From assembly GCA_024637035.1 (NCBI GenBank), contig JAGXFW010000024.1, positions 62,001 through 126,000 on the forward strand: a stretch of DNA of 64,000 bases, in the 5' to 3' direction. The notes beneath the pieces were generated by a model, which was given only the letters and a program-made list of their open reading frames with translations, had not been told where the DNA came from and searched no databases. Positions 1 through 64,000 of the stretch are shown here, one piece after another. Source of the stretch: Actinomycetes bacterium. Lineage in GTDB: Bacteria; Actinomycetota; Thermoleophilia; RBG-16-64-13. A program made the translations under genes and the position numbers. The number at the start of each line of letters is the position of its first letter. Within the stretch, counting starts at the first letter, position 1.

Positions 1-885
1 AGGGTGCTCCGGTTGGGTATCATCCTTCTGGGCATACGTCTTTCCATCGGCGACGTGTTCAGCCTGGGTGCATACGGTGTGCCCATCGTCGTGATCTGCG
101 TGGCGGCCGCCCTGTTCCTCACCACCCGCCTTAACCGCCTGCTCGGACTTCCCGGGCGCCTGGGGGCGCTGATCGCCGTGGGAACGTCGATCTGTGGCGT
201 CACGGCGATCGTGGCCACGGCCCCCGTGATCGAGGCGGAGGAAGACGAAGTGGCGTATGCCGTCGCGGTCATCACCGTGTTCGGACTGATGGCCACACTG
301 CTGTATCCCTTCGTGGCCCACCTCGTCTTCGGGGGACGCGAGGTGGAAGTGGGGCTCTTCCTGGGTACGGCCGTGCACGATACGTCGCAGGTGGTGGGAG
401 CCGCCTCGGTGTACGCGGACATGTTCGGTGCGCCCCGGGTGCTGGACGTAGCCACGGTCACCAAACTGGTGCGCAACGTGTTCATGCTGGCGGTCATCCC
501 GCTGGTGGCCTTCCACCATGCGCGGAGCAGCGGAGGTCAAGAGCAGTCTGGGAAGATCCCACTTGCCCGGCTGTTCCCGCAGTTCATCTTGGGCTTCCTT
601 CTCTTGGCGGTGCTGCGCTCGATAGGAGATTCGGGCGTAGGCGGCGGGGATAACGCGTTCGGGGTGTGGGACGCCTCCGCCTGGACCTCTCTGCACGGCA
701 CGCTCAAGACCTGGGCCGAGTACCTGCTGGTGGTCGCGCTTGCCGGCGTGGGGTTGAGCACGGATTTCCGCAGTTTCGGCCGGCTCGGGCTCAAGCCGTT
801 CCTGGTCGGGCTCGGGGCCGCGTTGGCGGTGGGGGTAGTGAGTTTTGCCGCGATCTCGGCGCTTGGAAGCCTGGTGACCCTGTGA
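1..885 (+). CDS. YeiH/UPF0324-family putative sulfate exporter (5' truncated)
   Basis: This is an integral membrane protein of the YeiH (conserved hypothetical 698, UPF0324) family, which is annotated as putative sulfate or small-anion exporters. The reading frame is open to the window edge. Its first visible residues (LRLGIILLGIRLSIGDV) match the segment that normally sits after roughly 80–90 residues, so the N-terminus lies outside the window and the GTG at position 4 is unlikely to be the real start. About ten hydrophobic segments are visible, including the conserved AVGTSICGVTAI region and the AVHDTSQVVGAASVY motif typical of the family. The gene ends in TGA at 885 and converges on an oxidoreductase. 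The family assignment is firm. The transported substrate is not shown by sequence. Confidence 0.85.
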   Translation, partial: RVLRLGIILLGIRLSIGDVFSLGAYGVPIVVICVAAALFLTTRLNRLLGLPGRLGALIAVGTSICGVTAIVATAPVIEAEEDEVAYAVAVITVFGLMATLLYPFVAHLVFGGREVEVGLFLGTAVHDTSQVVGAASVYADMFGAPRVLDVATVTKLVRNVFMLAVIPLVAFHHARSSGGQEQSGKIPLARLFPQFILGFLLLAVLRSIGDSGVGGGDNAFGVWDASAWTSLHGTLKTWAEYLLVVALAGVGLSTDFRSFGRLGLKPFLVGLGAALAVGVVSFAAISALGSLVTL

Positions 886-892
886 CGACCTT

Positions 893-922
893 CGGCGGCG
901 AGCGGCGAGGCGTCTCGCCGCC
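893..922. terminator. Bidirectional terminator-like hairpin
   Basis: An inverted repeat with 9-bp arms (CGGCGGCGA at 893–901 and TCGCCGCCG at 914–922) lies in the 50-bp gap between two convergent genes. There is no clear T-run on either side. It could serve both transcripts. Confidence 0.5.
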
Positions 923-935
923 GTCTTCGGATCGG

Positions 936-2312
936 CTACCGGCCGATGATCCTCTGAGTCAGTGCCGCCCGGTTCGAGCGGCGGCCGGTGCGCACCTCCA
1001 CCCGGTCGGCGCTGACCATCATCTTGGTGGCTAAGTTCACGCCTAGCCACCGCAACGGCTCCGGCTCCCACCGGCGCGAGCGATGGTCCACCCAGGGCAG
1101 TTTCGTGAGGGCGCTATCGGCCCCGGTGATCAGATCGGCTAGTGTGCGGCCCGCGAGGTTGGTGGTCGAGACACCGTTGCCCACGTACCCGTCGGCCCAC
1201 GCGAGGCCGGCGCCCCGGTCGTACCCCGCCGAGGTGGTCCAGTCGCGCGGGATCGCGACCGGCCCGCCCCACGTGTGAGTGACGCGCGCGGTGGCCGTCG
1301 GCGGCAAGAGCGTCGCGAGGACGGTCTTCAACATGGTGAAGACGGCGGGGTCTTGCTCGTAGGCGGAGTCGATGCGGGACCCGAGGTGGTACGGCGTTCC
1401 GCGACCCCCCAGTGCGATGCGGCCGTCGGCCGTGCGGGCCGCATAGATGATGAGATGCCGGGCGTCTGCCCACGTGGCGTGGTTCGTCCAGCCGAGTTCC
1501 CGCCACACCTCTTCGCCGAGCGGCTCGGTGGCGATCATGAGCGAGTACACAGGCACCAGGGAGCGTCGCATGCCGGGCAGGTCGACCGTGAAACTCTCGG
1601 TGGCCCGCACCACGACCTCGGCCTTCACGCGGCCGGCCGGGGTGTCGACGCCGCCTCGCTCCAGCGCGAGGGCCGGCGTGCGCTCGTAGATGGGCACTCC
1701 CAGGGCCTCGACGACACGGGCGAGTCCGCGGGCTAGTTTGGTTGGGTGGACACGCGCCGAGTGAGGGCAGTAGATGGCCCCGAGCGCGCCCTCGATGGCC
1801 ACGTGCTCGCGGGACTCATCGGCGCCGAGCAGGCGAAAATCTTCCTCGCCGAAGCTCCAGCTTCGCTCGTTGAGGACCTTGTCTCTCACGGTGCCGATCT
1901 GGGCCTGGTTCGTGGCGAAGACGAGGTTGCCGCCCACGTGGAAGTCGCAATCGATGCCTTCGGACGCGGCCACCCGACCGACCTCGTACACCGTGTCGAA
2001 CATGGCCCGCTGCATGTCGATGACTCCTTGGCGACCTGCGACCGCCTCCATCTTCTCGCGTGGGGTGGCGAACCGGGCGGAACACCAACCACCATGTCGA
2101 CCGGAGCCGCCGAAGCCCGCCACCTCCTTCTCCAGGACCGCCACCCGCAAGGAGGGGTCGGCTTTCTTCAGGTAGTAGGCGGTCCAGAGCCCGGTATAGC
2201 CAGCCCCGACGACGGCCACATCGACGTCGATCGGGCCCGTAAGGGAGGGGCGGGGGCTGAAGTCGTCCCCGGCCGTGTCGTGCCACATGCTGATCGCTCT
2301 GTAGTCGGTCAT
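936..2312 (-). CDS. FAD-dependent oxidoreductase, DAO/OrdL-PuuB type
   Basis: This predicted 458-residue flavoprotein belongs to the D-amino-acid/glycine oxidase superfamily, closest in style to the OrdL/PuuB amine oxidoreductases. The N-terminal Rossmann motif VGAGYTG lies at about residues 35–41 and is followed by a GGSGRHGGW segment, which is the usual second FAD contact (GASGRNGG) of this group. A C-terminal GYVGNGVSTTNLAGRTLADL segment resembles the FAD-binding return of the family. I chose the ATG at 2312 because an AAGGTGG-like ribosome site lies upstream. An in-frame TTG at 2336 would add 8 residues and is less likely. It follows an AlaX-like gene on the same strand across a short tandem repeat array. 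The substrate, probably an amine or amino acid, cannot be read from sequence. Confidence 0.8.
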   Translation of the reverse strand: MTDYRAISMWHDTAGDDFSPRPSLTGPIDVDVAVVGAGYTGLWTAYYLKKADPSLRVAVLEKEVAGFGGSGRHGGWCSARFATPREKMEAVAGRQGVIDMQRAMFDTVYEVGRVAASEGIDCDFHVGGNLVFATNQAQIGTVRDKVLNERSWSFGEEDFRLLGADESREHVAIEGALGAIYCPHSARVHPTKLARGLARVVEALGVPIYERTPALALERGGVDTPAGRVKAEVVVRATESFTVDLPGMRRSLVPVYSLMIATEPLGEEVWRELGWTNHATWADARHLIIYAARTADGRIALGGRGTPYHLGSRIDSAYEQDPAVFTMLKTVLATLLPPTATARVTHTWGGPVAIPRDWTTSAGYDRGAGLAWADGYVGNGVSTTNLAGRTLADLITGADSALTKLPWVDHRSRRWEPEPLRWLGVNLATKMMVSADRVEVRTGRRSNRAALTQRIIGR

Positions 2313-2330
2313 ACGATCACTCACCCACCT

Positions 2331-2429
2331 TTTCAATCGAGTCTTCCGATTCTCAATCGAGCGGTACGATCTTCAGTCGAGCGGTGTCGCGCGTTTCGAG
2401 CGGTACGATGTTCAGTCGAGCAGCCTGAT
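2331..2429. repeat. Five-copy 20-bp tandem repeat spanning the alaX 3' end
   Basis: Five adjacent units of 20, 20, 20, 19 and 20 bp fit the plus-strand consensus YTTCARTCGAGCGGTACGAT. They start at 2331, 2351, 2371, 2391 and 2410. The last unit contains the stop codon and final codons of the AlaX-like gene, and the first reaches the ribosome site of the downstream oxidoreductase. Confidence 0.8.
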
Positions 2430-2963
2430 CTCGATCCTCTCCTTGCCCGCACCGGGGTTCTCGCGCTTCAATGAGATCTCGCCCAGTTCGCCGGTGCGTC
2501 GGATATGAGTGCCGCCGCAGGGCACCTGCGCGAACCCCTCGATGTGCCAGTATCTGTGCTGGGCGGACTCGTCGCTGTAACCACTTGCGATCTCCAGGTC
2601 GGCGGCCACGAGGCGCCTCAAATCGCGCAGGACCAGAGGAAATGCCTCGGCGATGCTCCCGGCGGACCACGCGAAGTCCAGGCGCATGATCCGATAGCGG
2701 GCGTACCAGTCGATGGCCACGACCACAATGTCGTCGGGAGTAAGACCGTGATCCGCGGGGAGCGTGTACACGATCTCGTCCGCGCGGACGTCGGCATCGA
2801 GGATCTCGTGGCCGCCGATGGTGCCGCGGTCGGAGTGCTGCCCGCCCGAGAAGGCGAAGGCGACGGTGCGGTCGACAGTCACCTCGGCGCCGTGCACTCC
2901 GGTCACGCGGGCCGTGGTCTGGGTGAGGTATGGGTCTTCCCAGAAGAGCTTCCTCACGGCCAT
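2412..2963 (-). CDS. AlaX-like alanyl-tRNA editing-domain protein with altered zinc site
   Basis: This 183-residue protein matches the free-standing editing domains (AlaX) that hydrolyse mischarged tRNA-Ala, homologous to the AlaRS/ThrRS second additional domain. The AFSGGQHSDRGTI segment near residues 36–49 is the family GGQ.xD.G motif. The C-terminal PCGGTHIRRTGELG segment supplies the Cys149/His153 pair. The usual HxxxH zinc ligands should fall in the MRLHTAxH-type segment, but the sequence reads MRLDFAWSAGSI, with Asp96 and Ser100 at those positions. The protein may therefore bind metal differently or have lost hydrolysis. ATG start at 2963. Its last codons lie in the tandem repeat array, and an FAD oxidoreductase follows on the same strand. 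Confidence 0.8.
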   Translation of the reverse strand: MAVRKLFWEDPYLTQTTARVTGVHGAEVTVDRTVAFAFSGGQHSDRGTIGGHEILDADVRADEIVYTLPADHGLTPDDIVVVAIDWYARYRIMRLDFAWSAGSIAEAFPLVLRDLRRLVAADLEIASGYSDESAQHRYWHIEGFAQVPCGGTHIRRTGELGEISLKRENPGAGKERIEIRLLD

Positions 2964-3068
2964 CGGTGTTGCAGACCCTCCCGCTCAGCTGTCGTCCACG
3001 GTCCGTTGCGGCATAGGCATGTAGGCTACCATGCGTTGGTGCGTGAACGTCATCCGTCTAGGCGTGGG

Positions 3069-3084
3069 GCGGCCGGCCGGCCGC
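3069..3084. repeat. Perfect GC palindrome in the divergent intergenic region
   Basis: A 16-bp perfect palindrome made of GGCC units lies between the divergent alaX-like and cobW-like genes. The 244-bp gap also has a -10-like TAGAGT at 3125 facing the cobW-like gene. Function unknown. Confidence 0.4.
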
Positions 3085-3207
3085 GGGCGCATGAGGCATG
3101 TGTCGGGCGTAGTCAGGCGGTGGTAGAGTGTAGCCGTCGCGCGCTGCTCACCCCGGCTTTGGGCGATCGCCCGTACAAGGCGTTCGTCGCCGGGTTTAGG
3201 AGAAGCC

Positions 3208-4107
3208 ATGGACGTGGATATCGTCGCCGGGTATCTGGGCGCAGGCAAGACCTCCTGTATCCTAGAGATGATCAAGAATGACCCCGATCCGTCACGACTC
3301 GCTGTGTTGGTGAACGAGTTCGGTGACGTGGGCATCGATGCCGCTCTTCTGGGCGAGGGCACCGAAGTCGTCGAGCTTGCCAGTGGTTGTATCTGCTGCA
3401 CCCTGCGCCTCGACTTCCGCACCCAGATCAGTGAGATCGTCGATCGCTGGCATCCGCAACGTCTCCTAATAGAGCCCACCGGCGTTGCCACCGTCGCCCA
3501 AGTCGTTCGTTCACTGCGGCACAGCGACCTCAAGGACAAGGTCGGCGGCGCCCGTGTGTTCGTGCTGGTCGATGCGGTCACGTTCGCCGAGCGATTGCGC
3601 GACAGTCCCGCGTTCTTCTCGTCCCAGGTGACACAAGCTGACGTGCTCTTGCTCAACAAGACGGACTTGGTTCCGCCGGAGCGGACACAGGCCCTGAAGG
3701 GGGTCTTGGAACACATGAACCCCGAAGCGTGGATCATCCCCACCGTCGGCGGCCGGATCGGAGAAGACGCCGAGCTACCGTCTCCACATCCTCTTGAAGA
3801 CCCCGGGGATGCGGAAGTCCTCACCGGTTTGGCATCGCTGAGCTACGAAGTCGACCGCTTGGTCGAGCGGCGGGAAGTCCGGGGACTGTTCGATGGACTC
3901 ATTACCGGGGAGATGGGCCGGGTGGAGAGGGCCAAGGCGATCGTGCGCACGGTCGATGGCTGGTATCGGTTCGATGTTGCCTCGGGGCGGGTCGACGAGC
4001 GTCCATGGAGTCCGGCGCCCGGGGGACGCTTGGTGATAATAGGCACAGACTTGAGCAATGCAGATCTCGACGGGGCCGTGCGTTCGTTCGGCGGGAAGAA
4101 GGCATGA
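3208..4107 (+). CDS. CobW/COG0523-family G3E GTPase (metal or cofactor chaperone)
   Basis: This 299-residue G3E-family GTPase belongs to the CobW/COG0523 group, whose members deliver metals or act in cobalamin and metalloenzyme maturation. The Walker A motif GYLGAGKT lies at residues 8–15. The metal-binding CICC motif, a hallmark of the group, is at residues 61–64. The segment LLIEPTGVA is the Walker B/switch region, and LLNKTDLV is the guanine-specificity loop. The ATG at 3208 has a TAGGAGA ribosome site. Its stop overlaps the start of the next gene (ATGA), a corrinoid reductive activator, so the two are probably translationally coupled. The context suggests a role in corrinoid or methyltransferase activation rather than zinc supply, but this is inference. 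Confidence 0.9.
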   Translation: MDVDIVAGYLGAGKTSCILEMIKNDPDPSRLAVLVNEFGDVGIDAALLGEGTEVVELASGCICCTLRLDFRTQISEIVDRWHPQRLLIEPTGVATVAQVVRSLRHSDLKDKVGGARVFVLVDAVTFAERLRDSPAFFSSQVTQADVLLLNKTDLVPPERTQALKGVLEHMNPEAWIIPTVGGRIGEDAELPSPHPLEDPGDAEVLTGLASLSYEVDRLVERREVRGLFDGLITGEMGRVERAKAIVRTVDGWYRFDVASGRVDERPWSPAPGGRLVIIGTDLSNADLDGAVRSFGGKKA

Positions 4108-5753
4108 GAGTGGAAAGGTACGGCATCGCCCTCGACCTGGGCACAAGCGGCATCCGGGCGCAGGCGGTCGATCTGCGTAGCGGGGAGATCCTGTCCACAG
4201 CCATCACGACGCAACACCCGCTTCCGGGCGGGAACGTCATGGATCACCTGCACTTCGCCGTGGAGACGTCCTCGACCGGCATGTCCTCGATCACCCACAC
4301 CCTGATGATCGACTCTGTGAACAAGGTCATCGATGCCCTGCGCGTGCCGCGAGCTCACGTCGAGCGGGTGGCCATATGCGGTAACCCCATCCAGCTTTCC
4401 CTGTTCCAGGCGATGGAGATCCGCGACCTCGCCTATGCAGGCGAGAGCAAGCGGGCCTCGTTGGGTGTCGAGGTCCAAGCACGCGAGGCGCGCATCATCA
4501 CCGCGGGTGACATCGAGGGGCTCGACTTGCCCAGCGGCGCCGAGTTGGTCGTGCCGCCGGCCGTGCGGCACGAAGTAGGTGCCGACGCGTTAGCCATGAT
4601 GCTCAAGTCGGGCATGCTCGACCGCGATGAGATCGCCCTGGTCACCGACTACGGCACGAATGCCGAGATGGCGTTGAAGATCGGCGACCGGGTGGTGACC
4701 GGTTCGGCTGCCTGTGGGCCGGCGTTCGAGGGTCAGGCGATCAAGTTCGGCATGCTGGCGGCCCCGGGGGCCATATCGGACCTCGACCGGGTCGACGGTG
4801 CCTACCGCAACCTGGTGCTCGACCCACACATGTACGCGGCGGAAGGCGACTTGGTCGATCCTCGGACCGGGCAGGTGAATGGCGAGGGTGGCATTCGGGC
4901 GCGCGGCATCACGGGCACGGGCGTGATGGCGCTCATCGCTCTGGGGCTCGAGGACGGGGTGCTGAGGCTACCGAAGATAGACTCCGCCGATGGGCTGATG
5001 CATCTGGCGGATGGGATCGCCCTCTCGCACCTGGACGTGGGTGAGGTGGGCAAGGCTATCGGCGCCGCGCGCGCGGGTCACGTCACGCTCGCGCACGAGC
5101 TGGGCATCGACCTGGAAGAGGTGAAGGTCGCATACATGGCCGGCGCTTCAGGCACGTACGTCGACGCGTTGAAGGCTCAGGCCATCGGTATGGTGCCCGC
5201 GGCGGTCACGACCATCTACCAGGTTGGGAACACGTCGCTCATGCTGGCGCGCGACCTGGTGCTCGACCCCGAGCATCTGTGGGAGATCGAGCGTATCGCC
5301 AAGGATCTGCGTGCGGCGCACTGCATGTTCGCCGAGGCGCCGGTCTTCAAGCAGGTCTACGTGCTCGAGCTCTCCTACTGGACGGAGGGCATGCCGTGGG
5401 ACATGTACCTGAAGTTCATGAAGCGCGCGGGCTTGCCGGCGCCGCGCGAGCACGCCGTTCCGGCGAAGGTCATCCGCTTGGTGGAGAGGGATATCCCAGA
5501 CATGGGCAGCCGAGGTCTGGCCGTGGTGGAGGATGTGGGCATGTCCATGCTCGCCTGCTTCGAGGGCTGCACCGAGTGCGGCAAGTGCGGGGAGAACTGC
5601 CCCGAGGATGCGATAACGCTTGGCCATGACGAGCAAGGGCGACCTCAAGCGGAGGTGCGGAGTGCTCGTTGCCTGGGTCTCAGCTGTCTCCGTTGCGAGC
5701 TGGGTTGTCCTGAGCACGTCTTCCGTTTCACCGAGTTCCTGCGCGCCAGGTAG
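4104..5753 (+). CDS. RamA/RACo-like corrinoid reductive activation protein
   Basis: This 549-residue protein is an ATP-dependent reductive activator of corrinoid proteins, which returns accidentally oxidised Co(II) to the active Co(I) state. The N-terminal part (GIALDLGTSGIRAQAVD) is the DUF4445/ASKHA fold shared by RACo and RamA. The N-terminal 2Fe-2S domain of RACo is absent. The C-terminus instead carries a ferredoxin-like module with CTECGKCGENCP at about 489–500 and CLGLSCLRCELGCP at about 523–536, as in the RamA activators of methylotrophic archaea. The ATG at 4104 overlaps the cobW-like stop. mtaB and mtaC about 3 kb away supply a plausible client. Whether the second Cys set (CX4CX2CX3C) binds a complete 4Fe-4S cluster is not certain. 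Confidence 0.88.
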   Translation: MRVERYGIALDLGTSGIRAQAVDLRSGEILSTAITTQHPLPGGNVMDHLHFAVETSSTGMSSITHTLMIDSVNKVIDALRVPRAHVERVAICGNPIQLSLFQAMEIRDLAYAGESKRASLGVEVQAREARIITAGDIEGLDLPSGAELVVPPAVRHEVGADALAMMLKSGMLDRDEIALVTDYGTNAEMALKIGDRVVTGSAACGPAFEGQAIKFGMLAAPGAISDLDRVDGAYRNLVLDPHMYAAEGDLVDPRTGQVNGEGGIRARGITGTGVMALIALGLEDGVLRLPKIDSADGLMHLADGIALSHLDVGEVGKAIGAARAGHVTLAHELGIDLEEVKVAYMAGASGTYVDALKAQAIGMVPAAVTTIYQVGNTSLMLARDLVLDPEHLWEIERIAKDLRAAHCMFAEAPVFKQVYVLELSYWTEGMPWDMYLKFMKRAGLPAPREHAVPAKVIRLVERDIPDMGSRGLAVVEDVGMSMLACFEGCTECGKCGENCPEDAITLGHDEQGRPQAEVRSARCLGLSCLRCELGCPEHVFRFTEFLRAR

Positions 5754-5759
5754 GGGGTG

Positions 5760-5780
5760 GGGCGCGCTCATCGCGCGCCC
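5760..5780 (+). terminator. GC-rich hairpin after the corrinoid activator
   Basis: GGGCGCG, a short CTCAT loop and CGCGCGCCC form a strong hairpin just after the ramA-like stop. No T-run follows, so it may only partly terminate transcription before the VWA gene. Confidence 0.45.
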
Positions 5781-5817
5781 GGCGAGCAGGTGACAGCCGC
5801 AGCGTCGGGGTCGCGCC

Positions 5818-7800
5818 GTGAGTCAACACCCGATCACCTTTGAGCACCTCTTCTTTCCGGGACTGAGTCCGGGGGAGAGCGAGCGCCTCGAGCGCGAGCT
5901 CGAGCTCATCGAGACGTCCGCGTGTCTATTCGCATCCGGGCTCTGCGGTCTGGATGTTCACATCAGCTGGTCCCTCGGCCGTGCCGAGCCCGTGACGTGG
6001 ATGCAGTCGCGCGACGACACCCTTTCGGTGCATCTGTGGGTCGACCTGCTCTCACCACGGAACCTGCCCTCCGACTCGGTGACCGGCGAGCCTGTCTCAC
6101 TCGGGGATGCGGCTTCCGCAACAGCCCGGCGTATTCCCATCGAACGGGCCGACTTCCTCCAAGCTTTCCGTACCGGCTTCCTACACGCTTTGGGTCGGGT
6201 TCTGGGGGCGCCCGCCATGGCCGGTCGACAGGTGGGAGCGACAGGCGCAAAGGGCTCTGTCAGCGTCGCCGACCTCGCGACACCTGAACCGTTGGGTTGG
6301 GTCCTTCGTCCACATCATCAACGCTGGCGCCGCCTTCCGACATCTGTGCGCGCTCGTCTGAGCGAACGGGAGACGGTGAGCGCGGTGCGCGGCATTGTCG
6401 AGCATCTCGAGGGAGCTAGGACCGACGCTCTGCTTGCACGCCGTTTCGCCGGAGCCGTCCGCCACCTACAACCCCGTTTCGCCGGTGACCGGGAGCTCGG
6501 CCGTTCCGCCGATCCGGCGGTCGCCCTGCTCGGCTTGCTGGCCCTGGCGATGAGGGCCGGCGGCTCCGACACGATGGCCGAAGCCGCCGCGGTCGCAACC
6601 GGCCTGTCCGGGTCGGAGGATGCCTCGGACGTGCGGCACTCCTCCCACGTACAACATGCGTTCGAACGACTGGCTCCCGCGGCACGGCGTATCGCGGACA
6701 GTGACGACGCCGAGGCTGCGTATCGTCTGGCGGAGTTCGCGGTGTACGATCTTCTCCCGGTGCTTCTGGCTCTGGGCGACGTTGTCGTTGTCCCCGTCCC
6801 GGCGGAACCTCTTCCCGCGCCCCAGAGCACGCGCTCTCCCGTGGATAGACGCGGAATCGCCCAGTTCTGCGGCATTGCCCGAGAGGTGGCTCCCGACGTA
6901 GTCCAGGGTCCGATCGGAACGGTACTCGTCACGCTGCCGCACTTGGTTGCCGGGCACGCTCTCTTCCGCGTCGACCATGCGCTTGCCCGCGATCTCGTGC
7001 CCGATGCGACGCTTTCCGGCGTGCTGCGCGGAATGGTCGGCGAGTACGGTCCTCAGGCGCTCGAGGCCTTCGCCGAGCAGGCGGGACCGCTCCGTCGTGC
7101 GCTGCGAGTCAACTGGGAGCGACGCGAACACGGGCGCTTTCGCAGCGGTACGCACGTGGGTATCACCAACCTGCGCCGCTTCGTGACGGTGGAGGACCTG
7201 CGACTGTTCCAACGCCTGAAGGCTCCGCAGGCGTTGAGCTACTACTTCCACGTACTGGTGGACGTGTCATACAGCATGTTGCACGAGCGCAACGTCGAAA
7301 AGGCCCTGGCCATCGCGTATGCGTTCACCGAACTGCTCCACACGGCCCGAGTGCCGGTCGACGTCACTCTCTACTCCTCGGGCATCACCGAGTTGTATGA
7401 CCACCAGCGAGATACCCTTCAGCCTTGGTTCGGCGGCGATTTCGGCTATCTGATGTCCGGCACTCTGGAGATGGAGGCGATCGCGTTCGCGAAGCAGAAG
7501 GCCGACCGCCTATGGCACCAGCGGAAGATATTCGTCGTTGTGACCGACGGCACTCCATCGACGATCTCGCTGCCGGCGGTAGGGGCATCCTCGCTGCACG
7601 AGTACTACGAGGAGGGGCTGCAGCCCTGGCTGACCGCAGCCGGCATCGAGTTGCTGGCGGTGGGCATCGGTGTCCAACCAGACTACCACCGTCGCGCAGT
7701 GGCACTGACTGAGGGGTGGGATGCCTTGGGCGTGTTCATGGGCCTGCTAGAGGAGATCGTGCGTGAAGGGGCCGCGCGGAGTCGGGACCTCTGGGAGTAG
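5818..7800 (+). CDS. VWA-domain protein, CobT/NorD/CbbO-like partner of a MoxR ATPase
   Basis: The predicted 660-residue protein has a C-terminal von Willebrand A domain with a complete MIDAS metal site. DVSYS gives Asp482, Ser484 and Ser486, SGTLEME gives Thr549, and VVTDG gives Asp577. The N-terminal 470 residues are Ala/Arg-rich and unassigned. This architecture is that of the VWA partners of MoxR-type AAA+ ATPases: CobT of the cobalt chelatase, NorD, and CbbO of Rubisco activase. A matching AAA+ gene converges from the other side 64 bp away. The start is GTG at 5818, with no strong ribosome site. The position next to corrinoid activation and methyltransferase genes suggests metal insertion or conformational activation of a methyltransferase component. 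Confidence 0.82.
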   Translation: MSQHPITFEHLFFPGLSPGESERLERELELIETSACLFASGLCGLDVHISWSLGRAEPVTWMQSRDDTLSVHLWVDLLSPRNLPSDSVTGEPVSLGDAASATARRIPIERADFLQAFRTGFLHALGRVLGAPAMAGRQVGATGAKGSVSVADLATPEPLGWVLRPHHQRWRRLPTSVRARLSERETVSAVRGIVEHLEGARTDALLARRFAGAVRHLQPRFAGDRELGRSADPAVALLGLLALAMRAGGSDTMAEAAAVATGLSGSEDASDVRHSSHVQHAFERLAPAARRIADSDDAEAAYRLAEFAVYDLLPVLLALGDVVVVPVPAEPLPAPQSTRSPVDRRGIAQFCGIAREVAPDVVQGPIGTVLVTLPHLVAGHALFRVDHALARDLVPDATLSGVLRGMVGEYGPQALEAFAEQAGPLRRALRVNWERREHGRFRSGTHVGITNLRRFVTVEDLRLFQRLKAPQALSYYFHVLVDVSYSMLHERNVEKALAIAYAFTELLHTARVPVDVTLYSSGITELYDHQRDTLQPWFGGDFGYLMSGTLEMEAIAFAKQKADRLWHQRKIFVVVTDGTPSTISLPAVGASSLHEYYEEGLQPWLTAAGIELLAVGIGVQPDYHRRAVALTEGWDALGVFMGLLEEIVREGAARSRDLWE

Positions 7801-7818
7801 CGTGAGAGGCGGAACAGG

Positions 7819-7835
7819 GCCGCACGAGATGCGGC
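7819..7835. terminator. Small hairpin between convergent VWA and AAA+ genes
   Basis: GCCGCA and TGCGGC are separated by five bases in the 64-bp convergent gap. The stem is weak and lacks a T-run. Confidence 0.3.
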
Positions 7836-7864
7836 GGGAGGGCGACGCCGAGGGAGTGGGAGCG

Positions 7865-8956
7865 CTAGGCTCCTGCGTCGAGGCGGGCTAGATCCCAGGT
7901 GGTGGCGTACGCGAAGATCTGTTCGCGGAAGATGGCCTTCATGCGATCGTCGAGCAGGTCGTAGAACGCCATCTTGGCGGCGCTCACGGGGCCCAGATGA
8001 AGCGCGAGTGCCGCCCACGACTCCAAGGTGCCGGTGCTCATCACGAAGTTGAACGAGTGCACCCGCTTCGCGAGGATCTCCCGGCAGACACCGGCGACCT
8101 GCAGTATGGAATCGAGCATGTTCGTGTGCTCGGGTCGCGAGAGCGCCGGAAGGCGCTCGAGCAGGATGGTGCGTTCGGCCTCGAGGTCGAGGAACCCCAT
8201 GCGTACCGAGGCCCAGCGGCGCAGATAGGCGGCTGAGAGTTCCTTGGTGCCCGGATACAGCGTGGGGTACTCCCCGGGGTTGAAGGTGGCGTAGATGCGG
8301 CACCAGGCGTGTTGATGCACCACCTCGTTGTCCTTCTCGACGACCACAAGGGCCCGCGAACCGTCGAGAAGGCCGTGGAGTACGAACCACACCTCCTGGC
8401 CGGTGGCGTTCATCTCCTCGAGAAGCAGAACCCCCCCTCCGCGCACGGCTGTGGTCACCAGCCCGTCCTGGAACATCACCGTGCCACGTCCGGCGGGCAG
8501 GAGTCTGCCGATGATGTCGTCGGTGGTGGACAGGCCGTGAAGGTTCATGCGGTAGACGGGCGCGCCAAGGAGGGAGGCGAAGTACCGCACGAGTTCGGTC
8601 TTGCCCACGCCGGTATGTCCGTGGAGGGCCAGCGGTGTATTGAGGCTGTACGCGAGAGCGCAACGGTAGAGGAGAGCGTCGTGGTCGAGGTAGAAACCGA
8701 GCGGAGGGACAAGGTCTGCCCGGCCGGCGAGCAAGGCGGTGGGCCAGCGCCGCAGAACCACGCCTCGTTCTACGGTGCGGCCTTCTTCGTTGGCGAACGA
8801 CCCGGTGAAGAGCAATCGATCGTCGCCCACGAGGTACACGTGATCGAAGTCGGTTCGCTCCGTGGCCACCACCGGAGCTGCGGTGACCTCGCGCGCCGTA
8901 GCCAGCAGTGAATCCATGTCCGTCGCCGCAAGATCGGGGTACGGGACGTGCTCCAT
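7865..8956 (-). CDS. MoxR/CobS/CbbQ-type AAA+ ATPase
   Basis: This 363-residue AAA+ ATPase of the MoxR branch belongs to the same branch as CobS, NorQ and CbbQ, which act as ring-shaped remodelling or chelatase motors together with a VWA protein. Walker A is GHTGVGKT at residues 113–120, and Walker B is GVLLLEEMN at 175–183. The sensor 1 region is ATFNPGEYPTLYPG, in the form typical of the CobS/NorQ group. The ATG is at 8956, 104 bp after the mtaC stop with a strong hairpin between. Being last in the mtaB-mtaC direction and convergent with a VWA gene, it is best read as the ATPase half of a MoxR–VWA pair serving the corrinoid methyltransferase. Alternatively, it could be a stray cobalt-chelatase CobS homologue. 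Confidence 0.88.
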   Translation of the reverse strand: MEHVPYPDLAATDMDSLLATAREVTAAPVVATERTDFDHVYLVGDDRLLFTGSFANEEGRTVERGVVLRRWPTALLAGRADLVPPLGFYLDHDALLYRCALAYSLNTPLALHGHTGVGKTELVRYFASLLGAPVYRMNLHGLSTTDDIIGRLLPAGRGTVMFQDGLVTTAVRGGGVLLLEEMNATGQEVWFVLHGLLDGSRALVVVEKDNEVVHQHAWCRIYATFNPGEYPTLYPGTKELSAAYLRRWASVRMGFLDLEAERTILLERLPALSRPEHTNMLDSILQVAGVCREILAKRVHSFNFVMSTGTLESWAALALHLGPVSAAKMAFYDLLDDRMKAIFREQIFAYATTWDLARLDAGA

Positions 8957-8990
8957 GTTCTGTCCAGTCTGTTGTCGGCCGGTCGCAAAG

Positions 8991-9024
8991 CGGAGGCCGG
9001 TCCAAGATGCTGGACCGGCCTCCG
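8991..9024. terminator. Perfect 14-bp hairpin between mtaC and the AAA+ gene
   Basis: Arms at 8991–9004 and 9011–9024 are perfectly complementary around a 6-nt loop. On the minus strand the hairpin sits after mtaC and before the ATPase gene, followed only by CTTTG. It could reduce transcription into the ATPase or stabilise the mtaC mRNA 3' end. Confidence 0.6.
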
Positions 9025-9060
9025 TGAGGTTGCTCGCGCTACGCCCAGATCACTATGAGA

Positions 9061-9825
9061 CTACACCACGAGGTTCCACTTGGCGCGCATGTCTTCCCAC
9101 GACATGCCCGCGGCTGCGTCCCCGGCCATCTCCGGGCCTTGCTTGGCGAACGTGGCATACACGCCTCTGTCCCAGCTGGTCACCCACTCTTCGGAGACCG
9201 CACCACCGCTGGCTACGACCGGGATGTTGATGCCTTCCTGTGTAAGGAGTTCGGCGACCCGGTGGAACGCGGACATCGTGGTCGTCATGAGGGCGGTGCC
9301 CGTCACGAGATCGGCCTTGTTGTCCTTGGCGGCCTGGACGACGGTCTCTTCCGGCACATCGGAGCCGAGGTCGATGACCTTGTAGCCGTTCGCCCTGATC
9401 AGAGCGGCGGCGACGTTCTTGCCGATGTCATGGATATCGCCGTGGGCGCAGTGCATCACCACGGTGCCCCTCTTCACCACCGCCGAACCTAGGGCCTCCT
9501 CAGCCATGTTGAGCCCGACCATGAGAGCGTCGGAGGAGAGGATCACCTGGGGCAGGTAGTAGACCCCGTCGTCCCAGAGCTTGCTCACCTCGGCCATGCC
9601 GAGGATGAGGGTGTCGATCACCGTCTGGGGACCCTTGGACGCTATGGCCGCCTTCGAGGCTTCGGCCACCATGTCCTCGTCGCCCTCTACTACTCCCTTG
9701 GCGATCGCTTGGAGTGCGGGGTCCGTGGAAACGTCCGCAGCGTCCCTCTTCTTCGGAGCGATCTTGATGTCGTAGCGGATGAAGATGGGGTCGAAATTGG
9801 TTAGATCGTTGACTGTCTTTTGCAT
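9061..9825 (-). CDS. mtaC: Methanol-type corrinoid protein MtaC
   Basis: This 254-residue corrinoid protein carries the methyl group between the substrate-specific methyltransferase and the next acceptor. It has the N-terminal helical cap domain of methionine-synthase-like B12 proteins, then the cobalamin domain with the base-off signature GDIHDIGKNV. His132 is the expected lower axial cobalt ligand. SGGAVSEEWV near the C-terminus matches the loop around the nucleotide tail. The ATG at 9825 has an AGGAGGG site 6 bases upstream; an in-frame start 18 codons earlier has no such site. It follows mtaB by 82 bp. Methanol is the likely substrate because the partner is MtaB, although related MtaB proteins can act on other O-methyl compounds. 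Confidence 0.93.
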   Translation of the reverse strand: MQKTVNDLTNFDPIFIRYDIKIAPKKRDAADVSTDPALQAIAKGVVEGDEDMVAEASKAAIASKGPQTVIDTLILGMAEVSKLWDDGVYYLPQVILSSDALMVGLNMAEEALGSAVVKRGTVVMHCAHGDIHDIGKNVAAALIRANGYKVIDLGSDVPEETVVQAAKDNKADLVTGTALMTTTMSAFHRVAELLTQEGINIPVVASGGAVSEEWVTSWDRGVYATFAKQGPEMAGDAAAGMSWEDMRAKWNLVV

Positions 9826-9907
9826 CGATGCCCTCCTGCGATTCGAGGATCTCGCCGTTGGCGGGGTCGTCTCCGCCACTCCTTCGGATGTGCTCTCACG
9901 CTGCCCC

Positions 9908-11281
9908 TCAGAAGCCGTAGGAGGTGGGGTCGAAGCCCGGCACCTTGCTGTACTCGCTGAGGCACATGTCGACGAAGTCAGCCTCGTTGTCCGGCAGCGC
10001 CTCGACGTCGGCGCGGGCCTTGGCGAGCGCGTCCTTCTCGAAGTCGGTCAGCAGCATCTTGCTGTCAGCGTCGATCAACTCGGCCGTCTTCAACACGGCT
10101 GCCTTCGCCCGCAAGTAGTAGCTGTCGACGTTGGCCACGATGGCCTTGCCGATTTCGTACGAGTTGTCGGGCGACAGCATGAAACCGTGCACATCACGAT
10201 ACTTGTCGCTCGCCACGTTGATAGCCTGCAATTCCTTGGCGTAGCCGAGCTCGATCGCAGCGTTCATCTGAGCCACGTTGTAGCCGAGGATCTCGGTGAA
10301 GACCTCGACGCTCGAGCCACCGAACATGTCGTGGTACTCGACCGCCTCATTACTCCACAGGTCGACGACCGCCGCCACCAGGTTCGACTGGAGCTCGGCG
10401 TGCGCACATGCCGAGGCAACGCCCTCCATGGTGATGGGCACGCCGGTGATGGCCTTGATGATCGGGTCTTCGTAGGCGCAGTCCTTCGTGGGCCCGGTGG
10501 CGCCGCACTCGTAGGCCACCAGGGAACGGGCTGCCGAGCAACCGCGTGCCAGGGCGGCGACCGTGTGCGGGACATCGGTGGCAGTGAACCCCCCTGCCAT
10601 GAACATGGCCGTGTTGCCGCGGGCGCAGTCGGTGTCACCCCCAGGGGTGATGCCGTGCTTCTCGGCTATGGCGACGATCTGAGGCCACAGCCAGGCCATG
10701 TCTATGCTGGACAGCACGCCGATGCCGAAGATGATCCCCTTCATGTCGTTCCGCTGGATGGCGTAGTCGAAGACCTCCTTGCCACCCATGGTCTCGATCG
10801 AGAGCACGTCGGCGCCGTTCGCCGCGGTGGAGTCGAACGTCTCGAGCATCCAGTCGATCTCTTGGCACTTGCGCATGTTCACCATGTCGGGCTTGCGAAG
10901 GTCCGCCACGGTGGAGATCAAGGCCGATTTGAGGCCGTACTTGTCGTAGTACTCCTTCATCTGGGCCTTGGCTTGCGTGAAAATGGCGGCCGCCCACTCA
11001 GGCTGGCTCGTCATCTGGTAGATGTGCTCGAACTCGATCACGATGCTGGGGAAGCCCAGGGCCGCGCAGTGGCTCAGGGCGTCCTCGGTCATACGCTGGT
11101 ACTCTTTGAGTATCTTCGCTTTCGTGGCCTCACTCCCCGGGCGGGGATGGGGCACGATCTGCGGGTGGACGTGCTTCTTGCCAAGCTCTACCGGACCAAA
11201 GCCTATGGAAACCGGATGCTTCGCTGTGCCGAAGATCATCTCTTCCCAGCTTCCATAAGCCATCGACGTATACTTAGGCAT
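9908..11281 (-). CDS. mtaB: Methanol:corrinoid methyltransferase MtaB
   Basis: This 458-residue zinc methyltransferase matches the archaeal MtaB in length. It transfers the methyl group of methanol to Co(I) in MtaC. The zinc ligands known for Methanosarcina MtaB (Glu164, Cys220, Cys269) align with Glu163 in SIETMGG, Cys219 in DTDCARGN and Cys268 in TKDCAYEDP, a uniform one-residue offset. The enzyme should therefore be catalytically intact. The ATG at 11281 is preceded by GGAGGGAGACGC. A 229-bp gap separates it from the small membrane gene upstream, so it may have its own promoter. Bacterial MtaB homologues also occur in acetogens that use methanol. No methyl-cobamide:CoM or tetrahydrofolate methyltransferase (MtaA, MtrH) is visible here, so the final acceptor enzyme must be elsewhere. 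Confidence 0.95.
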   Translation of the reverse strand: MPKYTSMAYGSWEEMIFGTAKHPVSIGFGPVELGKKHVHPQIVPHPRPGSEATKAKILKEYQRMTEDALSHCAALGFPSIVIEFEHIYQMTSQPEWAAAIFTQAKAQMKEYYDKYGLKSALISTVADLRKPDMVNMRKCQEIDWMLETFDSTAANGADVLSIETMGGKEVFDYAIQRNDMKGIIFGIGVLSSIDMAWLWPQIVAIAEKHGITPGGDTDCARGNTAMFMAGGFTATDVPHTVAALARGCSAARSLVAYECGATGPTKDCAYEDPIIKAITGVPITMEGVASACAHAELQSNLVAAVVDLWSNEAVEYHDMFGGSSVEVFTEILGYNVAQMNAAIELGYAKELQAINVASDKYRDVHGFMLSPDNSYEIGKAIVANVDSYYLRAKAAVLKTAELIDADSKMLLTDFEKDALAKARADVEALPDNEADFVDMCLSEYSKVPGFDPTSYGF

Positions 11282-11510
11282 GCGTCTCCCTCCGTTGGTT
11301 CGTGTGAGTCCAGCTTGCAGGCCACCGGCCCGTCTGTTGGCGTCAGTCGGTCGGTCTGTGGCGCCAGATGAGATCACTCCATAGGCCGCACCTTTCCGGG
11401 GGCACTGGGGAGCCGCACCGCTTGAGGAACCGAACGGCTCGATGTCTGAGACCGTCGCGCACGGATCTTCTCGCGGACTTGGATCACCGACCCGTCGTTG
11501 TTCCATGAGA

Positions 11511-11675
11511 TCACGTGACGAGATAGTGGTAGAGCAGCATGTACATGAGTGCCCAGAGCGACACGACCGAGCCGACGACCCCGCCGATGTTCAGTCCGAG
11601 CAGAATGTACGTGGACACGGTGGTCAGCACTCCGACTACCAGCACCTCCAACATGACTCGATTCCTGGTGTTCAC
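11511..11675 (-). CDS. Small membrane protein of 54 residues upstream of mtaB
   Basis: This short gene is easily missed. GTG at 11675 lies 6–7 bases after a perfect AGGAGGT site, and the frame runs 54 codons to TGA at 11511. The product begins MNTRNRVMLEVLVV and is almost wholly hydrophobic, with one segment at about residues 8–27 (LEVLVVGVLTTVSTYILLGL) and another at about 33–53. It ends HYLVT. It lies 45 bp after a 4-TM protein gene on the same strand and precedes mtaB. Together with the two upstream genes it looks like the small subunit of a membrane complex. I do not recognise a family. The strong ribosome site and operon position are the main evidence that it is real. Confidence 0.65.
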   Translation of the reverse strand: MNTRNRVMLEVLVVGVLTTVSTYILLGLNIGGVVGSVVSLWALMYMLLYHYLVT

Positions 11676-11720
11676 GTTGCACGACCTCCTGGTTCAGGGT
11701 CCGTCGCTGGTGCTCGAGGG

Positions 11721-12140
11721 CTACAGCTTCGAATAGAAAGACCCCACCCACAGCGCTGTCATGACAAAGACGAGGCTCCACGCGATGTACGTGAGCGACA
11801 TCAGCGGGTAGGCTTCCGAGATTTTCCCGCTCACGTCGCCGCCTACGATCGCAGGAGTGATGGCTTTGAAGAGATACGTAAAGGCCAGGCCGAGTGCGAG
11901 TATGACCACCGTGCCGATAGCCTTGCGGACCATGGGTACCTTTTCGGCCGGGAGGCCCCAGTAGCCGGTGAGGCACAGGGTCCAGAAGATGACCCACAGG
12001 CAGATGTCCAATCCCAGGAGACCCTGAGCGGTATCCGAGCCTCTGACCGTCCATTCCAAGAGGTGCATGACGTAGGTGCTGATCGCGGCGAGAACGACGA
12101 CGACCCCGACGACCCCGATCTTGGCTGCTGTTCTGCTCAT
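11721..12140 (-). CDS. Four-TM membrane protein of unknown function (mta-associated)
   Basis: This 139-residue protein is predicted to have four transmembrane segments at about residues 7–24, 41–60, 72–91 and 112–133. A conserved-looking VRKAIGTVVILALG segment opens the third helix. The upstream neighbour has VRKACGTAIAFVG at the corresponding place, so the two are probably distant paralogues forming a heteromer. The start is ATG at 12140 with a GGGGGTAG site, 11 bp after the upstream stop. The family is not recognised. Lying upstream of mtaB on the same strand, it could be part of a transporter or membrane anchor for the methyl-transfer system, which is inference from position only. Confidence 0.7.
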   Translation of the reverse strand: MSRTAAKIGVVGVVVVLAAISTYVMHLLEWTVRGSDTAQGLLGLDICLWVIFWTLCLTGYWGLPAEKVPMVRKAIGTVVILALGLAFTYLFKAITPAIVGGDVSGKISEAYPLMSLTYIAWSLVFVMTALWVGSFYSKL

Positions 12141-12151
12141 CGCGCTACCCC

Positions 12152-12613
12152 CTACACCAGTTTGAGGTGTTGGACGAACACGAGCCAGACAAAACCCCAG
12201 TGGAGGGGTAGTAGGGAGAGCACCTGGGAGCCGGAGGTGAAGTTCAGACCGAACGATCCTTCGGGTAGCCCGTATTGGGCGAAGTGTGTCGTGAGCATGA
12301 CAGACACAGCCGTGCCGACGAAGGCGATGGCGGTACCGCAGGCCTTCCGCACGACCTCAGGGGAGAAGGTCTGTTCGCCCTCGAGCGTACAGGAAAAGCA
12401 CTCGCCTCCGCCCATACCCAGGTACAGGCCGATAAAGAAGGTGAAGAACAGCCCCCAGTAGGCGAAGACAGCTGAGAAGTTGGGCGCCGTCACGAGGAGG
12501 CTGGTGTCGCCGGGGCTCATCTTGCCCATCCACCAGAATACGTACGTGATCGCCGCTGCCACAGCCCAGAAGAGAACCAATGCGAGTACGCGCTCCGTGG
12601 CTTTGGAATTCAT
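12152..12613 (-). CDS. Four-TM membrane protein with CxxC motif, unknown function
   Basis: This 153-residue protein has four likely membrane segments (about residues 9–29, 43–66, 89–108 and 133–150) and a Gly-rich loop GMGGGECFSCTLEGE holding a CxxC pair that could bind metal or form a disulfide. Its third helix starts VRKACGTAIAFVG, resembling the next gene's VRKAIGTVV. The ATG at 12613 has a GGAGG site 4 bases upstream; a TTG one codon earlier is less well placed. It is the first gene of a minus-strand run of two 4-TM proteins, a 54-residue membrane protein, mtaB, mtaC and an AAA+ ATPase. The function is unknown. An uptake channel or electron-transfer membrane module are possibilities, not conclusions. 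Confidence 0.7.
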   Translation of the reverse strand: MNSKATERVLALVLFWAVAAAITYVFWWMGKMSPGDTSLLVTAPNFSAVFAYWGLFFTFFIGLYLGMGGGECFSCTLEGEQTFSPEVVRKACGTAIAFVGTAVSVMLTTHFAQYGLPEGSFGLNFTSGSQVLSLLPLHWGFVWLVFVQHLKLV

Positions 12614-13059
12614 CAATCCTCCAGAGGTCGCGAGAAGAAATGAACCGGTACGAGGGAATCCATGGCCATACTAGGGCGTCGAGGCGTCCGGACACATAGG
12701 CATCACCCTCCCGTGTGGTGCCGACTGCGTCACCATATGCGCGAGGGGAGTAGGATAGGGCGCCCTTGGCAAGGCGCCCGAGATAATCTGACCGGCCGCT
12801 ACATCGCTATTCTTGCCGCGCGCACTCCCCGAGCCGGATACTGACTAGCATGAGGGAAGTCGGCTCGGAAGTCAACGCGAAGCGACGCTGAAGTGACGCA
12901 CCCGCACCCGCACCCGGAGGCGCCCGGCCATCGGGGCCGGCGGTCCGCGCTCTCAGAGTGAGGTGCCGCCAGGTGCTTCCACGTCGCCCAAGCCGCGCTT
13001 CGGGTACCATTCGCTGAGGTGCGCGAACATGGACGCCGCGACGACGGAGGTGAGGCGGG
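12614..13059. other. Divergent intergenic region upstream of the membrane/mta genes
   Basis: This 446-bp gap between divergent genes holds no convincing gene. It should contain the promoter of the minus-strand membrane-protein/mta run and that of the MFS gene. An imperfect palindrome of GGGCGC and GCGCCC arms with an inner CTT/AAG pair lies at 12758–12779 and could be an operator or a terminator stem. I see no cobalamin riboswitch core. Confidence 0.5.
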
Positions 13060-14280
13060 TTGAGGTTGCTGCGCGAGATGTGGGGCACGCCTGGGGGCCG
13101 TGGGTTCGTCATGCTCGCGGTCATGTCCGGGGCGTTCGGCTTCGCGGTCAACGCGCAGCAGGGCCTCTTCACCAATTTCTTCGAAGAGGTGTTGCTGCTC
13201 GAGGGCCCTCAATTCGGCTACATCACCGCCATCCGTGAAGTGCCGGGGTTCTTCCTCATCCTCCTCACCGCCGTGCTCTACCGCGTCCCGCTTCAGCGCG
13301 TCACCGCGGGCGCGCTCGTCTTGTTCGGGGTGGGGCTGGCTCTGATCGGGTTCTCGACCAGCTTCTGGGGAGTCGTTCCCTGGGTGGTGCTGTCGTCCCT
13401 GGGATTCCACACGGTGCTGCAGACCCAGCCCGCCCTGGGCATGAGCCTCACCACCGAATCGAGAAGCGGCCGGGTGCTCGGGCAGATGGCCGCTATAGGC
13501 CAAGCAGGCACCCTCGTCGCGCTCGGGGCGATCCTCCTGGCCTTCCACTTCGAACTCGTGTCGTTCCGCCCCATGTTCGTCCTTCTGGGGGCGATCGCTG
13601 TCATCGGTGCGGTGGCCATCTTCCGGTTCCCGAATCTGCACGAGGGACAGGCCCAGGTTGCGGCGATGCGTCGGGAGCCGATCGTCTTTCGACGGGCGTA
13701 TCGGTACTTCTACCTGCTGAACATCCTCGACGGTGCCCGACAGCAGATCTTCTTCTCTTTCGGGCTGTGGGTGCTGGTGAACCGGTTCCACCTCGGGGTA
13801 GCCCAGATCTCGGGGGTGCTACTGGCCGTCGCGTTCGTGAACATGGTCTCGTCCACGTGGGTGGGCCACATGATCGACAGGTACGGGGAACGTCGCACGC
13901 TTTCTCTGGTGAACCTGGGGTTCGTGGTCGCCCTGGCCGGTTACGCGCTTGCGAACCACGTTGTCATCGCGATCCTCTGCTACGTGATCTACTGGTTCGT
14001 CGGTCCGATCGCCCCGCTCGGAGCCGCCACCTACCTACGCAAGATCGCCGTGCCCTCAGAGGTGGCCCCGAGCCTGGGCATGGGGGTCACCCTGTTGCAC
14101 GCCACGGCGATCGTCGTGCCGGTGGCCGTGGGCTACATCCTCAACTTCGTGGGCTATCAGATCCCGTTCCTCATCGCCTGCGGCTTCGCACTCATCACGT
14201 TCTTCGTGACGCTCAGACTGGACCCGCGGGCCCAGCGGTCGGCCGAGCGCGTCGCGCTGGACGCCGCCGCGGGAGTGTAA
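13060..14280 (+). CDS. MFS transporter
   Basis: This 406-residue major facilitator superfamily protein has about eleven to twelve hydrophobic helices. The N-terminal half carries GFAVNAQQGLFTNFFEEVL and AIREVPGFFLILLTAVLYR, and the C-terminal half repeats the pattern with VGHMIDRYGERRTLSLVN, the usual loop between helices of the second six-helix bundle. It begins with TTG at 13060, 9 bases after a GGAGG site. It stands alone on the plus strand between the mta genes and a multicopper oxidase. The substrate is unknown; there are no biosynthetic neighbours that would suggest one. Confidence 0.8.
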   Translation: MRLLREMWGTPGGRGFVMLAVMSGAFGFAVNAQQGLFTNFFEEVLLLEGPQFGYITAIREVPGFFLILLTAVLYRVPLQRVTAGALVLFGVGLALIGFSTSFWGVVPWVVLSSLGFHTVLQTQPALGMSLTTESRSGRVLGQMAAIGQAGTLVALGAILLAFHFELVSFRPMFVLLGAIAVIGAVAIFRFPNLHEGQAQVAAMRREPIVFRRAYRYFYLLNILDGARQQIFFSFGLWVLVNRFHLGVAQISGVLLAVAFVNMVSSTWVGHMIDRYGERRTLSLVNLGFVVALAGYALANHVVIAILCYVIYWFVGPIAPLGAATYLRKIAVPSEVAPSLGMGVTLLHATAIVVPVAVGYILNFVGYQIPFLIACGFALITFFVTLRLDPRAQRSAERVALDAAAGV

Positions 14281-14610
14281 GGGCAGAGCAGACGCCCACT
14301 CCTGCGTGACTCAAGGGGGTTCTTGGGGTCCGCGCTCGGCGTGCCCAGCCTTCGTTTCGAAGAGCTGTCGACGGCTGCCCGAGAATTTATTCTGAGAGAA
14401 TGCACATCAATGGTTTAGGAACATGAGGGATCTCCAATAAACTCTCCAGATTCTCCTTAGCGTGCACAGGGGGAGGGTCCTTGCAGTCGTCCTAATCGGA
14501 CGGGTGAAATGGGGGATGGTAGCCCGATGCTCTGTCTCCGCGCAGTATGCGCCGGAGGCTCAGCAGGGAAGGCAGGCCCCGAAGACAGAGAGGAAGGGGA
14601 GAAGGGAACG
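14281..14610. other. Intergenic region upstream of the multicopper oxidase
   Basis: This 330-bp gap has no gene. It contains a locally AT-rich patch (about 14375–14460), unusual in this chromosome and probably the promoter region of the oxidase gene. Within it, ATTCT-GAG-AGAAT at 14389–14401 is a small palindrome that could be an operator. Confidence 0.45.
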
Positions 14611-16710
14611 ATGGCACGAGAGATCACACGACGACAGTTCTTCAAGGTCACAGCGGGGGGCATGTTGGCCCTCTACGTGGGGTCGCGGCTGGAAGGTTTC
14701 ACGCCGGTGGCGTACGCGGCCATTCCCGGCGGCACCTTGGATCCCGTCACGGGTGTGGGTAAATATCTCACTCCGATGCTCATCCCGCCGGTGATGCCGA
14801 GGGCGAGCCAGATCAAGATGAAGGACGGCAAAGACGGCGACTACTACGAGATCTCGATGAAGCAGTTCGAGCAGCAGATCCTGCCGGTTGGACTGCCGGC
14901 CACAACCGTCTGGGGATACGGAGCCGTCACGGCCGCCAGCAAACAAGGGTTGCTCCTGCACAACGCCCCCTCGCTCACAATCGAGGCCCAGGCGGATAGG
15001 CCGGTCCAGGTTCGTTGGATCAACGGTCTGGTCGACAAGAACAACAAGTACCTACAGCACTTACTTCCGGTGGACCCGACGCTGCACTGGGCGAATCCGC
15101 GCGGCGGCATTGCCGGTCGCGACATGCGCCCAGTCTTCACCAGCACACCGGGCCGCTACACCGGCCCGGTGCCCATGATCACCCATCTGCACGGCGCTGT
15201 TGGCGTGGGCGATGAGAGTGACGGCTACCCCGAGGCATGGTACTTGCCCCACGCCGCGGACATACCAAAGGGCTATGCCACCGATGGCACCTGGTACAAT
15301 TTCTTCGCCGCCAAAGCCGAAGCGAACAATGGCGCCAAATGGAAAAAGGGCTACGCGACCTTCGAGTACCCGAACCTGAACCGCGCCTCGACCCTCTGGT
15401 ACCATGACCATTCGTTGGGCATGACGCGAGTGAACGTGTATGCAGGCCCGGCTGGCTTCTACATCGTTCGCGGCGGCCCCGACGGTGACGGTGCCGTACT
15501 CGACAGCCGCACCACCACACCTGCGGTGCTGCCTGGCCCCGCTCCGAAAGAGGGCGACAAGTTCCCCTCCGACAAGACGTACTACGAGATCCCGATCGTG
15601 ATCCAGGACCGCTCCTTCAACGCGGACGGTTCACTGTTCTACCCGGACACGCGCGAGTTCTTCGACGGGATCGTCAGTCCTTTGATCCCGAATGGTCCGG
15701 AGGCAGAGCAGTTCTCGCCCATCTGGAACCCGGAGTTCTTCGGGAATACGATGATGGTCAACGGGAACACGTGGCCGTTCCAGACCGTGGAGCAACGGCG
15801 CTATCGTCTTCGCTTCTTGAACGGCTGCCAGTCGCGCTTCCTTATCCTCGATTTCGACAAGATCCCCGGCATCGAGGTGTGGGCGATCGGCAACGAAGGC
15901 GGCTTCTTGAGTGCGCCGGTGAACCTGACGGCGACGAACAGAAATCGTCTCCTGATGGCCTTGGCGGAACGTGCCGACCTCATCGTCGACTTCACGAACG
16001 TCCCGGTGGGCAATCACATCCTCGGCAACGTCGGTCCCGACGAGCCCTTCGGCGGAGGCGAGCCGGACGGCGACTTCGACGTGGCCGATCCGGACAGCAC
16101 CGGACAGATCATGCAATTCCGAGTCGTGCCGGCAGTCGCCCCCGATCCCAGCACGCCCGCGCAGGACCTGCGGCTGCCGGCCGTTGCTCCGCTACCCGTG
16201 GAGACCGTCACCCGGAAGCTTGCGCTCATCGAGGCGATGGGTGAGGGTGTCGACGCTACCGGAGCCGAGGTCGAGGGCCCGGTCGAGGCGCTGCTTGGTG
16301 TGGTGAACGAGGCAGGCGGTTGGACGCCCGTGAAGTGGATGGAACCGGTCACCGAGAACCCGGCCGTCGGAGCTACGGAGGTGTGGGAGTTCTACAACAC
16401 CACCGGTGACGCCCACCCGATCCACGTGCACGAGACGGTCTTCGAAGTGGTGAGCCGCGAGGGCTTGGCGCTCGACGGTGAAGACGTCGCAGACCCCATC
16501 GCACTCGACGGCGTCGTCACGGCACCGGAGTCGTGGGAGACGGGCTTCAAGGATACGGTCATCGCCTACCCCGCTCAGGTGACCCGCATCCGTGCCCAGT
16601 TCAACCTGCCCGGCCAGTTCGTATGGCACTGCCACATCCTCGAACATGAGGACAACGAGATGATGCGGCCGTTCCGGATCGGAGATCCCCAGCCTGGTCA
16701 ACCCGGGTAG
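14611..16710 (+). CDS. Tat-exported multicopper oxidase (CotA/bilirubin-oxidase-like)
   Basis: This 699-residue multicopper oxidase oxidises a reductant and reduces oxygen to water at a trinuclear copper centre. The ATG at 14611 precedes a Tat signal, TRRQFFK at about residues 6–12, followed by a hydrophobic stretch ending near VAYA. All four copper motifs are present: HLHGAVG, WYHDHSLGMTR, HPIHVHETVF and the C-terminal WHCHILEHEDNEMMRPF, which includes the type 1 Cys, His and a following Met. The length and the spread of motifs resemble the CotA/bilirubin oxidase group. The gene is monocistronic, with a strong hairpin after it. The natural substrate (metal ions, phenolics or bilirubin-like tetrapyrroles) is not evident. 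Confidence 0.92.
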   Translation: MAREITRRQFFKVTAGGMLALYVGSRLEGFTPVAYAAIPGGTLDPVTGVGKYLTPMLIPPVMPRASQIKMKDGKDGDYYEISMKQFEQQILPVGLPATTVWGYGAVTAASKQGLLLHNAPSLTIEAQADRPVQVRWINGLVDKNNKYLQHLLPVDPTLHWANPRGGIAGRDMRPVFTSTPGRYTGPVPMITHLHGAVGVGDESDGYPEAWYLPHAADIPKGYATDGTWYNFFAAKAEANNGAKWKKGYATFEYPNLNRASTLWYHDHSLGMTRVNVYAGPAGFYIVRGGPDGDGAVLDSRTTTPAVLPGPAPKEGDKFPSDKTYYEIPIVIQDRSFNADGSLFYPDTREFFDGIVSPLIPNGPEAEQFSPIWNPEFFGNTMMVNGNTWPFQTVEQRRYRLRFLNGCQSRFLILDFDKIPGIEVWAIGNEGGFLSAPVNLTATNRNRLLMALAERADLIVDFTNVPVGNHILGNVGPDEPFGGGEPDGDFDVADPDSTGQIMQFRVVPAVAPDPSTPAQDLRLPAVAPLPVETVTRKLALIEAMGEGVDATGAEVEGPVEALLGVVNEAGGWTPVKWMEPVTENPAVGATEVWEFYNTTGDAHPIHVHETVFEVVSREGLALDGEDVADPIALDGVVTAPESWETGFKDTVIAYPAQVTRIRAQFNLPGQFVWHCHILEHEDNEMMRPFRIGDPQPGQPG

Positions 16711-16735
16711 CGTCTAGTTACGAACGCCTCTGAGT

Positions 16736-16768
16736 GGTGGCGCGCGGCCCGACGGGCCGCGCGCCACC
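16736..16768 (+). terminator. Strong hairpin terminator of the multicopper oxidase
   Basis: Perfect 15-bp arms at 16736–16750 and 16754–16768 enclose a GAC loop 25 bp after the oxidase stop. There is no U-tract, but the stem is very stable. Confidence 0.65.
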
Positions 16769-16965
16769 GATTCCATGGCTCGGTCGCGACGTTCGTCGAT
16801 CGCGATTCGAGCCCCCCGTGTTAGGCCCATGCGCTCAGCGGGCATCTACCCACGTACGCGCCCCTCAGCTTCCGATGGACGACCGCGTCTCACATCGATC
16901 CGCCGCGGGGCCGCATCATCTTCGCCGCCGCCACACCGGCCGCGGCTATACGCAAGGAGTGAGTC

Positions 16966-17220
16966 ATGGGCAACATCGTCGAACTCGATGTCCGCGAGAT
17001 CCCGCCCTACGAGCGTCACGGTCGCATCTTCGACACGTGGCATGCGCTTCCGGTGGGGGACGAGATAGTCCTCACCAACGATCACGAGCCTCGCCCGCTC
17101 TACTATCAGTTCGAGGCGGAGTACACGGGGCAGTTCGAATACTCGGCCGAAGAGCGTGGGGAGCATTGGTGGGAGGCACGCATCAAGCGGATCGCCGCCG
17201 CTCCCGCCACCGACGAGTAG
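16966..17220 (+). CDS. DUF2249 domain protein
   Basis: This 84-residue single-domain DUF2249 protein is predicted to be cytosolic. It carries the family pattern: an N-terminal ELDVREIPPYERH strand–helix, then TWHALPVGDEIVLTNDHEPRPLYYQF and a C-terminal WWEARIKRI. DUF2249 domains resemble the TusA/SirA fold and often occur near hemerythrins, nitrite/NO enzymes or redox proteins, but no biochemical role is established that I can assign. The ATG at 16966 follows a GGAGTGAGTC ribosome site. Its neighbours are a multicopper oxidase and an HD hydrolase, which do not define a pathway. Confidence 0.85.
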   Translation: MGNIVELDVREIPPYERHGRIFDTWHALPVGDEIVLTNDHEPRPLYYQFEAEYTGQFEYSAEERGEHWWEARIKRIAAAPATDE

Positions 17221-17352
17221 GCACAGCGCGGGGCGATCATGCGTGACGCCGGGGGCCCGGCCGGACCGCTCGCGGCGTCGGGCCGGTGCTAGAATGTGTG
17301 CCCTCGTCTCCCCGGTCCCGCCATTGTTCCGTCACACCAGGAGGTCGCATCA

Positions 17353-17907
17353 GTGGATAGAGATACCGCGCTCCGATTGGTCGAGGAACGAGTCCCCAAC
17401 CGGAACCTCGTGAATCACATGTTGGCCACGGAGGCCATCATGGGTGCGCTCGCCGACCGGCTGGGCGGCGAGCGGGAGCGGTGGGCGCTCGCCGGTCTGC
17501 TCCACGACCTCGACGTGGCCGAGACGGCCGAGCTCTTCGAGGAGCACGGCCTGCGTTCGGTGCGATGGTTGCGCGAGGTGGGCTTCGACGATGAGCAGGT
17601 GTTGCAGGCGATCGGCTCTCACAACCCCGCGAACGGGTCGCAGCCGACTTCGACCCTCGATCGCGCTCTTTTTGCGGCAGACCCGCTCACCGGCCTGGTG
17701 ATGGCCGCGGCCCTCATCCGGCCCGAGAAGAAGCTCGAACTGGTCCAGTTGAAGAGCCTCAAGAATCGCTTCAAGGAGCCGTCCTTCGCGAAGGGCGCGC
17801 GTCGTGAGGATATCGCCACGTGCGAGGATCTGGGCATCCCTCTGGAAGAGTTCCTCGCGATCGGGCTCGACGCCATGAAGTCGGTGGCCGCCGACCTCGG
17901 GCTGTAG
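17353..17907 (+). CDS. HD-domain phosphohydrolase
   Basis: This 184-residue HD superfamily protein probably acts as a metal-dependent phosphohydrolase. LLHDLDVAE at about residues 49–57 supplies the HD pair (51–52), His22 in the first helix may be a further ligand, and the later SHNPANGS segment could provide another. The GTG at 17353 sits 7 bases after a GGAGGT site. A -10-like TAGAAT lies at 17290–17295. This short, stand-alone HD subtype is widespread in anaerobes and is usually annotated HDIG-domain protein. The substrate is unknown. A VOC protein gene starts 11 bp downstream and may be co-transcribed. Confidence 0.8.
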   Translation: MDRDTALRLVEERVPNRNLVNHMLATEAIMGALADRLGGERERWALAGLLHDLDVAETAELFEEHGLRSVRWLREVGFDDEQVLQAIGSHNPANGSQPTSTLDRALFAADPLTGLVMAAALIRPEKKLELVQLKSLKNRFKEPSFAKGARREDIATCEDLGIPLEEFLAIGLDAMKSVAADLGL

Positions 17908-17918
17908 ATCGGAGCGCC

Positions 17919-18377
17919 ATGACGCTCGAAGGAGCCCGCTACAGTCACACCAACGTGATCGCCCGCGACTGGCGGGTGCTCGCCGGCTTCTACCAGGAGG
18001 TGCTCGGCTGTGAGGCGGTGCCCCCGGAGCGTGATTACGCCGGGCCCGGACTCGAGGCGGGCACCGGAGTGGCGGATGCCACGCTCGCGGGCGTGCACTT
18101 GCGGCTGCCCGGACATGGTCCCGATGGTCCCACCCTCGAGATCTACTCGTACTCCCGTCTGGCGGACGGTCCGCAGCCGGCGGTGAACCAGCCTGGTCTG
18201 GCGCACCTCGCCTTCGAGGTGGCGTCGGTGGTCGATGCTCGCGGCGAGATCCTGCGGGCCGGCGGCGCCGCGGTGGGTGAGGTGGTGACCCTGACCACGA
18301 CGGTGGGGGCCCGCGTCACCTGGTGCTACGTCACCGACCCTGAGGGCAACATCCTCGAATTGCAGTCCTGGGTCTGA
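17919..18377 (+). CDS. VOC/glyoxalase-family protein
   Basis: This 152-residue vicinal-oxygen-chelate protein contains two βαβββ modules. The first begins YSHTNVIARDWRVLAGFYQEVLGCE and the second GLAHLAFEVASVVDARGEI, ending in VTDPEGNILELQSWV, the usual family close with the metal-binding Glu. A His in the first module (SHTN) and one in the second (LAHLAF) fit a metal site. The ATG at 17919 is 11 bp after the HD gene, suggesting an operon. Substrates of such proteins range from methylglyoxal–thiol adducts to antibiotics and aromatic diols, and nothing here narrows this. Confidence 0.85.
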   Translation: MTLEGARYSHTNVIARDWRVLAGFYQEVLGCEAVPPERDYAGPGLEAGTGVADATLAGVHLRLPGHGPDGPTLEIYSYSRLADGPQPAVNQPGLAHLAFEVASVVDARGEILRAGGAAVGEVVTLTTTVGARVTWCYVTDPEGNILELQSWV

Positions 18378-18474
18378 CCGGGTCCGTGGCGGATGTGGTC
18401 GCCAGCGGAGGCGGTGCGTGACGAGGCTCCGCTTGAACCCCGCCCCGTGCGAGCTACTGTGCGCTCCCGCGTGG

Positions 18475-19470
18475 CTAGAGGTGCTCGAAATGGGCGGGTC
18501 GTAGCGCGCCTAGATCGGACTCGGCCAGCGTCCGGTCGATGGCGGCGATCAGCTGGTCGCGCTGGCGGGGAAGCGCTCCGTGCAGCGGCAGGTAGTTCGT
18601 GATGTGGTCGGAGACCAGGGTGACCGGTACCGTGATGTTCTCGAGGAGCAGGCGGGTCTCCAGCAATGCCTCGCGGGGACCGGCCTCGACGAACTCGCCG
18701 CGCCGCCTCTGGTGCCAAAGAGGTGTGTCTTCCTGGATGTACAGGGTGCGGGGTCGCACGATGTCGGGCTCGATGGCGTTGACCACGGCTGCGGTGCCCA
18801 GGGCATGCTCCCGGTAGCGGTCGCGCCCGCCGAGGCCGATGAGCACATAGAGGCTGACGGGGAAGCCGGCCTCCTTGAGCTTGCGCCCGGCGGCGACCAT
18901 CTCGTCGGGGGTCACACCCTTCTTCACCCGCCTCAGTACCTCTTCGTCGCCGCTCTCGAGGCCCAGGTAGACCACGCTGAGCCCCGCCTCGCGGAGTTCC
19001 TTGAGTTCGGCTACTGTCTTACCCTCGCGGATGCCTCTCCGGTCGGGGCCGGGATCACCTGCGACCTTCGGGAGGGTGGTCCTTCCCGTGGTCGACGGCT
19101 CGCGGTCGACGGCCGGAGTGGCCGGTGCGGCCGGCGTGGGATCTTGCGCGAGGTAGCGAGCGCCACCATACGTGCCTACATGCTCCAACTCCGGGAAGAG
19201 CCTGTGCGCTTCCTCTAGGAGCGTGCGCAGTTCGTCAGTGGGTAGTGCTATGGTATTTCCGTCGGCGAGGAACATGGCGGGCACGTGTCGATGAACACGC
19301 CGCGCCTCGCGCACGTCGTCGAGCACGTCGCCGATGGGCCGGGTGCGGAACCGCCGGTCCTTGTACATGGCGCAGAAGGTGCAGCGATTCCACGGGCACC
19401 CGATCGTGACCTGGATGATCAGGCTGTGTGCCTCGCACGGCGGACGATAGATCTGGCCTTCGTAGCGCAT
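18475..19470 (-). CDS. Radical SAM protein with CX4CX2C cluster motif
   Basis: This 331-residue radical SAM enzyme of the COG1032-like group has the cluster motif GCPWNRCTFCAMYK near residues 24–37. The spacing is CX4CX2C rather than the textbook CX3CX2C, a variant I recall from this subgroup. YGGARYLAQ is followed by a Pro/Ala-rich insert of about 45 residues before KTVAELKELREAGLSVVYLGLESG, where relatives run straight on. The ATG at 19470 is chosen because the radical SAM core begins immediately; in-frame sequence further upstream has no coding character. There is no cobalamin-binding domain. The function is unknown. The gene overlaps no neighbour and converges on the VOC gene. Confidence 0.8.
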   Translation of the reverse strand: MRYEGQIYRPPCEAHSLIIQVTIGCPWNRCTFCAMYKDRRFRTRPIGDVLDDVREARRVHRHVPAMFLADGNTIALPTDELRTLLEEAHRLFPELEHVGTYGGARYLAQDPTPAAPATPAVDREPSTTGRTTLPKVAGDPGPDRRGIREGKTVAELKELREAGLSVVYLGLESGDEEVLRRVKKGVTPDEMVAAGRKLKEAGFPVSLYVLIGLGGRDRYREHALGTAAVVNAIEPDIVRPRTLYIQEDTPLWHQRRRGEFVEAGPREALLETRLLLENITVPVTLVSDHITNYLPLHGALPRQRDQLIAAIDRTLAESDLGALRPAHFEHL

Positions 19471-19522
19471 GGTGCTGATTCTAGCAGCGTGAGCGCGGGG
19501 CGATGTTCGGGGGAGGTGACGG

Positions 19523-20398
19523 GTGGAGTCCACAGGCGGCGCGTACGCCAGGGCGATCGAAGACGCCACCAAAGAGTTCCAAGCGGCGGTGCCGGCCGTG
19601 ATGGCGCGGGCCGCCGGTGTGGAGTTCCGAGTGGCCCAGAGTCCCGAGGAGGCGAGCGTCTTCAAAGTGCCGTTCATGGACGCGCTCCTCGACATCTCAC
19701 ACCCCGACGGTGCTGTCACATCTGGCGGCAAGGGTGCTGTCGTGGCCGTCATCGTGGTGGCTCTTCACTATCTAGCGCGGTCGGTGGGACCGCTCGATCT
19801 CGCCGAACCCGTGCGCTTCCCCGGGCTGCCCGGCGCGAGCGCGTACGCGGGGGCGTTCCGCTCGCACAGTGAGGTGCCTCTGCTTCAGCGCTTCGGCGAA
19901 GACGGCGCGGGTTTCGTTGCGGCGGTCTCCGCGCTGGGGGGCGTGCCCGATGGTGGCATAGAGCACCCGGAGGTATCCTGGGAGGTGCCCTTCTTCCCGC
20001 ATCTACCGCTAGGGGTGCGCTTGGGGCTCGCGGAAGACACCATGCCCGCGGAATGCGTGATCACGTTCCCCCGCCGCTGTGGCTTCGTCTACCATGTCGA
20101 AGACCTTGCGGTGATCGGCGAGTTGTTCGCCGCTCGGCTGCTGGAAGTCGCCGAGGCCACGTCGGGCGCCGAGGAGCACGCGGAACTGATGCGTCTCACC
20201 ACTCTGTTCAGCAGGGTAGAGGCCGATCTTGTGGTGGCGAAACTGCGCAGCGCCGAGATCGAGGCTATCGTCCAGCCCGAAGCTCTCTCCGTGGTCTTCG
20301 GGCTCACCATGGACGGTCACGCGCGCCTGCACGTGCTGGTGCGTCCGGAGGATCTCGCCGAGGCTCGGGGCGTCCTGGACGTGGAGGTCATCCCGTGA
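19523..20398 (+). CDS. DUF3786–DUF2007-like two-domain protein
   Basis: This 291-residue protein appears to join two families. Residues 1–210 have the pattern of DUF3786 (FKVPFMDALLDISHPDG, then VRFPGLPGASAYAGAFRSHSE). This cytosolic family is common in anaerobes with corrinoid metabolism, but its biochemistry is unknown to me. Residues about 225–291 (EADLVVAKLRSAEIEAIVQ, LHVLVRPEDLAEARGVLD) resemble DUF2007, a small ACT-like putative signal-transducing domain. The GTG at 19523 follows a GGGAGGTGAC site. The stop overlaps the GTG of the asparaginase–GNAT gene, so translation is likely coupled. The role is unknown. Confidence 0.65.
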   Translation: MESTGGAYARAIEDATKEFQAAVPAVMARAAGVEFRVAQSPEEASVFKVPFMDALLDISHPDGAVTSGGKGAVVAVIVVALHYLARSVGPLDLAEPVRFPGLPGASAYAGAFRSHSEVPLLQRFGEDGAGFVAAVSALGGVPDGGIEHPEVSWEVPFFPHLPLGVRLGLAEDTMPAECVITFPRRCGFVYHVEDLAVIGELFAARLLEVAEATSGAEEHAELMRLTTLFSRVEADLVVAKLRSAEIEAIVQPEALSVVFGLTMDGHARLHVLVRPEDLAEARGVLDVEVIP

Positions 20399-21939
20399 GG
20401 CACCAGCCCATGGCGGATGCCGCTCGGGGCTGGGACGCGCGTCTTGAGCCACTGGTGGCGCTGGAGCGCGGAGGGTGCGTCGAGCAGGTGCACCGCGGGG
20501 TTGTAGCGGTGGCCGACGCCCGCGGGAATCTCTTGGGGGGCGTGGGCGACACGGAGATGTCGGTACTCTTGAGGTCGGCGGCGAAGCCGTTCCAGGCGTA
20601 CGCGCTTGTCGCGAGCGGGGCTGCGGACGCCCTCGGCCTGTCTGACGAGGAGATCGCGGTGATCTGCGCGTCGCACGCCGGCGAAGACCGTCACGTGGCC
20701 GTGGTGGCCGGCCTCCTCGAGCGCCTCGGACTCTCGCCCGACGATCTTGCGTGCGGGGTGCACCAGCCGTTCAGTCGGTCCGCTCGGCGAGATCTCATCC
20801 TGGGTGGTACAGCGCCGTCGCCGCTCCAGAACAACTGCTCGGGGAAGCATGCGGGCATGCTTGGCTTCTCACTGTTCCTCGGGGCGCGACTGCATGACTA
20901 CAGACAGCCGACCCACCCCGTCCAGCGCGCCATCGCCCTGAGCGTCGCCGACCTGCTCGGCCGCGCTCCTCAGGGTCTGCTCAGAGGCATAGACGGGTGT
21001 GGCGTGCCGGTGCTCCGCGTCACGGTTCGGGAAGGCGCGACGCTCTTTGCCAGCCTTGCGGAGGCGGCTGACCCCTCTCTCGAGCGGGTGCGCGCCGCGA
21101 TGACCGCGTATCCGGCCTTGGTCGGAGGCGAAGGGCGGTTCGATACCCGGTGCATGAAGCTCGTGCCCGGTGACCTGGTCAGTAAAGAGGGTGCGGCCGG
21201 AGTTCAGGGCCTGGGGCTCCGGGCCGGAGTGGACAGGCCCTGGTCTGTGGGGTGCTTGGCCAAGATCGGAGACGGCGCGGCTGCGGCCGTGGCGCCGGTT
21301 GCTGGGTCGTTCCTTCGGGTGTGGGGTGAGCCGGGCGCCGGAGAAGATCTGGGCGGCGAGGACTCCATGGTGATCCAGTCTCTCGACGGGACGGACGTGG
21401 GCCGTCGGATGGTGCTGTTCCCTGATTCGGCCTTGCGCAGGCAAGAACCCGCCGGCGGAGCCGGGGGATCGTCAACGGCTCGGGCCGGAGCGGATGCCGC
21501 GAACGGGGCCGAGATCACGTTCGTGGGGAGCGTTTCACTCGATCGGGCAGCAGAGCGCTTCCTGCGCAAGGAGTGGCCGGCGGCCGACGCCGAGATCTTC
21601 GGTAGGACGAACGAGTGGAGTGCCGAGTCGCTCGATCTGGTGGCCCGCTCAGGGCGCCACGTGGTCGGCGTGCTGCGTGGCCAGTTCCTGGGAGGAGTCG
21701 CCACGGTCAGCGAGCTTCTCGTCAAGAAGGAAGAGCGTGGTCGAGGTGTTGGCGGTCGCCTGATGGGCTTGTTCGAGGCGGAGGCCGTGAGACGCGGTTG
21801 TCACAAGGTCACCCTACGCACTCCCACGGGCGCCCGAGCCGAGGCCTTCTATCGCGGCCTCGGGTACGCGCGGGAGTGCAATCTGCTTCGGCACCACCAT
21901 GGCCACGACTTCGTGGGTCTATGGAAACCACTCGACTGA
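20395..21939 (+). CDS. L-asparaginase II family protein fused to a GNAT acetyltransferase
   Basis: This 514-residue fusion begins with a complete asparaginase II-type domain (about residues 17–340). It carries SAAKPFQA at 61–68, CASHAGEDRH, NNCSGKHAGML at 146–156 and DGCGVPVL, all typical of that family. A low-complexity linker rich in Gly and Ala (about 350–370) leads to a GNAT domain (about 375–514) with the acetyl-CoA loop EERGRGVGGRLM and AEAFYRGLGYARE. The GTG at 20395 overlaps the previous stop and has GGAGGT six bases upstream. The fusion suggests coupled processing of an amino acid or peptide. I do not know this architecture from characterised enzymes. Confidence 0.88.
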   Translation: MRHQPMADAARGWDARLEPLVALERGGCVEQVHRGVVAVADARGNLLGGVGDTEMSVLLRSAAKPFQAYALVASGAADALGLSDEEIAVICASHAGEDRHVAVVAGLLERLGLSPDDLACGVHQPFSRSARRDLILGGTAPSPLQNNCSGKHAGMLGFSLFLGARLHDYRQPTHPVQRAIALSVADLLGRAPQGLLRGIDGCGVPVLRVTVREGATLFASLAEAADPSLERVRAAMTAYPALVGGEGRFDTRCMKLVPGDLVSKEGAAGVQGLGLRAGVDRPWSVGCLAKIGDGAAAAVAPVAGSFLRVWGEPGAGEDLGGEDSMVIQSLDGTDVGRRMVLFPDSALRRQEPAGGAGGSSTARAGADAANGAEITFVGSVSLDRAAERFLRKEWPAADAEIFGRTNEWSAESLDLVARSGRHVVGVLRGQFLGGVATVSELLVKKEERGRGVGGRLMGLFEAEAVRRGCHKVTLRTPTGARAEAFYRGLGYARECNLLRHHHGHDFVGLWKPLD

Positions 21940-22022
21940 GGAGCGCGTAGAGCGCTGTATACTGGCGCCTGCGGGATGGGGCGGTGGTCGCCCAAGCCCG
22001 TCCCACTAGCGGGAGGCGCCTC

Positions 22023-22280
22023 TTGTTCAGGATCATCTACCTCTTCTTCCTCTCAGACCCGCCGTCCTGGGTCGCCTACGCCCACGCCGCGGTCATCTTC
22101 GCTCTCATGGGACTGGCCTATGTCCAGGCGGGTCGGAAACGCATCGGGTTCATGGCCGTGTTCCTCACCATGACCGCCATCTTCATGTTCGATATCTTGG
22201 GCTACCTCCCGTTCTTCGCCTGGATGCGCGTACGTGAGAAGCGGCGCGCCGCTGCCTCACAGGCAACGTCAGCTGATTGA
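22023..22280 (+). CDS. Small two-TM membrane protein
   Basis: This predicted 85-residue protein has two transmembrane helices (about residues 17–34 and 41–60) and a basic, Ala-rich C-terminal tail (VREKRRAAAS). I chose TTG at 22023, which has a GGGAGG site six bases upstream; an in-frame GTG at 21984 would add 13 residues without such a site. A -10-like TATACT at 21958 could drive it. The gene lies between the asparaginase fusion and the L,D-transpeptidase. The family is not recognised. Confidence 0.6.
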   Translation: MFRIIYLFFLSDPPSWVAYAHAAVIFALMGLAYVQAGRKRIGFMAVFLTMTAIFMFDILGYLPFFAWMRVREKRRAAASQATSAD

Positions 22281-22388
22281 TCTCGAGGGCTGATAGGCCT
22301 GGACGGGTGGCCGAGCTTTGATATCATTTCTGGAGCACCGAGCGGCGGAGATTGTGGGAGGTCGATCACCACGGATAGATTCGAGTCC

Positions 22389-23930
22389 ATGTTCAAGGGT
22401 TGGGTGATGACTCCCCGTTGGCGGGTGTTCGGCGGGATCGCGATAGGCCTGCTCGTGCTTGCCGCGGTGGCCTTCGTGGCCGTGCAGTATGCGACCGCAT
22501 CGTCTCTCGGCGGTGTGATGCCCCCCGAAGGCGGCATCGTCGACAGCTCGGAAGTCGTGGTGTCGGTGGCTCTGCCCGGGTTCGAGCCTGGAGCCGCCCA
22601 GGTCGAGATGTTGGTGGACGCCGAGCCGGTACCCCCAGATGTCCTGGAGCAAGTGGCCGGCGGCGTGCGCGCCCAGGTACGGCTGCGCGACGGCGCCCAC
22701 TGGGCGCGCGTCACGGTGGATTCCGGCAACATCTTCTCGCGTCGCATGGTGACTCAGTGGGAGTTCACCGTCGACACCATGTCCCCTTCGGTCACCCTGC
22801 GTGGCCACGGACAGACCGTTTACTTCGTGACGCCGGAGTCTCGCGTGGACCTCGTGTTCCGCGAGCCGGTCGAGGCTGTACTCGAGATCGATGGCACTGA
22901 GGTCGCCCTTGAAGGCGAGGGTGGCGACCGATTCGCGGAATTCCAGCTGAGTGCGGGCAAGCACGAGATCAGCGTCTCCGCGACCGACCCCGCCGGGCAC
23001 GTCACCACGAAGAACTGGACTGCATGGGCCGACTTCAACGCCCCCAAAGTCACCGAGATCTCGTGGCCCGAGGCGACCTGGGACGAACCGACCGCCGGCC
23101 TCGTAGTCGAGGTCGAAGACGATCAGCCCGAGGGTATCGATTTCGCGCTGCTCATCGACGGCGCCCCGGCCGACTTCACGCGCGTTCCCGTGCCCGAGAA
23201 CGAGAACGCCCGTCGGTTCGTGGCCGACACCGCCGAACTCGCCGAAGGTGAGCACACGATCGAGTACGAGGTCACGGATCGCGGCGGTCGCACGCAGGGC
23301 CGCGCTGAGACGGTCCTGGTGGATTCCACCGAGACCTTCGGAGCCCGCGAGATGGGCCTCGGGGCGCGGGGACGTGACGTCACGGAGCTTCAGAAGGTGC
23401 TCGTGCGTAGGGATCTGCTGACGGGCGACCCGAGCGGTGTGTTCGATGAACCTACCTCGGCCGCTCTGGTGAGCTACAAGTCGGCCAAGGGACTCGATCC
23501 GACGCCGACACTCGATCAGAAGACGCTCGTCAGCCTTCTTGGAGCCATCCGCATAGACATCTCCGAGCGCCGCCTCTATCTCTACGACGGCGAAGAGGTC
23601 GTGAAGACCTACCCGGTCGCGGTCGGCGTGTCGCGCTACCCGACGCCGAAGGGCGACTTCCGCATCATCAACAAGGCGTACCATCCGACGTGGACTCCGC
23701 CCCCCTCGCCGTGGGCGGCGGGCTTGGAACCCGTGCCCGCCGGCCCCGGCAACCCGCTGGGCACGCGCTGGATGGGTCTCTCCACCCCGCACGTGGGCAT
23801 TCACGGCACGTACGCGTCCGGCTCCATCGGCACCGCCGCATCTCACGGGTGCATCCGCATGTACATCAGAGACGTCGAGGAGATCTTCGAGCTGGTGTAT
23901 GTGGGCACCCCGGTGCAGATCGTTCCGTGA
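22389..23930 (+). CDS. YkuD-type L,D-transpeptidase with peptidoglycan-binding domain
   Basis: This 513-residue cell-envelope enzyme has an N-terminal membrane anchor at about residues 13–35. Several Ig-like or β-sandwich extracellular segments follow (about 45–310), then a peptidoglycan-binding module (LGARGRDVTELQKVLVRRDL) and the C-terminal YkuD domain (about 390–513). The catalytic signature is HGTYASGSIGTAASHGCIRM, with Cys488. Such enzymes form 3-3 peptidoglycan cross-links or attach proteins to peptides. The domain order is that of the large secreted L,D-transpeptidases of actinobacteria. The ATG at 22389 has only a weak ribosome site; ATG at 22407 is an alternative. The stop overlaps the start of the next gene. 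Confidence 0.9.
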   Translation: MFKGWVMTPRWRVFGGIAIGLLVLAAVAFVAVQYATASSLGGVMPPEGGIVDSSEVVVSVALPGFEPGAAQVEMLVDAEPVPPDVLEQVAGGVRAQVRLRDGAHWARVTVDSGNIFSRRMVTQWEFTVDTMSPSVTLRGHGQTVYFVTPESRVDLVFREPVEAVLEIDGTEVALEGEGGDRFAEFQLSAGKHEISVSATDPAGHVTTKNWTAWADFNAPKVTEISWPEATWDEPTAGLVVEVEDDQPEGIDFALLIDGAPADFTRVPVPENENARRFVADTAELAEGEHTIEYEVTDRGGRTQGRAETVLVDSTETFGAREMGLGARGRDVTELQKVLVRRDLLTGDPSGVFDEPTSAALVSYKSAKGLDPTPTLDQKTLVSLLGAIRIDISERRLYLYDGEEVVKTYPVAVGVSRYPTPKGDFRIINKAYHPTWTPPPSPWAAGLEPVPAGPGNPLGTRWMGLSTPHVGIHGTYASGSIGTAASHGCIRMYIRDVEEIFELVYVGTPVQIVP

Positions 23931-24307
23931 ACCAACGGGACTCAGCGAAGTCCCACGTCGGCAAGCGGAGCGCGGGAAAGATCGTGCGCGACCTCCTGCT
24001 CGTGTTCGTGATCCTGGCCATGGGGCTGCCATTCCTCGTGACCCGGGTGGGAGACGCGCATCTGACGCCCCAGCAGACCGAACACGCCCGTCTCGCCCGC
24101 CTGGCCGCCTACGCGCAACAGGATTGGCTCGCCAACTCCATGTCGAACAAGGTGGTCTCCGCGGAGACCGTGGACACCGGGACTCGCATATCGCAGCGCT
24201 ACTACACGTTCTTCGGGTTGCCGTGGGGCTCGTCTGAGGCGGTTGTGGGCGAGGATGGGCAGGTGAACGACCTTTCGACGAGCCTCGCTCTGGGGTCGCT
24301 CTTCTAG
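23927..24307 (+). CDS. Single-TM hypothetical protein coupled to the L,D-transpeptidase
   Basis: This 126-residue protein has a basic N-terminus and one transmembrane helix (about residues 19–38). Its extracytoplasmic region of about 85 residues contains ARLARLAAYAQQDWLANSM. The GTG at 23927 overlaps the transpeptidase stop (GTGA), so it is likely translated by coupling and acts at the same place, the cell envelope. I recognise no family. The pairing suggests a regulator or partner of the transpeptidase, but that rests on gene order alone. Confidence 0.6.
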   Translation: MNQRDSAKSHVGKRSAGKIVRDLLLVFVILAMGLPFLVTRVGDAHLTPQQTEHARLARLAAYAQQDWLANSMSNKVVSAETVDTGTRISQRYYTFFGLPWGSSEAVVGEDGQVNDLSTSLALGSLF

Positions 24308-24319
24308 CGGAGGGGCTGT

Positions 24320-24730
24320 GTGATGGGACTGGGTCGCGGGAGCGCGCTCCTGATCGCGCTGGTCTTCGTGGTCGCGTCGCTCGGCGTCATCAACACCCTC
24401 ACCATGAACGTGCTCGAGCAGACGCGGGAGATCGGCCTGCTCCGGGCCGTGGCTATGACCCCGACGCCAGTTGCGGCGCATGATCCTGTCCCAGGCGCTC
24501 GGGATGGCGTTGGTGAGCCTCGTTCCCGGCCTGATGGTGGGATTGGCTGTGCAGTACCTGCTGAACCAGGGCACTCGAGCGGTGGGGGGATGCCCGTGGA
24601 GTTCGACGTCTCCCCGGTCGTGCTCCTGAGCACCATCCTGGCCGCCCTCGTGATCTCCTTGTGTGCCGCCTACTTCCCCGCCCGTCGCGCCGCGCGGCTC
24701 GACATCGTGCAGGCGCTCCACTACGAGTGA
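24320..24730 (+). pseudogene. Degenerate FtsX/MacB-type ABC permease, C-terminal remnant
   Basis: The remains of the last part of an FtsX-family permease are visible: ALLIALVFVVASLGVINTL, EQTREIGLLRAV and the closing CAAYFPARRAARLDIVQALHY are characteristic. Between about 24461 and 24590 the family sequence continues in another frame (RRQLRRMILSQALGMALVS), then returns. This is explained by one extra C in the CCCC run near 24461–24464 and one missing G in the G-run near 24587–24592. The N-terminal helix, periplasmic domain and middle helices are absent, as is any ABC ATPase gene. It is either a decayed gene or a fragment with two sequencing errors; the missing 5' part favours decay. Confidence 0.75.
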
Positions 24731-24745
24731 CCTCGGATCGGATCC

Positions 24746-24763
24746 CACCTGGCAGGTGTCTTT
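24746..24763 (+). terminator. Short hairpin with T-run after the permease remnant
   Basis: CACCT, a GGC loop and AGGTG are followed by TCTTT at 24759–24763. It is a modest intrinsic terminator. Nearby, GCCTTCTGRTAY occurs twice (24773 and 24795). Confidence 0.45.
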
Positions 24764-24887
24764 GGGGGGTCGGCCTTCTGGTATTGAGAGGTAAGCCTTC
24801 TGATACGATGCAACGCTCAGAGTGTGATGGTGTCCGGAGTGGGTACGATACCGCGTGCCTTTCGAGGAGGAAGTGAGTGAGCGGCGC

Positions 24888-25985
24888 ATGGCTGTCGTCC
24901 TAGGCATCGACATCGGCGGGAGCAAGATCGCGCTCGGGCAGGTGAGTCGAGAGGGCCGTCTGATGGCTGCGCCGCTGCGCGCCACGAGTGACACGAGAGG
25001 CGAGGCCGAGTTCCTCGAAGGACTGCTCCGGGCGATAGAGGATTCCCTCGAGGCCATGCGTATCCTGGGCGAAGAGTGTATCGGCATCGGCATCGGGTGC
25101 GCGGGCACCGTCGACACGGCGCGGGGCACCATCGTGGTCTCCCCGAACCTGCCCCTGACCGAGGTGCCGCTCGCCCGGATCGTGCATGAGCGGGTCGGCA
25201 TGCCGGTGATCCTCGATAACGACGCCAACGTGGCCACCCTTGCCGAGGCGCGAGTGGGAGCTGCGGCAGACGCGCACCACATGGTGATGCTCACTCTGGG
25301 CACCGGTGTGGGCGGGGGACTACTGCTGGGCGGCGAGCTCTACCGCGGCGCGACGGGAGCTGCAGCCGAGTTGGGCCACACCATCGTGGCCGCCGGCGGC
25401 GAGCAGTGCCGTTGCGGAGCGTATGGTTGCCTCGAGGCGTATGCCTCGGGAAAGGCTCTCGAGCGGGTGGCCGCCCGCCTCGTGCAGGCCGGTGGTCTGC
25501 TGTCGAGCCGCGCCGGGGAAGCCGGCGCCAGGATCGGGCCTCGAGAGCCGGCCCCGGTGGTCGCAGCCGCGAGGGCTTCCCGCGAGGCGTTCTCGGAGCT
25601 GCTCGACCTGGAGCCCGTTCACGCATCGGTGCGAGTGCCCGTGGACGAGATGGCCGCGCTCAGCGAGAAGGATACCCTCACGGGGGAGGCGGTCGGCAGG
25701 CTTGCGTTGGACGGAGATCCGGCGGCGCTCGTAGCGGTGGCACACGTGGGAGCCTGGCTGGGTGTGGGAGTGGCCAACCTGGCGAACATCTTCAATCCGG
25801 AGGTCATCGTGGTGGGCGGCGGATTGAGCAGTCTGGGCGACCTGCTCCTCGTGCCGGCTCGCACCGTGCTCGCAGCTGCAGGCCTGTCACCGAACCGCGA
25901 TGTGGTGGAGCTGGTGACGGCATCCGCGGGTGCCGACGCAGGGGTGATCGGAGCGGGTCTGGTTGCGTGGGAGGACCTCGCCTAA
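24888..25985 (+). CDS. ROK-family sugar kinase (glucokinase-like)
   Basis: This 365-residue ROK kinase probably phosphorylates glucose or a related hexose with ATP. GIDIGGSKIALGQV is the phosphate-1 loop, and DNDANVATLAEARVG carries the catalytic Asp. The ROK signature region LTLGTGVGGGLLLGGELYRG is followed by the zinc motif CRCGAYGCLE. There is an Ala/Gly/Arg-rich insertion after the zinc motif region (AGGLLSSRAGEAGARIG). I chose ATG at 24888 because the ROK fold begins at once. In-frame GTG at 24873 lies just two bases after GAGGAGG, so the start is not settled. No DNA-binding domain is present, so it is an enzyme rather than a repressor. Confidence 0.88.
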   Translation: MAVVLGIDIGGSKIALGQVSREGRLMAAPLRATSDTRGEAEFLEGLLRAIEDSLEAMRILGEECIGIGIGCAGTVDTARGTIVVSPNLPLTEVPLARIVHERVGMPVILDNDANVATLAEARVGAAADAHHMVMLTLGTGVGGGLLLGGELYRGATGAAAELGHTIVAAGGEQCRCGAYGCLEAYASGKALERVAARLVQAGGLLSSRAGEAGARIGPREPAPVVAAARASREAFSELLDLEPVHASVRVPVDEMAALSEKDTLTGEAVGRLALDGDPAALVAVAHVGAWLGVGVANLANIFNPEVIVVGGGLSSLGDLLLVPARTVLAAAGLSPNRDVVELVTASAGADAGVIGAGLVAWEDLA

Positions 25986-26068
25986 CAGGCAGGTGTCGAT
26001 CCCCGCCGCGCTACAGGTACGACCTCTCGATGCCGATAACTTTCGGATAAGATGATCGATGCTCGTGA

Positions 26069-26082
26069 GGCTTGCGCAAGCC
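26069..26082. repeat. 14-bp perfect palindrome upstream of a Rossmann-like gene
   Basis: GGCTTGCGCAAGCC lies 66 bp upstream of the GTG at 26148. It could be an operator or a small hairpin in the leader. Confidence 0.3.
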
Positions 26083-26147
26083 CGGTTGGGCGAACGGTAC
26101 CCTGTGAGCGTTGGTGATAGTTCCACTGTGACGACTATGGAGGACGA

Positions 26148-26612
26148 GTGACCCCCGAAGATTCCTTCTACAATCGACCGTTCGTCGGGGCGGAAGCTGA
26201 AGAGCGAGAGGTGGTCACCATCGGCGTGGTCGGCGCCGGACGGCGCATGACGCCCTTGCTCAGCCGGATGATGGAGTACGACTACGTCGATGTGTTGATG
26301 GTGGTCGACGCCAATCCTCTGGCTCCGGGGATCATGATCGCTCAGTCCCTCAACGTCCCGACCAGCACGGATGTTGGCGACATCTTCGTGATCCTCGAAT
26401 CCATCGACTTCCTGTTCTGCGTGAACGACGACGTCGATCTCAGAGATCGCGTGATCGAAGAGTTCCGCAGGACCAACAATCGGCGCACGATCTTCCTGAA
26501 CGAATTGGCGTCGCGCTTCATCACGTCCCTCACGAAGGACGCGCGCCATCTGATGCAACTGGTCCCTCCGCCTCTCCCGCATGGCGAGAGAGACGGATTC
26601 GAAGTCGGCTAG
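26148..26612 (+). CDS. Small Rossmann-fold protein resembling NAD-binding sensor domains
   Basis: This predicted 154-residue soluble protein contains VVTIGVVGAGRRMTPLLSRM (about residues 22–41), a nucleotide-binding βαβ start in which the third Gly of GxGxxG is Arg/Met-substituted. DVLMVVDANPLAPGIMIAQSLNV and DIFVILESIDFLFCVN follow, resembling the N-terminal half of dehydrogenase-like domains (homoserine dehydrogenase or the TrkA N fold). Similar stand-alone or sensor-linked domains occur in anaerobe signalling proteins. There is no catalytic domain. GTG at 26148 lies 4 bases after GGAGG. The function is unknown. Confidence 0.55.
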   Translation: MTPEDSFYNRPFVGAEAEEREVVTIGVVGAGRRMTPLLSRMMEYDYVDVLMVVDANPLAPGIMIAQSLNVPTSTDVGDIFVILESIDFLFCVNDDVDLRDRVIEEFRRTNNRRTIFLNELASRFITSLTKDARHLMQLVPPPLPHGERDGFEVG

Positions 26613-26657
26613 AGCCGCAACTCCCTTCGACGGCACCAGTGCCGAACGGGGGCACGA

Positions 26658-27515
26658 TTGCTCTACATATGCGCGACGCCCATCGGCAATCTCGACGACG
26701 TGACACTGCGCGTTCTACAGGTGCTGCGCTCCGCTGATGTGATCCTGTGTGAGGACACTCGACACACCGGCGGCCTACTGAGACGCCACGAAGTCACCCC
26801 CCGCTCTCTCTTGAGCTTCCACGAGCACAACGAACTGGCTCGTCTCGAACGGGTTCTCGCCCTGCTTTCAGAAGGCAAGGACGTGGCGCTCGTGTCCGAC
26901 GCCGGCCTGCCCGGCCTCTCTGATCCGGGCTTCACGCTCGTGCGGGCTGCCGCCGAGGCCGGGTTCGAGGTGACGGTATTGCCGGGCGCCTCCGCTGTGC
27001 CCACGGCCCTTGTCGCTTCGGGATTGCCCACCGACCGTTTCGTGTTCGTGGGCTTCGTCCCCAGGGCCAAGGCGAAGGTGGTGGAGTTCCTTGAGGGAGC
27101 CGGCCGTGCCGGCGGCTCGGTGGTGGCGTTCGAGTCGCCTCATCGCCTCCGAGCCACGTTGGAGGCGATCGCCACACGGTGGCCGGACCGACTCGTCGCC
27201 GTGTGCCGCGAGCTCACGAAGGTGCACGAACAGGTGCTCCGCGGCACCGCGAGGCAGGCGCTCGACGCGCTCGACCCGCGGGTGCGGGGTGAGGTCGTGT
27301 TGGTGCTGGCGCCTGTAGAGGATGCGGAGGCGGGCGCCTCAGCATCGTGCGGCGCATCGCCTCGGGAAGACGAGCACGTGCGAGACACACTCGCCGTGCT
27401 TCTGGCCAAGGGGTTCCGCACCAAAGAGGCCGCGGACCTCGTCGCGGGCCTCACGGGCCTCGATCGGCGCACCGTCTACGCCGCGGCGCAGGAGGCCAAG
27501 ACGCGACTCAGCTGA
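26658..27515 (+). CDS. rsmI: 16S rRNA (cytidine1402-2'-O)-methyltransferase RsmI
   Basis: This 285-residue SAM-dependent enzyme methylates the ribose of C1402 in 16S rRNA, fine-tuning the decoding centre. It has the tetrapyrrole-methylase fold: YICATPIGNLDDVTLR at the N-terminus, CEDTRHTGGLLRRHEV, LVSDAGLPGLSDPG and VTVLPGASAVPTALVASGLP, all diagnostic of RsmI. The C-terminal extension (about 235–285) contains a short Ala/Ser-rich insert and the AVLLAKGFRTKEAADLVAG helix-turn seen in relatives. The start is TTG at 26658 with a GGGG-type site. It begins the plus-strand housekeeping block. Confidence 0.95.
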   Translation: MLYICATPIGNLDDVTLRVLQVLRSADVILCEDTRHTGGLLRRHEVTPRSLLSFHEHNELARLERVLALLSEGKDVALVSDAGLPGLSDPGFTLVRAAAEAGFEVTVLPGASAVPTALVASGLPTDRFVFVGFVPRAKAKVVEFLEGAGRAGGSVVAFESPHRLRATLEAIATRWPDRLVAVCRELTKVHEQVLRGTARQALDALDPRVRGEVVLVLAPVEDAEAGASASCGASPREDEHVRDTLAVLLAKGFRTKEAADLVAGLTGLDRRTVYAAAQEAKTRLS

Positions 27516-27562
27516 GTGCGGGGCACCGGCCCCGGCCCGCAGGGCGAGGGCTCTCTTTCTGG

Positions 27563-27568
27563 TAGAAT
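27563..27568 (+). promoter_or_regulatory. Putative -10 element upstream of metG
   Basis: TAGAAT, preceded by CTGG, lies about 105 bp before the metG ATG in a 157-bp gap. No clear -35 hexamer is visible. Confidence 0.35.
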
Positions 27569-27672
27569 AGCGGCGCCTCGCCGGCTGCAAGACTGCCTCA
27601 GCGGGCGGTCGCCCGCACTGCGCCGCTGGCCGGCACCGCGCACACCTCGCACACGGGAGCCGACCTCCGCAC

Positions 27673-29202
27673 ATGGGCAAGTTCTACGTCACGACCCCTA
27701 TCTACTACGTGAACGACGCGCCGCACATCGGTCACGCGTACACCACCACGGCCGCCGATGTGGTCGCCCGTTTCCACCGCCAACTGGGCGATGAGGTGTT
27801 CTTCCTCACGGGCACCGATGAACACGGGAACAAGGTGGAGCAGGCCGCGACGGCCCGCGGTGTCACCCCACGCCAACACGCGGACGAGATGGTGGAGAAG
27901 TTCAAGGAGGTGGTGCGCAAGGTCGACGCCACCAACGACTTCTTCATCCGCACCACCGACGCCGAACACGAGGCCTTCGTCCAGCGTTTCGTCGAACGTT
28001 GCCGTGAGAGCGGAGACATCTTCGAGGGCTCCTACTCCGGCCTGTACTGCTCGGCGTGTGAGGCCTACTACATCGAGGAGAACCTGGTCGACGGCCTTTG
28101 TCCTGACCACGGCATCGCGCCGTCCTTCATGGAGGAGAAGAACTACTTCTTCCGGCTCTCGGCGTACCAGGAGAAGTTGGCGCAGCACTACCGGGCGAAC
28201 CCCGGCTTCGTCAAGCCGCGCCACCGCTACAACGAGGCGCTCTCGTTCATCGACCAGGGCCTCGATGACATCTCGATCTCTCGCGCCACGTTGAAGTGGG
28301 GCATCCCCGTTCCCTGGGACGCATCCCAGGTGATCTACGTGTGGGTAGACGCCCTGATCAACTACCTAAGCGCGCTGCACTACGCTCCCGGCGACGATCT
28401 CGTTGCCCGCTTCTGGCCCGCGACCTACCACATGATGGCTCAGGACATCCTCAAGTTCCACGGCATCATATGGCCCGCGTTGCTCCTCTCGGCCGGGTAC
28501 GATCTGCCCGAGCACCTCTTCATCCACGGCTACTTGAAGCTCGGCGGAGAGAAGATGTCGAAGACCCGAGGGAACGTGATGGACCCCTTCCCCTTGATCG
28601 ACGAGTATGGTCCCGACCCCTTCCGCTTCTACTGCTTCCGCGAGGTGAACTTCGGGCAGGACGGCATGGTGGGCGAGGACAGTTTCAGGGCGCGGTACAA
28701 CGCCGAATTGGCCAACGACCTGGGCAATCTGCTCTCGCGCTCGGTGTCGATGATCGTGAAGTATCGTGACGGCGCGGTGCCCGCGCCGACGGGGCGCACT
28801 CCCGATGCTTCGCCCCTGGCCGCCGACGCCGCCGCCGCCGAGGCGACCGCGAAGTCGCGGCTCGAAGAGATGGAGCTGACCGGAGCCCTCGAGGCGATAT
28901 GGGAGTTCGTACGGCGGCTCAACCGCTACGTCGAAGAACAGGCGCCATGGAAGCTGGCGAAGGCCGGAAACGACCAGGCGCTCGACGGCACCCTCTACGA
29001 TCTCGCGGAGGGTCTTCGAGTGCTGGCAGTCCTGCTTCACTCGTACATGCCCGGCACGAGTCGCGAGATCATGAGCCGGTTGGGGCTGACCGCGCAGATC
29101 ACCGACTTCGCCTGGCAGGAGGCCTCGTGGGGCCGACTCGCGCCGGGCGCCGTCGTGGTCACAGGCGCGCCGCTCTTCCCCCGCATCGAGATCGCCGAGT
29201 AG
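27673..29202 (+). CDS. metG: Methionyl-tRNA synthetase
   Basis: This 509-residue class I synthetase charges tRNA-Met. TPIYYVNDAPHIGHAYTTT contains the HIGH signature, and GGEKMSKTRGNV is the KMSKS loop. The zinc-knuckle region YCSACEAYYIEENLVDGLCPDHG has a CxxC plus CxxH set. The C-terminal anticodon-binding helices are present, including VRRLNRYVEEQAPWKLAK. The protein lacks the C-terminal EMAP-like tRNA-binding domain found in longer forms. The ATG is at 27673. The downstream TatD gene starts 25 bp after the stop, consistent with co-transcription through tatD-rsmA. Confidence 0.97.
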   Translation: MGKFYVTTPIYYVNDAPHIGHAYTTTAADVVARFHRQLGDEVFFLTGTDEHGNKVEQAATARGVTPRQHADEMVEKFKEVVRKVDATNDFFIRTTDAEHEAFVQRFVERCRESGDIFEGSYSGLYCSACEAYYIEENLVDGLCPDHGIAPSFMEEKNYFFRLSAYQEKLAQHYRANPGFVKPRHRYNEALSFIDQGLDDISISRATLKWGIPVPWDASQVIYVWVDALINYLSALHYAPGDDLVARFWPATYHMMAQDILKFHGIIWPALLLSAGYDLPEHLFIHGYLKLGGEKMSKTRGNVMDPFPLIDEYGPDPFRFYCFREVNFGQDGMVGEDSFRARYNAELANDLGNLLSRSVSMIVKYRDGAVPAPTGRTPDASPLAADAAAAEATAKSRLEEMELTGALEAIWEFVRRLNRYVEEQAPWKLAKAGNDQALDGTLYDLAEGLRVLAVLLHSYMPGTSREIMSRLGLTAQITDFAWQEASWGRLAPGAVVVTGAPLFPRIEIAE

Positions 29203-29227
29203 CGCCCACGACCACGAGGAGCGCGCT

Positions 29228-29995
29228 CTGTTCGTAGACGGCCACACTCATCTGGATCACTGTCGCGCGCCGGCGGCGGAGTTGGTGTCCGCGGCCCGCG
29301 CAGCGGGGGTGGGCGCCATCGTGCAGTCGGGCACCGACGTGGCTTCTTCGCGCCTCGCCGTGCGGCTTGCCGAGTCGTACGACGATGTGTGGGCCACCGT
29401 GGGCTTCCATCCCCACGACGCAACGGAGGCGGACGAGCAGGGCTTGGCCGCCATCGAGGAGCTCGCTCAGTCACGTGTTGTGATCGCGTTGGGTGAGACG
29501 GGCCTCGACTTCTATCGTGACCACTCGCCCCGAGACCGCCAGGAGCAGACCTTCGTACGGCATCTGGAGATCGCGCGCGCCGCGGATCTTCCCGTCGTGG
29601 TGCACACGCGCGAAGCCGAGACACGCACGTTCGAGTTGTTGGCGGCGCACGCGCCGGATCTCACGGTGGTCTTACACTGCTTCTCCGCCGTGGACCACGT
29701 CGATCTGGTGCTCGAACGGGGCTACTACCTGAGCTTCGCGGGGAACGTCACCTACAAGAACGCCCCCCGCCTGCGCGCCGCCGCCGCCGCGGCGCCCCGG
29801 GACCGCATCCTCGTCGAGACAGACGCACCCTATCTGGCCCCTGAGCCGCTGCGGGGGCGTCCGAATTCTCCCGCCCTGGTGGCCCACACCTATCGCCTGC
29901 TCGCGCAGGAGTTGGGGCTTCCGCTCGACGAGTTGGCCGACCTCGTGGTCGAGAACCTAGCCCGAGCCTACCCTCGCATCGAGTTGGGGGAGTGA
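29228..29995 (+). CDS. tatD: TatD-family deoxyribonuclease, apparent CTG start
   Basis: This 255-residue metal-dependent hydrolase belongs to the TatD family (DNase/exonuclease, amidohydrolase fold). FVDGHTHLDH gives the N-terminal HxH metal ligands. GETGLDFY, VVHTREAE, LHCFSA and ETDAPYLAPEPLRG are further family motifs. No ATG, GTG or TTG exists in frame between the metG stop and the HxH motif. CTG at 29228 sits 7 bases after GAGGA and places the start one residue before FVDGH, exactly where homologues begin. A TTG at 29282 would delete the metal site. The gene lies between metG and rsmA, with which it shares a GTGA overlap. Confidence 0.9.
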   Translation: MFVDGHTHLDHCRAPAAELVSAARAAGVGAIVQSGTDVASSRLAVRLAESYDDVWATVGFHPHDATEADEQGLAAIEELAQSRVVIALGETGLDFYRDHSPRDRQEQTFVRHLEIARAADLPVVVHTREAETRTFELLAAHAPDLTVVLHCFSAVDHVDLVLERGYYLSFAGNVTYKNAPRLRAAAAAAPRDRILVETDAPYLAPEPLRGRPNSPALVAHTYRLLAQELGLPLDELADLVVENLARAYPRIELGE

Positions 29996-30909
29996 GCGGC
30001 GACCGCACCCCGCGGCAGGTCTCTCTCGCCCGGCTGGTCGAGTTCGGCATCGTGCCGAAACGTAGCTTGGGGCAGAACTTCCTCGTAGACGACAACATCA
30101 TCAGGGTGATCCTCCAGCGCCTGGCGCCGCTTCCCGAGGACGTGGCCATCGAAGTGGGGGCGGGGTTGGGCATCCTGACCCGAGCGCTGGCTCAGGCGGT
30201 CGGGCGCGTGCACGCCTTCGAGATCGACCGTTCCCTGGCCCCCGCCCTTGAGGTCACGCTCGCCGACCCGGAGGTCGCGGAACGTGTTCTCCTTCAGTAT
30301 GGCGACATCATGAAAGTGTCCCTGGAGTCGCTCGATCCGCTCCCCACACTATGCGCGAGCAATCTGCCCTATTCGGTGGCCGCGCCGTTCCTCGGCGAAG
30401 CGCTCGAACGACTTCCGTCGGTGCGCCGGTACTGTCTCATGATGCAGAGGGAGGTGGCCGAGCGGCTCGCGGCTCCTTCGGGGGGTAAGGACTACGGATC
30501 GCTGTCGGTGTGGGTCCGACTGCATACGCGCATAGTGGAAGTGCGGGCTCTCTCCCGCACGATCTTCCATCCGCAGCCCAACGTGGACTCGAGTCTCGTG
30601 ACTCTCGAACGAGCTCCCATCGACCCGTTGGTGATCGAGCGACCAATCTTGCTGCGAGCGGTAGTGGAAGGGGCGTTCTCGCAGCGGCGCAAGCTGGCCG
30701 TGAACGCCCTCGCGGCCGCTCTCGACGTGCCCAAGGAGTCTTTGGGAGAGGTGTTCCGGCTGGCGGGAGTCTCCCCGCAAGTGAGGGCGGAGGCGGTGGA
30801 GCCGCCCGGTTTCGTGGCCCTGGCTCGAGGTCTGATGGAGTTGGGTTTGGATGACCGATACAATGAGGCCCGCGGCCGCAGCGGTCGAACCGGGTCGAGC
30901 CGACGATAG
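29992..30909 (+). CDS. rsmA: 16S rRNA A1518/A1519 dimethyltransferase
   Basis: This 305-residue KsgA/RsmA enzyme dimethylates two adjacent adenines at the 3' end of 16S rRNA, a late quality step in small-subunit assembly. The motifs are SLGQNFLVDDN, EVGAGLGILTRAL (SAM site), FEIDRSLAP and the catalytic NLPYSVAAPF. The C-terminal helical domain is present through about residue 290, and the tail is Arg/Ser-rich. The GTG at 29992 overlaps the tatD stop. The metG-tatD-rsmA order is widely conserved in Gram-positive bacteria. Confidence 0.97.
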   Translation: MSGDRTPRQVSLARLVEFGIVPKRSLGQNFLVDDNIIRVILQRLAPLPEDVAIEVGAGLGILTRALAQAVGRVHAFEIDRSLAPALEVTLADPEVAERVLLQYGDIMKVSLESLDPLPTLCASNLPYSVAAPFLGEALERLPSVRRYCLMMQREVAERLAAPSGGKDYGSLSVWVRLHTRIVEVRALSRTIFHPQPNVDSSLVTLERAPIDPLVIERPILLRAVVEGAFSQRRKLAVNALAAALDVPKESLGEVFRLAGVSPQVRAEAVEPPGFVALARGLMELGLDDRYNEARGRSGRTGSSRR

Positions 30910-30922
30910 GGGTGCGTACGAT

Positions 30923-31420
30923 ATGGCGTGGTTGAACGAGCACCGGAGGCCTGCCGGCAGTGAACGGATGCTGTGGCCGTCGCTCAATGCGATGGTCGTG
31001 GGGGCGATACTCGTCGTGCTGGTGATCGCGGTCGGCTGCAGTGCCGAAGACCCTCCGGATATCACTGTCGGGGCGCTGGGTGCGGCCGTGGGCGACGCGA
31101 AGCTCGACGACACCGACTTCGAGGCCCTCCGTTCTTCGTTCACCACCGAGGCGTACGTGAGCACCGCCGAGCCGGAGCAGGGCAACTATCAGCTCTACCT
31201 GGCCGCGAAGGCAGCGGATCTCGGTCTGAACAAGCCGGGGCCCGGCACGGTGGAGGTACGCAAAGAGGTGTCGGGGGACGCGGCCACCTTCTCGTTCGTG
31301 TTCGAACGCAAAGAGGGGTTGTTCGCCGTGGCGGACGTGGGCGTCGTCGAGATCCACCTGGAGCGGACTGACGCGGAGCCCTACCCCTGGCGCATCAGTA
31401 CCATCCAGCTGTTGAGATGA
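30923..31420 (+). CDS. Probable lipoprotein or membrane-anchored hypothetical protein
   Basis: This predicted 165-residue protein has a basic N-terminus, a hydrophobic helix (about 25–39, MVVGAILVVLVIAVGC) that ends in a possible lipobox AVGC, and an acidic extracytoplasmic domain of about 125 residues. That domain begins EDPPDITVGALG and ends YPWRISTIQLL. I chose ATG at 30923. An in-frame ATG at 30851 would overlap rsmA by 59 bp and has no better ribosome site. The stop overlaps the ispE start (ATGA). No family is recognised. Confidence 0.6.
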   Translation: MAWLNEHRRPAGSERMLWPSLNAMVVGAILVVLVIAVGCSAEDPPDITVGALGAAVGDAKLDDTDFEALRSSFTTEAYVSTAEPEQGNYQLYLAAKAADLGLNKPGPGTVEVRKEVSGDAATFSFVFERKEGLFAVADVGVVEIHLERTDAEPYPWRISTIQLLR

Positions 31421-32376
31421 CAGTACCGAGCGGCAGCGTCATCGTTCGCGCGCCCGCCAAGATCAATCTGAGTCTCCTCGTGGGGCCGCCCGGTGTAGAC
31501 GGCTACCATCCGCTCTCGACGGTGTTCATGCCGGTGGACCTCACCGATCGTTTGGAGTTCGCTCTTCGAGCGACTCCCGACGTGGGCGCCGGCGAGCCTC
31601 GGTTCCGCGTAGAGTGCGACGGCATCCCGAGCGAAGCGAACCTCGTCTCGAAAGCCCTCCGGGCCGTGGAAGCGCTCACTGGGTGGCGGTTCTCGGGCAG
31701 CGTCAGCGTGGCGAAGGGCATCCCGGCGGGGGCGGGCCTCGGCGGGGGATCCTCCGATGCCGCTCTCACCCTCACCACTGCCGCCGGACTCGTGGCCGAC
31801 CTGGGTGGGCCAAGCCTCGACGAGGGAGCGTTGCGCACCGCGGCGCGCAACCTGGGCGCCGACGTGCCCTTCTTCCTGGCTCCGTTGACCTCACTGGCCG
31901 CGGGCGTGGGTGATGCTCTCGAGCCGCTTCCGCTGCCGCACCTGCCGCTTGTGCTCGTCCTCCCGCAAGAGGAACTCTCCACCGCCGACGTGTACCGGGC
32001 GTTCGACGGTGACGGGCTCGCTGAGGACCACGAGATGTTCGAGGCGAGGAGGCGTGAGAACGAAGGCGCGTGGCGCGGGCTGTCGCGACAATGGACTGAG
32101 GGGCGTGAGAACGCCGAGATCGTGCGCGGTGTGGCGGCGTTGCTGGCGAACGACCTGGAACGTGCGAGCTTCGCCCTGATGCCAGACCTCGCGCGCACCA
32201 AGCGGGCGCTTGCAGGCGGCGGAGTGTTCGGGTCGCTCATGAGCGGTTCCGGCCCCACGTTGTTCGCCGTCTGTGACTCGTGGGACGCGGCCGAGCGCAC
32301 CGCCGAGAGGACGCGTCGAGAAGGGCATGAAGCGTTCTCCACGTGGGGAGGAGCCCGTGCTCTCCCTGGTGCTTGA
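31417..32376 (+). CDS. ispE: 4-diphosphocytidyl-2-C-methyl-D-erythritol kinase
   Basis: This 319-residue GHMP kinase phosphorylates CDP-methylerythritol in the MEP pathway of isoprenoid synthesis. VRAPAKINLSLLV is the N-terminal substrate segment, PAGAGLGGGSSDAALTL is the ATP-binding glycine loop, and GSLMSGSGPTLFAV is the C-terminal GHMP motif. The ATG at 31417 overlaps the previous stop. A tRNA-Gln promoter is embedded at its 3' end. rsmA-ispE linkage is conserved in many actinobacteria and firmicutes. Confidence 0.96.
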   Translation: MTVPSGSVIVRAPAKINLSLLVGPPGVDGYHPLSTVFMPVDLTDRLEFALRATPDVGAGEPRFRVECDGIPSEANLVSKALRAVEALTGWRFSGSVSVAKGIPAGAGLGGGSSDAALTLTTAAGLVADLGGPSLDEGALRTAARNLGADVPFFLAPLTSLAAGVGDALEPLPLPHLPLVLVLPQEELSTADVYRAFDGDGLAEDHEMFEARRRENEGAWRGLSRQWTEGRENAEIVRGVAALLANDLERASFALMPDLARTKRALAGGGVFGSLMSGSGPTLFAVCDSWDAAERTAERTRREGHEAFSTWGGARALPGA

Positions 32377-32401
32377 CACCCTGCAGCCCTCTGCCTATAC
32401 T
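32373..32401 (+). promoter_or_regulatory. Consensus sigma-70 promoter for tRNA-Gln
   Basis: TTGACA at 32373–32378 and TATACT at 32396–32401 are separated by 17 bp, about 50 bp upstream of the tRNA. The -35 hexamer contains the ispE stop codon. It is the best-matching promoter I see in the window. Confidence 0.8.
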
Positions 32402-32450
32402 TCCCGGGCCGGTCCGGGCCTCGAGCCCGGTGCGCCGGGCGCGGGAGCGA

Positions 32451-32522
32451 TGGGGCGTAGCCAAGCGGTAAGGCAACGGGTTTTGGTCCCGTGATGCGTA
32501 GGTTCGAATCCTGCCGCCCCAG
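32451..32522 (+). tRNA. tRNA-Gln (TTG anticodon)
   Basis: A complete cloverleaf is visible. Acceptor arms TGGGGCG (32451–32457) and CGCCCCA pair fully, the anticodon arm ACGGG–TTTTGGT–CCCGT gives anticodon TTG, and the T-arm contains GGTTCGAATCC. The discriminator is G at 32522, as expected for tRNA-Gln. CCA is not encoded. Confidence 0.96.
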
Positions 32523-32621
32523 CTTCTTTCTATCTCGCCTTTCGTGTTTCCGCGGGGTGTTCCATCCGGGCGGGAGTATGGGTAGACTCGAAACCGTCAC
32601 ACCCGGGTCTGGTCGGCGGCT

Positions 32622-34121
32622 ATGGTCAGCCTATCGGGGGCGCACATCGAAGTGAGTAGTTCGATCGATACTGCTGTCGTCCTCGCAGCCGGCCTAGGCA
32701 CGAGGATGCGCTCCTCGCTACCCAAAGTGCTCCACCCGATCTGTGGAGAGCCGCTGCTCACCCACGTGCTGCACGCCCTGGAGGGCGCCGGCATCTCCCG
32801 TGTGATCGTCGTGCTCGGTCCCGGGCGTGACGATGTGCGCGCCGTCCTGCCTGAGAGCTGCACGGTGGTCGTTCAGGACACTCAACGCGGCACCGGCGAC
32901 GCGCTGCTCGCCGCCGACCGTTGCCTCGGCGACGTACCGATACTCGTGGTCCCCGGCGACACGCCGCTCCTCACCGCGGCCGTGTTCCAGTCACTCATGC
33001 AGGAGTACCAGTCGGAGGCAGCCGCCGCCGCTGTTCTTACCATGTGCCCTCCCGATCCCTCAGGATATGGTCGCGTGATACGCGGCGCCGACGGTACGGT
33101 GCTCCGCATCGTCGAGCATCGCGACGCTTCCACCGAGGAACGTGCTGTGGGTGAGGTGAACGTAGGAGCGTTCGTGCTTCCCGCTCGTCTTGCGATCGAT
33201 CTGCTCTCGCGCCAAGACGCGGCGAACGCGCAGGGCGAGGTGTATCTTACCGACGTGGTAGCGGGGCTGTGCGACCTCGGCCGGAAGGTCGTGGCCGTGC
33301 CGGTGGGGGATCACCGGGTGGCCCTCGGCGTGAACACCCGAGTGGAACTCGCGGAGGCTCAGGAACACATGCGCACGCGCATCTGTACGGATTGGATGCT
33401 GGCTGGAGTGACGATCGAGGACCCCGCGTCTACGCACATCGACGCCGGTGTCACTCTCGAACCCGATGTGCGACTCCTGCCTTTCACGTGCCTGCGCGGG
33501 TCGACCCATGTAGCCGCTCGAAGCGAGATCGGCCCTGGCTCGACGCTGGTGGACACACGTGTGGGCCCCGACTGCCGTGTGCGCCACTCGTATACCGATG
33601 GGGCGGAACTCGAAGCGGGTGTCCAGGTGGGTCCGTTCACCTACCTGCGCCCGGAAGCTCATCTCGCGGAGGGCGCCAAGGCCGGAGCGTTCGTCGAGAT
33701 CAAGAAGAGCCGGGTGGGACGCGGCAGCAAGGTGCCACACCTGAGCTACATCGGCGACACTACTATCGGCGAGGGCAGCAATATCGGCGCGGGCAACATC
33801 ACTGCCAATTTCGACGGCCGCGAGAAGCACCGCACTGTCATCGGTGATAACGTGCGAACCGGCTCCGACACGGTGTTCGTGGCTCCGGTGAGAGTCGATG
33901 ACGGGGCGACCATCGGTGCAGGCTCGGTGGTGACGAAAGACGTGCCGGCCGGCGCCCTAGGTATCGCGCGGGCACGGCAGCGCAATATCCTGGGCTACTC
34001 CTCGCGGGCGAAAGCCGCCCACGCGGGGCAGGCGGGGCCGGACACATCCGCTCCACGGGAGGATGCGGACATGGGGGCACCGGGGGAGATCCCGGAAGAC
34101 CAGGGAGGATCACATGACTGA
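32622..34121 (+). CDS. glmU: Bifunctional GlcNAc-1-P uridyltransferase / GlcN-1-P acetyltransferase
   Basis: This 499-residue enzyme makes UDP-GlcNAc for peptidoglycan. The N-terminal pyrophosphorylase domain has AAGLGTRMRSSLPKVLHPI and QRGTGDALLAA. The C-terminal left-handed β-helix carries hexapeptide repeats through SKVPHLSYIGDTTIGEGSN and TVIGDNVRTGSDTVFVAPV. A short, disordered Ala/Gly-rich tail follows. The ATG at 32622 has a weak ribosome site; GTG at 32652 is an alternative that begins just before the nucleotidyltransferase fold. The stop overlaps the prs start by 8 bp, the usual glmU-prs pairing. Confidence 0.96.
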   Translation: MVSLSGAHIEVSSSIDTAVVLAAGLGTRMRSSLPKVLHPICGEPLLTHVLHALEGAGISRVIVVLGPGRDDVRAVLPESCTVVVQDTQRGTGDALLAADRCLGDVPILVVPGDTPLLTAAVFQSLMQEYQSEAAAAAVLTMCPPDPSGYGRVIRGADGTVLRIVEHRDASTEERAVGEVNVGAFVLPARLAIDLLSRQDAANAQGEVYLTDVVAGLCDLGRKVVAVPVGDHRVALGVNTRVELAEAQEHMRTRICTDWMLAGVTIEDPASTHIDAGVTLEPDVRLLPFTCLRGSTHVAARSEIGPGSTLVDTRVGPDCRVRHSYTDGAELEAGVQVGPFTYLRPEAHLAEGAKAGAFVEIKKSRVGRGSKVPHLSYIGDTTIGEGSNIGAGNITANFDGREKHRTVIGDNVRTGSDTVFVAPVRVDDGATIGAGSVVTKDVPAGALGIARARQRNILGYSSRAKAAHAGQAGPDTSAPREDADMGAPGEIPEDQGGSHD

Positions 34122-35112
34122 CGGCCCTGATATCCAGGCAACCGTCCGCCGGGCTACGTACCGGTCGCTCATGCTGTTTTCGGGCCGCGGCAACCCCGAA
34201 CTCAGCGAGAGGATCGCGGAGAAGCTGGGCATCCGACTGGGGTCCGTGCTCACGAAGACCTTTGCCGATGGCGAGATCTACGTCAAGTATGGGGAGAGCG
34301 TGCGCGGCGCCGACGTCTTCATCGTCCAGCCGACCTGCCGGCCCGTGAACGAGAATCTCATGGAACTCCTCATCATGATCCAGGCCGCGAGATTGGCGTC
34401 GGCGCACCGCATCACCGCGGTGGTGCCCTGGTACGGCTATTCCCGGCAGGACAAGAAGAGCCAGCCTCGGGAACCCATCACGGGGCGTCTCGTCGCCGAC
34501 CTGCTGGTCGCCGCGGGCGTCGACCGAGTGCTCACCATGGATCTCCACGCTGGCCAGCTGCAGGGGTTCTTCACTATCCCGGTAGATCACATGACTGCGA
34601 TCCCCATGCTGGCCGACTACTTCCGCTTCAAGGGTCTCGATGACGTGGTGGTCGTGTCGCCGGATGCCGGAGGGCTCAAGATGGCGAAACGGTTCGGCGA
34701 CCGGATAGGGGCATCGCTGGCGGTTCTCACCAAACTCCGCCCGGAACACAACGAGTCGAGGGTGATGCACGTGATCGGCGATGTGGCCGGGAAGACGGCC
34801 ATCATCGTCGACGACATCATCGACACCGCCGGCACCCTGTGCAAGGGGGCCGAGGCGTTGATAGAGCGCGGCGCTGAGGCAGTGTATGCCGCGGCGACCC
34901 ATCCTGTACTATCAGGACCCGCGCATCAGCGCATCGCCGACTCTCCGATCAAGGAATTGGTGGTGAGCGATACTATCCCGCTGCGCAGCGACGCCAGCCG
35001 CGAGAAGATCGTGGTGCTGTCCAGCGCTGGCATCTTGGCTGATACCATCCACAACGTCTTCGCCGACGAGTCGGTGAGCGCCCTCTTCCAGGGCGAGAAC
35101 CAGCTCTTCTAA
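34114..35112 (+). CDS. prs: Ribose-phosphate pyrophosphokinase
   Basis: This 332-residue PRPP synthetase transfers pyrophosphate from ATP to ribose 5-phosphate, feeding purine, pyrimidine, histidine and NAD synthesis. It shows FSGRGNPELSERIAEKLG, WYGYSRQDKKSQPREPI, VLTMDLHAGQLQGFF and the PRPP-binding loop IIVDDIIDTAGTL. The DHASREKI-type C-terminus is also present (IPLRSDASREKIVVLSSA). The ATG at 34114 has GGGAGG five bases upstream and overlaps glmU. Length is normal apart from a slightly longer N-terminus. Confidence 0.97.
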   Translation: MTDGPDIQATVRRATYRSLMLFSGRGNPELSERIAEKLGIRLGSVLTKTFADGEIYVKYGESVRGADVFIVQPTCRPVNENLMELLIMIQAARLASAHRITAVVPWYGYSRQDKKSQPREPITGRLVADLLVAAGVDRVLTMDLHAGQLQGFFTIPVDHMTAIPMLADYFRFKGLDDVVVVSPDAGGLKMAKRFGDRIGASLAVLTKLRPEHNESRVMHVIGDVAGKTAIIVDDIIDTAGTLCKGAEALIERGAEAVYAAATHPVLSGPAHQRIADSPIKELVVSDTIPLRSDASREKIVVLSSAGILADTIHNVFADESVSALFQGENQLF

Positions 35113-35143
35113 CCACGGCGAGACCCGAATACCAGGAGAACAC

Positions 35144-35815
35144 ATGGATACTGTGAAACTGACCATCCGGCCCCGCGAGGAGACCGGCAAGGGGCCGAAC
35201 CGCCGCCTGCGCGCTGCGGGATCCATTCCCGCTGTCGTGTACTCGAAGGGCCAGGAAGCGATCTCGTTGAGCATCGACGCGGCGGCGCTCAAGGGCGCGT
35301 TCGCCGGTGGCTCGAACGTCGTGCTCGAACTCGAGTACGAGGGAGGCAAGAGCCGCAAAAAGCACTTCGCGGTCGTCAAGGATTACCAGCGACACCCCAC
35401 TCGCAACGATCTTCTGCACCTCGACCTCCACGAGGTCGACTTGAAACAAGAGATCGAGGCCACGGTGCGGATCGAACTCGTCGGCACCCCTGTCGGAGCT
35501 CTAGAGGATGGTGTGCTCGATCACGCGCACTGGGAGGTCACGGTACGGGCGCTGCCCACCGAGGTGCCTGCACATCTTGAGCTCGATGTGAGTGCCCTGA
35601 ACATCGGCGACAACCTACGGGTGTCCGATCTCACTGCTCCCAAGGGTGTGACGATCTTGGACGACCCCGAGATCACCGTTGCATCCGTGCATCCTCCGCG
35701 TGCTGAGGAAGTGGAAGAAGTGGAGGAAGTCGAGGGCCTCGAGGGTGAAGAGGGCGAAGGCGCTGAAGGTGCCGAAGGTGCGGAAGCTGCCGAAGGGGAC
35801 GCTTCGACAGAATAG
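35144..35815 (+). CDS. rplY: 50S ribosomal protein bL25/CTC with acidic tail
   Basis: This 223-residue bL25 protein of the long CTC/TL5 type binds 5S rRNA. The N-terminal RNA-binding part has RPREETGKGPNRRLRAAGSIP. The C-terminal β-domain (about 95–185) includes LELDVSALNIGDNLRVSDL. The last 37 residues are a highly acidic Glu/Gly/Ala tail (EEVEEVEEVEGLEGEEGEG), common in high-GC relatives. The ATG at 35144 follows CCAGGAGAAC. It lies between prs and pth, a conserved order. Confidence 0.95.
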   Translation: MDTVKLTIRPREETGKGPNRRLRAAGSIPAVVYSKGQEAISLSIDAAALKGAFAGGSNVVLELEYEGGKSRKKHFAVVKDYQRHPTRNDLLHLDLHEVDLKQEIEATVRIELVGTPVGALEDGVLDHAHWEVTVRALPTEVPAHLELDVSALNIGDNLRVSDLTAPKGVTILDDPEITVASVHPPRAEEVEEVEEVEGLEGEEGEGAEGAEGAEAAEGDASTE

Positions 35816-35913
35816 AAGCGGCGCTCGTTCATCTGTTTCGTCACTGGAGCCGGGGGATCCGGGTGTGCCTGCGCGGCGCCCCGGCCCCCGGCCTTTCTTC
35901 CGGGTAGGTGCAC

Positions 35914-36543
35914 ATGTTCCTAGTGGTGGCTCTCGGAAACCCGGGTGCCGAGTATCAGCGCAACAGGCACAACGTCGGCTTCATGGTCGGGGAAGAGCTG
36001 CGTCTGCGCGGTGGGTGGCCCGCGTTGCGCACCCGTTTCCAGGGCCTGTTCGGCGACGGACAGCTGGCGGGCGAGCGAGTGTCCGTGCTTCTGCCGCTCA
36101 CGTTCATGAACCGGTCCGGGCAGGCTGTAGCTGAGGCGGCGCGCTACCACCGGGTGCCGCCGGAGTGCATCCTCGCCGTGCACGACGATGCCGAACTGCC
36201 GTTCGGAGAGGTGCGTCTGAAGGAGGGCGGGGGTCTTGGCGGCCACAACGGCCTGCGGAGCATGGAGGAGCGTCTTGGCACCCGCGCATACTGGCGCGTG
36301 CGAGTGGGCGTGGGCCGCCCGACATCTAGCCGCATCTCCCTCGCGGATTTCGTGCTGAGTGATTTCTCCGAACCCCGTGAAGAAGTGCTCCTCCTGATCG
36401 GCGCCGCAGCGGACGCGGTCGAGGCGTGGGTGCGGGCCGGGGGCTCCGACATCGCGCCGGAAATCCACGGCGCGCGAGACGTCGGCGGCGCGCGGGAGGT
36501 CCGCCGCAAGCCTGAAGTCGATGACGCGTCCAAGGCCGATTGA
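35914..36543 (+). CDS. pth: Peptidyl-tRNA hydrolase
   Basis: This 209-residue Pth recycles tRNA by cleaving peptidyl-tRNAs released from stalled ribosomes. VVALGNPGAEYQRNRHNVGF carries the catalytic His, LPLTFMNRSGQAV the substrate Asn, and VHDDAELPFGEVRLKEGGG with GGHNGLRSM completes the active site. The C-terminal tail of about 25 residues beyond the fold is charged. I chose ATG at 35914; a GTG two codons upstream is also in frame. It is followed 20 bp later by mfd. Confidence 0.96.
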   Translation: MFLVVALGNPGAEYQRNRHNVGFMVGEELRLRGGWPALRTRFQGLFGDGQLAGERVSVLLPLTFMNRSGQAVAEAARYHRVPPECILAVHDDAELPFGEVRLKEGGGLGGHNGLRSMEERLGTRAYWRVRVGVGRPTSSRISLADFVLSDFSEPREEVLLLIGAAADAVEAWVRAGGSDIAPEIHGARDVGGAREVRRKPEVDDASKAD

Positions 36544-36563
36544 GTAGATCGTGAGTCTGTAGC

Positions 36564-39500
36564 GTGTCCGATCTCACCACTTTCCTAGCGAGGACGCCCG
36601 ACTTCCAGGCTCTGCTCGAGCGTGCTTCCAGTGAGCCGGCTCTCGTCGAGGCTCCTTCGTTCGTGCACGAGTACGTCGCGGCGACGGTGCTGGCGGCGCC
36701 GGCGTGGCGTGGGGACACCTGCCTGGTAGTCACGGGCGGGCAGGATCTCGCTGAGGAGGCGGCTCGGGAACTGAGCCTCTATCTACCCCGTCGCCGAGTG
36801 CTGCTTCTGCCGAGTCGCGGCGTGTGGTACGGGTCGGAGGGCGTCGTGCCGCCGCGCGTGGTGGGGAACCGGTCGCTCGCCCTGGCGGCCCTGGCCGGCC
36901 CCGCGGTGGTGGTGGCAGAGGCGGCGACGCTCTTGGAGCGCGCGCTCCCGCCGGCGGCCCCGCCCTTGGTCATGAAGGTGGGCGAGCACACTCGTTTCGA
37001 CGACCTCGCCGGTACGCTGGTCGACCTGGGCTACGAGAGGGTCGACCAAGTCGAGGATCCGGGTGAGTTCTCGGTGAGGGGTGGCTTGGTGGATATCTTC
37101 CCCACCACGGAACCGGCCCCGGTGCGCGTCGAGTTCTGGGGCGACGACGTGGAGAGCATCCGCAGCTTCTCGGTGTACTCCCAGCGATCGCTGGCCTCGC
37201 TCGAAGAGGTGCATGTGGTGGCAGCTGAGGAAGACACTACCGCGGAGTCACGACCAGTGCACGATCTCCTCCCTCCGCAGGCGCGGGTGCTGCTACTCGA
37301 CCCGGCGCGAATAGACGGTCGGGTCGAGGCCTTCGTCGCGGACCTCGACGATGTCGCTGGGAATGGAGCGGGTGGCGGGTCTGGGTGCGGCGAACAGGAA
37401 GTCCGGCGTGCTCGCGACTGCTACCTGGCCTGGAGCGAGGTGCGCTCCGCCCTCGACGCGCATCTACCCCTGACTATCCGCCGCCGCGGAGACGCGGGAC
37501 GGGAACGCGATCCCGCGGCCGCGGCCGCCCTCACCATCCGCGCGACGAGCGGCGAGATGCCCATCGCCAGCCTTCCCGACGCCGAGAAGGCGCTCGAACG
37601 GCTCGCGGCTGAGGGTCTTCGGGTGGTGGTTGCCTTCGAGTCGCGGGCCGAGGCGGAACGAGCCACCTTCATCCTGAAACGTGTGTCCGGCAGGCAGGCG
37701 ACTGCGGGACAAGTGCCCAGCGAACCCGGCATCTCGTATCTGGGGGTGCCGCACCGCCGTCACTTCGTGCTTCCCGATGCCCACCTCGCTCTGCTCACCG
37801 ACACCCTGCTGTTCCCCCGGCGCCGGAAGGCGGCGGGTCCGAAGCGACTATCGGTAGGTGCCGCGCTCTCGAGCTTCCGTGACCTGCGCAAGGGTGACTT
37901 CGTGGTGCACGAGGACCACGGAGTCGGGCGCTTCGAAGGCATCTCCACGAAGACGGTCGCGGGGGTCACGCGCGACTACCTCGACCTGGTGTTCCGCGAC
38001 TCCGACATGCTCTACCTGCCGCACGATCAGATCGGCAAGGTGGGGCGCTACGTCGGCGCCGACGCGACGCCTCCGGCCCTCTCGAAGCTCGGCGGCAAGG
38101 CCTGGTCGCACATGAAGACCCGGGCGCGTGCCGCTGTCAGGGAGATGGCTGCGGAACTGCTGAGACTGTACGCACTGCGTCAGACCACTCCCGGACACGA
38201 GTTCCCCGAAGACGGCGACTGGCAGCGTCGCTTCGAGGTCGCCTTCCCGCATGTCGAGACCAGCGACCAGCGGCGCACCATCGACGAAGTCAAGGACGAC
38301 ATGGAGCGGCCGCAACCGATGGACCGGCTGATCTGCGGCGACGTGGGCTACGGCAAGACCGAGGTCGCCCTGCGTGCTGCTTTCAAGGCGGCCATGGACA
38401 GCAAGCAGGTGCTCATGCTCGTGCCCACCACCATCCTCGCTCAGCAACACTACGGCACCTTCCGCGAACGCATGGGTGAGTTCCCGGTGCGCGTGGAGAT
38501 GGTGTCGCGTTTCCGGTCGCCGAAAGAGCAGCGTCGCATCCTGAGCGAGTTCAAGGCTGGCTCTGTCGACGTGCTGATCGGCACCCACCGCCTCCTGTCC
38601 GCCGACGTGCAGCCGAAGGACCTGGGGCTTGTGATCGTGGACGAAGAGCAACGGTTCGGCGTCGCCCAGAAGGAGGCGTTGCGCACCCTGAAGCTCAAGG
38701 TGGACGCGCTCACCCTCTCAGCCACGCCGATACCGCGCACGCTCCACATGTCCCTTTCCGGAGTGCGGGACATCTCGGTGATCGAGACGCCGCCCCGCGA
38801 TCGTCATCCCATCCAGACCTACGTCGGCGTGTACGACGAGCAGATGGTCCGGAGGGCGGTCGAGCGTGAGGTGGGCCGTGGCGGTCAGGTCTTCTACCTG
38901 CACAACCGGGTGGATACCATCGAACGTGCCGCCGTCCGGCTGGCGGAACTGATGCCGGAGGTCCGATTCGGCGTCGCCCACGGGCAGATGCCCGAGACGG
39001 CCCTTGAAAGGGTCATGCTCGACTTCCTCCGCGGCGACTACGACGTGTTGGTCAGCACCACGATCATCGAGAGCGGACTTGACATCCCAAACGCGAACAC
39101 ACTCGTGGTGGAGAGGGCCGACCTTCTGGGGCTCTCTCAGCTGTATCAGATCCGTGGGCGCATCGGGCGCTCGGCGCGGGTGGCTCATGCCTTCCTCTTC
39201 CATCCCGACGAGGAGGCGCTCACTGAAGAGGCTCGAGCCCGCCTCTCCACACTCGCGGACTACACGGAACTCGGGTCGGGCTTCAAGATAGCGATGCGCG
39301 ACCTGGAGATCCGCGGTGCGGGGGACCTGCTTGGGGGCGAGCAGTCGGGTCACGTCGCTGCCGTGGGATTCGAGCTCTACCTCTCCATGCTCCAGGAGAC
39401 CGTCGATGCCATGGAAGGCCGGGAGACAAGGGCCACGACGACGGCCCGCATCGATGTGGGTGTGGACGCCTACGTGCCCTCATCGTATATCCCGTACGAA

Positions 39501-39893
39501 GCCGCCAAGGTGGACCTCCACCGGCGGATCGCCACCACCGAGGGCCATGAGGCCCTCGCGGAGTTGCGCGAGGAGTTGCGGGACAGGTTCGGAGACGTGC
39601 CGGAACCGGTGGACAATCTCATCTTCTTGGGGGAGCTGCGCGACACCTTGCAGAAGCTCGGCGTCCTCACCCTCTCGGTGCGCCGTCACAAGCTGACGAT
39701 GACAGGTCTCACGCTCCCCCAAGGGAGTCGGGAGAGGTTGTTGGCCCGCGACCGACGCTATGTCTATTCGCCCACCCGGGGGGATCTTAGCCTTGGTCTG
39801 CGGGGCGACGCGCGTTCCGTGCGTCAAGCGGTCGAGGATGTGCTCGGTGATATACTGCCTATCTGGTCGGGGGCGGCCTCTGAGGCCACCTGA
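36564..39893 (+). CDS. mfd: Transcription-repair coupling factor
   Basis: This 1109-residue Mfd displaces stalled RNA polymerase and recruits UvrA. The N-terminal UvrB-like region is followed by the polymerase-interacting domain (KGDFVVHEDHGVGRFEGI). The superfamily 2 translocase motor has Walker A GDVGYGKTEVALRAAF, the DEEQ box VIVDEEQRFGV and motif VI QIRGRIGRS. The C-terminal TRCF domain closes the protein. A Gly-rich insert (GNGAGGGSGCGEQ) interrupts the N-terminal region at about 270–285. The start is GTG at 36564, with no strong ribosome site. pth-mfd linkage is conserved in Gram-positive bacteria. Confidence 0.97.
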   Translation: MSDLTTFLARTPDFQALLERASSEPALVEAPSFVHEYVAATVLAAPAWRGDTCLVVTGGQDLAEEAARELSLYLPRRRVLLLPSRGVWYGSEGVVPPRVVGNRSLALAALAGPAVVVAEAATLLERALPPAAPPLVMKVGEHTRFDDLAGTLVDLGYERVDQVEDPGEFSVRGGLVDIFPTTEPAPVRVEFWGDDVESIRSFSVYSQRSLASLEEVHVVAAEEDTTAESRPVHDLLPPQARVLLLDPARIDGRVEAFVADLDDVAGNGAGGGSGCGEQEVRRARDCYLAWSEVRSALDAHLPLTIRRRGDAGRERDPAAAAALTIRATSGEMPIASLPDAEKALERLAAEGLRVVVAFESRAEAERATFILKRVSGRQATAGQVPSEPGISYLGVPHRRHFVLPDAHLALLTDTLLFPRRRKAAGPKRLSVGAALSSFRDLRKGDFVVHEDHGVGRFEGISTKTVAGVTRDYLDLVFRDSDMLYLPHDQIGKVGRYVGADATPPALSKLGGKAWSHMKTRARAAVREMAAELLRLYALRQTTPGHEFPEDGDWQRRFEVAFPHVETSDQRRTIDEVKDDMERPQPMDRLICGDVGYGKTEVALRAAFKAAMDSKQVLMLVPTTILAQQHYGTFRERMGEFPVRVEMVSRFRSPKEQRRILSEFKAGSVDVLIGTHRLLSADVQPKDLGLVIVDEEQRFGVAQKEALRTLKLKVDALTLSATPIPRTLHMSLSGVRDISVIETPPRDRHPIQTYVGVYDEQMVRRAVEREVGRGGQVFYLHNRVDTIERAAVRLAELMPEVRFGVAHGQMPETALERVMLDFLRGDYDVLVSTTIIESGLDIPNANTLVVERADLLGLSQLYQIRGRIGRSARVAHAFLFHPDEEALTEEARARLSTLADYTELGSGFKIAMRDLEIRGAGDLLGGEQSGHVAAVGFELYLSMLQETVDAMEGRETRATTTARIDVGVDAYVPSSYIPYEAAKVDLHRRIATTEGHEALAELREELRDRFGDVPEPVDNLIFLGELRDTLQKLGVLTLSVRRHKLTMTGLTLPQGSRERLLARDRRYVYSPTRGDLSLGLRGDARSVRQAVEDVLGDILPIWSGAASEAT

Positions 39894-39983
39894 CCGAGTT
39901 CCCTGCCAGGAATCTGATCTACCAGTGGGCGTCCGGAAGTCGCCCGCCCTGGACTTCACTTGAGACCATAGGAGAGTCGAATC

Positions 39984-41087
39984 GTGAGCAAGAGGATAGT
40001 CGCTACCATCGTCATGCTGGTCCTGCTGGCGGCGGCGGCTGGGTGCGGCGGAGGCGACCTACCGAAAGATGTCGCTGCGCAGGTTGGCGATACGGCCATC
40101 ACCATTGCGACCCTTGAGGCGCGGGCCGCTGAGATCAGTGCGCAGAACCCCGATCTCGTGCCCGATGCCAAGGAGAACCCAGAGCAGTACACGGACTTCG
40201 TCAAGGACGTGCTCGATTACCTGGTCACGCTCGAGGTGGTCAATCAGAACGCGGCGGAACTCGGTGTAGCGATAACCGACGAAGAACTCCAGGCCAAACT
40301 GGACGAGCTCAAGGTCATGTTCGGTGGTGACGAAGAGGCCTTCAATGCCGCCCTTACCGAGCAGAACATCACCCTCGACCAGTTGACCAGCAGTCTGCGC
40401 GAACGCGAGTTGCTGGACGCCACGGTGGAAGCTGTAACGAAGGATCTCGTGATCTCCGACGAGGAGATCGCCGCCTACTACGAAGAGAACCAAGCCCAGT
40501 TCCAGGAAGCTGAGAGCAGGACCGCCCGTCACATGCTCTTCGCTCCAGGCGACGCGGTGGACCCCGAGGCCGAGTTCACCGATGAAGAATGGCAGGCGGC
40601 GTTCGATGACGCCGAGGCGGCACGGAAGCGAGTGTTCGGCGGTGAGGACTTTGCCACGGTCGCCCGCGAGGTCTCGGAAGACCTTGGCTCCAAGGAGCAG
40701 GGGGGCGACCTCGGCCAAGTGGCGCGCGGTGTGATGGTCCCTGCGTTCGAGGAGTCTGTCTTTACGCTGGAGGCCGGCGAGGTCTCTCAGCCGGTGAAGA
40801 CCCAGTTCGGCTACCACCTCATCAAGGTCGAGTCGGTCAATGAGGCGCGGCAGCAGCCCCTGGAAGAGGTTCGCGACCAGATAGAGGCGACCCTGCTGGA
40901 CGAGGCGAAGAAGGCAACGTGGGATAGCTGGCTGGCCACAGCCAAGGAGACCGCCGGGGTGCAGATCGCCGAGCCGTACGTGATAGAGACCACCACCACG
41001 ACCGCGGCCGGCGAGACCACCACGACCGCGGCGGGCGAGACCACCACCACGACCGCGGCCGGCGAGACCACCACGACCACGCAGTAG
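39984..41087 (+). CDS. PrsA/SurA-like lipoprotein peptidyl-prolyl isomerase
   Basis: This 367-residue envelope foldase has a lipoprotein signal ending LLAAAAGC. A SurA N-terminal-like helical domain follows (about 45–160). A parvulin/PpiC domain (about 165–295) contains ARHMLFAPG, GGEDFATVAREVSEDLGSKEQ and FGYHLIKVESV. The C-terminal 35 residues are a low-complexity tail built from repeats of TTTTAAGE, encoded by imperfect 24–27-bp DNA repeats. GTG at 39984 has AGGAGA upstream. A position after mfd is common for this gene in Gram-positive bacteria. It probably assists folding of exported proteins. Confidence 0.9.
   Translation: MSKRIVATIVMLVLLAAAAGCGGGDLPKDVAAQVGDTAITIATLEARAAEISAQNPDLVPDAKENPEQYTDFVKDVLDYLVTLEVVNQNAAELGVAITDEELQAKLDELKVMFGGDEEAFNAALTEQNITLDQLTSSLRERELLDATVEAVTKDLVISDEEIAAYYEENQAQFQEAESRTARHMLFAPGDAVDPEAEFTDEEWQAAFDDAEAARKRVFGGEDFATVAREVSEDLGSKEQGGDLGQVARGVMVPAFEESVFTLEAGEVSQPVKTQFGYHLIKVESVNEARQQPLEEVRDQIEATLLDEAKKATWDSWLATAKETAGVQIAEPYVIETTTTTAAGETTTTAAGETTTTTAAGETTTTTQ
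40990..41084 (+). repeat. In-frame tandem repeat encoding a Thr-rich tail
   Basis: About four imperfect units of ACC/ACG triplets followed by GCGGCCGGCGAG encode TTTT(T)AAGE at the end of the foldase gene. Such a repeat could vary in length by slippage. Confidence 0.75.
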
Positions 41088-41187
41088 GCTGGGATCGACA
41101 GGGCCATGGCAGCCAACGGCGGGGTCGGCGAGTGATCGCGCGATCCCGCGGGGCTGGGTGGACTCGGCGGCCTTCGAGGGAGGTTTG

Positions 41188-43481
<2,294 letters not shown>

Positions 43482-43488
43482 GGCGCGG

Positions 43489-45036
43489 GTGAGCGGAGTC
43501 GAGGGCACGGAGTCCGATCCCGCTCGATCCGGGCTCGGAGGGGGTAAGGGGTCTGCGTTCCGGCGTACGCGCATCGTGGCGACACTCGGCCCCGCCTCCC
43601 AGACGCCTGAAGTCGTCGAGGCGCTTCTCTCCGCCGGGGTCGACGTAGCGAGGGTGAACTTCTCGCACGGCACGCGCGCCGATCACGGGCGCCAGATACA
43701 GCTGGTACGTTCGGTCGCGGCCCGCTTGGGGCGCAACGTGGCGGTGCTTCAAGATCTGCAGGGCCCGAAGATCCGTGTCGGCCGCGTGGCCGGGGGGGAA
43801 GTGCTGCTGGTCGCGGGCGCGTCGCTGCGCCTGCACCCCGACGACGGCACCTTGGGCACGGCTGAGCGACTCGGCGTCTCCCTGGCTACGCTGGCGGACC
43901 AACTCGCCCCGGGTACGGCAATCCTCATCGATGACGGGCGGGTGCGCCTGCGAGTGGTCGGTGTAGACGGCGAGGCCGTGCGCTGCGTGGTCGAAGTGGG
44001 CGGCGTGGTGGGGGACCGCAAAGGGGTGAACGTGCCCGGGGTCACACTCGACGTGCCATCGCTCACCGAGAAGGACGTGGCCGACATCGAGTACGGCGCC
44101 GAGTGTGGCGTGGATCTCGTGGCCCTTTCGTTCGTGCGTTCGGCCGCCGACGTGCACCGATTGCGCCGAAGTTTGGAGTCGCTGGGCAGCGGCGCCCGCA
44201 TCATTGCCAAGATCGAGAAGCACGAGGCCCTCGCACACATCGACGAGATCATCGAGGCGTCCGATGGGGTCATGGTGGCACGCGGCGACCTCGGCGTCGA
44301 GATCCCGCCCGAGCAGGTGCCGCGCTGGCAGAAAGCGATCATCCGTCTGGCGACGGCTCGAGCGCGCGCCGTGATCACGGCTACCCAGATGCTCGAATCG
44401 ATGACCGCGGCGCCCACCCCGACCCGTGCCGAGGCTTCAGATGTGGCAAACGCCGTCTACGACGGCACCACGGCCGTGATGCTGTCGGGTGAGACCGCTA
44501 TCGGGGCGTACCCAGTCGCGAGCGTGGCCACGATGGCCCGCATCGTGGCCACGGTGGAGGAGGACCTGTTCGGCGCCCGGGGGGGCATGCTTTCCGCCGG
44601 GGTCTCCCAGAGGTTCGCGGATTCCCGGCCTGTCTCCGGCTCGGAGATCGTCGCGGCGGGCGGTGTGACGCCTCCCGATACCACAGAGGCCATCAGTCGA
44701 GCCGCGTGCGCTCTCGCGGCGGACCTCGGCGCTGCGGCCATCCTGACGCCCACCCGGACGGGAGCAACGGCCAGGCAGGTGTCGCGGCACCGTCCGCATG
44801 TGCCGGTGATCGCCACGACTCCGTCGGAGGCGGTGTGCTCTCAGCTGGCGCTGGAGTGGGGGGTCGTGCCGCTGGTGGTCGTGGAGGCCTCCGATACAGA
44901 CGAGACGATCCGGGTGGCGCTCCGCGCCGCACGGACCACCGGACTCGTGAAGACCGGGGATCTCGTGGTGGTGACCTGCGGTGCGCTGGTCAACGTGCCG
45001 GGATCGACGAACGTGATCAAGGTGGAACGGGTCTAG
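43489..45036 (+). CDS. pyk: Pyruvate kinase
   Basis: This 515-residue pyruvate kinase makes ATP and pyruvate from phosphoenolpyruvate. RRTRIVATLGPASQTPE, VARVNFSHGTRADH, LQDLQGPKIRVG, IIAKIEKHEALAHIDEII (catalytic Lys), MVARGDLGVEIPPEQVP and TATQMLESMTAAPTPTRAEASDVANAV cover the barrel. The C-terminal allosteric domain is present (AILTPTRTGATARQVSRHRP). There is no extra PEP-utiliser domain. The first 24 residues before RRTRI are an unusual Gly/Ser-rich extension; GTG at 43489 is the only good start. Confidence 0.97.
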   Translation: MSGVEGTESDPARSGLGGGKGSAFRRTRIVATLGPASQTPEVVEALLSAGVDVARVNFSHGTRADHGRQIQLVRSVAARLGRNVAVLQDLQGPKIRVGRVAGGEVLLVAGASLRLHPDDGTLGTAERLGVSLATLADQLAPGTAILIDDGRVRLRVVGVDGEAVRCVVEVGGVVGDRKGVNVPGVTLDVPSLTEKDVADIEYGAECGVDLVALSFVRSAADVHRLRRSLESLGSGARIIAKIEKHEALAHIDEIIEASDGVMVARGDLGVEIPPEQVPRWQKAIIRLATARARAVITATQMLESMTAAPTPTRAEASDVANAVYDGTTAVMLSGETAIGAYPVASVATMARIVATVEEDLFGARGGMLSAGVSQRFADSRPVSGSEIVAAGGVTPPDTTEAISRAACALAADLGAAAILTPTRTGATARQVSRHRPHVPVIATTPSEAVCSQLALEWGVVPLVVVEASDTDETIRVALRAARTTGLVKTGDLVVVTCGALVNVPGSTNVIKVERV

Positions 45037-45080
45037 GACTCCGTGCAGGAAAGTCGACGTATGGAGCGAACAAACGGCTA

Positions 45081-45581
45081 ATGACTACCACTCCCAAAAC
45101 AGGCGCCGGCGGAGGCGCTGGAACATCCAAGACCAGCCGGCGTCGTCAAGCTGCCCGTACGGTGGCTTCGCCGAGCCCGGCCGAACGCGCGGCGGTCAAA
45201 AGGGGCTCCGATCGCCGTGGGCGGGGCATCTCCCCATGGCTCGCGATCATCGTGCTCGTCATCGCGGTTCTTGGCATCGCCGGCAGCGTGAAGCCGTTCA
45301 ACGATCTTCAAGAAGTGAGGCGGGAACAGGCAGAGATGGAGGCGCAGGTCGCTCTTCTCGAGCAGGAGAACGCCGCGGTCTCCTCGCAGATCGATCTCCT
45401 CGAACGTGACTCGTATGTAGAAGCGCTCGCCCGGTCTGAGCTGAACCTCGCTCGACCCGGGGAAGACGTGTATATCGTCACGGGAGTCCCAAAGAGCGCC
45501 TCGTCCTTGGCGGAGGAACCGACCGCCGAGAAGCCCGGGCCTCTCGAAAGACTGCTCGATTCCCTGCGAAGTCTCTACTGA
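45081..45581 (+). CDS. FtsB/DivIC-type septum formation initiator
   Basis: This 166-residue bitopic protein has a basic, disordered N-terminus (about 1–50), one transmembrane helix (WLAIIVLVIAVLGIAG) and a coiled coil (VRREQAEMEAQVALLEQENAAVSSQIDLLE split over about 78–107). The FtsB/DivIC signature SYVEALARSELNLARPGEDVYIV follows. Such proteins link the divisome with FtsL and FtsQ/DivIB. The ATG at 45081 is used. The gene stands between pyk or eno and the DUF501/ppx gene, the classical actinobacterial order. Confidence 0.88.
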   Translation: MTTTPKTGAGGGAGTSKTSRRRQAARTVASPSPAERAAVKRGSDRRGRGISPWLAIIVLVIAVLGIAGSVKPFNDLQEVRREQAEMEAQVALLEQENAAVSSQIDLLERDSYVEALARSELNLARPGEDVYIVTGVPKSASSLAEEPTAEKPGPLERLLDSLRSLY

Positions 45582-45604
45582 CACCGTCTCTAGGCGGGTC
45601 TCCG

Positions 45605-47191
45605 GTGACCGAGGAAGACAGCGATCTGCGCCTGGCCGTGTGCGGCCAGGTGGGACGCGCGCCGCGCGGGGAATGGCACGTGGTGGCGGTCTGTCCGTAT
45701 GGTCTGCCGGCGGTGGTCGAGACCGCTCCGTATCTGGATGACGGCGCTCCCTTTCCGACTCTCTACTACTTGACGTGTCCCTCCGCGGTGGAGAAGGTCT
45801 CACGGGCCGAAGCCGCCCGCGGTGTAGAACACCTTCGCCGCCGGCTCCACGATGACCCCTCCTTCTCGACCTCGTTGCGCGAGCTGGATCGTCGCTGCCG
45901 TGAACGAAGGCGCGAATTGGCCGACGAGACTCCGGACGCCGCGAGGATCGACCGGGGCGCGGTGCTGGATCGCGGAGTCGGAGGCCCTGCCGGCGTCGAA
46001 GTTGCCACCTGCCTGCACGCGTACACCGCGGCTCTCATTGCCGCCCGCGCCGGCGTCCTAGGGGAAGCCTTCGCCGGGGACGCTCTCGGCGAACTTGATG
46101 GCCTACTGACGACCGGGGGGTCGCTCTGGTGCACCGACGCCCGCTGCACCTCCCTACTCCCGGGCCCTCCACGTATCAAGGCGGCCATCGACGTGGGCAC
46201 GAACTCCGTTCGACTGCTAGTGGGAGCCACTGGAAGCGGTACCGGTCTTCGCACGCTCGCTCGCAGAGCGCGGGTCACCAGGTTGGGAGCGGGGTTCGAG
46301 AGGACCGGGCCGCTCGATCCTGAAGCGGCGCGGCGTACCGCGGAGGCTGTGAGCGACTTCGTGAAGGAGGCCCGTCAGCTGGGCGCGGAGGTCATTGACC
46401 TGGTGGGGACGAGCGCTTCGCGTGACGCGTCCGACGGACCCGAGTTCGTCGCAGGTCTCGGGGCCGAACTCGGCATCCGCGCTCGGGTGGCGAGCGGTCC
46501 GGAGGAGGCCGAGCTCTCCTACCGAGGCGCCACCCTCGACCTGCCCGAACAAGACATCGTGGTCATCGACGTGGGCGGGGGGTCCACGGAATTGGTTCGT
46601 GGCATCGCCCAGGCCGGCGACTCCGGCCCGCTCGTGGGCGGGCGTGCCTCAGACGCGGCGGCAGCGGCTGCCCACCTCGCTCCCGCCTTCGATGCCGTGA
46701 GCCTCGACCTCGGTTGTGTGCGGGGAACGGCAGCCTGGTTCCGTGACGATCCTCCCACACACCAAGAGCGGTATGCTGCCCGGGATGCGGCGCGCGCGGC
46801 TTTCGAACCATTCGCCATGGACTTCGGGCCATCCCGGCCTTCGGCGGATTCGGAGTCGGCCGGCCTGCCGCCCACAGGCTCTCGATTGGTGGGTGTGGCA
46901 GGCACCATCACCACACTCGCCTGTCTGATTCTGGAACTCGCGTCGTACGACCCGGTCGCCATCCACCTTCGGCGGTTCTCCCGCTCTGACTTGGCTAAAC
47001 AGGTCGACCGCCTCGCGGCCCTTGGGGCCGAGGAGCGGGCCGCCTTGCCCTGCATGCAGACGGGTCGGGCAGGAGTGATCGTCGCCGGCGGCGAGGTGCT
47101 TCTGGGGGCCATGGAGGCTCTCGGATGGACTGAGGTGACGGTCTCCGAGCGAGACATCCTCGACGGCATCCTCCTCGAGGCAGCGCCCTAG
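45605..47191 (+). CDS. DUF501–exopolyphosphatase (Ppx/GppA) fusion
   Basis: This 528-residue protein joins two genes that are separate neighbours in most actinobacteria. Residues 1–185 are DUF501 (PRGEWHVVAVCPYGLPAVVETAPYLDDG, then FPTLYYLTCP and the Cys/Trp-rich SLWCTDARC). Residues about 193–528 are a Ppx/GppA phosphatase with AAIDVGTNSVRLLVG, VIDVGGGSTELVRG and VGVAGTITTLACL, expected to hydrolyse polyphosphate or pppGpp. There is no stop, frameshift or new ribosome site at the junction. The Ppx part contains Ala-rich inserts. GTG at 45605. Confidence 0.9.
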   Translation: MTEEDSDLRLAVCGQVGRAPRGEWHVVAVCPYGLPAVVETAPYLDDGAPFPTLYYLTCPSAVEKVSRAEAARGVEHLRRRLHDDPSFSTSLRELDRRCRERRRELADETPDAARIDRGAVLDRGVGGPAGVEVATCLHAYTAALIAARAGVLGEAFAGDALGELDGLLTTGGSLWCTDARCTSLLPGPPRIKAAIDVGTNSVRLLVGATGSGTGLRTLARRARVTRLGAGFERTGPLDPEAARRTAEAVSDFVKEARQLGAEVIDLVGTSASRDASDGPEFVAGLGAELGIRARVASGPEEAELSYRGATLDLPEQDIVVIDVGGGSTELVRGIAQAGDSGPLVGGRASDAAAAAAHLAPAFDAVSLDLGCVRGTAAWFRDDPPTHQERYAARDAARAAFEPFAMDFGPSRPSADSESAGLPPTGSRLVGVAGTITTLACLILELASYDPVAIHLRRFSRSDLAKQVDRLAALGAEERAALPCMQTGRAGVIVAGGEVLLGAMEALGWTEVTVSERDILDGILLEAAP

Positions 47192-47323
47192 ACCAGGTCG
47201 GGCTTCGCGACGTCAGGCGCGGCGTCAGGAGGTGACCCAGAGTTCGGGTGCGCGGAGGGAGCCGTGTGCGCCACCCCTGAGACGCGAATCTAGCCTCGGG
47301 CTGGTAAAGTTGTCCAGGCTCGG

Positions 47324-47406
47324 GCCGGAGTGGCGGAACGGCAGACGCAACGGTCTTAAACACCGTTGGGCTAACACCCGTGGGGGTTCGACTCCCCTCT
47401 CCGGCC
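47324..47406 (+). tRNA. tRNA-Leu (TAA anticodon)
   Basis: Acceptor arms GCCGGAG (47324–47330) and CTCCGGC (47399–47405) pair. The anticodon arm ACGGT–CTTAAAC–ACCGT gives anticodon TAA, a long variable arm (GGGCTAACACCC) follows, and the T-arm is GGGGG–TTCGACT–CCCCT. The base after the acceptor stem is C at 47406, where A73 is expected for tRNA-Leu, and CCA is not encoded. Confidence 0.93.
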
Positions 47407-47457
47407 TCTCGTTCGGGTGCTCACGCCCGCGGCTCTCCTGTCGAGCGCCCGCGAGCT

Positions 47458-47495
47458 CAAGCCCAAGGGCCGCTTCGGTGGGGCCCCTGGGCTTG
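47458..47495 (+). terminator. Hairpin downstream of tRNA-Leu
   Basis: CAAGCCCA (47458–47465) and TGGGCTTG (47488–47495) enclose a second GGGCC/GGCCC stem with a CTTCGG-like loop. No U-tract follows. It is a plausible terminator or processing barrier 50 bp after the tRNA. Confidence 0.5.
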
Positions 47496-47614
47496 CCGCA
47501 CCGGCCTGCACTGAGTGCAAGTTGCCCTCATTGTTGCTGCTCCGTTTTCGCAGTGCTTCCCGTGGGTACGTCATGGCTCTTAGAACGCCGCTCTTCGATC
47601 CGACGGGGGATACC

Positions 47615-47998
47615 ATGAGGAAGCAGATGGGATACGCACTCGTGTGCGCTTCGCTGGTTGCCGGACTTGCTCTTGTTTCGGGATGCGGGGGCTCGGACAC
47701 TGTGAGCACACTGCCTCTTCCGACGACTCTCTCGACCTCCGCTCCCACGGACGCCACGTCCGGCGGCGGGGCCTCGGCCGGGGACGCGGTCTTCGCATCG
47801 ACGTGCGCCGGTTGTCACGGCGCGGACGGAACCGGCGCTTCGGGGCCTGATCTGACCTCACGCGGCACACTTACCATGGAGCGTATTGTCGACCAAGTGA
47901 CCAATGGTGGCTCCAGCATGCCCGCATATGGGAGCAAGCTCTCATCAGCCGAGATCGATGCGGTCGCCGAGTACGTGCTCGGCTCGATCGTCAAGTAG
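47615..47998 (+). CDS. Lipoprotein monohaem cytochrome c
   Basis: This 127-residue c-type cytochrome is anchored by a lipoprotein signal: basic MRKQ start, hydrophobic helix and lipobox VSGC. A Thr/Ser-rich spacer (about 25–55) precedes the class I cytochrome domain. The haem site is CAGCHG, and the distal Met is probably in SSMPAYGSKLSSAEID, followed by the usual C-terminal helix AVAEYVLGSIV. The ATG at 47615 is preceded by GGGGGA. It suggests an exported electron-transfer step, perhaps linked with the multicopper oxidase, although the two genes are far apart. Confidence 0.88.
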   Translation: MRKQMGYALVCASLVAGLALVSGCGGSDTVSTLPLPTTLSTSAPTDATSGGGASAGDAVFASTCAGCHGADGTGASGPDLTSRGTLTMERIVDQVTNGGSSMPAYGSKLSSAEIDAVAEYVLGSIVK

Positions 47999-48345
47999 AG
48001 GCGACCGGCAACCGACGGTCGGCAACCAACGGTCGCCGACCAACGGTCGCCGACCAACGCCGGGCACCGCCGCCGGCGCCAACGGCCCCGGCACCCGGCA
48101 CCGATCATCGAAACATGGGGCGAAGGCCGCTTGGGCCCCACCTCGGCGACTCGGTGATCAGCGCAGCTGATGGGTCGAGCGCCGACGCCGCCGACCCCGC
48201 CGGTCGATCCTTCGGCCACGGTCTGCTTGACCAGAGTGCCTTGGGCTTGCTATAGGTGTCGGGAGTCGCATGCGGGTGTTGCGCTGCGTCTCTTCGGGCC
48301 TTCCTCCCCTCGGGAGGCCGAGAGCCGATGAGAGGAGCCCTCGAG
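47999..48345. other. Intergenic region with short tandem repeats
   Basis: This 347-bp gap has no convincing gene. It holds three 14-bp units of GGTCGCCGACCAAC type at 48017–48058 (the first with two changes) and further GC-rich repeats to about 48105. A CCTCCCCTCGGGAGG hairpin lies at about 48303–48317, just before the surface-protein start. In-frame ATG or GTG starts at 48256 and 48328 exist for the next gene. Confidence 0.5.
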
Positions 48346-50436
48346 ATGCAGTCGCGCCTTCTGTGCCGCTCGACCCAAAGCGCCGCCACGACTGCGCTCC
48401 TGGCCGCCGTCTTGGTGGCCCTGATCGCAGTGGTCCTGCTTCCCAGCGCCGTTCCTGCGATCGCGTCTGAAGGGCCCACGTATCAAGCCATCACCGGTGT
48501 CGACCGCTACGCCACCGCCATCATGGTCTCCAAGAGGGCCTATCCTCTGGGAGCCCCCGTGGTATGTGTGGTGAAAGGCGACGACTTCCCCGACGCCCTG
48601 GCCGCCGCACCACTCGCCTTCGCGCAGGGCGGGCCGGTCATCCTGACTCCTTCCTCAGGCCTCACCGAAGCTGTGAAGACCGAACTCGGCCGCCTCGGGG
48701 CGAGCACCGTGTACTTCATCGGTCTGCCTACCCGTATCAAGCAGCAGGTGCAGGATGCGCTACCCGGAGCCACCATACGGTCGTTCGTGGGGACCGATCG
48801 CTACCACACCGCCACGCTTCTTGCCGAGGAGCTCGCGACCGTCGTCGGGCCTTCGGACTACGTCGTGTTGGCGCCCGGGGACAAGTTCCCCGACGCACTC
48901 TCTGTGGCCCCTCTGGCGGCCAGCAAGGGTTGGGCCATCCTCCTCACCCCGCAGGCGGGCAAGCTGCCCGAGGTCACCGCGTCGATGATCAAGACGCTGG
49001 GGGCTACCAAGGCGCTGGTGGTGGGCACCTACGTGAGCCCGCCCGCCTCCGTGGGGGAGGTCACGCGAAAGGTCGGCACCGATCGTTACCACACGAGCGC
49101 CCTCGTCGCCGACTACGCAGGGGGCCAAGGCCTCTCCTTCGCTCATGTGGCCCTGGCGACCGGCGAGAACTACCCCGATGCTCTCGTCGTAGGGCCGTAT
49201 CTTGCGCAAGACGGCGGGATCTTGCTTCTGACACAGCCGGGCGGCGTGCCGAACGCGATCGCGAAGACTCTCACGGCCCGCAAGGCCGACATCAAGCGCA
49301 TCGACCTGGTCGGACTTCCCGCCTCTCTCGAAGGGGTGGTGCGCGGGTTGTTCGCCCCGGCCTCGCTCACGTGGAGCACGATCGAAGCGGGATCGAGACA
49401 CACGCTGGCACTGCGAGGTGACGGTTCGCTGTGGGCTTGGGGCAGCAACGGCAGCGGCAGGCTGGGGGACGGCACCACGACACCTCGGAAGACACCGGTG
49501 CGCATCGGCACGGACACCGACTGGAAGACGCTCGGCGCCGGCGACGCGCATTCTCTCGCTATCAAGACCGATGGTTCTCTGTGGGCGTGGGGCAACAACG
49601 CCGGCGGCCGACTTGGCGACGGCAGCACCAGCACCAGAAAGGCACCGAGGCGCGTCGGCGCGGACACCGACTGGGTCGCGGTGTCCGCCGGCAAGGAGCA
49701 CTCGCTTGCCTTGAAGGCCGACGGTTCTCTCTGGGCCTGGGGCGTCAACCTGTATGGGCAGTTCGGTGACGGCTCCGCCACTGGGAGCCTTGTCCCCGTG
49801 CGCGTGGGATCGCTCACCGATTGGGTGCTCGTGGACGCCGGCGCCGAACGCTCGCTCGGGGTTCGGGCAGACGGCTCCCTGTGGGCTTGGGGGCGGAACT
49901 ACATGGGCGTCCTTGGGGACGGCACTTCGATGGACCAGCTCCTTCCCTCACGGGTCGGCTTTGCGACCGGCTGGTCGGCGGCCGCGGCGGGCGATCACCA
50001 CACGCTGGGCCTGAGGAACGACGGCTCCGTATATGGTTGGGGCCTCAACTGGTACGGGGAGGTGGGCGACGGCACCGGCGGAGCCGAGTCGGAACGGCTC
50101 ACTCCGGTGCGCGTGGGCTCCGCGACGAACTGGACGATGGTCGCGGCCGGCAGTGGCCACTCCGTGGGTCTGAGGTCCGACGGCTCCATCTGGGCCTGGG
50201 GCATCAACTGGTATGGTCAGTTGGGCAACGGGTCCAACACCGACCGCTCGTCGCCGGTGCAGATGGGATCCGGCAAGGACTGGGTGGCGGTGAGCGCAGG
50301 CGAGTCGCATACGCTCGGCCTCAAGCGCGACGGCACCCTGTGGGCGTGGGGGCGCAACTACGAAGGCCAACTCGGCGACGGCACGACCAACCACCGCTGG
50401 ACGCCGGTGAAGGTGCTGACATCTCCCACCGGCTAG
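48346..50436 (+). CDS. Secreted protein: CWB2 cell-wall-binding repeats plus RCC1 propeller
   Basis: This predicted 696-residue surface protein has a Sec signal ([23 protein letters not shown]). Three cell-wall-binding type 2 (CWB2, Cwp84-like) repeats span about residues 45–330, each with a VDRYATA / GTDRYHTA segment and a [14 protein letters not shown] / [14 protein letters not shown] motif. Seven RCC1-type repeats (about 341–690) follow, each with [28 protein letters not shown]. CWB2 triplets anchor proteins to cell-wall polymers. RCC1 repeats fold as a seven-bladed propeller used for binding. I chose ATG at 48346 with AGAGGAG eight bases upstream; ATG at 48328 is possible. Confidence 0.92.
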
Positions 50437-50496
50437 CTTCCCGTCGTCGTGCGAAGTGGGTGGCGAAACGCGAGTCAGTCAGGGGGCAGGCGACCG

Positions 50497-51351
50497 ATGG
50501 GTGAGTTCACGGGCAAGACCGCGTTCATCTCTGGGGCGAGTCGAGGCATCGGCTTGGCGATCGCGGTGCGGTTGGCCGCGGAGGGCGCCGCGGTCGCCTT
50601 CATCGCCAAGACGGCGGAACCGCACCCGGCCCTTCCCGGCACCGTGTACACGGCGGCCGCCGAGATCGAAGCCGCGGGAGGCAGGGCGCTCGCGATCGTG
50701 GGGGATATCCGCTCAGACGAACAGGTGCAGGCGGCTGTCGAACAGACAGTCTCTGAATTCGGAGGCGTCGACTTCGTGGTGAACAACGCCTCGGCGATCG
50801 ACCTGTCGCCCACGGAACACCTGCCCATGAAGCGCTACGACCTGATGCAAGACGTGAATGCGCGCGGCACCTTCCTGGTGTCGAAGGCCTGCATCCCGTA
50901 CCTGCGTGCGGCGCGGAGGCAGGGCCGCGACGCCCATATCCTCACGCTGAGCCCGCCTCTCGATCTGCGTGCGCGCTGGTTTGGAGCGAACCTGGGCTAT
51001 GCCATCGCGAAGTACGGCATGAGTATGTGCACGTTGGGGCTGGCTGCCGAGTTGGCCGACGAGGGCATCGCTGCCAACAGCCTCTGGCCGCGCACCATCA
51101 TCGCCACCGCCGCGGTGCAGAACCTGCTCGGCGGCGACGAGGCCATGGCCCGAGCGCGCCGTCCCGAGATCCTCGCCGACGCCGCCTACGAGATCCTTCG
51201 CAGACCGAGCACGGAGTGCACCGGCAACTTCTTCATCGATGACGAAGTCCTGGCCGAGGCCGGCACCACCGACCTGTCAGCCTACTCCTACGGAGACGAG
51301 AGCGGGCTTCAGGGCGACATATTCCTGGGCGGCTGGCTGGGGGAGGAGTGA
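50497..51351 (+). CDS. Short-chain dehydrogenase/reductase, HSDL2-like
   Basis: This 284-residue SDR uses NAD(P)(H) on an unknown alcohol or carbonyl substrate. SGASRGIGLAIAVRLAAEG is the TGxxxGIG coenzyme motif, and VVNNASAIDLSPTE is the NNAG segment. SPPLDLRARWFGANLGYAIAKYGM contains the YxxxK catalytic pair, with a Ser upstream in LTLSP. The C-terminal half, including NSLWPRTIIATAAVQNLLGG, resembles the hydroxysteroid dehydrogenase-like protein 2 group. ATG at 50497. The stop overlaps the transporter GTG, and a decarboxylase-type PLP enzyme follows, which points to a small catabolic operon. Confidence 0.9.
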   Translation: MGEFTGKTAFISGASRGIGLAIAVRLAAEGAAVAFIAKTAEPHPALPGTVYTAAAEIEAAGGRALAIVGDIRSDEQVQAAVEQTVSEFGGVDFVVNNASAIDLSPTEHLPMKRYDLMQDVNARGTFLVSKACIPYLRAARRQGRDAHILTLSPPLDLRARWFGANLGYAIAKYGMSMCTLGLAAELADEGIAANSLWPRTIIATAAVQNLLGGDEAMARARRPEILADAAYEILRRPSTECTGNFFIDDEVLAEAGTTDLSAYSYGDESGLQGDIFLGGWLGEE

Positions 51352-52709
51352 CGTCCGCGACTCCCTCGGACGACCGCATCCCCACCAGCACCTGCGTGGG
51401 CTATGGGGTGGGCTCGGTGGGCACCGGTATGTTCGCCTCCGTGCCCGGTCTGCTCCTGTTGTTCTTCCTCACCGATACACTTGGTGTCGCCGCTGGAGTG
51501 GCCGGACTGGCGGTGTTCGTGCCGAAGTTCTGGGACATGGTCACCGACCCGGTGATGGGCACCATCTCCGACCGGACAACGTCGCGGTGGGGGCGGCGCC
51601 GGCCGTACCTTCTCGCCGGCGCGGTCACGTTGCCTGTCTTCTTCGCGCTGATGTTCGCCGTGCCCGAGTTCGAGTCGCCGCGGGCGAGCTTCCTCTACGT
51701 GACCGCGATGTTCGTGCTCGCCGCCACGGCCTTTACGATCTTCGTCGTGCCGTACGTGTCGATGCCCGCCGAGATGACCTCCTCGTACCACGAGCGCACC
51801 CGCATCATGTCCTACCGCATCGCCTTCATGTCCGTGGGTATCCTGGTGGCCGGAGCCGCTGCGCCGGCCATCGTGGAGTTGGCCGGGGGAGGCAGAGGCG
51901 GCTACGCCATCATGGGTGTGGTCCTCGGTCTGGTGTGCGGCGCTGCCATGCTCGCCACCTTCTTCTCGACGCGCCGGGCGGCCTTCACGACTAAGGCCGA
52001 GGTCCAGCCTCCCCTGCGCGAGCAACTCGCGGTCGCGCTTCGCAACAGACCTTTCCTCGTGTTGGTGAGTGCGATGCTCGTCCAGTTGTTCGGGGTCGCT
52101 ATCGTGCTCGCCACGGTGCCGTTCTACGCCACGTACATACTCAAAGGTACGGGCTTCACGGTGACCATCATGTTCGTATGCCTGATCCTGCCCGCGGTGG
52201 CGGCGATGCCTCTGTGGTTGCGGATTTCGCGGCGCATCGGCAAGTCGCGGGCCTACATGGCGTCGGTGGCCGTGTTCGGGGTGGCGACTCCCCTCCTACT
52301 TCTGGGTTCGCCGGAGCGGCTGCCGTTCGTCTATGCGGTGGTCGCCGTGATGGGCCTGGCCTACGGCGGCACCCAGTTGTTCCCCTTCAGCATGCTGCCC
52401 GACACGATCGAGGTGGATGCCGCGAACTCCGGCATGCGCCGCGAGGGCGTGTTCTCCGGCGTGTTGACGGCCGCGGAGAAGGTGGGCATGGCCGCGGGTG
52501 GTCTCCTCGCCGGCGTCGTGCTCCAGGGTTTCGGGTTCGTGGAATCGGTGGCGGGGCAGACTGTCGCGCAGCCCGACAGCGCTCTCACCGGCATCCTGAT
52601 CGCGTTCTGCGTGCTGCCGGCGGTGTTCTTCGCCCTGAGCCTGCCCGTCTTGGCGCGCTACGATCTGAGTGAGGAGCGCCTGAACGCGCTGACCCAGCCC
52701 GGTGTCTAG
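51348..52709 (+). CDS. GPH-family MFS transporter
   Basis: This 453-residue transporter of the glycoside–pentoside–hexuronide:cation symporter type has twelve helices. The signature FWDMVTDPVMGTISDRTTSRWGRRRPYLL includes the conserved Asp and basic loop, and VPYVSMPAEMTSSYHERTRIMSYR is the second GPH hallmark. GTG at 51348 overlaps the SDR stop and lies inside a GGGAGGAG sequence. The coupled SDR and the PLP enzyme downstream suggest that it imports the substrate they act on. A strong GC hairpin follows the gene. Confidence 0.9.
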   Translation: MTSATPSDDRIPTSTCVGYGVGSVGTGMFASVPGLLLLFFLTDTLGVAAGVAGLAVFVPKFWDMVTDPVMGTISDRTTSRWGRRRPYLLAGAVTLPVFFALMFAVPEFESPRASFLYVTAMFVLAATAFTIFVVPYVSMPAEMTSSYHERTRIMSYRIAFMSVGILVAGAAAPAIVELAGGGRGGYAIMGVVLGLVCGAAMLATFFSTRRAAFTTKAEVQPPLREQLAVALRNRPFLVLVSAMLVQLFGVAIVLATVPFYATYILKGTGFTVTIMFVCLILPAVAAMPLWLRISRRIGKSRAYMASVAVFGVATPLLLLGSPERLPFVYAVVAVMGLAYGGTQLFPFSMLPDTIEVDAANSGMRREGVFSGVLTAAEKVGMAAGGLLAGVVLQGFGFVESVAGQTVAQPDSALTGILIAFCVLPAVFFALSLPVLARYDLSEERLNALTQPGV

Positions 52710-52732
52710 CCGGCTGTTCGAGTGAGTGACGT

Positions 52733-52757
52733 GGGCGGCCGGCGCGGCCGGCCGCCC
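52733..52757 (+). terminator. GC-rich hairpin between transporter and PLP enzyme
   Basis: GGGCGGCC and GGCCGCCC arms with a GGCCGG-rich middle form a stable stem. No U-tract is present, so read-through into the PLP gene is possible. Confidence 0.5.
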
Positions 52758-52810
52758 GCAGCGACGAAAGGAGCATGACGGCAGTGAGGATACCGGAGCA
52801 AGGAGCGCCC

Positions 52811-54274
52811 ATGGAGGGCGTGTTGGCGTCACTCCAGGCTTTCCGTGTCGACGATCTGGCCACCCACGGTGGCCGCACCTGGGCCTACGTGTATGAGACG
52901 GGTCGACCGGACATAGAGGAGATCGCCGAGAAAGCCTACACGGCCTTCCTGGGGCTGAACGGTCTTGACTTCACGGTGTTCCCCAGCCTGCTGCGGGTGG
53001 AGACCGAGGTGGTGGCCATGGCCGCGGCACATCTCGGCGGCGACGAGAGCGTGGTGGGGAGCTTCACCAGCGGCGGCACGGAGAGCATCATCTTGGCGGT
53101 GAAGGCGGCTCGAGACCGGTTCCGGCGGCTGCGCTCCGCGGCGCCCGACGCAGCTAACGCGTCCGGTGTGCATCACACTTCGGGTTCACGCCGGCCGAAC
53201 ATCGTCGCGCCCGTCACCGCCCACGCCGCCTTCCACAAGGCCGCTCACTACCTCGACGTCGAGCTGGTCCTTGTCCCCGTGGACCCCATCACCTACAAGG
53301 CCGATCCCACGGCCATGGCCGCCGCCATCACAGCCGACACCATGATGCTGGTGGGATCGGCCGTGTCGTACGCCCACGGTGTCGCCGACCCGATCCGGGA
53401 ACTCGGCCGGCTGGCTTTGGATCGAGACCTCCTGTTGCATGTGGATGGATGCATCGGCGGGTTCTTGTTGCCCTACTTCCGCCGGCTGGGTGCCGAGACG
53501 ACCGACTTCGACTTCACTGTGCCTGGCGTGACCTCGATCTCGATGGATTTCCACAAGTACGGGTACGCGCCCAAGGGCGCGTCTGTGGTGCTCTATCGAG
53601 AGGCGGCGCTGCGGCGCGAACAGTTCTTCGTGTGCGCGGACTGGCCGGGCTACACGGTGGTCAACTCGACGGTGCAGAGCAGCAAATCGGGTGGGGCACT
53701 CGCCGCGACCTGGGCGCTCCTGCACTACCTCGGCGACGAGGGGTACCTCCAGCTGGCCGGCGAGGTGCTCGACGCCACGCGCCGCCTAGTATCCGGGCTC
53801 CGCGACATCCCCGAGATCCAGGTCATGGGCAAGCCGGAGTGCAGCCTTGTCGCCTTCACCTCGGAAAGCTTGAACGTGTTCCACCTCATCGACGAGATGC
53901 GGGAACTGGGGTGGTATGTGCAACCTCAGCTCGGCAACCGAGGCTCGAAGGAGAACGTGCACCTCTCGGTGGACCCGGCCAGCCGCGGGGCGGTCGACGG
54001 ACTTCTGGAGGCGTTGCGGGAGTGCGTCGAGAGAGTGCGGGGGATGGGCCCCGCACTGCCCGTCGAAGTGCATCGAGTCATCGCTTCATTCGATCCCACG
54101 ACAGCCGGGCCCGAGTCCGTGGGTGCTTTGTTCGAGGCGATCGGGGTGCGAGACGGACGCCTGCCTGCTCGCATGGCTCCGGTGAACGAGGCGATGAACA
54201 TGCTTCCCCCCGCCGTGACCGAGGAGATCCTGAAGGACTTCGTGAACGATCTGTTCGTCCACAGGAGTGCCTAG
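52811..54274 (+). CDS. PLP-dependent decarboxylase/lyase, sphingosine-1-phosphate-lyase-like
   Basis: This 487-residue fold-type I PLP enzyme of the group II decarboxylase superfamily most resembles sphingosine-1-phosphate lyases in layout. GSFTSGGTESIILAVKAARD is the phosphate-binding region, APVTAHAAFHKAAHYL contains the ring-stacking His, LHVDGCIGGFLLP has the Asp that binds the pyridine nitrogen, and SMDFHKYGYAPKGASVVLYR holds the Schiff-base Lys. An Ala/Ser-rich insert follows the first helix (SAAPDAANASG). ATG at 52811 has AAGGAG at optimal spacing; ATG at 52775 is only one base after its site. The substrate (amino acid or phosphorylated long-chain base) is not determined. Confidence 0.85.
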   Translation: MEGVLASLQAFRVDDLATHGGRTWAYVYETGRPDIEEIAEKAYTAFLGLNGLDFTVFPSLLRVETEVVAMAAAHLGGDESVVGSFTSGGTESIILAVKAARDRFRRLRSAAPDAANASGVHHTSGSRRPNIVAPVTAHAAFHKAAHYLDVELVLVPVDPITYKADPTAMAAAITADTMMLVGSAVSYAHGVADPIRELGRLALDRDLLLHVDGCIGGFLLPYFRRLGAETTDFDFTVPGVTSISMDFHKYGYAPKGASVVLYREAALRREQFFVCADWPGYTVVNSTVQSSKSGGALAATWALLHYLGDEGYLQLAGEVLDATRRLVSGLRDIPEIQVMGKPECSLVAFTSESLNVFHLIDEMRELGWYVQPQLGNRGSKENVHLSVDPASRGAVDGLLEALRECVERVRGMGPALPVEVHRVIASFDPTTAGPESVGALFEAIGVRDGRLPARMAPVNEAMNMLPPAVTEEILKDFVNDLFVHRSA

Positions 54275-54907
54275 CTACGGGCGGAACTCCACTGCCACTT
54301 CGAGGTCCACCTGCTCGCGCAGGCGCGCGGTGATCTGCTCCGTGACTGATCTGCCGGCTTCCTCGAGCAGGCCCTCGGCGGCTGCTCGATCTCTCGCCAG
54401 GGCGCCCATCGCGTTCACGGCGGTCTCGGTGTCGTCGGCACCCAGACGGTTCCACAGCCCGTTGTCCCACTCCACGATGGTCATGTTCTCTTGCTCTACC
54501 GACAGCAACTCAGGGGCAGGGAACGTCACAACGACACGCTTGCCGGCCTTGTCCACCTCGACGTCCACGCCCTTCCTCAGATCGAACCCGGCCTTGACCG
54601 AATAGGTGCCGCGGGCGCGAAGGCGCTTGGTGGAGAAGAGCCAGCGGTTCTCGTAGCCGCGCTCCACGCTGAGGGTCCGTTGCACGACGGCGAGTTCGGC
54701 GACGTCGGTGGATTGCTCCAGGATCACCTCGTTCTCGATGCTGATGCGAGGTTCGAACTCGAACGTCTGGCGGAATGCCTCCGAGATGCCGGCGGCCGTG
54801 CGGGCCGGCCACGTCTCGACCCGCCAGAACACGAAGGCGGCGAGGCCGGCCAGCACCAGCACGATGCCTACCAGCGCGAGAGGCCATGCTTTGTGCTCCG
54901 ATGCCAT
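54275..54907 (-). CDS. DUF4230 membrane-anchored protein
   Basis: This predicted 210-residue protein has an N-terminal transmembrane helix (LALVGIVLVLAGLAAFVFW) and an extracytoplasmic DUF4230 domain (about 55–210). Typical segments are LAVVQRTLSVERGYENRWLF, ARGTYSVKAGFDLRKGVDVEV and ITARLREQVDLEVAVEF. The family has no known biochemical role. I chose ATG at 54907 with GGAG eight bases upstream; ATG at 54952 would add 15 residues. The stop codon abuts that of the convergent PLP enzyme with no base between. Confidence 0.8.
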   Translation of the reverse strand: MASEHKAWPLALVGIVLVLAGLAAFVFWRVETWPARTAAGISEAFRQTFEFEPRISIENEVILEQSTDVAELAVVQRTLSVERGYENRWLFSTKRLRARGTYSVKAGFDLRKGVDVEVDKAGKRVVVTFPAPELLSVEQENMTIVEWDNGLWNRLGADDTETAVNAMGALARDRAAAEGLLEEAGRSVTEQITARLREQVDLEVAVEFRP

Positions 54908-55074
54908 CTTGTCTGCTCCAGGGTCGGGAGTGTCACTCAAGTAGTATCGCACGTGGCCGGTAGACTCAAGCGCGTGGTAGCCAGACTCAACCCAGGCGTT
55001 GGAACCCTTGGGTGCTGATGGTACCGCCGCCTGACCCGTCGCGGGGCCTCGGGCCGACGAGCACTCTCGAGCGC

Positions 55075-56619
55075 TCAGGCGGAGGTGTCGGTCGCGCGGA
55101 AGCGGGCCGGCGATCGGCCCGTGTAGGGCTGCGAGCCCTCATCTTCGTCGAGCGAAGCGATGATCCGTTGCGCGACCGGGTCGGTCTCCACAAGACCGAC
55201 GAATGCCTTCACCACAGACGGATCGAACTGGGTGCCGGCGCAGCGCTGAAGCTCCAAGACCGCTTCGGAGTGGCTCCGGCCAGAGCGGTAGGGCCGGTCG
55301 GACCGTATCGCGTGGTAGGCGTCGGTGGCGGCGATGATACGTGCGCCCAGGGGTATCGCTTCGCCTTGGAGGTGCCAAGGGTAGCCGCTGCCGTCGAAGC
55401 GCTCCTGGTGATGGAGCACGAGAGGCACCACCTCGCGCAGTTCGGGAGCTTGTTCCAGGATGGTCTTGCCGAGCGCGGGGTGGGCGCGGATGCTCGCCCA
55501 GTCCTCACTCGAGAGCGCCGATTGCTTGCTGAGGACGGTATCAGGCACTCCGATCTTCCCCACGTCATGCAACAGAGCACCCACCTGTACTCGCTCGACC
55601 TCCACCTCCGGCAGCCCTACGCGGCGGGCAGTCGCCGCGGCCAACTCGGAGACGAACTGTGAATGGCTATGGGTGTATCGGTCGCGCACATCCACGGCCG
55701 CGGCAAGGCTCCGCACGACGGCGGCACGGCTCGAACCGGAGAGGTGGAACACGTTGTTCATGTTGGCGGTGGGCTCCGGCAGTCCTTGGGCCAGTTGGAT
55801 CTGATTCCCCCCAAGGGACTTCGCGAACCCGACGGCGAGCTTGGCTTCGCCGACGAGCAGAGCCGGCGTGTCACCGTCGGTGGGATAGTAGGCCACGCCA
55901 ACTGTCGCGGTCACCCGCGCTCCGGTGCCTTCCGGCGCCAAGAAGCTGACCGACGCCACCATCTGTCTCAGCCGCTCGGCAGCGTCGATACCGCCCTTGT
56001 GCAGGGTGTGGGGCAGGATGACGGCGAATTGGTCGCCGCCGAAGCGGGCGCAGAGGTCTATATCGCGAACGGACGAAGTCAGGCGGCCCGCCACTTCCCG
56101 AAGCACCCGGTCGCCGGTGCTGTGGTGGTGCCGGTTGTTTATGCCATGGAATTGATCGAGATCGAGCAGGAGCAGCGCGAACGAATCCCCGAAGCGGAAG
56201 GCCCGGTCGCACTCGTGGCTGAGACGGTCTTGGAAAGCCCGGTGGCTGGCGACGCGGGTGAGGGGATCGAGTCCGTCTTCCGCGGAGTGGTCCACGCGGA
56301 GCATATGCGCTGTGCGCGTGTAGGCCGCGTAGGTGGCGACCCCGGTCGCGACCCCGAGGGCGAGCAGGGTCTCGTGGCTGGGAGACCAAGGGACAGAGGG
56401 CGCGACACGCTGGAAGAGAGCCGCGCCGGAAGCGAGTACCAGGAGGAGCGCGGGGAACGCCGCGGCGCCCGCGGCTACAAGAGGGGTCGATCGGATCCTG
56501 CTGTTTCCGCGGAGAGGGTCCCCGGCAGGGCCGTTCCGTCTATGAGTCGCCCAGTCTCCGGCGATAGCCAAGCCGAAAGCGAGCAGGCCGATCTCGGCCG
56601 CCATCCCCATCCATCCCAC
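55075..56619 (-). CDS. Membrane GGDEF (degenerate)–HD-GYP cyclic-di-GMP protein
   Basis: This 514-residue signalling protein has about three N-terminal membrane helices (about 7–22, 48–70 and 84–102). A GGDEF domain follows (about 110–270) whose active-site loop reads GGDQF at 194–198, so diguanylate cyclase activity is doubtful. The HD-GYP phosphodiesterase domain (about 295–480) is intact: LLHDVGKIGVPDTVLSK, HPALGKTILE and LHHQERFDGSGYP provide the metal ligands and GYP signature. The likely net function is c-di-GMP degradation with a GTP-binding or regulatory GGDEF. GTG at 56619 is the first possible start after an in-frame stop and has GGAGG upstream. Confidence 0.9.
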   Translation of the reverse strand: MGWMGMAAEIGLLAFGLAIAGDWATHRRNGPAGDPLRGNSRIRSTPLVAAGAAAFPALLLVLASGAALFQRVAPSVPWSPSHETLLALGVATGVATYAAYTRTAHMLRVDHSAEDGLDPLTRVASHRAFQDRLSHECDRAFRFGDSFALLLLDLDQFHGINNRHHHSTGDRVLREVAGRLTSSVRDIDLCARFGGDQFAVILPHTLHKGGIDAAERLRQMVASVSFLAPEGTGARVTATVGVAYYPTDGDTPALLVGEAKLAVGFAKSLGGNQIQLAQGLPEPTANMNNVFHLSGSSRAAVVRSLAAAVDVRDRYTHSHSQFVSELAAATARRVGLPEVEVERVQVGALLHDVGKIGVPDTVLSKQSALSSEDWASIRAHPALGKTILEQAPELREVVPLVLHHQERFDGSGYPWHLQGEAIPLGARIIAATDAYHAIRSDRPYRSGRSHSEAVLELQRCAGTQFDPSVVKAFVGLVETDPVAQRIIASLDEDEGSQPYTGRSPARFRATDTSA

Positions 56620-56930
56620 GTTGCGAAAGCCTCCGCCTCGCCTGATTCTCCCGACCGCTCAGTTCGACGGCTACCAGGGTGACTCCTGCCGCGAGGGGTA
56701 GGTTCTTGCGCGCCTGGTAGAAGGTATCCGGTCACGGCCTGCGCACGTGCGCGCCCGGTGCAATTGGGGCGTTTTCCCTATGGCGGTCGGGAATACCTAC
56801 ACGCATACTGTTACCGCACACTGAGCGCCTGGCGGGCCCCGATCGAGAGAGCGGGGGAACCGCATGTGAGTCGCCCGTGTGAAGCAGAGGCACCTCCCGT
56901 GCAGGCCCTGGGACAGGGGCCGAACGGAAA

Positions 56931-56956
56931 GGCCGCCCTACCCGGGCGGCCTTTTC
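56931..56956 (+). terminator. Intrinsic terminator ending the structured region
   Basis: GGCCGCCC (56931–56938), a TACCC loop and GGGCGGCC (56944–56951) are followed by TTTTC. The preceding A-run lets it also work on the minus strand. Confidence 0.85.
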
Positions 56957-56991
56957 TATTGCCCGTTCTTCGACTGCCGCCCTCGTGAAAC

Positions 56992-57022
56992 GAAGAGGCC
57001 GCCTTTGTCAGGCGGCCTCTTC
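56992..57022 (-). terminator. Intrinsic terminator of the ferredoxin gene
   Basis: A perfect 12-bp stem (GAAGAGGCCGCC with GGCGGCCTCTTC) encloses a 7-nt loop, 33 bp after the ferredoxin stop on the minus strand, followed by GTTTC. Confidence 0.75.
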
Positions 57023-57054
57023 AAGTACTGTTCTTCGAACGATGTCGCCGGCGA

Positions 57055-57243
57055 TCAGTCGAGGGCGATGGCGCCTTCCGGGCACTCGTCCGCGGCTTCG
57101 TCGCAGCAACCGGCGTCGTCGCAGCCAGCGGCGTCAAGGACGTGGCTGATTCCGTCATCGCCGATTTCGAAGATATCGGGGCAGATATCCTCGCAGATGC
57201 CGCACCCTGTGCAGAGATCGGCGTCGACTTTGGGGGTTGCCAT
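57055..57243 (-). CDS. Small [4Fe-4S] ferredoxin
   Basis: This 62-residue acidic ferredoxin is an electron carrier typical of anaerobes. DADLCTGCGICEDICPDIFEIGDDG contains CxxCxxCxxxCP. The C-terminal part ends DEAADECPEGAIALD, the usual partner half of a single-cluster ferredoxin. An unusual Cys-rich insert, DAAGCDDAGCCDEA, adds three Cys between them. The ATG at 57243 has AGGAGG nine bases upstream. The gene is monocistronic with its own strong terminator. A plausible role is supplying electrons to the RamA-like activator or other redox enzymes, but there is no direct link in sequence. Confidence 0.9.
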   Translation of the reverse strand: MATPKVDADLCTGCGICEDICPDIFEIGDDGISHVLDAAGCDDAGCCDEAADECPEGAIALD

Positions 57244-57404
57244 GCTATGTGTCCTCCTCTTGTGCGTGTGACCGAGCCAACTCTGTATGCGGCTCGGCGT
57301 CTGTGCAAGGACGGAGTATAGCGCGGAGGCGGGGGATGGCGCGAGACATTTTTTCCCGACCCCCCTTGGTGGACGCGGGGCACCCGCGTCGATATCCTCC
57401 CGAT

Positions 57405-58901
57405 ATGGTCGCAGATGGATCCTTCCCGCGTGAATATGAGTCACCCGAACCGGTGTGTCGAGCTGATCTTGTCGGCGTCGTGAGGGGGGCGTGCAGGAGC
57501 GAACGCATGTTCCGCCCCGGAGCCGGGGCGGTGGTGATGGTCTCCGGCGGTCAGGACTCGATCGCACTCCTTCATCTTCTGGCTACAGGGGCGCTCGGGG
57601 ATGAGGGTCCCGCCTTGCTGACGGCTGTGCACGTGAACCACCATCTGAGAGGCGAAGAGAGCGACGCTGATCAGCGGCTCGTCGAGGAGCACTGTGCGGC
57701 GCTGGCGGTCGACCTGCGCATCGATCATGCGCCGGTGGACAAGAGTCGTGGCAACGTGCAGGCGGAGGCTCGCGAACTGCGTCGGAGTGCCGCGCTCGAC
57801 GCCGCCGCCCGATCGGGCGCCTCGACGATCGCGCTCGGGCACACGCTCGACGATCAGGTCGAGACCATGCTGTATCGGCTTGGGCGCTACGGCGGTCTCG
57901 ATTCGTTCGCTGCCATGAGGCCCGTGGAGGCGCCGTGGGTGCGGCCTCTTCTGAGGCTGCGCCGCGCCGAGACCGAGCGCTACTGCGAGCTCAACGGTCT
58001 ACGGTTCGCGCGCGATCGCGGCAACGACTACCCCGGCTACATCCGCACAGGCATCCGGGCACTGGTGGTGCCCGCGTGGGAAGCGGCCCTGCCCGGCGCC
58101 GTGAAGGCCGCTGGGCGCGCTGCGGAGGTGGCGGCCGAAGCGCACGAGCTCGTCGCGGAGGCAGTGGCCGCGGCCATGGCTGATTCGGAGCTGACAGGCG
58201 AGGGGCCTATCGGATCTCCGTCGCACCGTGTCTTCTCGGTGTCACGACTCAGAGGCCTGAGTGGTCCTCTGCGCCGCGCGCTGCTGCGCAGTGTCCTCGA
58301 GTCGTCGCGCGGCCTGGGGGCTTCACGGAGGGTGGTGGGAGCGGTGGAGGGGCTGCTCGGGGGTACCGAAGCGGCCGAGGTGCACATCGGAAGGGGGTGG
58401 ACCGCTCGGGCGGAAGGCGGCCGTCTCTCGTTCCAGGAGGCGGGGGCGGGCGGAGTCCCCACCGCGCAGTCGGCGTCGACGCAGTCCGAGTCCGATCGCG
58501 CCGACCGGCAGGTCGAGCTACCCTGTCCCGGTGAAGTCCGCTGGCGAGGGCTCGTGGTCGGAGCCGACACCGCCGCCCACTTCGCGGCGCACGACCCGCG
58601 GGTAGAGGCGTACTTGGATGCCGGCGTGTTGCGGGGTCCGCTCTGGGTGCGAGGGGTCCTGCCCGGCGACATGATCCGGCCGCTCGGCGCCTCGGGAAGG
58701 CGGCGCGTACAGGATGTGCTGGTCGACGCCAAGGTCGCTGGCTCGTCGCGGTCGCAGGTCCCGGTGGTGGGATGTGAGGACTGCCTCCTGTGGGTAGCGG
58801 GGTTCATCGTGTCGGAGGAGGGTAGAATAGACGCCGGGACCAAGGCTGTGGTGCGTCTTTCGGTAGCCAGAGCTCGATGTGGAACGGTCTCTGAACCATG
58901 A
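57405..58901 (+). CDS. tilS: tRNA(Ile)-lysidine synthase
   Basis: This 498-residue TilS converts the wobble C of the AUA-reading tRNA-Ile to lysidine with ATP. The PP-loop is VMVSGGQDSIALLHLL (SGGxDS). VHVNHHLRGEESDADQRLVEE and ALGHTLDDQVETMLYRL are the other N-domain hallmarks, and GNDYPGYIRTGIR corresponds to the conserved DxxNxxxxYxRNxIR region. The C-terminal domain ends VRGVLPGDMIRPLGASGRRRVQDVLVDAKV, the family tRNA-binding module. A Ser/Gln-rich insert (GGVPTAQSASTQSESDR) separates the parts. ATG at 57405. tilS-hpt-ftsH order is conserved. Confidence 0.94.
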   Translation: MVADGSFPREYESPEPVCRADLVGVVRGACRSERMFRPGAGAVVMVSGGQDSIALLHLLATGALGDEGPALLTAVHVNHHLRGEESDADQRLVEEHCAALAVDLRIDHAPVDKSRGNVQAEARELRRSAALDAAARSGASTIALGHTLDDQVETMLYRLGRYGGLDSFAAMRPVEAPWVRPLLRLRRAETERYCELNGLRFARDRGNDYPGYIRTGIRALVVPAWEAALPGAVKAAGRAAEVAAEAHELVAEAVAAAMADSELTGEGPIGSPSHRVFSVSRLRGLSGPLRRALLRSVLESSRGLGASRRVVGAVEGLLGGTEAAEVHIGRGWTARAEGGRLSFQEAGAGGVPTAQSASTQSESDRADRQVELPCPGEVRWRGLVVGADTAAHFAAHDPRVEAYLDAGVLRGPLWVRGVLPGDMIRPLGASGRRRVQDVLVDAKVAGSSRSQVPVVGCEDCLLWVAGFIVSEEGRIDAGTKAVVRLSVARARCGTVSEP

Positions 58902-58956
58902 GTCGAGCCGACTCGGCGGGGGTCGGCGTGGCGAGGCGGCAGACAGGAGGTCTGGT

Positions 58957-59526
58957 GTGGCGGGAGACGACGGAGAGACTGGCGTGAAGGACCCCATCAA
59001 AGTGCTCATCGGTGCCGAGAAGCTGCAGGCACGCATCGACGAGTTGGCGGCGCAGATCTCTATCGACTATGCGGGCCGGTGTCCCGTTCTCATATGCGTG
59101 CTGAAGGGCGCGGTCTTCTTCATGGCGGACATCGCGCGCAGGCTCGACTTCGACATGGAGATGGATTTCATGGCGGTGTCGAGCTACGGGTCTTCCACCG
59201 ATAGCTCGGGTGTCGTACGTATCTTGAAGGACCTCGACATGAACATCGAGGGCCGTCATGTCTTGATCGTTGAAGACATCATCGACTCCGGCTTGACCCT
59301 CAAGTATCTGACCAAGAACCTCAACTCACGCAGGCCCGCCAGCCTGGAGATCGTGACGTTGCTCGACAAGCCTGGTCGCCGCAAGGCGGTCCTTCCCTGC
59401 AGGTACGTGGGGTTCGAGGTGGGCAACGAGTTCGTCGTGGGTTACGGCCTCGACCACGCCGAGAAGTATAGGAACCTCCCGTACATCGGGATCGTGGATG
59501 GGCTTGCTGACGAAGAGGGGCACTAG
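58957..59526 (+). CDS. hpt: Hypoxanthine phosphoribosyltransferase
   Basis: This 189-residue purine salvage enzyme converts hypoxanthine or guanine with PRPP to the nucleotide. CVLKGAVFFMADIARRLDFDMEMDF, SSYGSSTDSSG, VLIVEDIIDSGLTLKYL (PRPP loop) and YVGFEVGNEFVVGYGLDHAEKYRNLPYIG are standard Hpt motifs. I chose GTG at 58957 because a perfect AGGAGGT lies five bases upstream. A GTG at 58984 with GGAGA would give the more usual length. The gene is between tilS and ftsH as in many Gram-positive bacteria. Confidence 0.96.
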   Translation: MAGDDGETGVKDPIKVLIGAEKLQARIDELAAQISIDYAGRCPVLICVLKGAVFFMADIARRLDFDMEMDFMAVSSYGSSTDSSGVVRILKDLDMNIEGRHVLIVEDIIDSGLTLKYLTKNLNSRRPASLEIVTLLDKPGRRKAVLPCRYVGFEVGNEFVVGYGLDHAEKYRNLPYIGIVDGLADEEGH

Positions 59527-59608
59527 CGGATCCGGCGTGACCCCGCGCTTCATGCAGGTACCCCTATGGTAAGATTCTGGCCCCTGAACAACGAAGGTGG
59601 GAGTCCGC

Positions 59609-61795
59609 TTGGGTAGATTCTTCAAGAGCGCCGCGTTCCCTATTTTGATCGTCCTGCTGATCGCGTTCTTCGTGCAGAGCCTCTTCACCGGCGCACAGCC
59701 GCAGAAGGACCTCACGTTCATGGAGTTCCAGCGGGCGGTCGAAGGGAAGCAGGTGTCCGACGCCGTCATCAAGACGCGCGACGGGCTGGTCGAGGGCAGC
59801 CTGAAGAGCGGCCAGAAGTTCTCGATAGGTGTGCCGCCCGACTACGACATCGCCAAGTTCATGGTGGACAACGAGGTCGATTTCAGCACCGACGTGCAGC
59901 GGCAGTCGATCTGGGTGTCGCTCCTCTCGACCTTCCTCCCCATACTCATCCTCGTCGCCTTCTTCCTGTTCTTCATGAACCAGATGCAGGGTGGCGGCAG
60001 CAGGGTGATGAGTTTTGGCAAGTCGAAGGCCAAGCGGATGAGTCTGGACGCCCCCAAGGTGACGTTCCGTGATGTCGCCGGGGTTGACGAGGCCGTCGAG
60101 GAACTCATGGAGATCAAGGAGTTCCTGGAGAACCCGAAACGCTTCCAGGCGCTCGGGGCGCGCATACCCAAGGGTGTGCTTCTGTTTGGTCCTCCGGGCA
60201 CCGGCAAGACGTTGCTCGCCAGAGCTGTGGCGGGTGAGGCGGGCGTACCGTTCTTCAGCATATCGGGCTCCGATTTCGTCGAGATGTTCGTCGGCGTGGG
60301 CGCGAGCCGGGTGCGCGACCTGTTCGAGCAGGCCAAGCAGAACCAGCCGTGCATCATCTTCATGGACGAGATCGACGCCGTCGGTCGGCACCGAGGCGCA
60401 GGCATGGGCGGTGGGCACGACGAGCGCGAGCAGACGCTCAACCAGCTTCTCGTCGAGATGGACGGCTTCGAGGCCAACGAGAGCATCATCTTGATCGCCG
60501 CCACGAACCGCCCCGACATCCTCGATCCCGCGCTGTTGCGTCCCGGTCGCTTCGACCGGCAGATCGTCGTCGATCGTCCGGATCGCGAAGGGCGGAAGGC
60601 GATCCTCGACGTGCACACGAAGGGCAAGCCGCTGTCGCCGGCTATCGACCTCGACGTACTTGCCGCATCCACTCCCGGCTTCACCGGAGCCGATCTGGCC
60701 AACCTGGTGAATGAGGCGGCCCTTCTGGCGGCCCGAGCCAACAAGAAGATCGTCGAGATGGACGAGCTCGAAGAGGCCACCTTGCGGGTGATCGCCGGTC
60801 CGGAGAAGAAGTCGCGGCTGCTGAGCGAAGAGGAACGCCTTATCACCGCCTACCACGAGACCGGTCACGCACTGGTCGCGCACCTCCTTCCCAACGCAGA
60901 CCCCGTGCACAAGGTCTCCATCATCAGTCGGGGACAGGCTCTCGGCTACACGATCACGTTGCCCACCGAAGACAAGTTCATGGTCAAGCGTGGCGAGATC
61001 ATGGACAAGCTTGCCCACATGCTGGGCGGGCGGGTGGCCGAGGAGGTGCGCTTCGACGACATCACCACCGGCGCCTCGAACGACCTACAGCGCGCCACCG
61101 AGACGGCCCGCCGCATGATCACGCAGTACGGCATGAGCGAGAGCCTCGGGCCTCTCACATTCGGCCACGATCCGGGGCAGCCGTTCGTGGGTCGTGACTA
61201 CGGAGCCGGCCAGGAGTACTCAGAGGAGACCGCACGCCGCATCGACGAAGAGATCCGTAGGGTCATCGACGAGGCATACAGCGCTGCCACGAGACTCCTC
61301 CACGACCACCGCGAGCAGCTCGACTTCGTGGCGGGGCTCTTGGTGGAGCGCGAGACCATCGACAAGGACGAGTTCGTGGCGCTGCTCGAAGGCGGTGACC
61401 CGTCCGAAGTCTTCAAGGTGCGCGACGAGAAGAATGCAAGAAAGAAAGCGGAGGCTGAGCGCGCGGCCGCCCAGCGCAAGGCGCGTGAAGAAGCCGAGGA
61501 GCTGAAGAGGAAGGCGCGCGAGGAAGCTGAGGCGGTCGAAAACGTCGACGATCTGCCCGAAGCGGGCGTGGGCATCGCGCCCGTACCCGGGCACGACGAC
61601 CACGACGGTGACGATGGAGATGGGGCCGCTCGGTCCGACGCCGGTGTCGCACTCGACTCAGATGGCGACAGCGACCCCGATGGTGCGGGCGACACTGACT
61701 CTGACTCCAACGGCGACGGCGACTCCGAGTTCGAGGATGATCGCACGGTGACCGCGGACCGTACCGGGGGCATGGGAGACGGGGATGCCGCGTGA
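59609..61795 (+). CDS. ftsH: ATP-dependent zinc metalloprotease FtsH
   Basis: This 728-residue membrane AAA+ protease has two N-terminal transmembrane helices (about 8–24 and 105–125) flanking a short external domain. The AAA module has [35 protein letters not shown] and the [23 protein letters not shown]. The protease site is [12 protein letters not shown] (HExxH). The C-terminal 120 residues are unusual: a charged Lys/Glu/Ala coiled stretch, then a long Asp-rich tail of about 50 residues ([33 protein letters not shown]). TTG at 59609 has GGGAG five bases upstream. The stop overlaps the folE GTG. Confidence 0.97.
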
Positions 61796-62394
61796 GCGCG
61801 GAGGACTCGTCACCCGAGAGTCACATGGATCTTGACAAGATCGAGCGGGGTATCCGCTTGGTGCTCGAGGGGATCGGCGAGGACGCAGACCGTGAGGGTC
61901 TGCTCCGCACGCCGAACCGTGTGGCCGAGATGTACAAGGAGATCCTCGACGGCACTCACATCTGTCTCACGGACCTGATCGATCCCATACCGTCCGATCA
62001 GCATCAAGAACTCGTACTGATCAAGGACATCCCTTTCTACTCCATCTGTGAGCACCACCTCACGCCTTTCTTCGGATTCGCGCACGTGGCCTACATCCCG
62101 TCACGATGCGGCAAGATCGCCGGCCTCTCAAAGCTCGCGCGCCTCGTGAAGGTGGCCGCCGCGCGTCTCCAGCTCCAGGAGCGGCTCACAAGCTGTATCG
62201 CCGACACACTCGTGGAGGCACTCGATCCCGAGGGCGTCCTCGTCTTGGTCCAGGCGGAGCACCTCTGTATGTCGATGCGCGGTGTGCGCACGGCAGGCGC
62301 TCAAACGGTCACATCGGCGGTGCGCGGCATTTTCCGCACGAGTTCGGTCACCAGGGCCGAAGTACTGTCTCTGATCGAAGCTCCTCGGAAGTAG
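61792..62394 (+). CDS. folE: GTP cyclohydrolase I
   Basis: This 200-residue FolE makes 7,8-dihydroneopterin triphosphate, the first step of folate synthesis. Motifs are [31 protein letters not shown] with zinc-binding Cys and His, [25 protein letters not shown], and [22 protein letters not shown]. The GTG at 61792 overlaps the ftsH stop; an internal ATG at 61825 could also start it. It leads the folate genes folE-folP-folB, which probably form one operon continuing beyond the window. Confidence 0.97.
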
Positions 62395-62445
62395 GAGGTC
62401 GCGTGATGATCCCCAAGGCGGAGGTCGCGCGATGATCCCCAAGGC
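62394..62445 (+). repeat. 26-bp tandem duplication of the folP ribosome site and start
   Basis: Positions 62394–62419 and 62420–62445 are the same 26 bases except for one T/C difference. Each copy holds a GGAGGTCGCG ribosome site and an ATGATCCCCAAGGC start. Confidence 0.9.
62406..62435 (+). CDS. Nine-codon leader peptide overlapping the folP start
   Basis: The first copy of the duplication encodes MIPKAEVAR followed by TGA at 62433–62435, which overlaps the folP ATG at 62432 (ATGA). It has its own GGAGGT site. It could couple or tune folP translation, or simply be a by-product of the duplication; no expression evidence is available. Confidence 0.45.
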   Translation: MIPKAEVAR

Positions 62446-63646
62446 CGGTCTGGCTCAGGTCGTGGCCCTTCGCGACGTCGACGAGGTGCGGGCTCTTCTC
62501 GATGACATGCGGGTGTCGCCGGGCGGCACGGGCATCATGAAGCGCAAGGCGCTCTTCCGCGTCATCCGCGTGAAGGGGCTGGACGTTCGCGCGGCCAACA
62601 TCCTCAAGCAGGAGATGCTCTCGCGCGGCGGCGAGGTGGCCACCTCGCGCGATGTCTACGAGATGGGTGCCACCGAGGCGGAGTGTCTGATCATGGGTAC
62701 GCTCGCCCAATATGAGCGGCTGCTTCCGAAGCTCAGAGCCCAGCCCTTCGGGCTGAGAGAGATCGCCGACTCCATCGCCGCGGTGCTCGCCCATCACGAT
62801 GCCCACGCACCTCTGTTCCACCCTGGGCTCGACTTGAGCCGACATCCTCGCATAATGGGGATCCTCAACATCACGCCGGACTCCTTTTCCGACCCGGGCG
62901 ACCACTTCGATGCGGACGTCGCCGTCGCCGCGGCGTGGCGTATGGTCGACGAAGGCGCCGACATCATCGACGTGGGCGGGGAGTCCACTCGACCCGGTTC
63001 CGGTCGGGTGCCCGCCGAGACCGAGATGCGCCGGGTGCTGCCCGTGATCAAGGCTCTGGGCCAAGCCCTGCCCGCACCCATCTCTATCGATACCTATAGG
63101 GCGGAAGTCGCCGCCGCCGCCCTGGAGGCCGGCGCCTTCATGGTGAACGACGTCTCCGCGCTGCGCATGGACCCTGAGATGGTCGCGGTGGTGCGTGACG
63201 CCGGATGCCCCGTGGTGCTCATGCACATGCTCGGGGAGCCGAAGACGATGCAGGAAGACCCCTGGTATAGCAACGTGGTCGAAGACGTGTACGCGTTCTT
63301 CGTGGAGCGCCTCACCCATGCTGTGGATGCCGGTGTACCCGAGGAGAACCTCATGATCGACCCAGGGATCGGTTTCGGCAAGACCCTGGCCCACAACCTG
63401 GCCCTGGTGCGCCATTTGGACAGCTTCCGCTCACTGGGGCGCCCCGTCGTGTTGGGCGCTTCCCGCAAGCGGTTCCTGGGGGATCTGCTTGGGCTGCCCG
63501 AGGCGAAGGACAGAGTGAACGGGACCGTCGCCACGAGCGTGATCGCCGCTATGCACGACATCGATGTGCTGCGGGTACACGACGTGCGCGAGAACGTGGA
63601 AGCCATCCGCCTCACCCGGGCCGTCTTCCCCACCCACGAGAACTGA
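62432..63646 (+). CDS. folP: Dihydropteroate synthase with N-terminal extension
   Basis: This 404-residue DHPS condenses p-aminobenzoate with dihydropterin pyrophosphate. The catalytic barrel starts near residue 140: IMGILNITPDSFSDPG, IIDVGGESTRPGSG, ISIDTYRAEVA, MVNDVSALR and LGASRKRFLGDLL are all in place. The first 135 residues form an extra domain (RVIRVKGLDVRAANILKQEM, LMGTLAQYERLLPKLRAQPFGLREIA). From memory, a similar domain occurs in DHPS proteins of many anaerobic Gram-positives; its role is not known to me. The ATG at 62432 lies in the second copy of a 26-bp duplication. Confidence 0.94.
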   Translation: MIPKAGLAQVVALRDVDEVRALLDDMRVSPGGTGIMKRKALFRVIRVKGLDVRAANILKQEMLSRGGEVATSRDVYEMGATEAECLIMGTLAQYERLLPKLRAQPFGLREIADSIAAVLAHHDAHAPLFHPGLDLSRHPRIMGILNITPDSFSDPGDHFDADVAVAAAWRMVDEGADIIDVGGESTRPGSGRVPAETEMRRVLPVIKALGQALPAPISIDTYRAEVAAAALEAGAFMVNDVSALRMDPEMVAVVRDAGCPVVLMHMLGEPKTMQEDPWYSNVVEDVYAFFVERLTHAVDAGVPEENLMIDPGIGFGKTLAHNLALVRHLDSFRSLGRPVVLGASRKRFLGDLLGLPEAKDRVNGTVATSVIAAMHDIDVLRVHDVRENVEAIRLTRAVFPTHEN

Positions 63647-63677
63647 CCCTGTGCGCCACGCTCGAGGAGGGAAGCCG

Positions 63678-64000
63678 GTGGACATCCATATCGACGGTCT
63701 CCAAACGTACGGCTACCATGGGGTGCTGCCTGAAGAGAAGACCCTCGGTCAACAGTTCATCTTCGACCTCCGCCTGACGTTGGCCGACTGCGCCGGCGTC
63801 CGCAGCGACGACGTCGAGGACACGATCGATTACACCGAGGTGATCGACGTGGTCACCGAAGTGGCCACGTGTGCCAGCTTCGACCTGCTCGAGAAGCTCG
63901 CCGGGTCGGTTGCGGATGCTCTACTCGAGCGCTTTCCAGTGGACAAAGTATGGGTGCGGGTCACCAAGCCGCATCCCCCGATCCCGTGTGCCGTGCGGGG
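63678..64000 (+). CDS. folB: Dihydroneopterin aldolase (3' truncated by window end)
   Basis: This is the beginning of FolB, which cleaves dihydroneopterin to 6-hydroxymethyl-dihydropterin. The GTG at 63678 has GAGGAGG eight bases upstream. The product opens MDIHIDGLQTYGYHGVLPEE, continues with LGQQFIFDLRLTLADC and SDDVEDTIDYTEVIDVV, and shows LLEKLAGSVADALLERF and VWVRVTKPHPPIP. These are the substrate-binding YGYHG.xxEE and the catalytic Lys region (VTKP). About 107 codons are visible and the frame is still open at 64000, so perhaps 10–20 residues are missing, or a folK fusion may follow. Confidence 0.95.
   Translation, partial: MDIHIDGLQTYGYHGVLPEEKTLGQQFIFDLRLTLADCAGVRSDDVEDTIDYTEVIDVVTEVATCASFDLLEKLAGSVADALLERFPVDKVWVRVTKPHPPIPCAVR

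Follow-up and report, generated by a model that had tools for sequence, protein, structure and literature searches.

What does a MoxR-class AAA+ ATPase with a VWA partner do among the genes of a methanol:corrinoid methyltransferase? The question is raised by nine genes between positions 3208 and 12613 of the window (the whole stretch of DNA analyzed, 64,000 nucleotides). To our knowledge, the entry of zinc and corrinoid into MtaBC-type enzymes has been little studied, and the only step with a good description is reductive reactivation by RamA-type proteins. The inventory drawn up in an earlier sequence-only reading (MtaB, MtaC, a RamA-like activator, CobW, a MoxR AAA+ ATPase, a VWA protein and three membrane proteins) holds for all nine genes, including the 4-bp overlap of cobW and ramA. 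They form two convergent blocks, TM1-TM2-TM3-mtaB-mtaC-AAA on the minus strand and cobW-ramA-VWA on the plus strand:

3208 to 4107, plus strand: CobW/COG0523 G3E GTPase with a GCICC motif, a likely metallochaperone (Pfam cobW, 6.7e-43, and CobW_C)
4104 to 5753, plus strand: RamA-type corrinoid reductive activase with RACo domains and C-terminal 2x[4Fe-4S] (NCBIfam TIGR04270)
5818 to 7800, plus strand: VWA protein of the mta type, NorD/CobT-like in architecture with a C-terminal VWA domain (CobT_C 8e-7, PDB CobT 1e-4, alignment and tree)
7865 to 8956, minus strand: MoxR-class AAA+ ATPase (CobS/NorQ/CbbQ-like) with Walker A GHTGVGKT (AAA_5, PDB matches and alignment)
9061 to 9837, minus strand: MtaC methanol corrinoid protein, His136 (B12-binding domains; 2i2x_B, 5.6e-56)
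9908 to 11281, minus strand: MtaB methanol:corrinoid methyltransferase, zinc ligands E163, C219 and C268 (PF12176, 635 bits; 2i2x_A, 1.6e-138)
11511 to 11675, minus strand: TM3, a two-helix membrane protein of ~54 aa, kept upstream of mtaB in loci L011, L009 and L010 (putative GTG start; the shortest reading begins at 11654)
11721 to 12140, minus strand: TM2, a 139-aa four-helix membrane protein by hydropathy (92, 56 and 57% identity in genomes G070, G076 and G092)
12152 to 12613, minus strand: TM1, a 153-aa membrane protein (92, 55 and 56% identity in the same order)

The catalytic module is well preserved. Glu163, Cys219 and Cys268 of MtaB, rightly called conserved in the sequence-only reading, align with residues 164, 220 and 269 of M. 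barkeri MtaB (2i2x_A), and this Glu/Cys/Cys zinc site is invariant in 6 sequences. MtaC carries the DxHxxG motif as GDIHDIGK; its corrinoid-binding histidine aligns with His136 of 2i2x_B and is itself residue 136 when the protein is read as 258 aa. The residue had been correctly recognized; its number, 132, is four too low for this reading and would fit only a later start. The reported absence of MtaA and MtrH is true of the window only. The genome encodes the third component, a URO-D-type MtaA, on another contig (G000:C33:452834-453838) inside a pyrrolysine methylamine cluster, and holds seven matches to the pterin-binding family (PF00809), one of them within a Wood-Ljungdahl operon. This MtaA is 68% identical to that of the mta cluster of a sister genus (g2), which retains HxC and Cys and matches 4ay7 (6.7e-66); the gene is linked to the mta cluster in g2 and unlinked in g1. 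A suspected in-frame TAG in the MtaA gene of G076 proved to be an ordinary terminal stop. MtaB would transfer the methyl group of methanol to Co(I) of MtaC, from which it would pass through MtaA to an acceptor. The host genome is bacterial and encodes CODH/ACS, and tetrahydrofolate is the probable acceptor, through which the methyl group would enter the Wood-Ljungdahl pathway.

RamA scores 739 bits against TIGR04270 (cut-off 500) and has the Fer4 domains of a RamA activase. It is the only match above cut-off in the source genome, which also carries the methylamine system on contig C33, and presumably serves the pyl methylamine enzymes as well. The sequence-only reading had suggested that the cluster could be self-contained; it is not, because MtaA is unlinked and RamA presumably shared. 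The GCICC motif of CobW is invariant in 9 sequences, and homologues lie in the mta clusters of the family and, at 32-36% identity, of Desulfobacterota and Spirochaetes. RamA would reduce Co(II) MtaC back to Co(I), and CobW may deliver a metal, probably zinc for MtaB. Neighborhood conservation of the membrane genes, also anticipated in that reading, is limited: among the genera compared they adjoin mtaB in g1 and g9 only. TM1 and TM2 match no Pfam family, and a low-confidence AlphaFold model (pLDDT 57) gives TM1 four helices.

The remaining two proteins have the makeup of a MoxR-type maturase pair, a single AAA+ module with Walker A and B adjacent to a partner with a C-terminal VWA domain and a full MIDAS. 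Alignment shows the Walker motifs intact and the MIDAS (D482-x-S484-x-S486, T549, D577) both intact and invariant. The AAA+ protein matches CobS (2.6e-18), NorQ (1.2e-17) and CbbQ (3.9e-16) in the PDB, and in g1 it is nearer to AAA+ proteins linked to molybdenum or tungsten (Mo/W) enzymes than to the mta-linked AAA+ of g2. The VWA protein does not match Pfam VWA_CoxE, and its AlphaFold monomer from four sequences is uninformative (pLDDT 33). The N-terminal halves of mta-type VWA proteins from different genera score 80-132 bits against one another, versus 27-63 bits against the Mo/W type, which agrees with a proposed role of the NorD N-terminal domain in setting target specificity (PMC9976466). 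A role in defense is not supported, PADLOC returning only a 14-bit match.

Does the pair belong to the methyltransferase? The order CobW>RamA>VWA> <AAA<(MtaA)<MtaC<MtaB is the same in g1 and g2, orientation included, within otherwise different flanks; a further 11 genes of the window were looked for in the g2 stretches, and none was found. A VWA profile detects the protein in 7 of 299 genomes of the class, all of one family. Within that family, and in a sample of three genera, the mta-type VWA occurs in all five near-complete genomes with mtaB and in none of the 12 that lack it. The copies of these five fall in one clade (support 100/100), and those linked to Mo/W enzymes form a separate group. 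The sequence-only reading had named a lack of neighborhood conservation between the pair and mtaBC as grounds for its refutation; on this evidence the pair passes that test, and the reading as a whole is partly supported. Genome G076 retains the AAA+/VWA pair, mtaBC and the cobW-ramA unit, all dispersed over the chromosome: its pair has a molybdenum-hydroxylase operon ~5 kb away, lies 98 kb from mtaB and adjoins neither of two RamA copies. G092 (64% complete) has mtaB, RamA and CobW, with no VWA detected. The mta clusters of Desulfobacterota and a Spirochaete contain CobW and the activator and no AAA+/VWA genes, so MtaBC can in general do without the pair.

The best reading of the pair is an ATP-driven maturase or reactivase of the NorQD/CoxDE kind, recruited to the methanol methyltransferase as its candidate target. 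The AAA+ ring would pull or twist the VWA protein, whose N-terminal half may recognize the target; MtaBC (or RamA) would thereby be opened for metal or corrinoid loading, or rescued from a dead-end state, as NorQD does for nitric oxide reductase. We infer that the pair acts on MtaBC. The explanation as a whole, a MtaB/MtaC module with RamA and CobW joined by a dedicated MoxR-AAA+/VWA pair in an uncultured Actinomycetota family, has about an even chance of being right. Its central element, a machine dedicated to the corrinoid methyltransferase that loads zinc or corrinoid or rescues MtaBC alongside RamA and CobW, is held a shade more tentatively.

Sister pairs in the same family adjoin molybdenum hydroxylase or tungsten AOR genes (neighbors verified) and probably mature those enzymes. 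The mta-type pair might likewise serve a molybdenum or tungsten enzyme and have merely inherited, or hitchhiked into, its place beside mtaBC; the Desulfobacterota clusters that do without it and its location in G076, close to a molybdenum hydroxylase and far from mtaB, fit such an origin. We consider this unlikely, if the most serious competitor: four genomes from two genera have the pair placed between mtaC and ramA, and no molybdenum enzyme was recognized in their mapped neighborhoods; the mta-type clade also follows the presence of mtaB. A broader service to corrinoid proteins, in which RamA or corrinoid loading is assisted for both the methanol and the pyrrolysine methylamine systems rather than for MtaB in particular, would account for the VWA gene lying in the RamA block and for a lone RamA above cut-off in a genome with both systems. 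It is less probable again, given that the pair of G076 lies beside neither RamA copy. Cobalt insertion for corrinoid synthesis by a cobaltochelatase-like complex is suggested by CobS and CobT, the closest single-module relatives of solved structure, and by CobW, whose name originally comes from cobalamin synthesis. That role is largely refuted and very improbable because CobN is absent (0 of 8 genomes, with the same search positive in control genomes); moreover, the family scores are 60.7 bits against a cut-off of 558.55 for CobS and 21.9 against 759.05 for CobT.

If the preferred reading of a maturase or reactivase for MtaBC is true, the MoxR/VWA class extends to corrinoid/zinc enzymes. A pair that tracks mtaBC across genera, even unlinked, is a concrete candidate for zinc or corrinoid loading. 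With sister pairs beside molybdenum and tungsten enzymes in one family, MoxR/VWA target specificity can be compared within a single lineage. Expression of corrinoid methyltransferase genes is documented in thawing peat, among them genes from Actinobacteriota such as the genus RBG-16-64-13 (PMC10805028), likely the same lineage as the family described here.

Like NorQ/NorD of cNOR (PMC9976466, PMC13036017), the pair combines a stand-alone MoxR-class AAA+ protein beside a metalloenzyme with a ~70-kDa partner bearing a C-terminal VWA domain and intact MIDAS. Here, however, the genes are convergent, the VWA sequence is nearer to CobT, and the client would be a soluble Zn/corrinoid methyltransferase. 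CoxD/CoxE, an AAA+/VWA pair for post-translational metal-cluster assembly in Mo-Cu CO dehydrogenase (PMC3471820, PMC4240915), recalls the sister pairs beside Mo hydroxylases, whereas the mta-type pair adjoins corrinoid genes and its VWA protein falls outside VWA_CoxE. CobN-CobS-CobT provides the best single-module PDB matches for both proteins, but in genomes devoid of CobN and at scores far under the family cut-offs. Methanol methyl groups would enter the Wood-Ljungdahl pathway as with MtaABC of the acetogens Moorella and Acetobacterium (PMC13391211); MtaA is a 29.7-kDa protein there and a URO-D-family protein of ~341 aa here, like the methanogen CoM methyltransferase 4ay7. A literature search for AAA+/VWA proteins in connection with corrinoid methyltransferases yielded nothing beyond a B12 review, and no description of such a pair. 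CobW, taken for an addition in the sequence-only reading, and RamA beside mtaBC are already known from Methanosarcina/Methanococcus and Clostridium, where mtaABC occurs with COG0523 subfamily 13 and ramM (Haas et al. 2009, PMC2770081). Those clusters likewise unite MtaB, MtaC, a CobW-family GTPase and a RamA-type activator in one neighborhood, while the AAA+/VWA pair and TM1-3 are not mentioned in the portion of that article consulted. Most of the cluster is a known layout, and the AAA+/VWA pair is its new part.

Gene calls, Pfam and NCBIfam place at positions 3208-12613 all nine genes named by the sequence-only reading: CobW, RamA, a VWA protein, an AAA+ ATPase, MtaC, MtaB and three small membrane proteins (TM1, TM2 and TM3). 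The window is C7:62001-126000 of the source genome (G000; 3.57 Mb, 34 contigs, 100% completeness, 1.63% contamination), whose close relatives appear in the named collection as MAGs under the titles Actinomycetota, Actinobacteria, Actinomycetes or Thermoleophilia. The genes form two convergent blocks, each ended by one partner of the AAA+/VWA pair, so that the two face tail to tail.

Gene order in the convergent blocks
Block 1, minus strand: TM1-TM2-TM3-mtaB-mtaC-AAA
Block 2, plus strand: cobW-ramA-VWA

MtaB aligns over its full length with M. barkeri MtaB (2i2x_A, 1.6e-138), and its Glu163, Cys219 and Cys268 correspond to residues 164, 220 and 269 of that chain, reported as the zinc ligands by Hagemeier et al. 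2006. MtaC contains the motif GDIHDIGK, whose His136 lines up with the histidine of that number in 2i2x_B. RamA well exceeds its curated cut-off and is the sole match above it in the whole genome. Near this anaerobic methanol module lie a large multicopper oxidase whose N-terminus is twin-arginine-like (14509-16710) and an adjoining MFS transporter (13060-14280).

The combination of MtaBC, CobW and RamA is ordinary, given its recurrence in Desulfobacterota and Spirochaetales and the description in 2009 of COG0523 (CobW-like) genes clustered with mtaA, mtaB, mtaC and ramM in methanogens and a Clostridium (PMC2770081). Among eight mtaB loci of Desulfobacterota, Deltaproteobacteria and Spirochaetales, five have CobW and RamA alongside, two have RamA without CobW and one is on a cut contig; the RamA match of the Spirochaetales locus is partial only. 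The window's AAA+ and VWA proteins have no match in any of the eight. In two Desulfobacterota clusters (L033, L037), mtaB is followed by an AmiS/UreI-family membrane protein, and a conserved protein of ~190 aa belonging to no Pfam family lies between cobW and ramA.

AmiS/UreI-family and ~190-aa proteins in Desulfobacterota
L033:11529-12059, AmiS/UreI-family protein; 13256-13828, ~190-aa protein
L037:11009-11665, AmiS/UreI-family protein; 12791-13369, ~190-aa protein

The AmiS/UreI-family protein occupies the place of TM1-TM3. These three are real, kept with mtaB in genera g1 and g9 only and matched by nothing in the g2 stretches; that they help methanol or solutes to pass is therefore a guess.

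The unusual element of the cluster is the AAA+/VWA pair. In a comparison of 17 window genes with the equivalent regions of relatives, the two g2 genomes matched only MtaB, MtaC, AAA, VWA, RamA and CobW, in the window's order and orientation and with MtaA added; conservation therefore tracks the module, not the surrounding region. The neighbourhood conservation with mtaBC at issue in the sequence-only reading thus extends to the pair, and for the membrane genes stops at g1 and g9. MtaB occurs in 6/299 sampled class genomes and 3/396 phylum genomes, every one in this single family, to which the VWA profile matches (7/299 and 3/396) are likewise confined. Across all 18 genomes of the family in the collection, the mta-type VWA is present in 5/5 near-complete mtaB genomes and 0/12 mtaB-lacking ones (Fisher 1.6e-4, or 7.8e-4 with just the eight near-complete mtaB-lacking genomes, relatedness being ignored in both). 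No VWA was detected in G092 (64% complete), where mtaB, RamA and CobW are present.

This genomic evidence spans three genera. In the VWA tree, the g1 and g2 copies and one from g9 (genome G076) form one clade (100/100), outside which fall copies adjoining molybdenum or tungsten enzyme genes: those of G022, G080 and G076 by molybdenum hydroxylase subunits (MoCoBD domains, [2Fe-2S] subunit) and that of G070 by aldehyde ferredoxin oxidoreductase. The two genes of the mta-type pair converge in each of the three genera; those of the Mo/W-type pairs are co-directional. AAA+ sequences by themselves do not group according to mta linkage. G076 has a scattered but complete set (mta genes at 553 kb, the pair at 455-459 kb, cobW-ramA at 4,529 kb), in which a transposase-like insertion (L057:10456-11692) splits the convergent VWA and AAA+ genes and the pair lies ~5 kb from a molybdenum hydroxylase operon. 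Its VWA and CobW genes look frameshifted within a long contig, which we take as sequencing error. The family's sister pairs stand by CoxLMS/XDH-type molybdenum hydroxylase operons in stretches L058, L060 and L061, and by a tungsten-type aldehyde ferredoxin oxidoreductase in L059.

MtaA and MtrH had been reported absent, which is correct inside the window; at genome level MtaA is encoded on another contig (C33:452834-453838). Both g2 genomes carry a URO-D-type MtaA between mtaC and the AAA+ gene (341 aa; 6.7e-66 to the methylcobalamin:CoM methyltransferase 4ay7; HIC and Cys kept), to which the G000 protein is 68% identical. MtaA of this kind also occurs in the other near-complete mtaB genomes; in the mtaB-lacking relatives tested the best score was 71.5 bits. 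The G000 gene sits within a pyrrolysine methylamine cluster with tRNA-Pyl (CUA anticodon, L041:8677-8748), frames that we read as PylS, PylB and PylC, an MttB interrupted by TAG, further TAG-split frames resembling MtbB/MtmB, and several corrinoid proteins. This actinomycete cluster, mapped in L041 (G000:C33:444000-463000) and L081 (G000:C33:425000-444900), also has amine-type transporters. RamA was not found in either mapped stretch, and the RamA of the mta cluster presumably serves the C33 methylamine corrinoid proteins as well. With the genome's only RamA presumably shared and MtaA encoded on C33, the first proposal of a self-contained maturation and repair unit is not supported. One of seven PF00809 hits in G000 lies within a CODH/ACS operon with FTHFS, FolD, MetF and MeTr-like genes (names except CdhC/ACS assigned by eye), which makes methyl transfer into the Wood-Ljungdahl pathway plausible.

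The top single-module solved chains for the AAA+ protein are CobS, NorQ and CbbQ, and the VWA protein matches CobT. A cobaltochelatase role is unlikely, since CobN was found in none of the eight genomes searched. Structure predictions were too poor in quality for use as evidence. NorQD-like architecture and the likeness of N-terminal halves suggest that the pair may be dedicated to maturing or reactivating MtaBC or RamA, acting perhaps on zinc, corrinoid or an inhibited state; CobW, in a putative role, could plausibly deliver zinc to MtaB. With NorQD the pair shares an AAA+ ring and a ~70-kDa partner bearing a C-terminal VWA with a complete MIDAS. There, ATP hydrolysis is proposed to twist the NorD linker, opening the target for iron insertion (PMC9976466, PMC13036017), and the variable N-terminal domain of NorD is proposed as the specificity determinant (PMC9976466). 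In line with that proposal, the N-terminal halves of mta-type VWA proteins score 80-132 bits to each other across genera, versus 27-63 bits to the Mo/W-type.

Follow-up and report, generated by a model that had tools for sequence, protein, structure and literature searches.

A three-gene membrane cassette that probably forms a lineage-specific part of a bacterial methanol pathway

Three small membrane proteins, here called A, B and C, are encoded ahead of the methanol:corrinoid methyltransferase gene mtaB in a 3.57 Mb genome whose recorded close relatives are MAGs classified as Actinomycetota, and they probably constitute a lineage-specific membrane part of the methanol pathway. The window (the whole stretch of 64,000 nucleotides that was analysed) corresponds to bases 62001-126000 of contig 7 of this genome. 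The overall best explanation, to which a probability of roughly one in three can be assigned, is that the three proteins form a small heteromeric transporter or facilitator module serving MtaB and its partner MtaC. A functional tie between A-B-C and the mta system is likely, and a transport step, supposing that tie, comes close to an even chance without reaching it.

All three open reading frames lie on the minus strand within positions 11511-12613, ahead of mtaB on the same strand, as the earlier note on this DNA had described them. Gene A (12152..12613) encodes 153 amino acids without a known family and starts at an ATG, with an alternative TTG start one codon upstream. Gene B (11721..12140) encodes 139 amino acids, likewise from an ATG, and gene C (11511..11675) encodes 54 amino acids from a GTG that follows an AGGAGGT ribosome-binding site by 8 bases. 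Each has orthologues in six genomes, which belong to a single family and are distributed over the genera g1, g5 and g10. The three are real, conserved genes under purifying selection, with dN/dS values over four pairs each of 0.05-0.16 for A, 0.06-0.19 for B and 0.07-0.21 for C. Because C also adjoins B in all six genomes, it can be taken to be translated and not a chance frame, and the refuting result that the earlier note had named for the small frame, a lack of translation, did not appear. Hydropathy assigns four transmembrane (TM) segments to A, four to B and two to C in every orthologue, and the initial description of two four-helix proteins followed by a tiny hydrophobic one is borne out. 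The charge pattern of the three proteins, whose basic residues lie predominantly on the N-in side, favors an N-in/C-in orientation, and AlphaFold2 predicts four long helices in each of A and B at low confidence (pLDDT 63.3 and 57.4, respectively). Invariant polar residues well inside the predicted TM segments include His138 in TM4 of A and Asp45 in TM2 of B, and invariant charged residues are found at the predicted cytoplasmic edges of A (E7, R8, R89 and K90), B (K7 and K73) and C (R4 and E10). Residues 69-82 of A (window positions 12368-12409, minus strand) carry a cytoplasmic-loop CxxC, either CFSC or CYSC, in g1 and g10; this feature is absent in g5.

The earlier note had recognized none of these proteins, and no relative was found for them in Pfam, NCBIfam or the PDB. 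Neither the window proteins compared with Pfam and NCBIfam nor six orthologues of each compared with Pfam gave a match above the curated cut-offs, and this includes every transporter family in those collections. The nearest Pfam family is DUF6050, which four of the six C orthologues match at E values up to 1 (best E 0.0054). Profile searches of the PDB with A and B retrieved nothing up to an E value of 1, and a Foldseek search with the A model (pLDDT 63) returned a best E value of 0.48 and no fold match. The Pfam, NCBIfam and PDB profile searches also revealed no sequence relation of A or B to quinone anchors. A haem protein was set aside as a reading, since the only invariant histidines are residues 138 and 149 of A, both on one helix, and there is no second helix with a conserved histidine. 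In a collection of 84,980 species, a scan that detects only close relatives found those of gene A in no more than four of the six genomes. Relatives of B were absent from plasmids and IMG/VR, as was MtaB from the plasmids searched. The cassette is not described in the literature covered by a non-exhaustive search, including the available portions of PMC13391211 and PMC10418091. A, B and C define three unnamed protein families, and the 54-residue one is of a size that gene callers readily overlook.

A and B are probably related to each other through swapped halves, judging from comparisons of their hairpins. The program hhalign pairs TM1-2 of A with TM3-4 of B (E 2.8e-4, probability 41%). A profile alignment of the same two hairpins scores 19.2, which none of 100 column shuffles preserving the hydrophobic pattern could reach (best 13.0), and the best score of A TM1-2 against 32 unrelated membrane hairpin windows from these loci was 13.6. 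The remaining nine hairpin pairs gave weak or marginal scores. The proposal that A and B are distant paralogues therefore probably stands in this form, but the shared VRKAxGT helix start that had first suggested it does not carry the case. This string corresponds to a 10-residue BLAST match with an E value of 0.11, and the pairing that it implies, A TM3-4 with B TM3-4, scores 9.7, a value equalled or exceeded by 5 of 100 shuffles and surpassed by unrelated hairpins (up to 11.6). The idea that C represents a half-unit of A or B was likewise not adopted, being suggestive only: TM1-2 of B aligned with C at 12.6, compared with 12.1 for the best shuffle and 11.0 for the best unrelated hairpin, and other pairings were weaker.

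By sequence, the enzyme encoded next to the cassette (P0004; 9908..11281, minus strand) is a member of the MtaB family. It covers positions 3-460 of the 460 in profile PF12176 (E 6.6e-191), can be aligned from end to end with 2I2X, the enzyme of Methanosarcina (E 1.6e-138), and in that alignment keeps Glu, Cys and Cys at the positions of Glu164, Cys220 and Cys269, the zinc ligands of 2I2X. Its score of 641 bits falls below the equivalog cut-off of 720 bits for NF040651 in NCBIfam, so methanol can only be inferred as its substrate. In the direction of transcription, the minus strand carries A, B and C, a 229-base spacer, mtaB, the methanol corrinoid protein gene mtaC (9061..9825, from the Pfam and NCBIfam scans) and an AAA_5 ATPase gene of the mta neighborhood (7865..8956) that has a counterpart in genus g10. 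Given the 229 bases between C and mtaB, a common operon with mtaB does not follow from this order. Beyond the ATPase gene, the plus strand carries genes for a weakly CobT_C-like VWA protein (5818..7800), which is the ATPase partner by position, a RACo-type corrinoid activator with a C-terminal 4Fe-4S dicluster (4107..5753, with a start codon picked by the analyst) and a CobW-type GTPase (3208..4107).

Several additional observations concern these neighbors. The pair of AAA ATPase and VWA genes accompanies mtaBC, RACo and CobW in both g1 and g10 (window 5818-8956; L029 3240-6126), the VWA counterpart in g10 being assigned by position and lacking a Pfam match of its own, and from its position the pair is a possible reactivation chaperone for the corrinoid system. 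Nothing matched the portion of the RACo-type protein that is N-terminal to Raco_middle, and the arrangement of its domains is RamA-like. Window positions 14509-17220 encode a multicopper oxidase and, after it, a DUF2249 protein, which hints at a respiratory metabolism.

The link to methanol metabolism that the earlier note had proposed draws its main support from co-occurrence. In a class-wide set of 299 genomes from 114 genera, the B profile at full length (E 3e-59 or better), the C profile and the MtaB profile PF12176 match the same six genomes, and B at full length or C is never found without mtaB. Three weak partial matches to the B profile in the class (E 5e-4 with an internal stop, 0.002 and 0.007) were taken as chance. 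B and PF12176 also match the same three of 396 genomes across the phylum, and a single-sequence search placed gene A in the same six of 99 relatives. The order A-B-C is kept in all six genomes. In the four belonging to g1 and g5, the cassette immediately precedes mtaB-mtaC, all on one strand, and the block persists although an MFS gene stands beside A in g1 and an rpsO-like gene (recognized by eye) in g5. In the two g10 genomes the cassette forms a separate locus, with a radical SAM gene on one side and an ABC-2 permease on the other in G010, and mtaB-mtaC is located on another contig next to a URO-D-type (MtaA-like) gene, the AAA gene, a VWA gene by position, RACo and CobW. Orthologues therefore accompany mtaB in every case at the level of the genome but are adjacent to it in only four of six, and unrelated neighborhoods account for only two of them.

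These patterns must be weighed against the possibility that the cassette is a lineage-specific passenger unrelated to methanol, which came to lie beside mtaB by descent and shares its leader through a local duplication. In an RpoB tree of 19 genomes, all six cassette genomes fall to the same side of one branch (support 70/74) and g1 groups with g5 (support 99/96), so that a single ancestral gain could account for the co-occurrence without any functional tie. The co-occurrence consequently weighs less than six of six would suggest, and the link to methanol is correlative. The separate location of the cassette in g10 also fits a passenger, but its retention there away from mtaB, the absence of full-length B and of C from all class genomes that lack mtaB, and the survival of the block between different flanks in g1 and g5 argue for a tie, leaving descent alone a possible but rather doubtful account.

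The leader sequences bear on both readings. A 16-base motif with the consensus GGGGGGTGATGCCTAT lies 94-100 bases upstream of mtaB in all six genomes (window 11381..11396, minus strand), and a matching motif, GGAGGGTGATGCCTAT, lies upstream of A (12696..12711, minus strand). When a matrix built from the six mtaB sites was applied to the A leaders, those in G000, G001 and G014 scored above all 164 control leaders and that in G010 was equalled or exceeded by only 2 of 164, with no significance in G013 or G005, where 32 and 92 of 164 controls, respectively, scored as high. Leaving one genus out of the matrix weakens the g10 sites: with g10 omitted, its mtaB sites are matched or exceeded by 15 and 17 of 164 controls. 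The A leader of G005 (L027 10253-10582, minus strand) can be aligned over about 130 bases with the leader and opening codons of mtaB at a score of 58, compared with 31 for the best of 300 shuffles. The aligned stretch is apparently a degraded duplicate of this part of the mtaB locus that arose by local duplication, which would suit a passenger cassette. Over all pairs of A and mtaB leaders, 7 of 36 were reached by at most 2 of 300 shuffles, which preserve base composition only. At 10 of 11 sites the motif can be read as a strong ribosome-binding site plus start codon, and at 10 of 11 a stop follows within 2-9 codons of that start. The window site before A would encode an 8-codon mini-ORF and that before mtaB the minimal ATG-GAG-TGA, four of the six mtaB leaders having the form ATG-x-stop. 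This reading was noticed after the fact and is offered as a lead only.

Other approaches to the leaders were less productive. The motif as a pattern is too degenerate to define a regulon, with 35 matches in G000 versus 25 for the reversed pattern, and a conserved exact match in L067 and L074 was set aside because it falls inside a long coding frame that by eye is RNase R-like. Folding of the mtaB leader gave no support for a conserved RNA structure (5 pairs, -2.6 kcal/mol). At gathering thresholds, Rfam identified only two tRNAs in the window and nothing in seven loci, and a single sub-threshold match fell near the cassette. Promoter-like sites occur 281-301 bases upstream of mtaB in g10 and g5 and, upstream of A, at 285-292 bases in g10 and at 164 and 376 bases in g5, whereas none passed in g1. 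Such sites suggest separate transcripts with long leaders.

The transporter or facilitator reading is preferred because polytopic proteins of uncharacterized function that stay with a catabolic enzyme generally turn out to be components of transport. In this scheme, A, B and C would be subunits of one small integral-membrane complex, in which an A+B+C set has about 10 TM helices, and would serve methanol methyl transfer by MtaB-MtaC in one uncultured Actinomycetota lineage that carries the Wood-Ljungdahl pathway. The related, half-swapped A and B would surround a putative path lined by A His138 and B Asp45, C would complete or stabilize the assembly, and the complex might let a C1 substrate enter or transport an ion on which growth on methanol depends. 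Support for a transporter or channel from the proteins themselves comes from only the two invariant in-membrane polar residues just named. Methanol passes membranes unaided, and thus a methanol channel is not obviously required. The Wood-Ljungdahl marker searched, CdhC, occurs in 12 of the 18 genomes of the family and in five of the six with mtaB, the sixth being 64% complete, which makes a role for MtaBC in converting methanol to methyl-THF plausible.

A different role in the same pathway would be that of a membrane anchor or scaffold that moves nothing and instead docks MtaB-MtaC or the RACo-type activator through short cytoplasmic loops. The invariant charged residues at the predicted cytoplasmic edges of all three proteins would suit docking, as would adjacency to mtaBC in four of six genomes. 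However, those loops offer little length, the MtaABC systems known so far are soluble enzymes, and A and B carry invariant polar residues within the membrane too. A purely structural role seems unlikely. More improbable still is a quinone-reactive anchor resembling SdhC/SdhD that feeds electrons from methanol (methyl-THF) oxidation to the quinone pool, for although the distribution of CdhC, the location of A His138 and B Asp45 in predicted membrane segments, and the membrane electron carrier discussed for methylene-THF reductase in Moorella (PMC13391211) would accord with it, no methylene-THF reductase gene was recognized beside the cassette in the inspected loci, the Pfam, NCBIfam and PDB searches showed no homology to quinone anchors, and A has no second helix with a conserved histidine for haem.

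The boldest version of the argument is a long shot, in which a new three-subunit membrane device, built from repeated two-helix hairpins with a paired His and Asp inside the membrane, would couple corrinoid methanol use to the membrane and be co-regulated with mtaB through the leader. Coupling might proceed by substrate entry, ion flow or quinone reduction, and the shared leader would hold the minimal ATG-x-stop frame. Should the transporter reading or any other tie of the cassette to mta prove true, the membrane would be a site of methanol handling in some bacteria, whether for transport, anchoring or energy conservation, and A, B and C offer clear candidate residues for testing this.

Among known systems, the methylamine permeases MttP and MtmP of Methanosarcina, encoded beside methylamine methyltransferase genes, offer a parallel in that membrane proteins are kept next to a corrinoid methyltransferase gene. 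Those, however, are large single-chain permeases, whereas the cassette encodes three small proteins, none of which matches a family. The SdhC/SdhD and FrdC/FrdD anchors resemble A and B as pairs of small polytopic subunits of similar length, but no sequence similarity to them was found, a conserved pair of haem ligands is absent, and here two 4-TM subunits are joined by one 2-TM subunit. A further likeness is to the MtaABC clusters of acetogens and methanogens, where MtaB and MtaC are encoded together as they are here. In Moorella thermoacetica, the cluster mtaA1-mtaC1-mtaB1 belongs to a system described as MtaA, MtaB and MtaC, with a hypothetical protein also mentioned (PMC13391211). The available portion of that account mentions no membrane trio, whereas in the present lineage a three-gene membrane cassette precedes mtaB.
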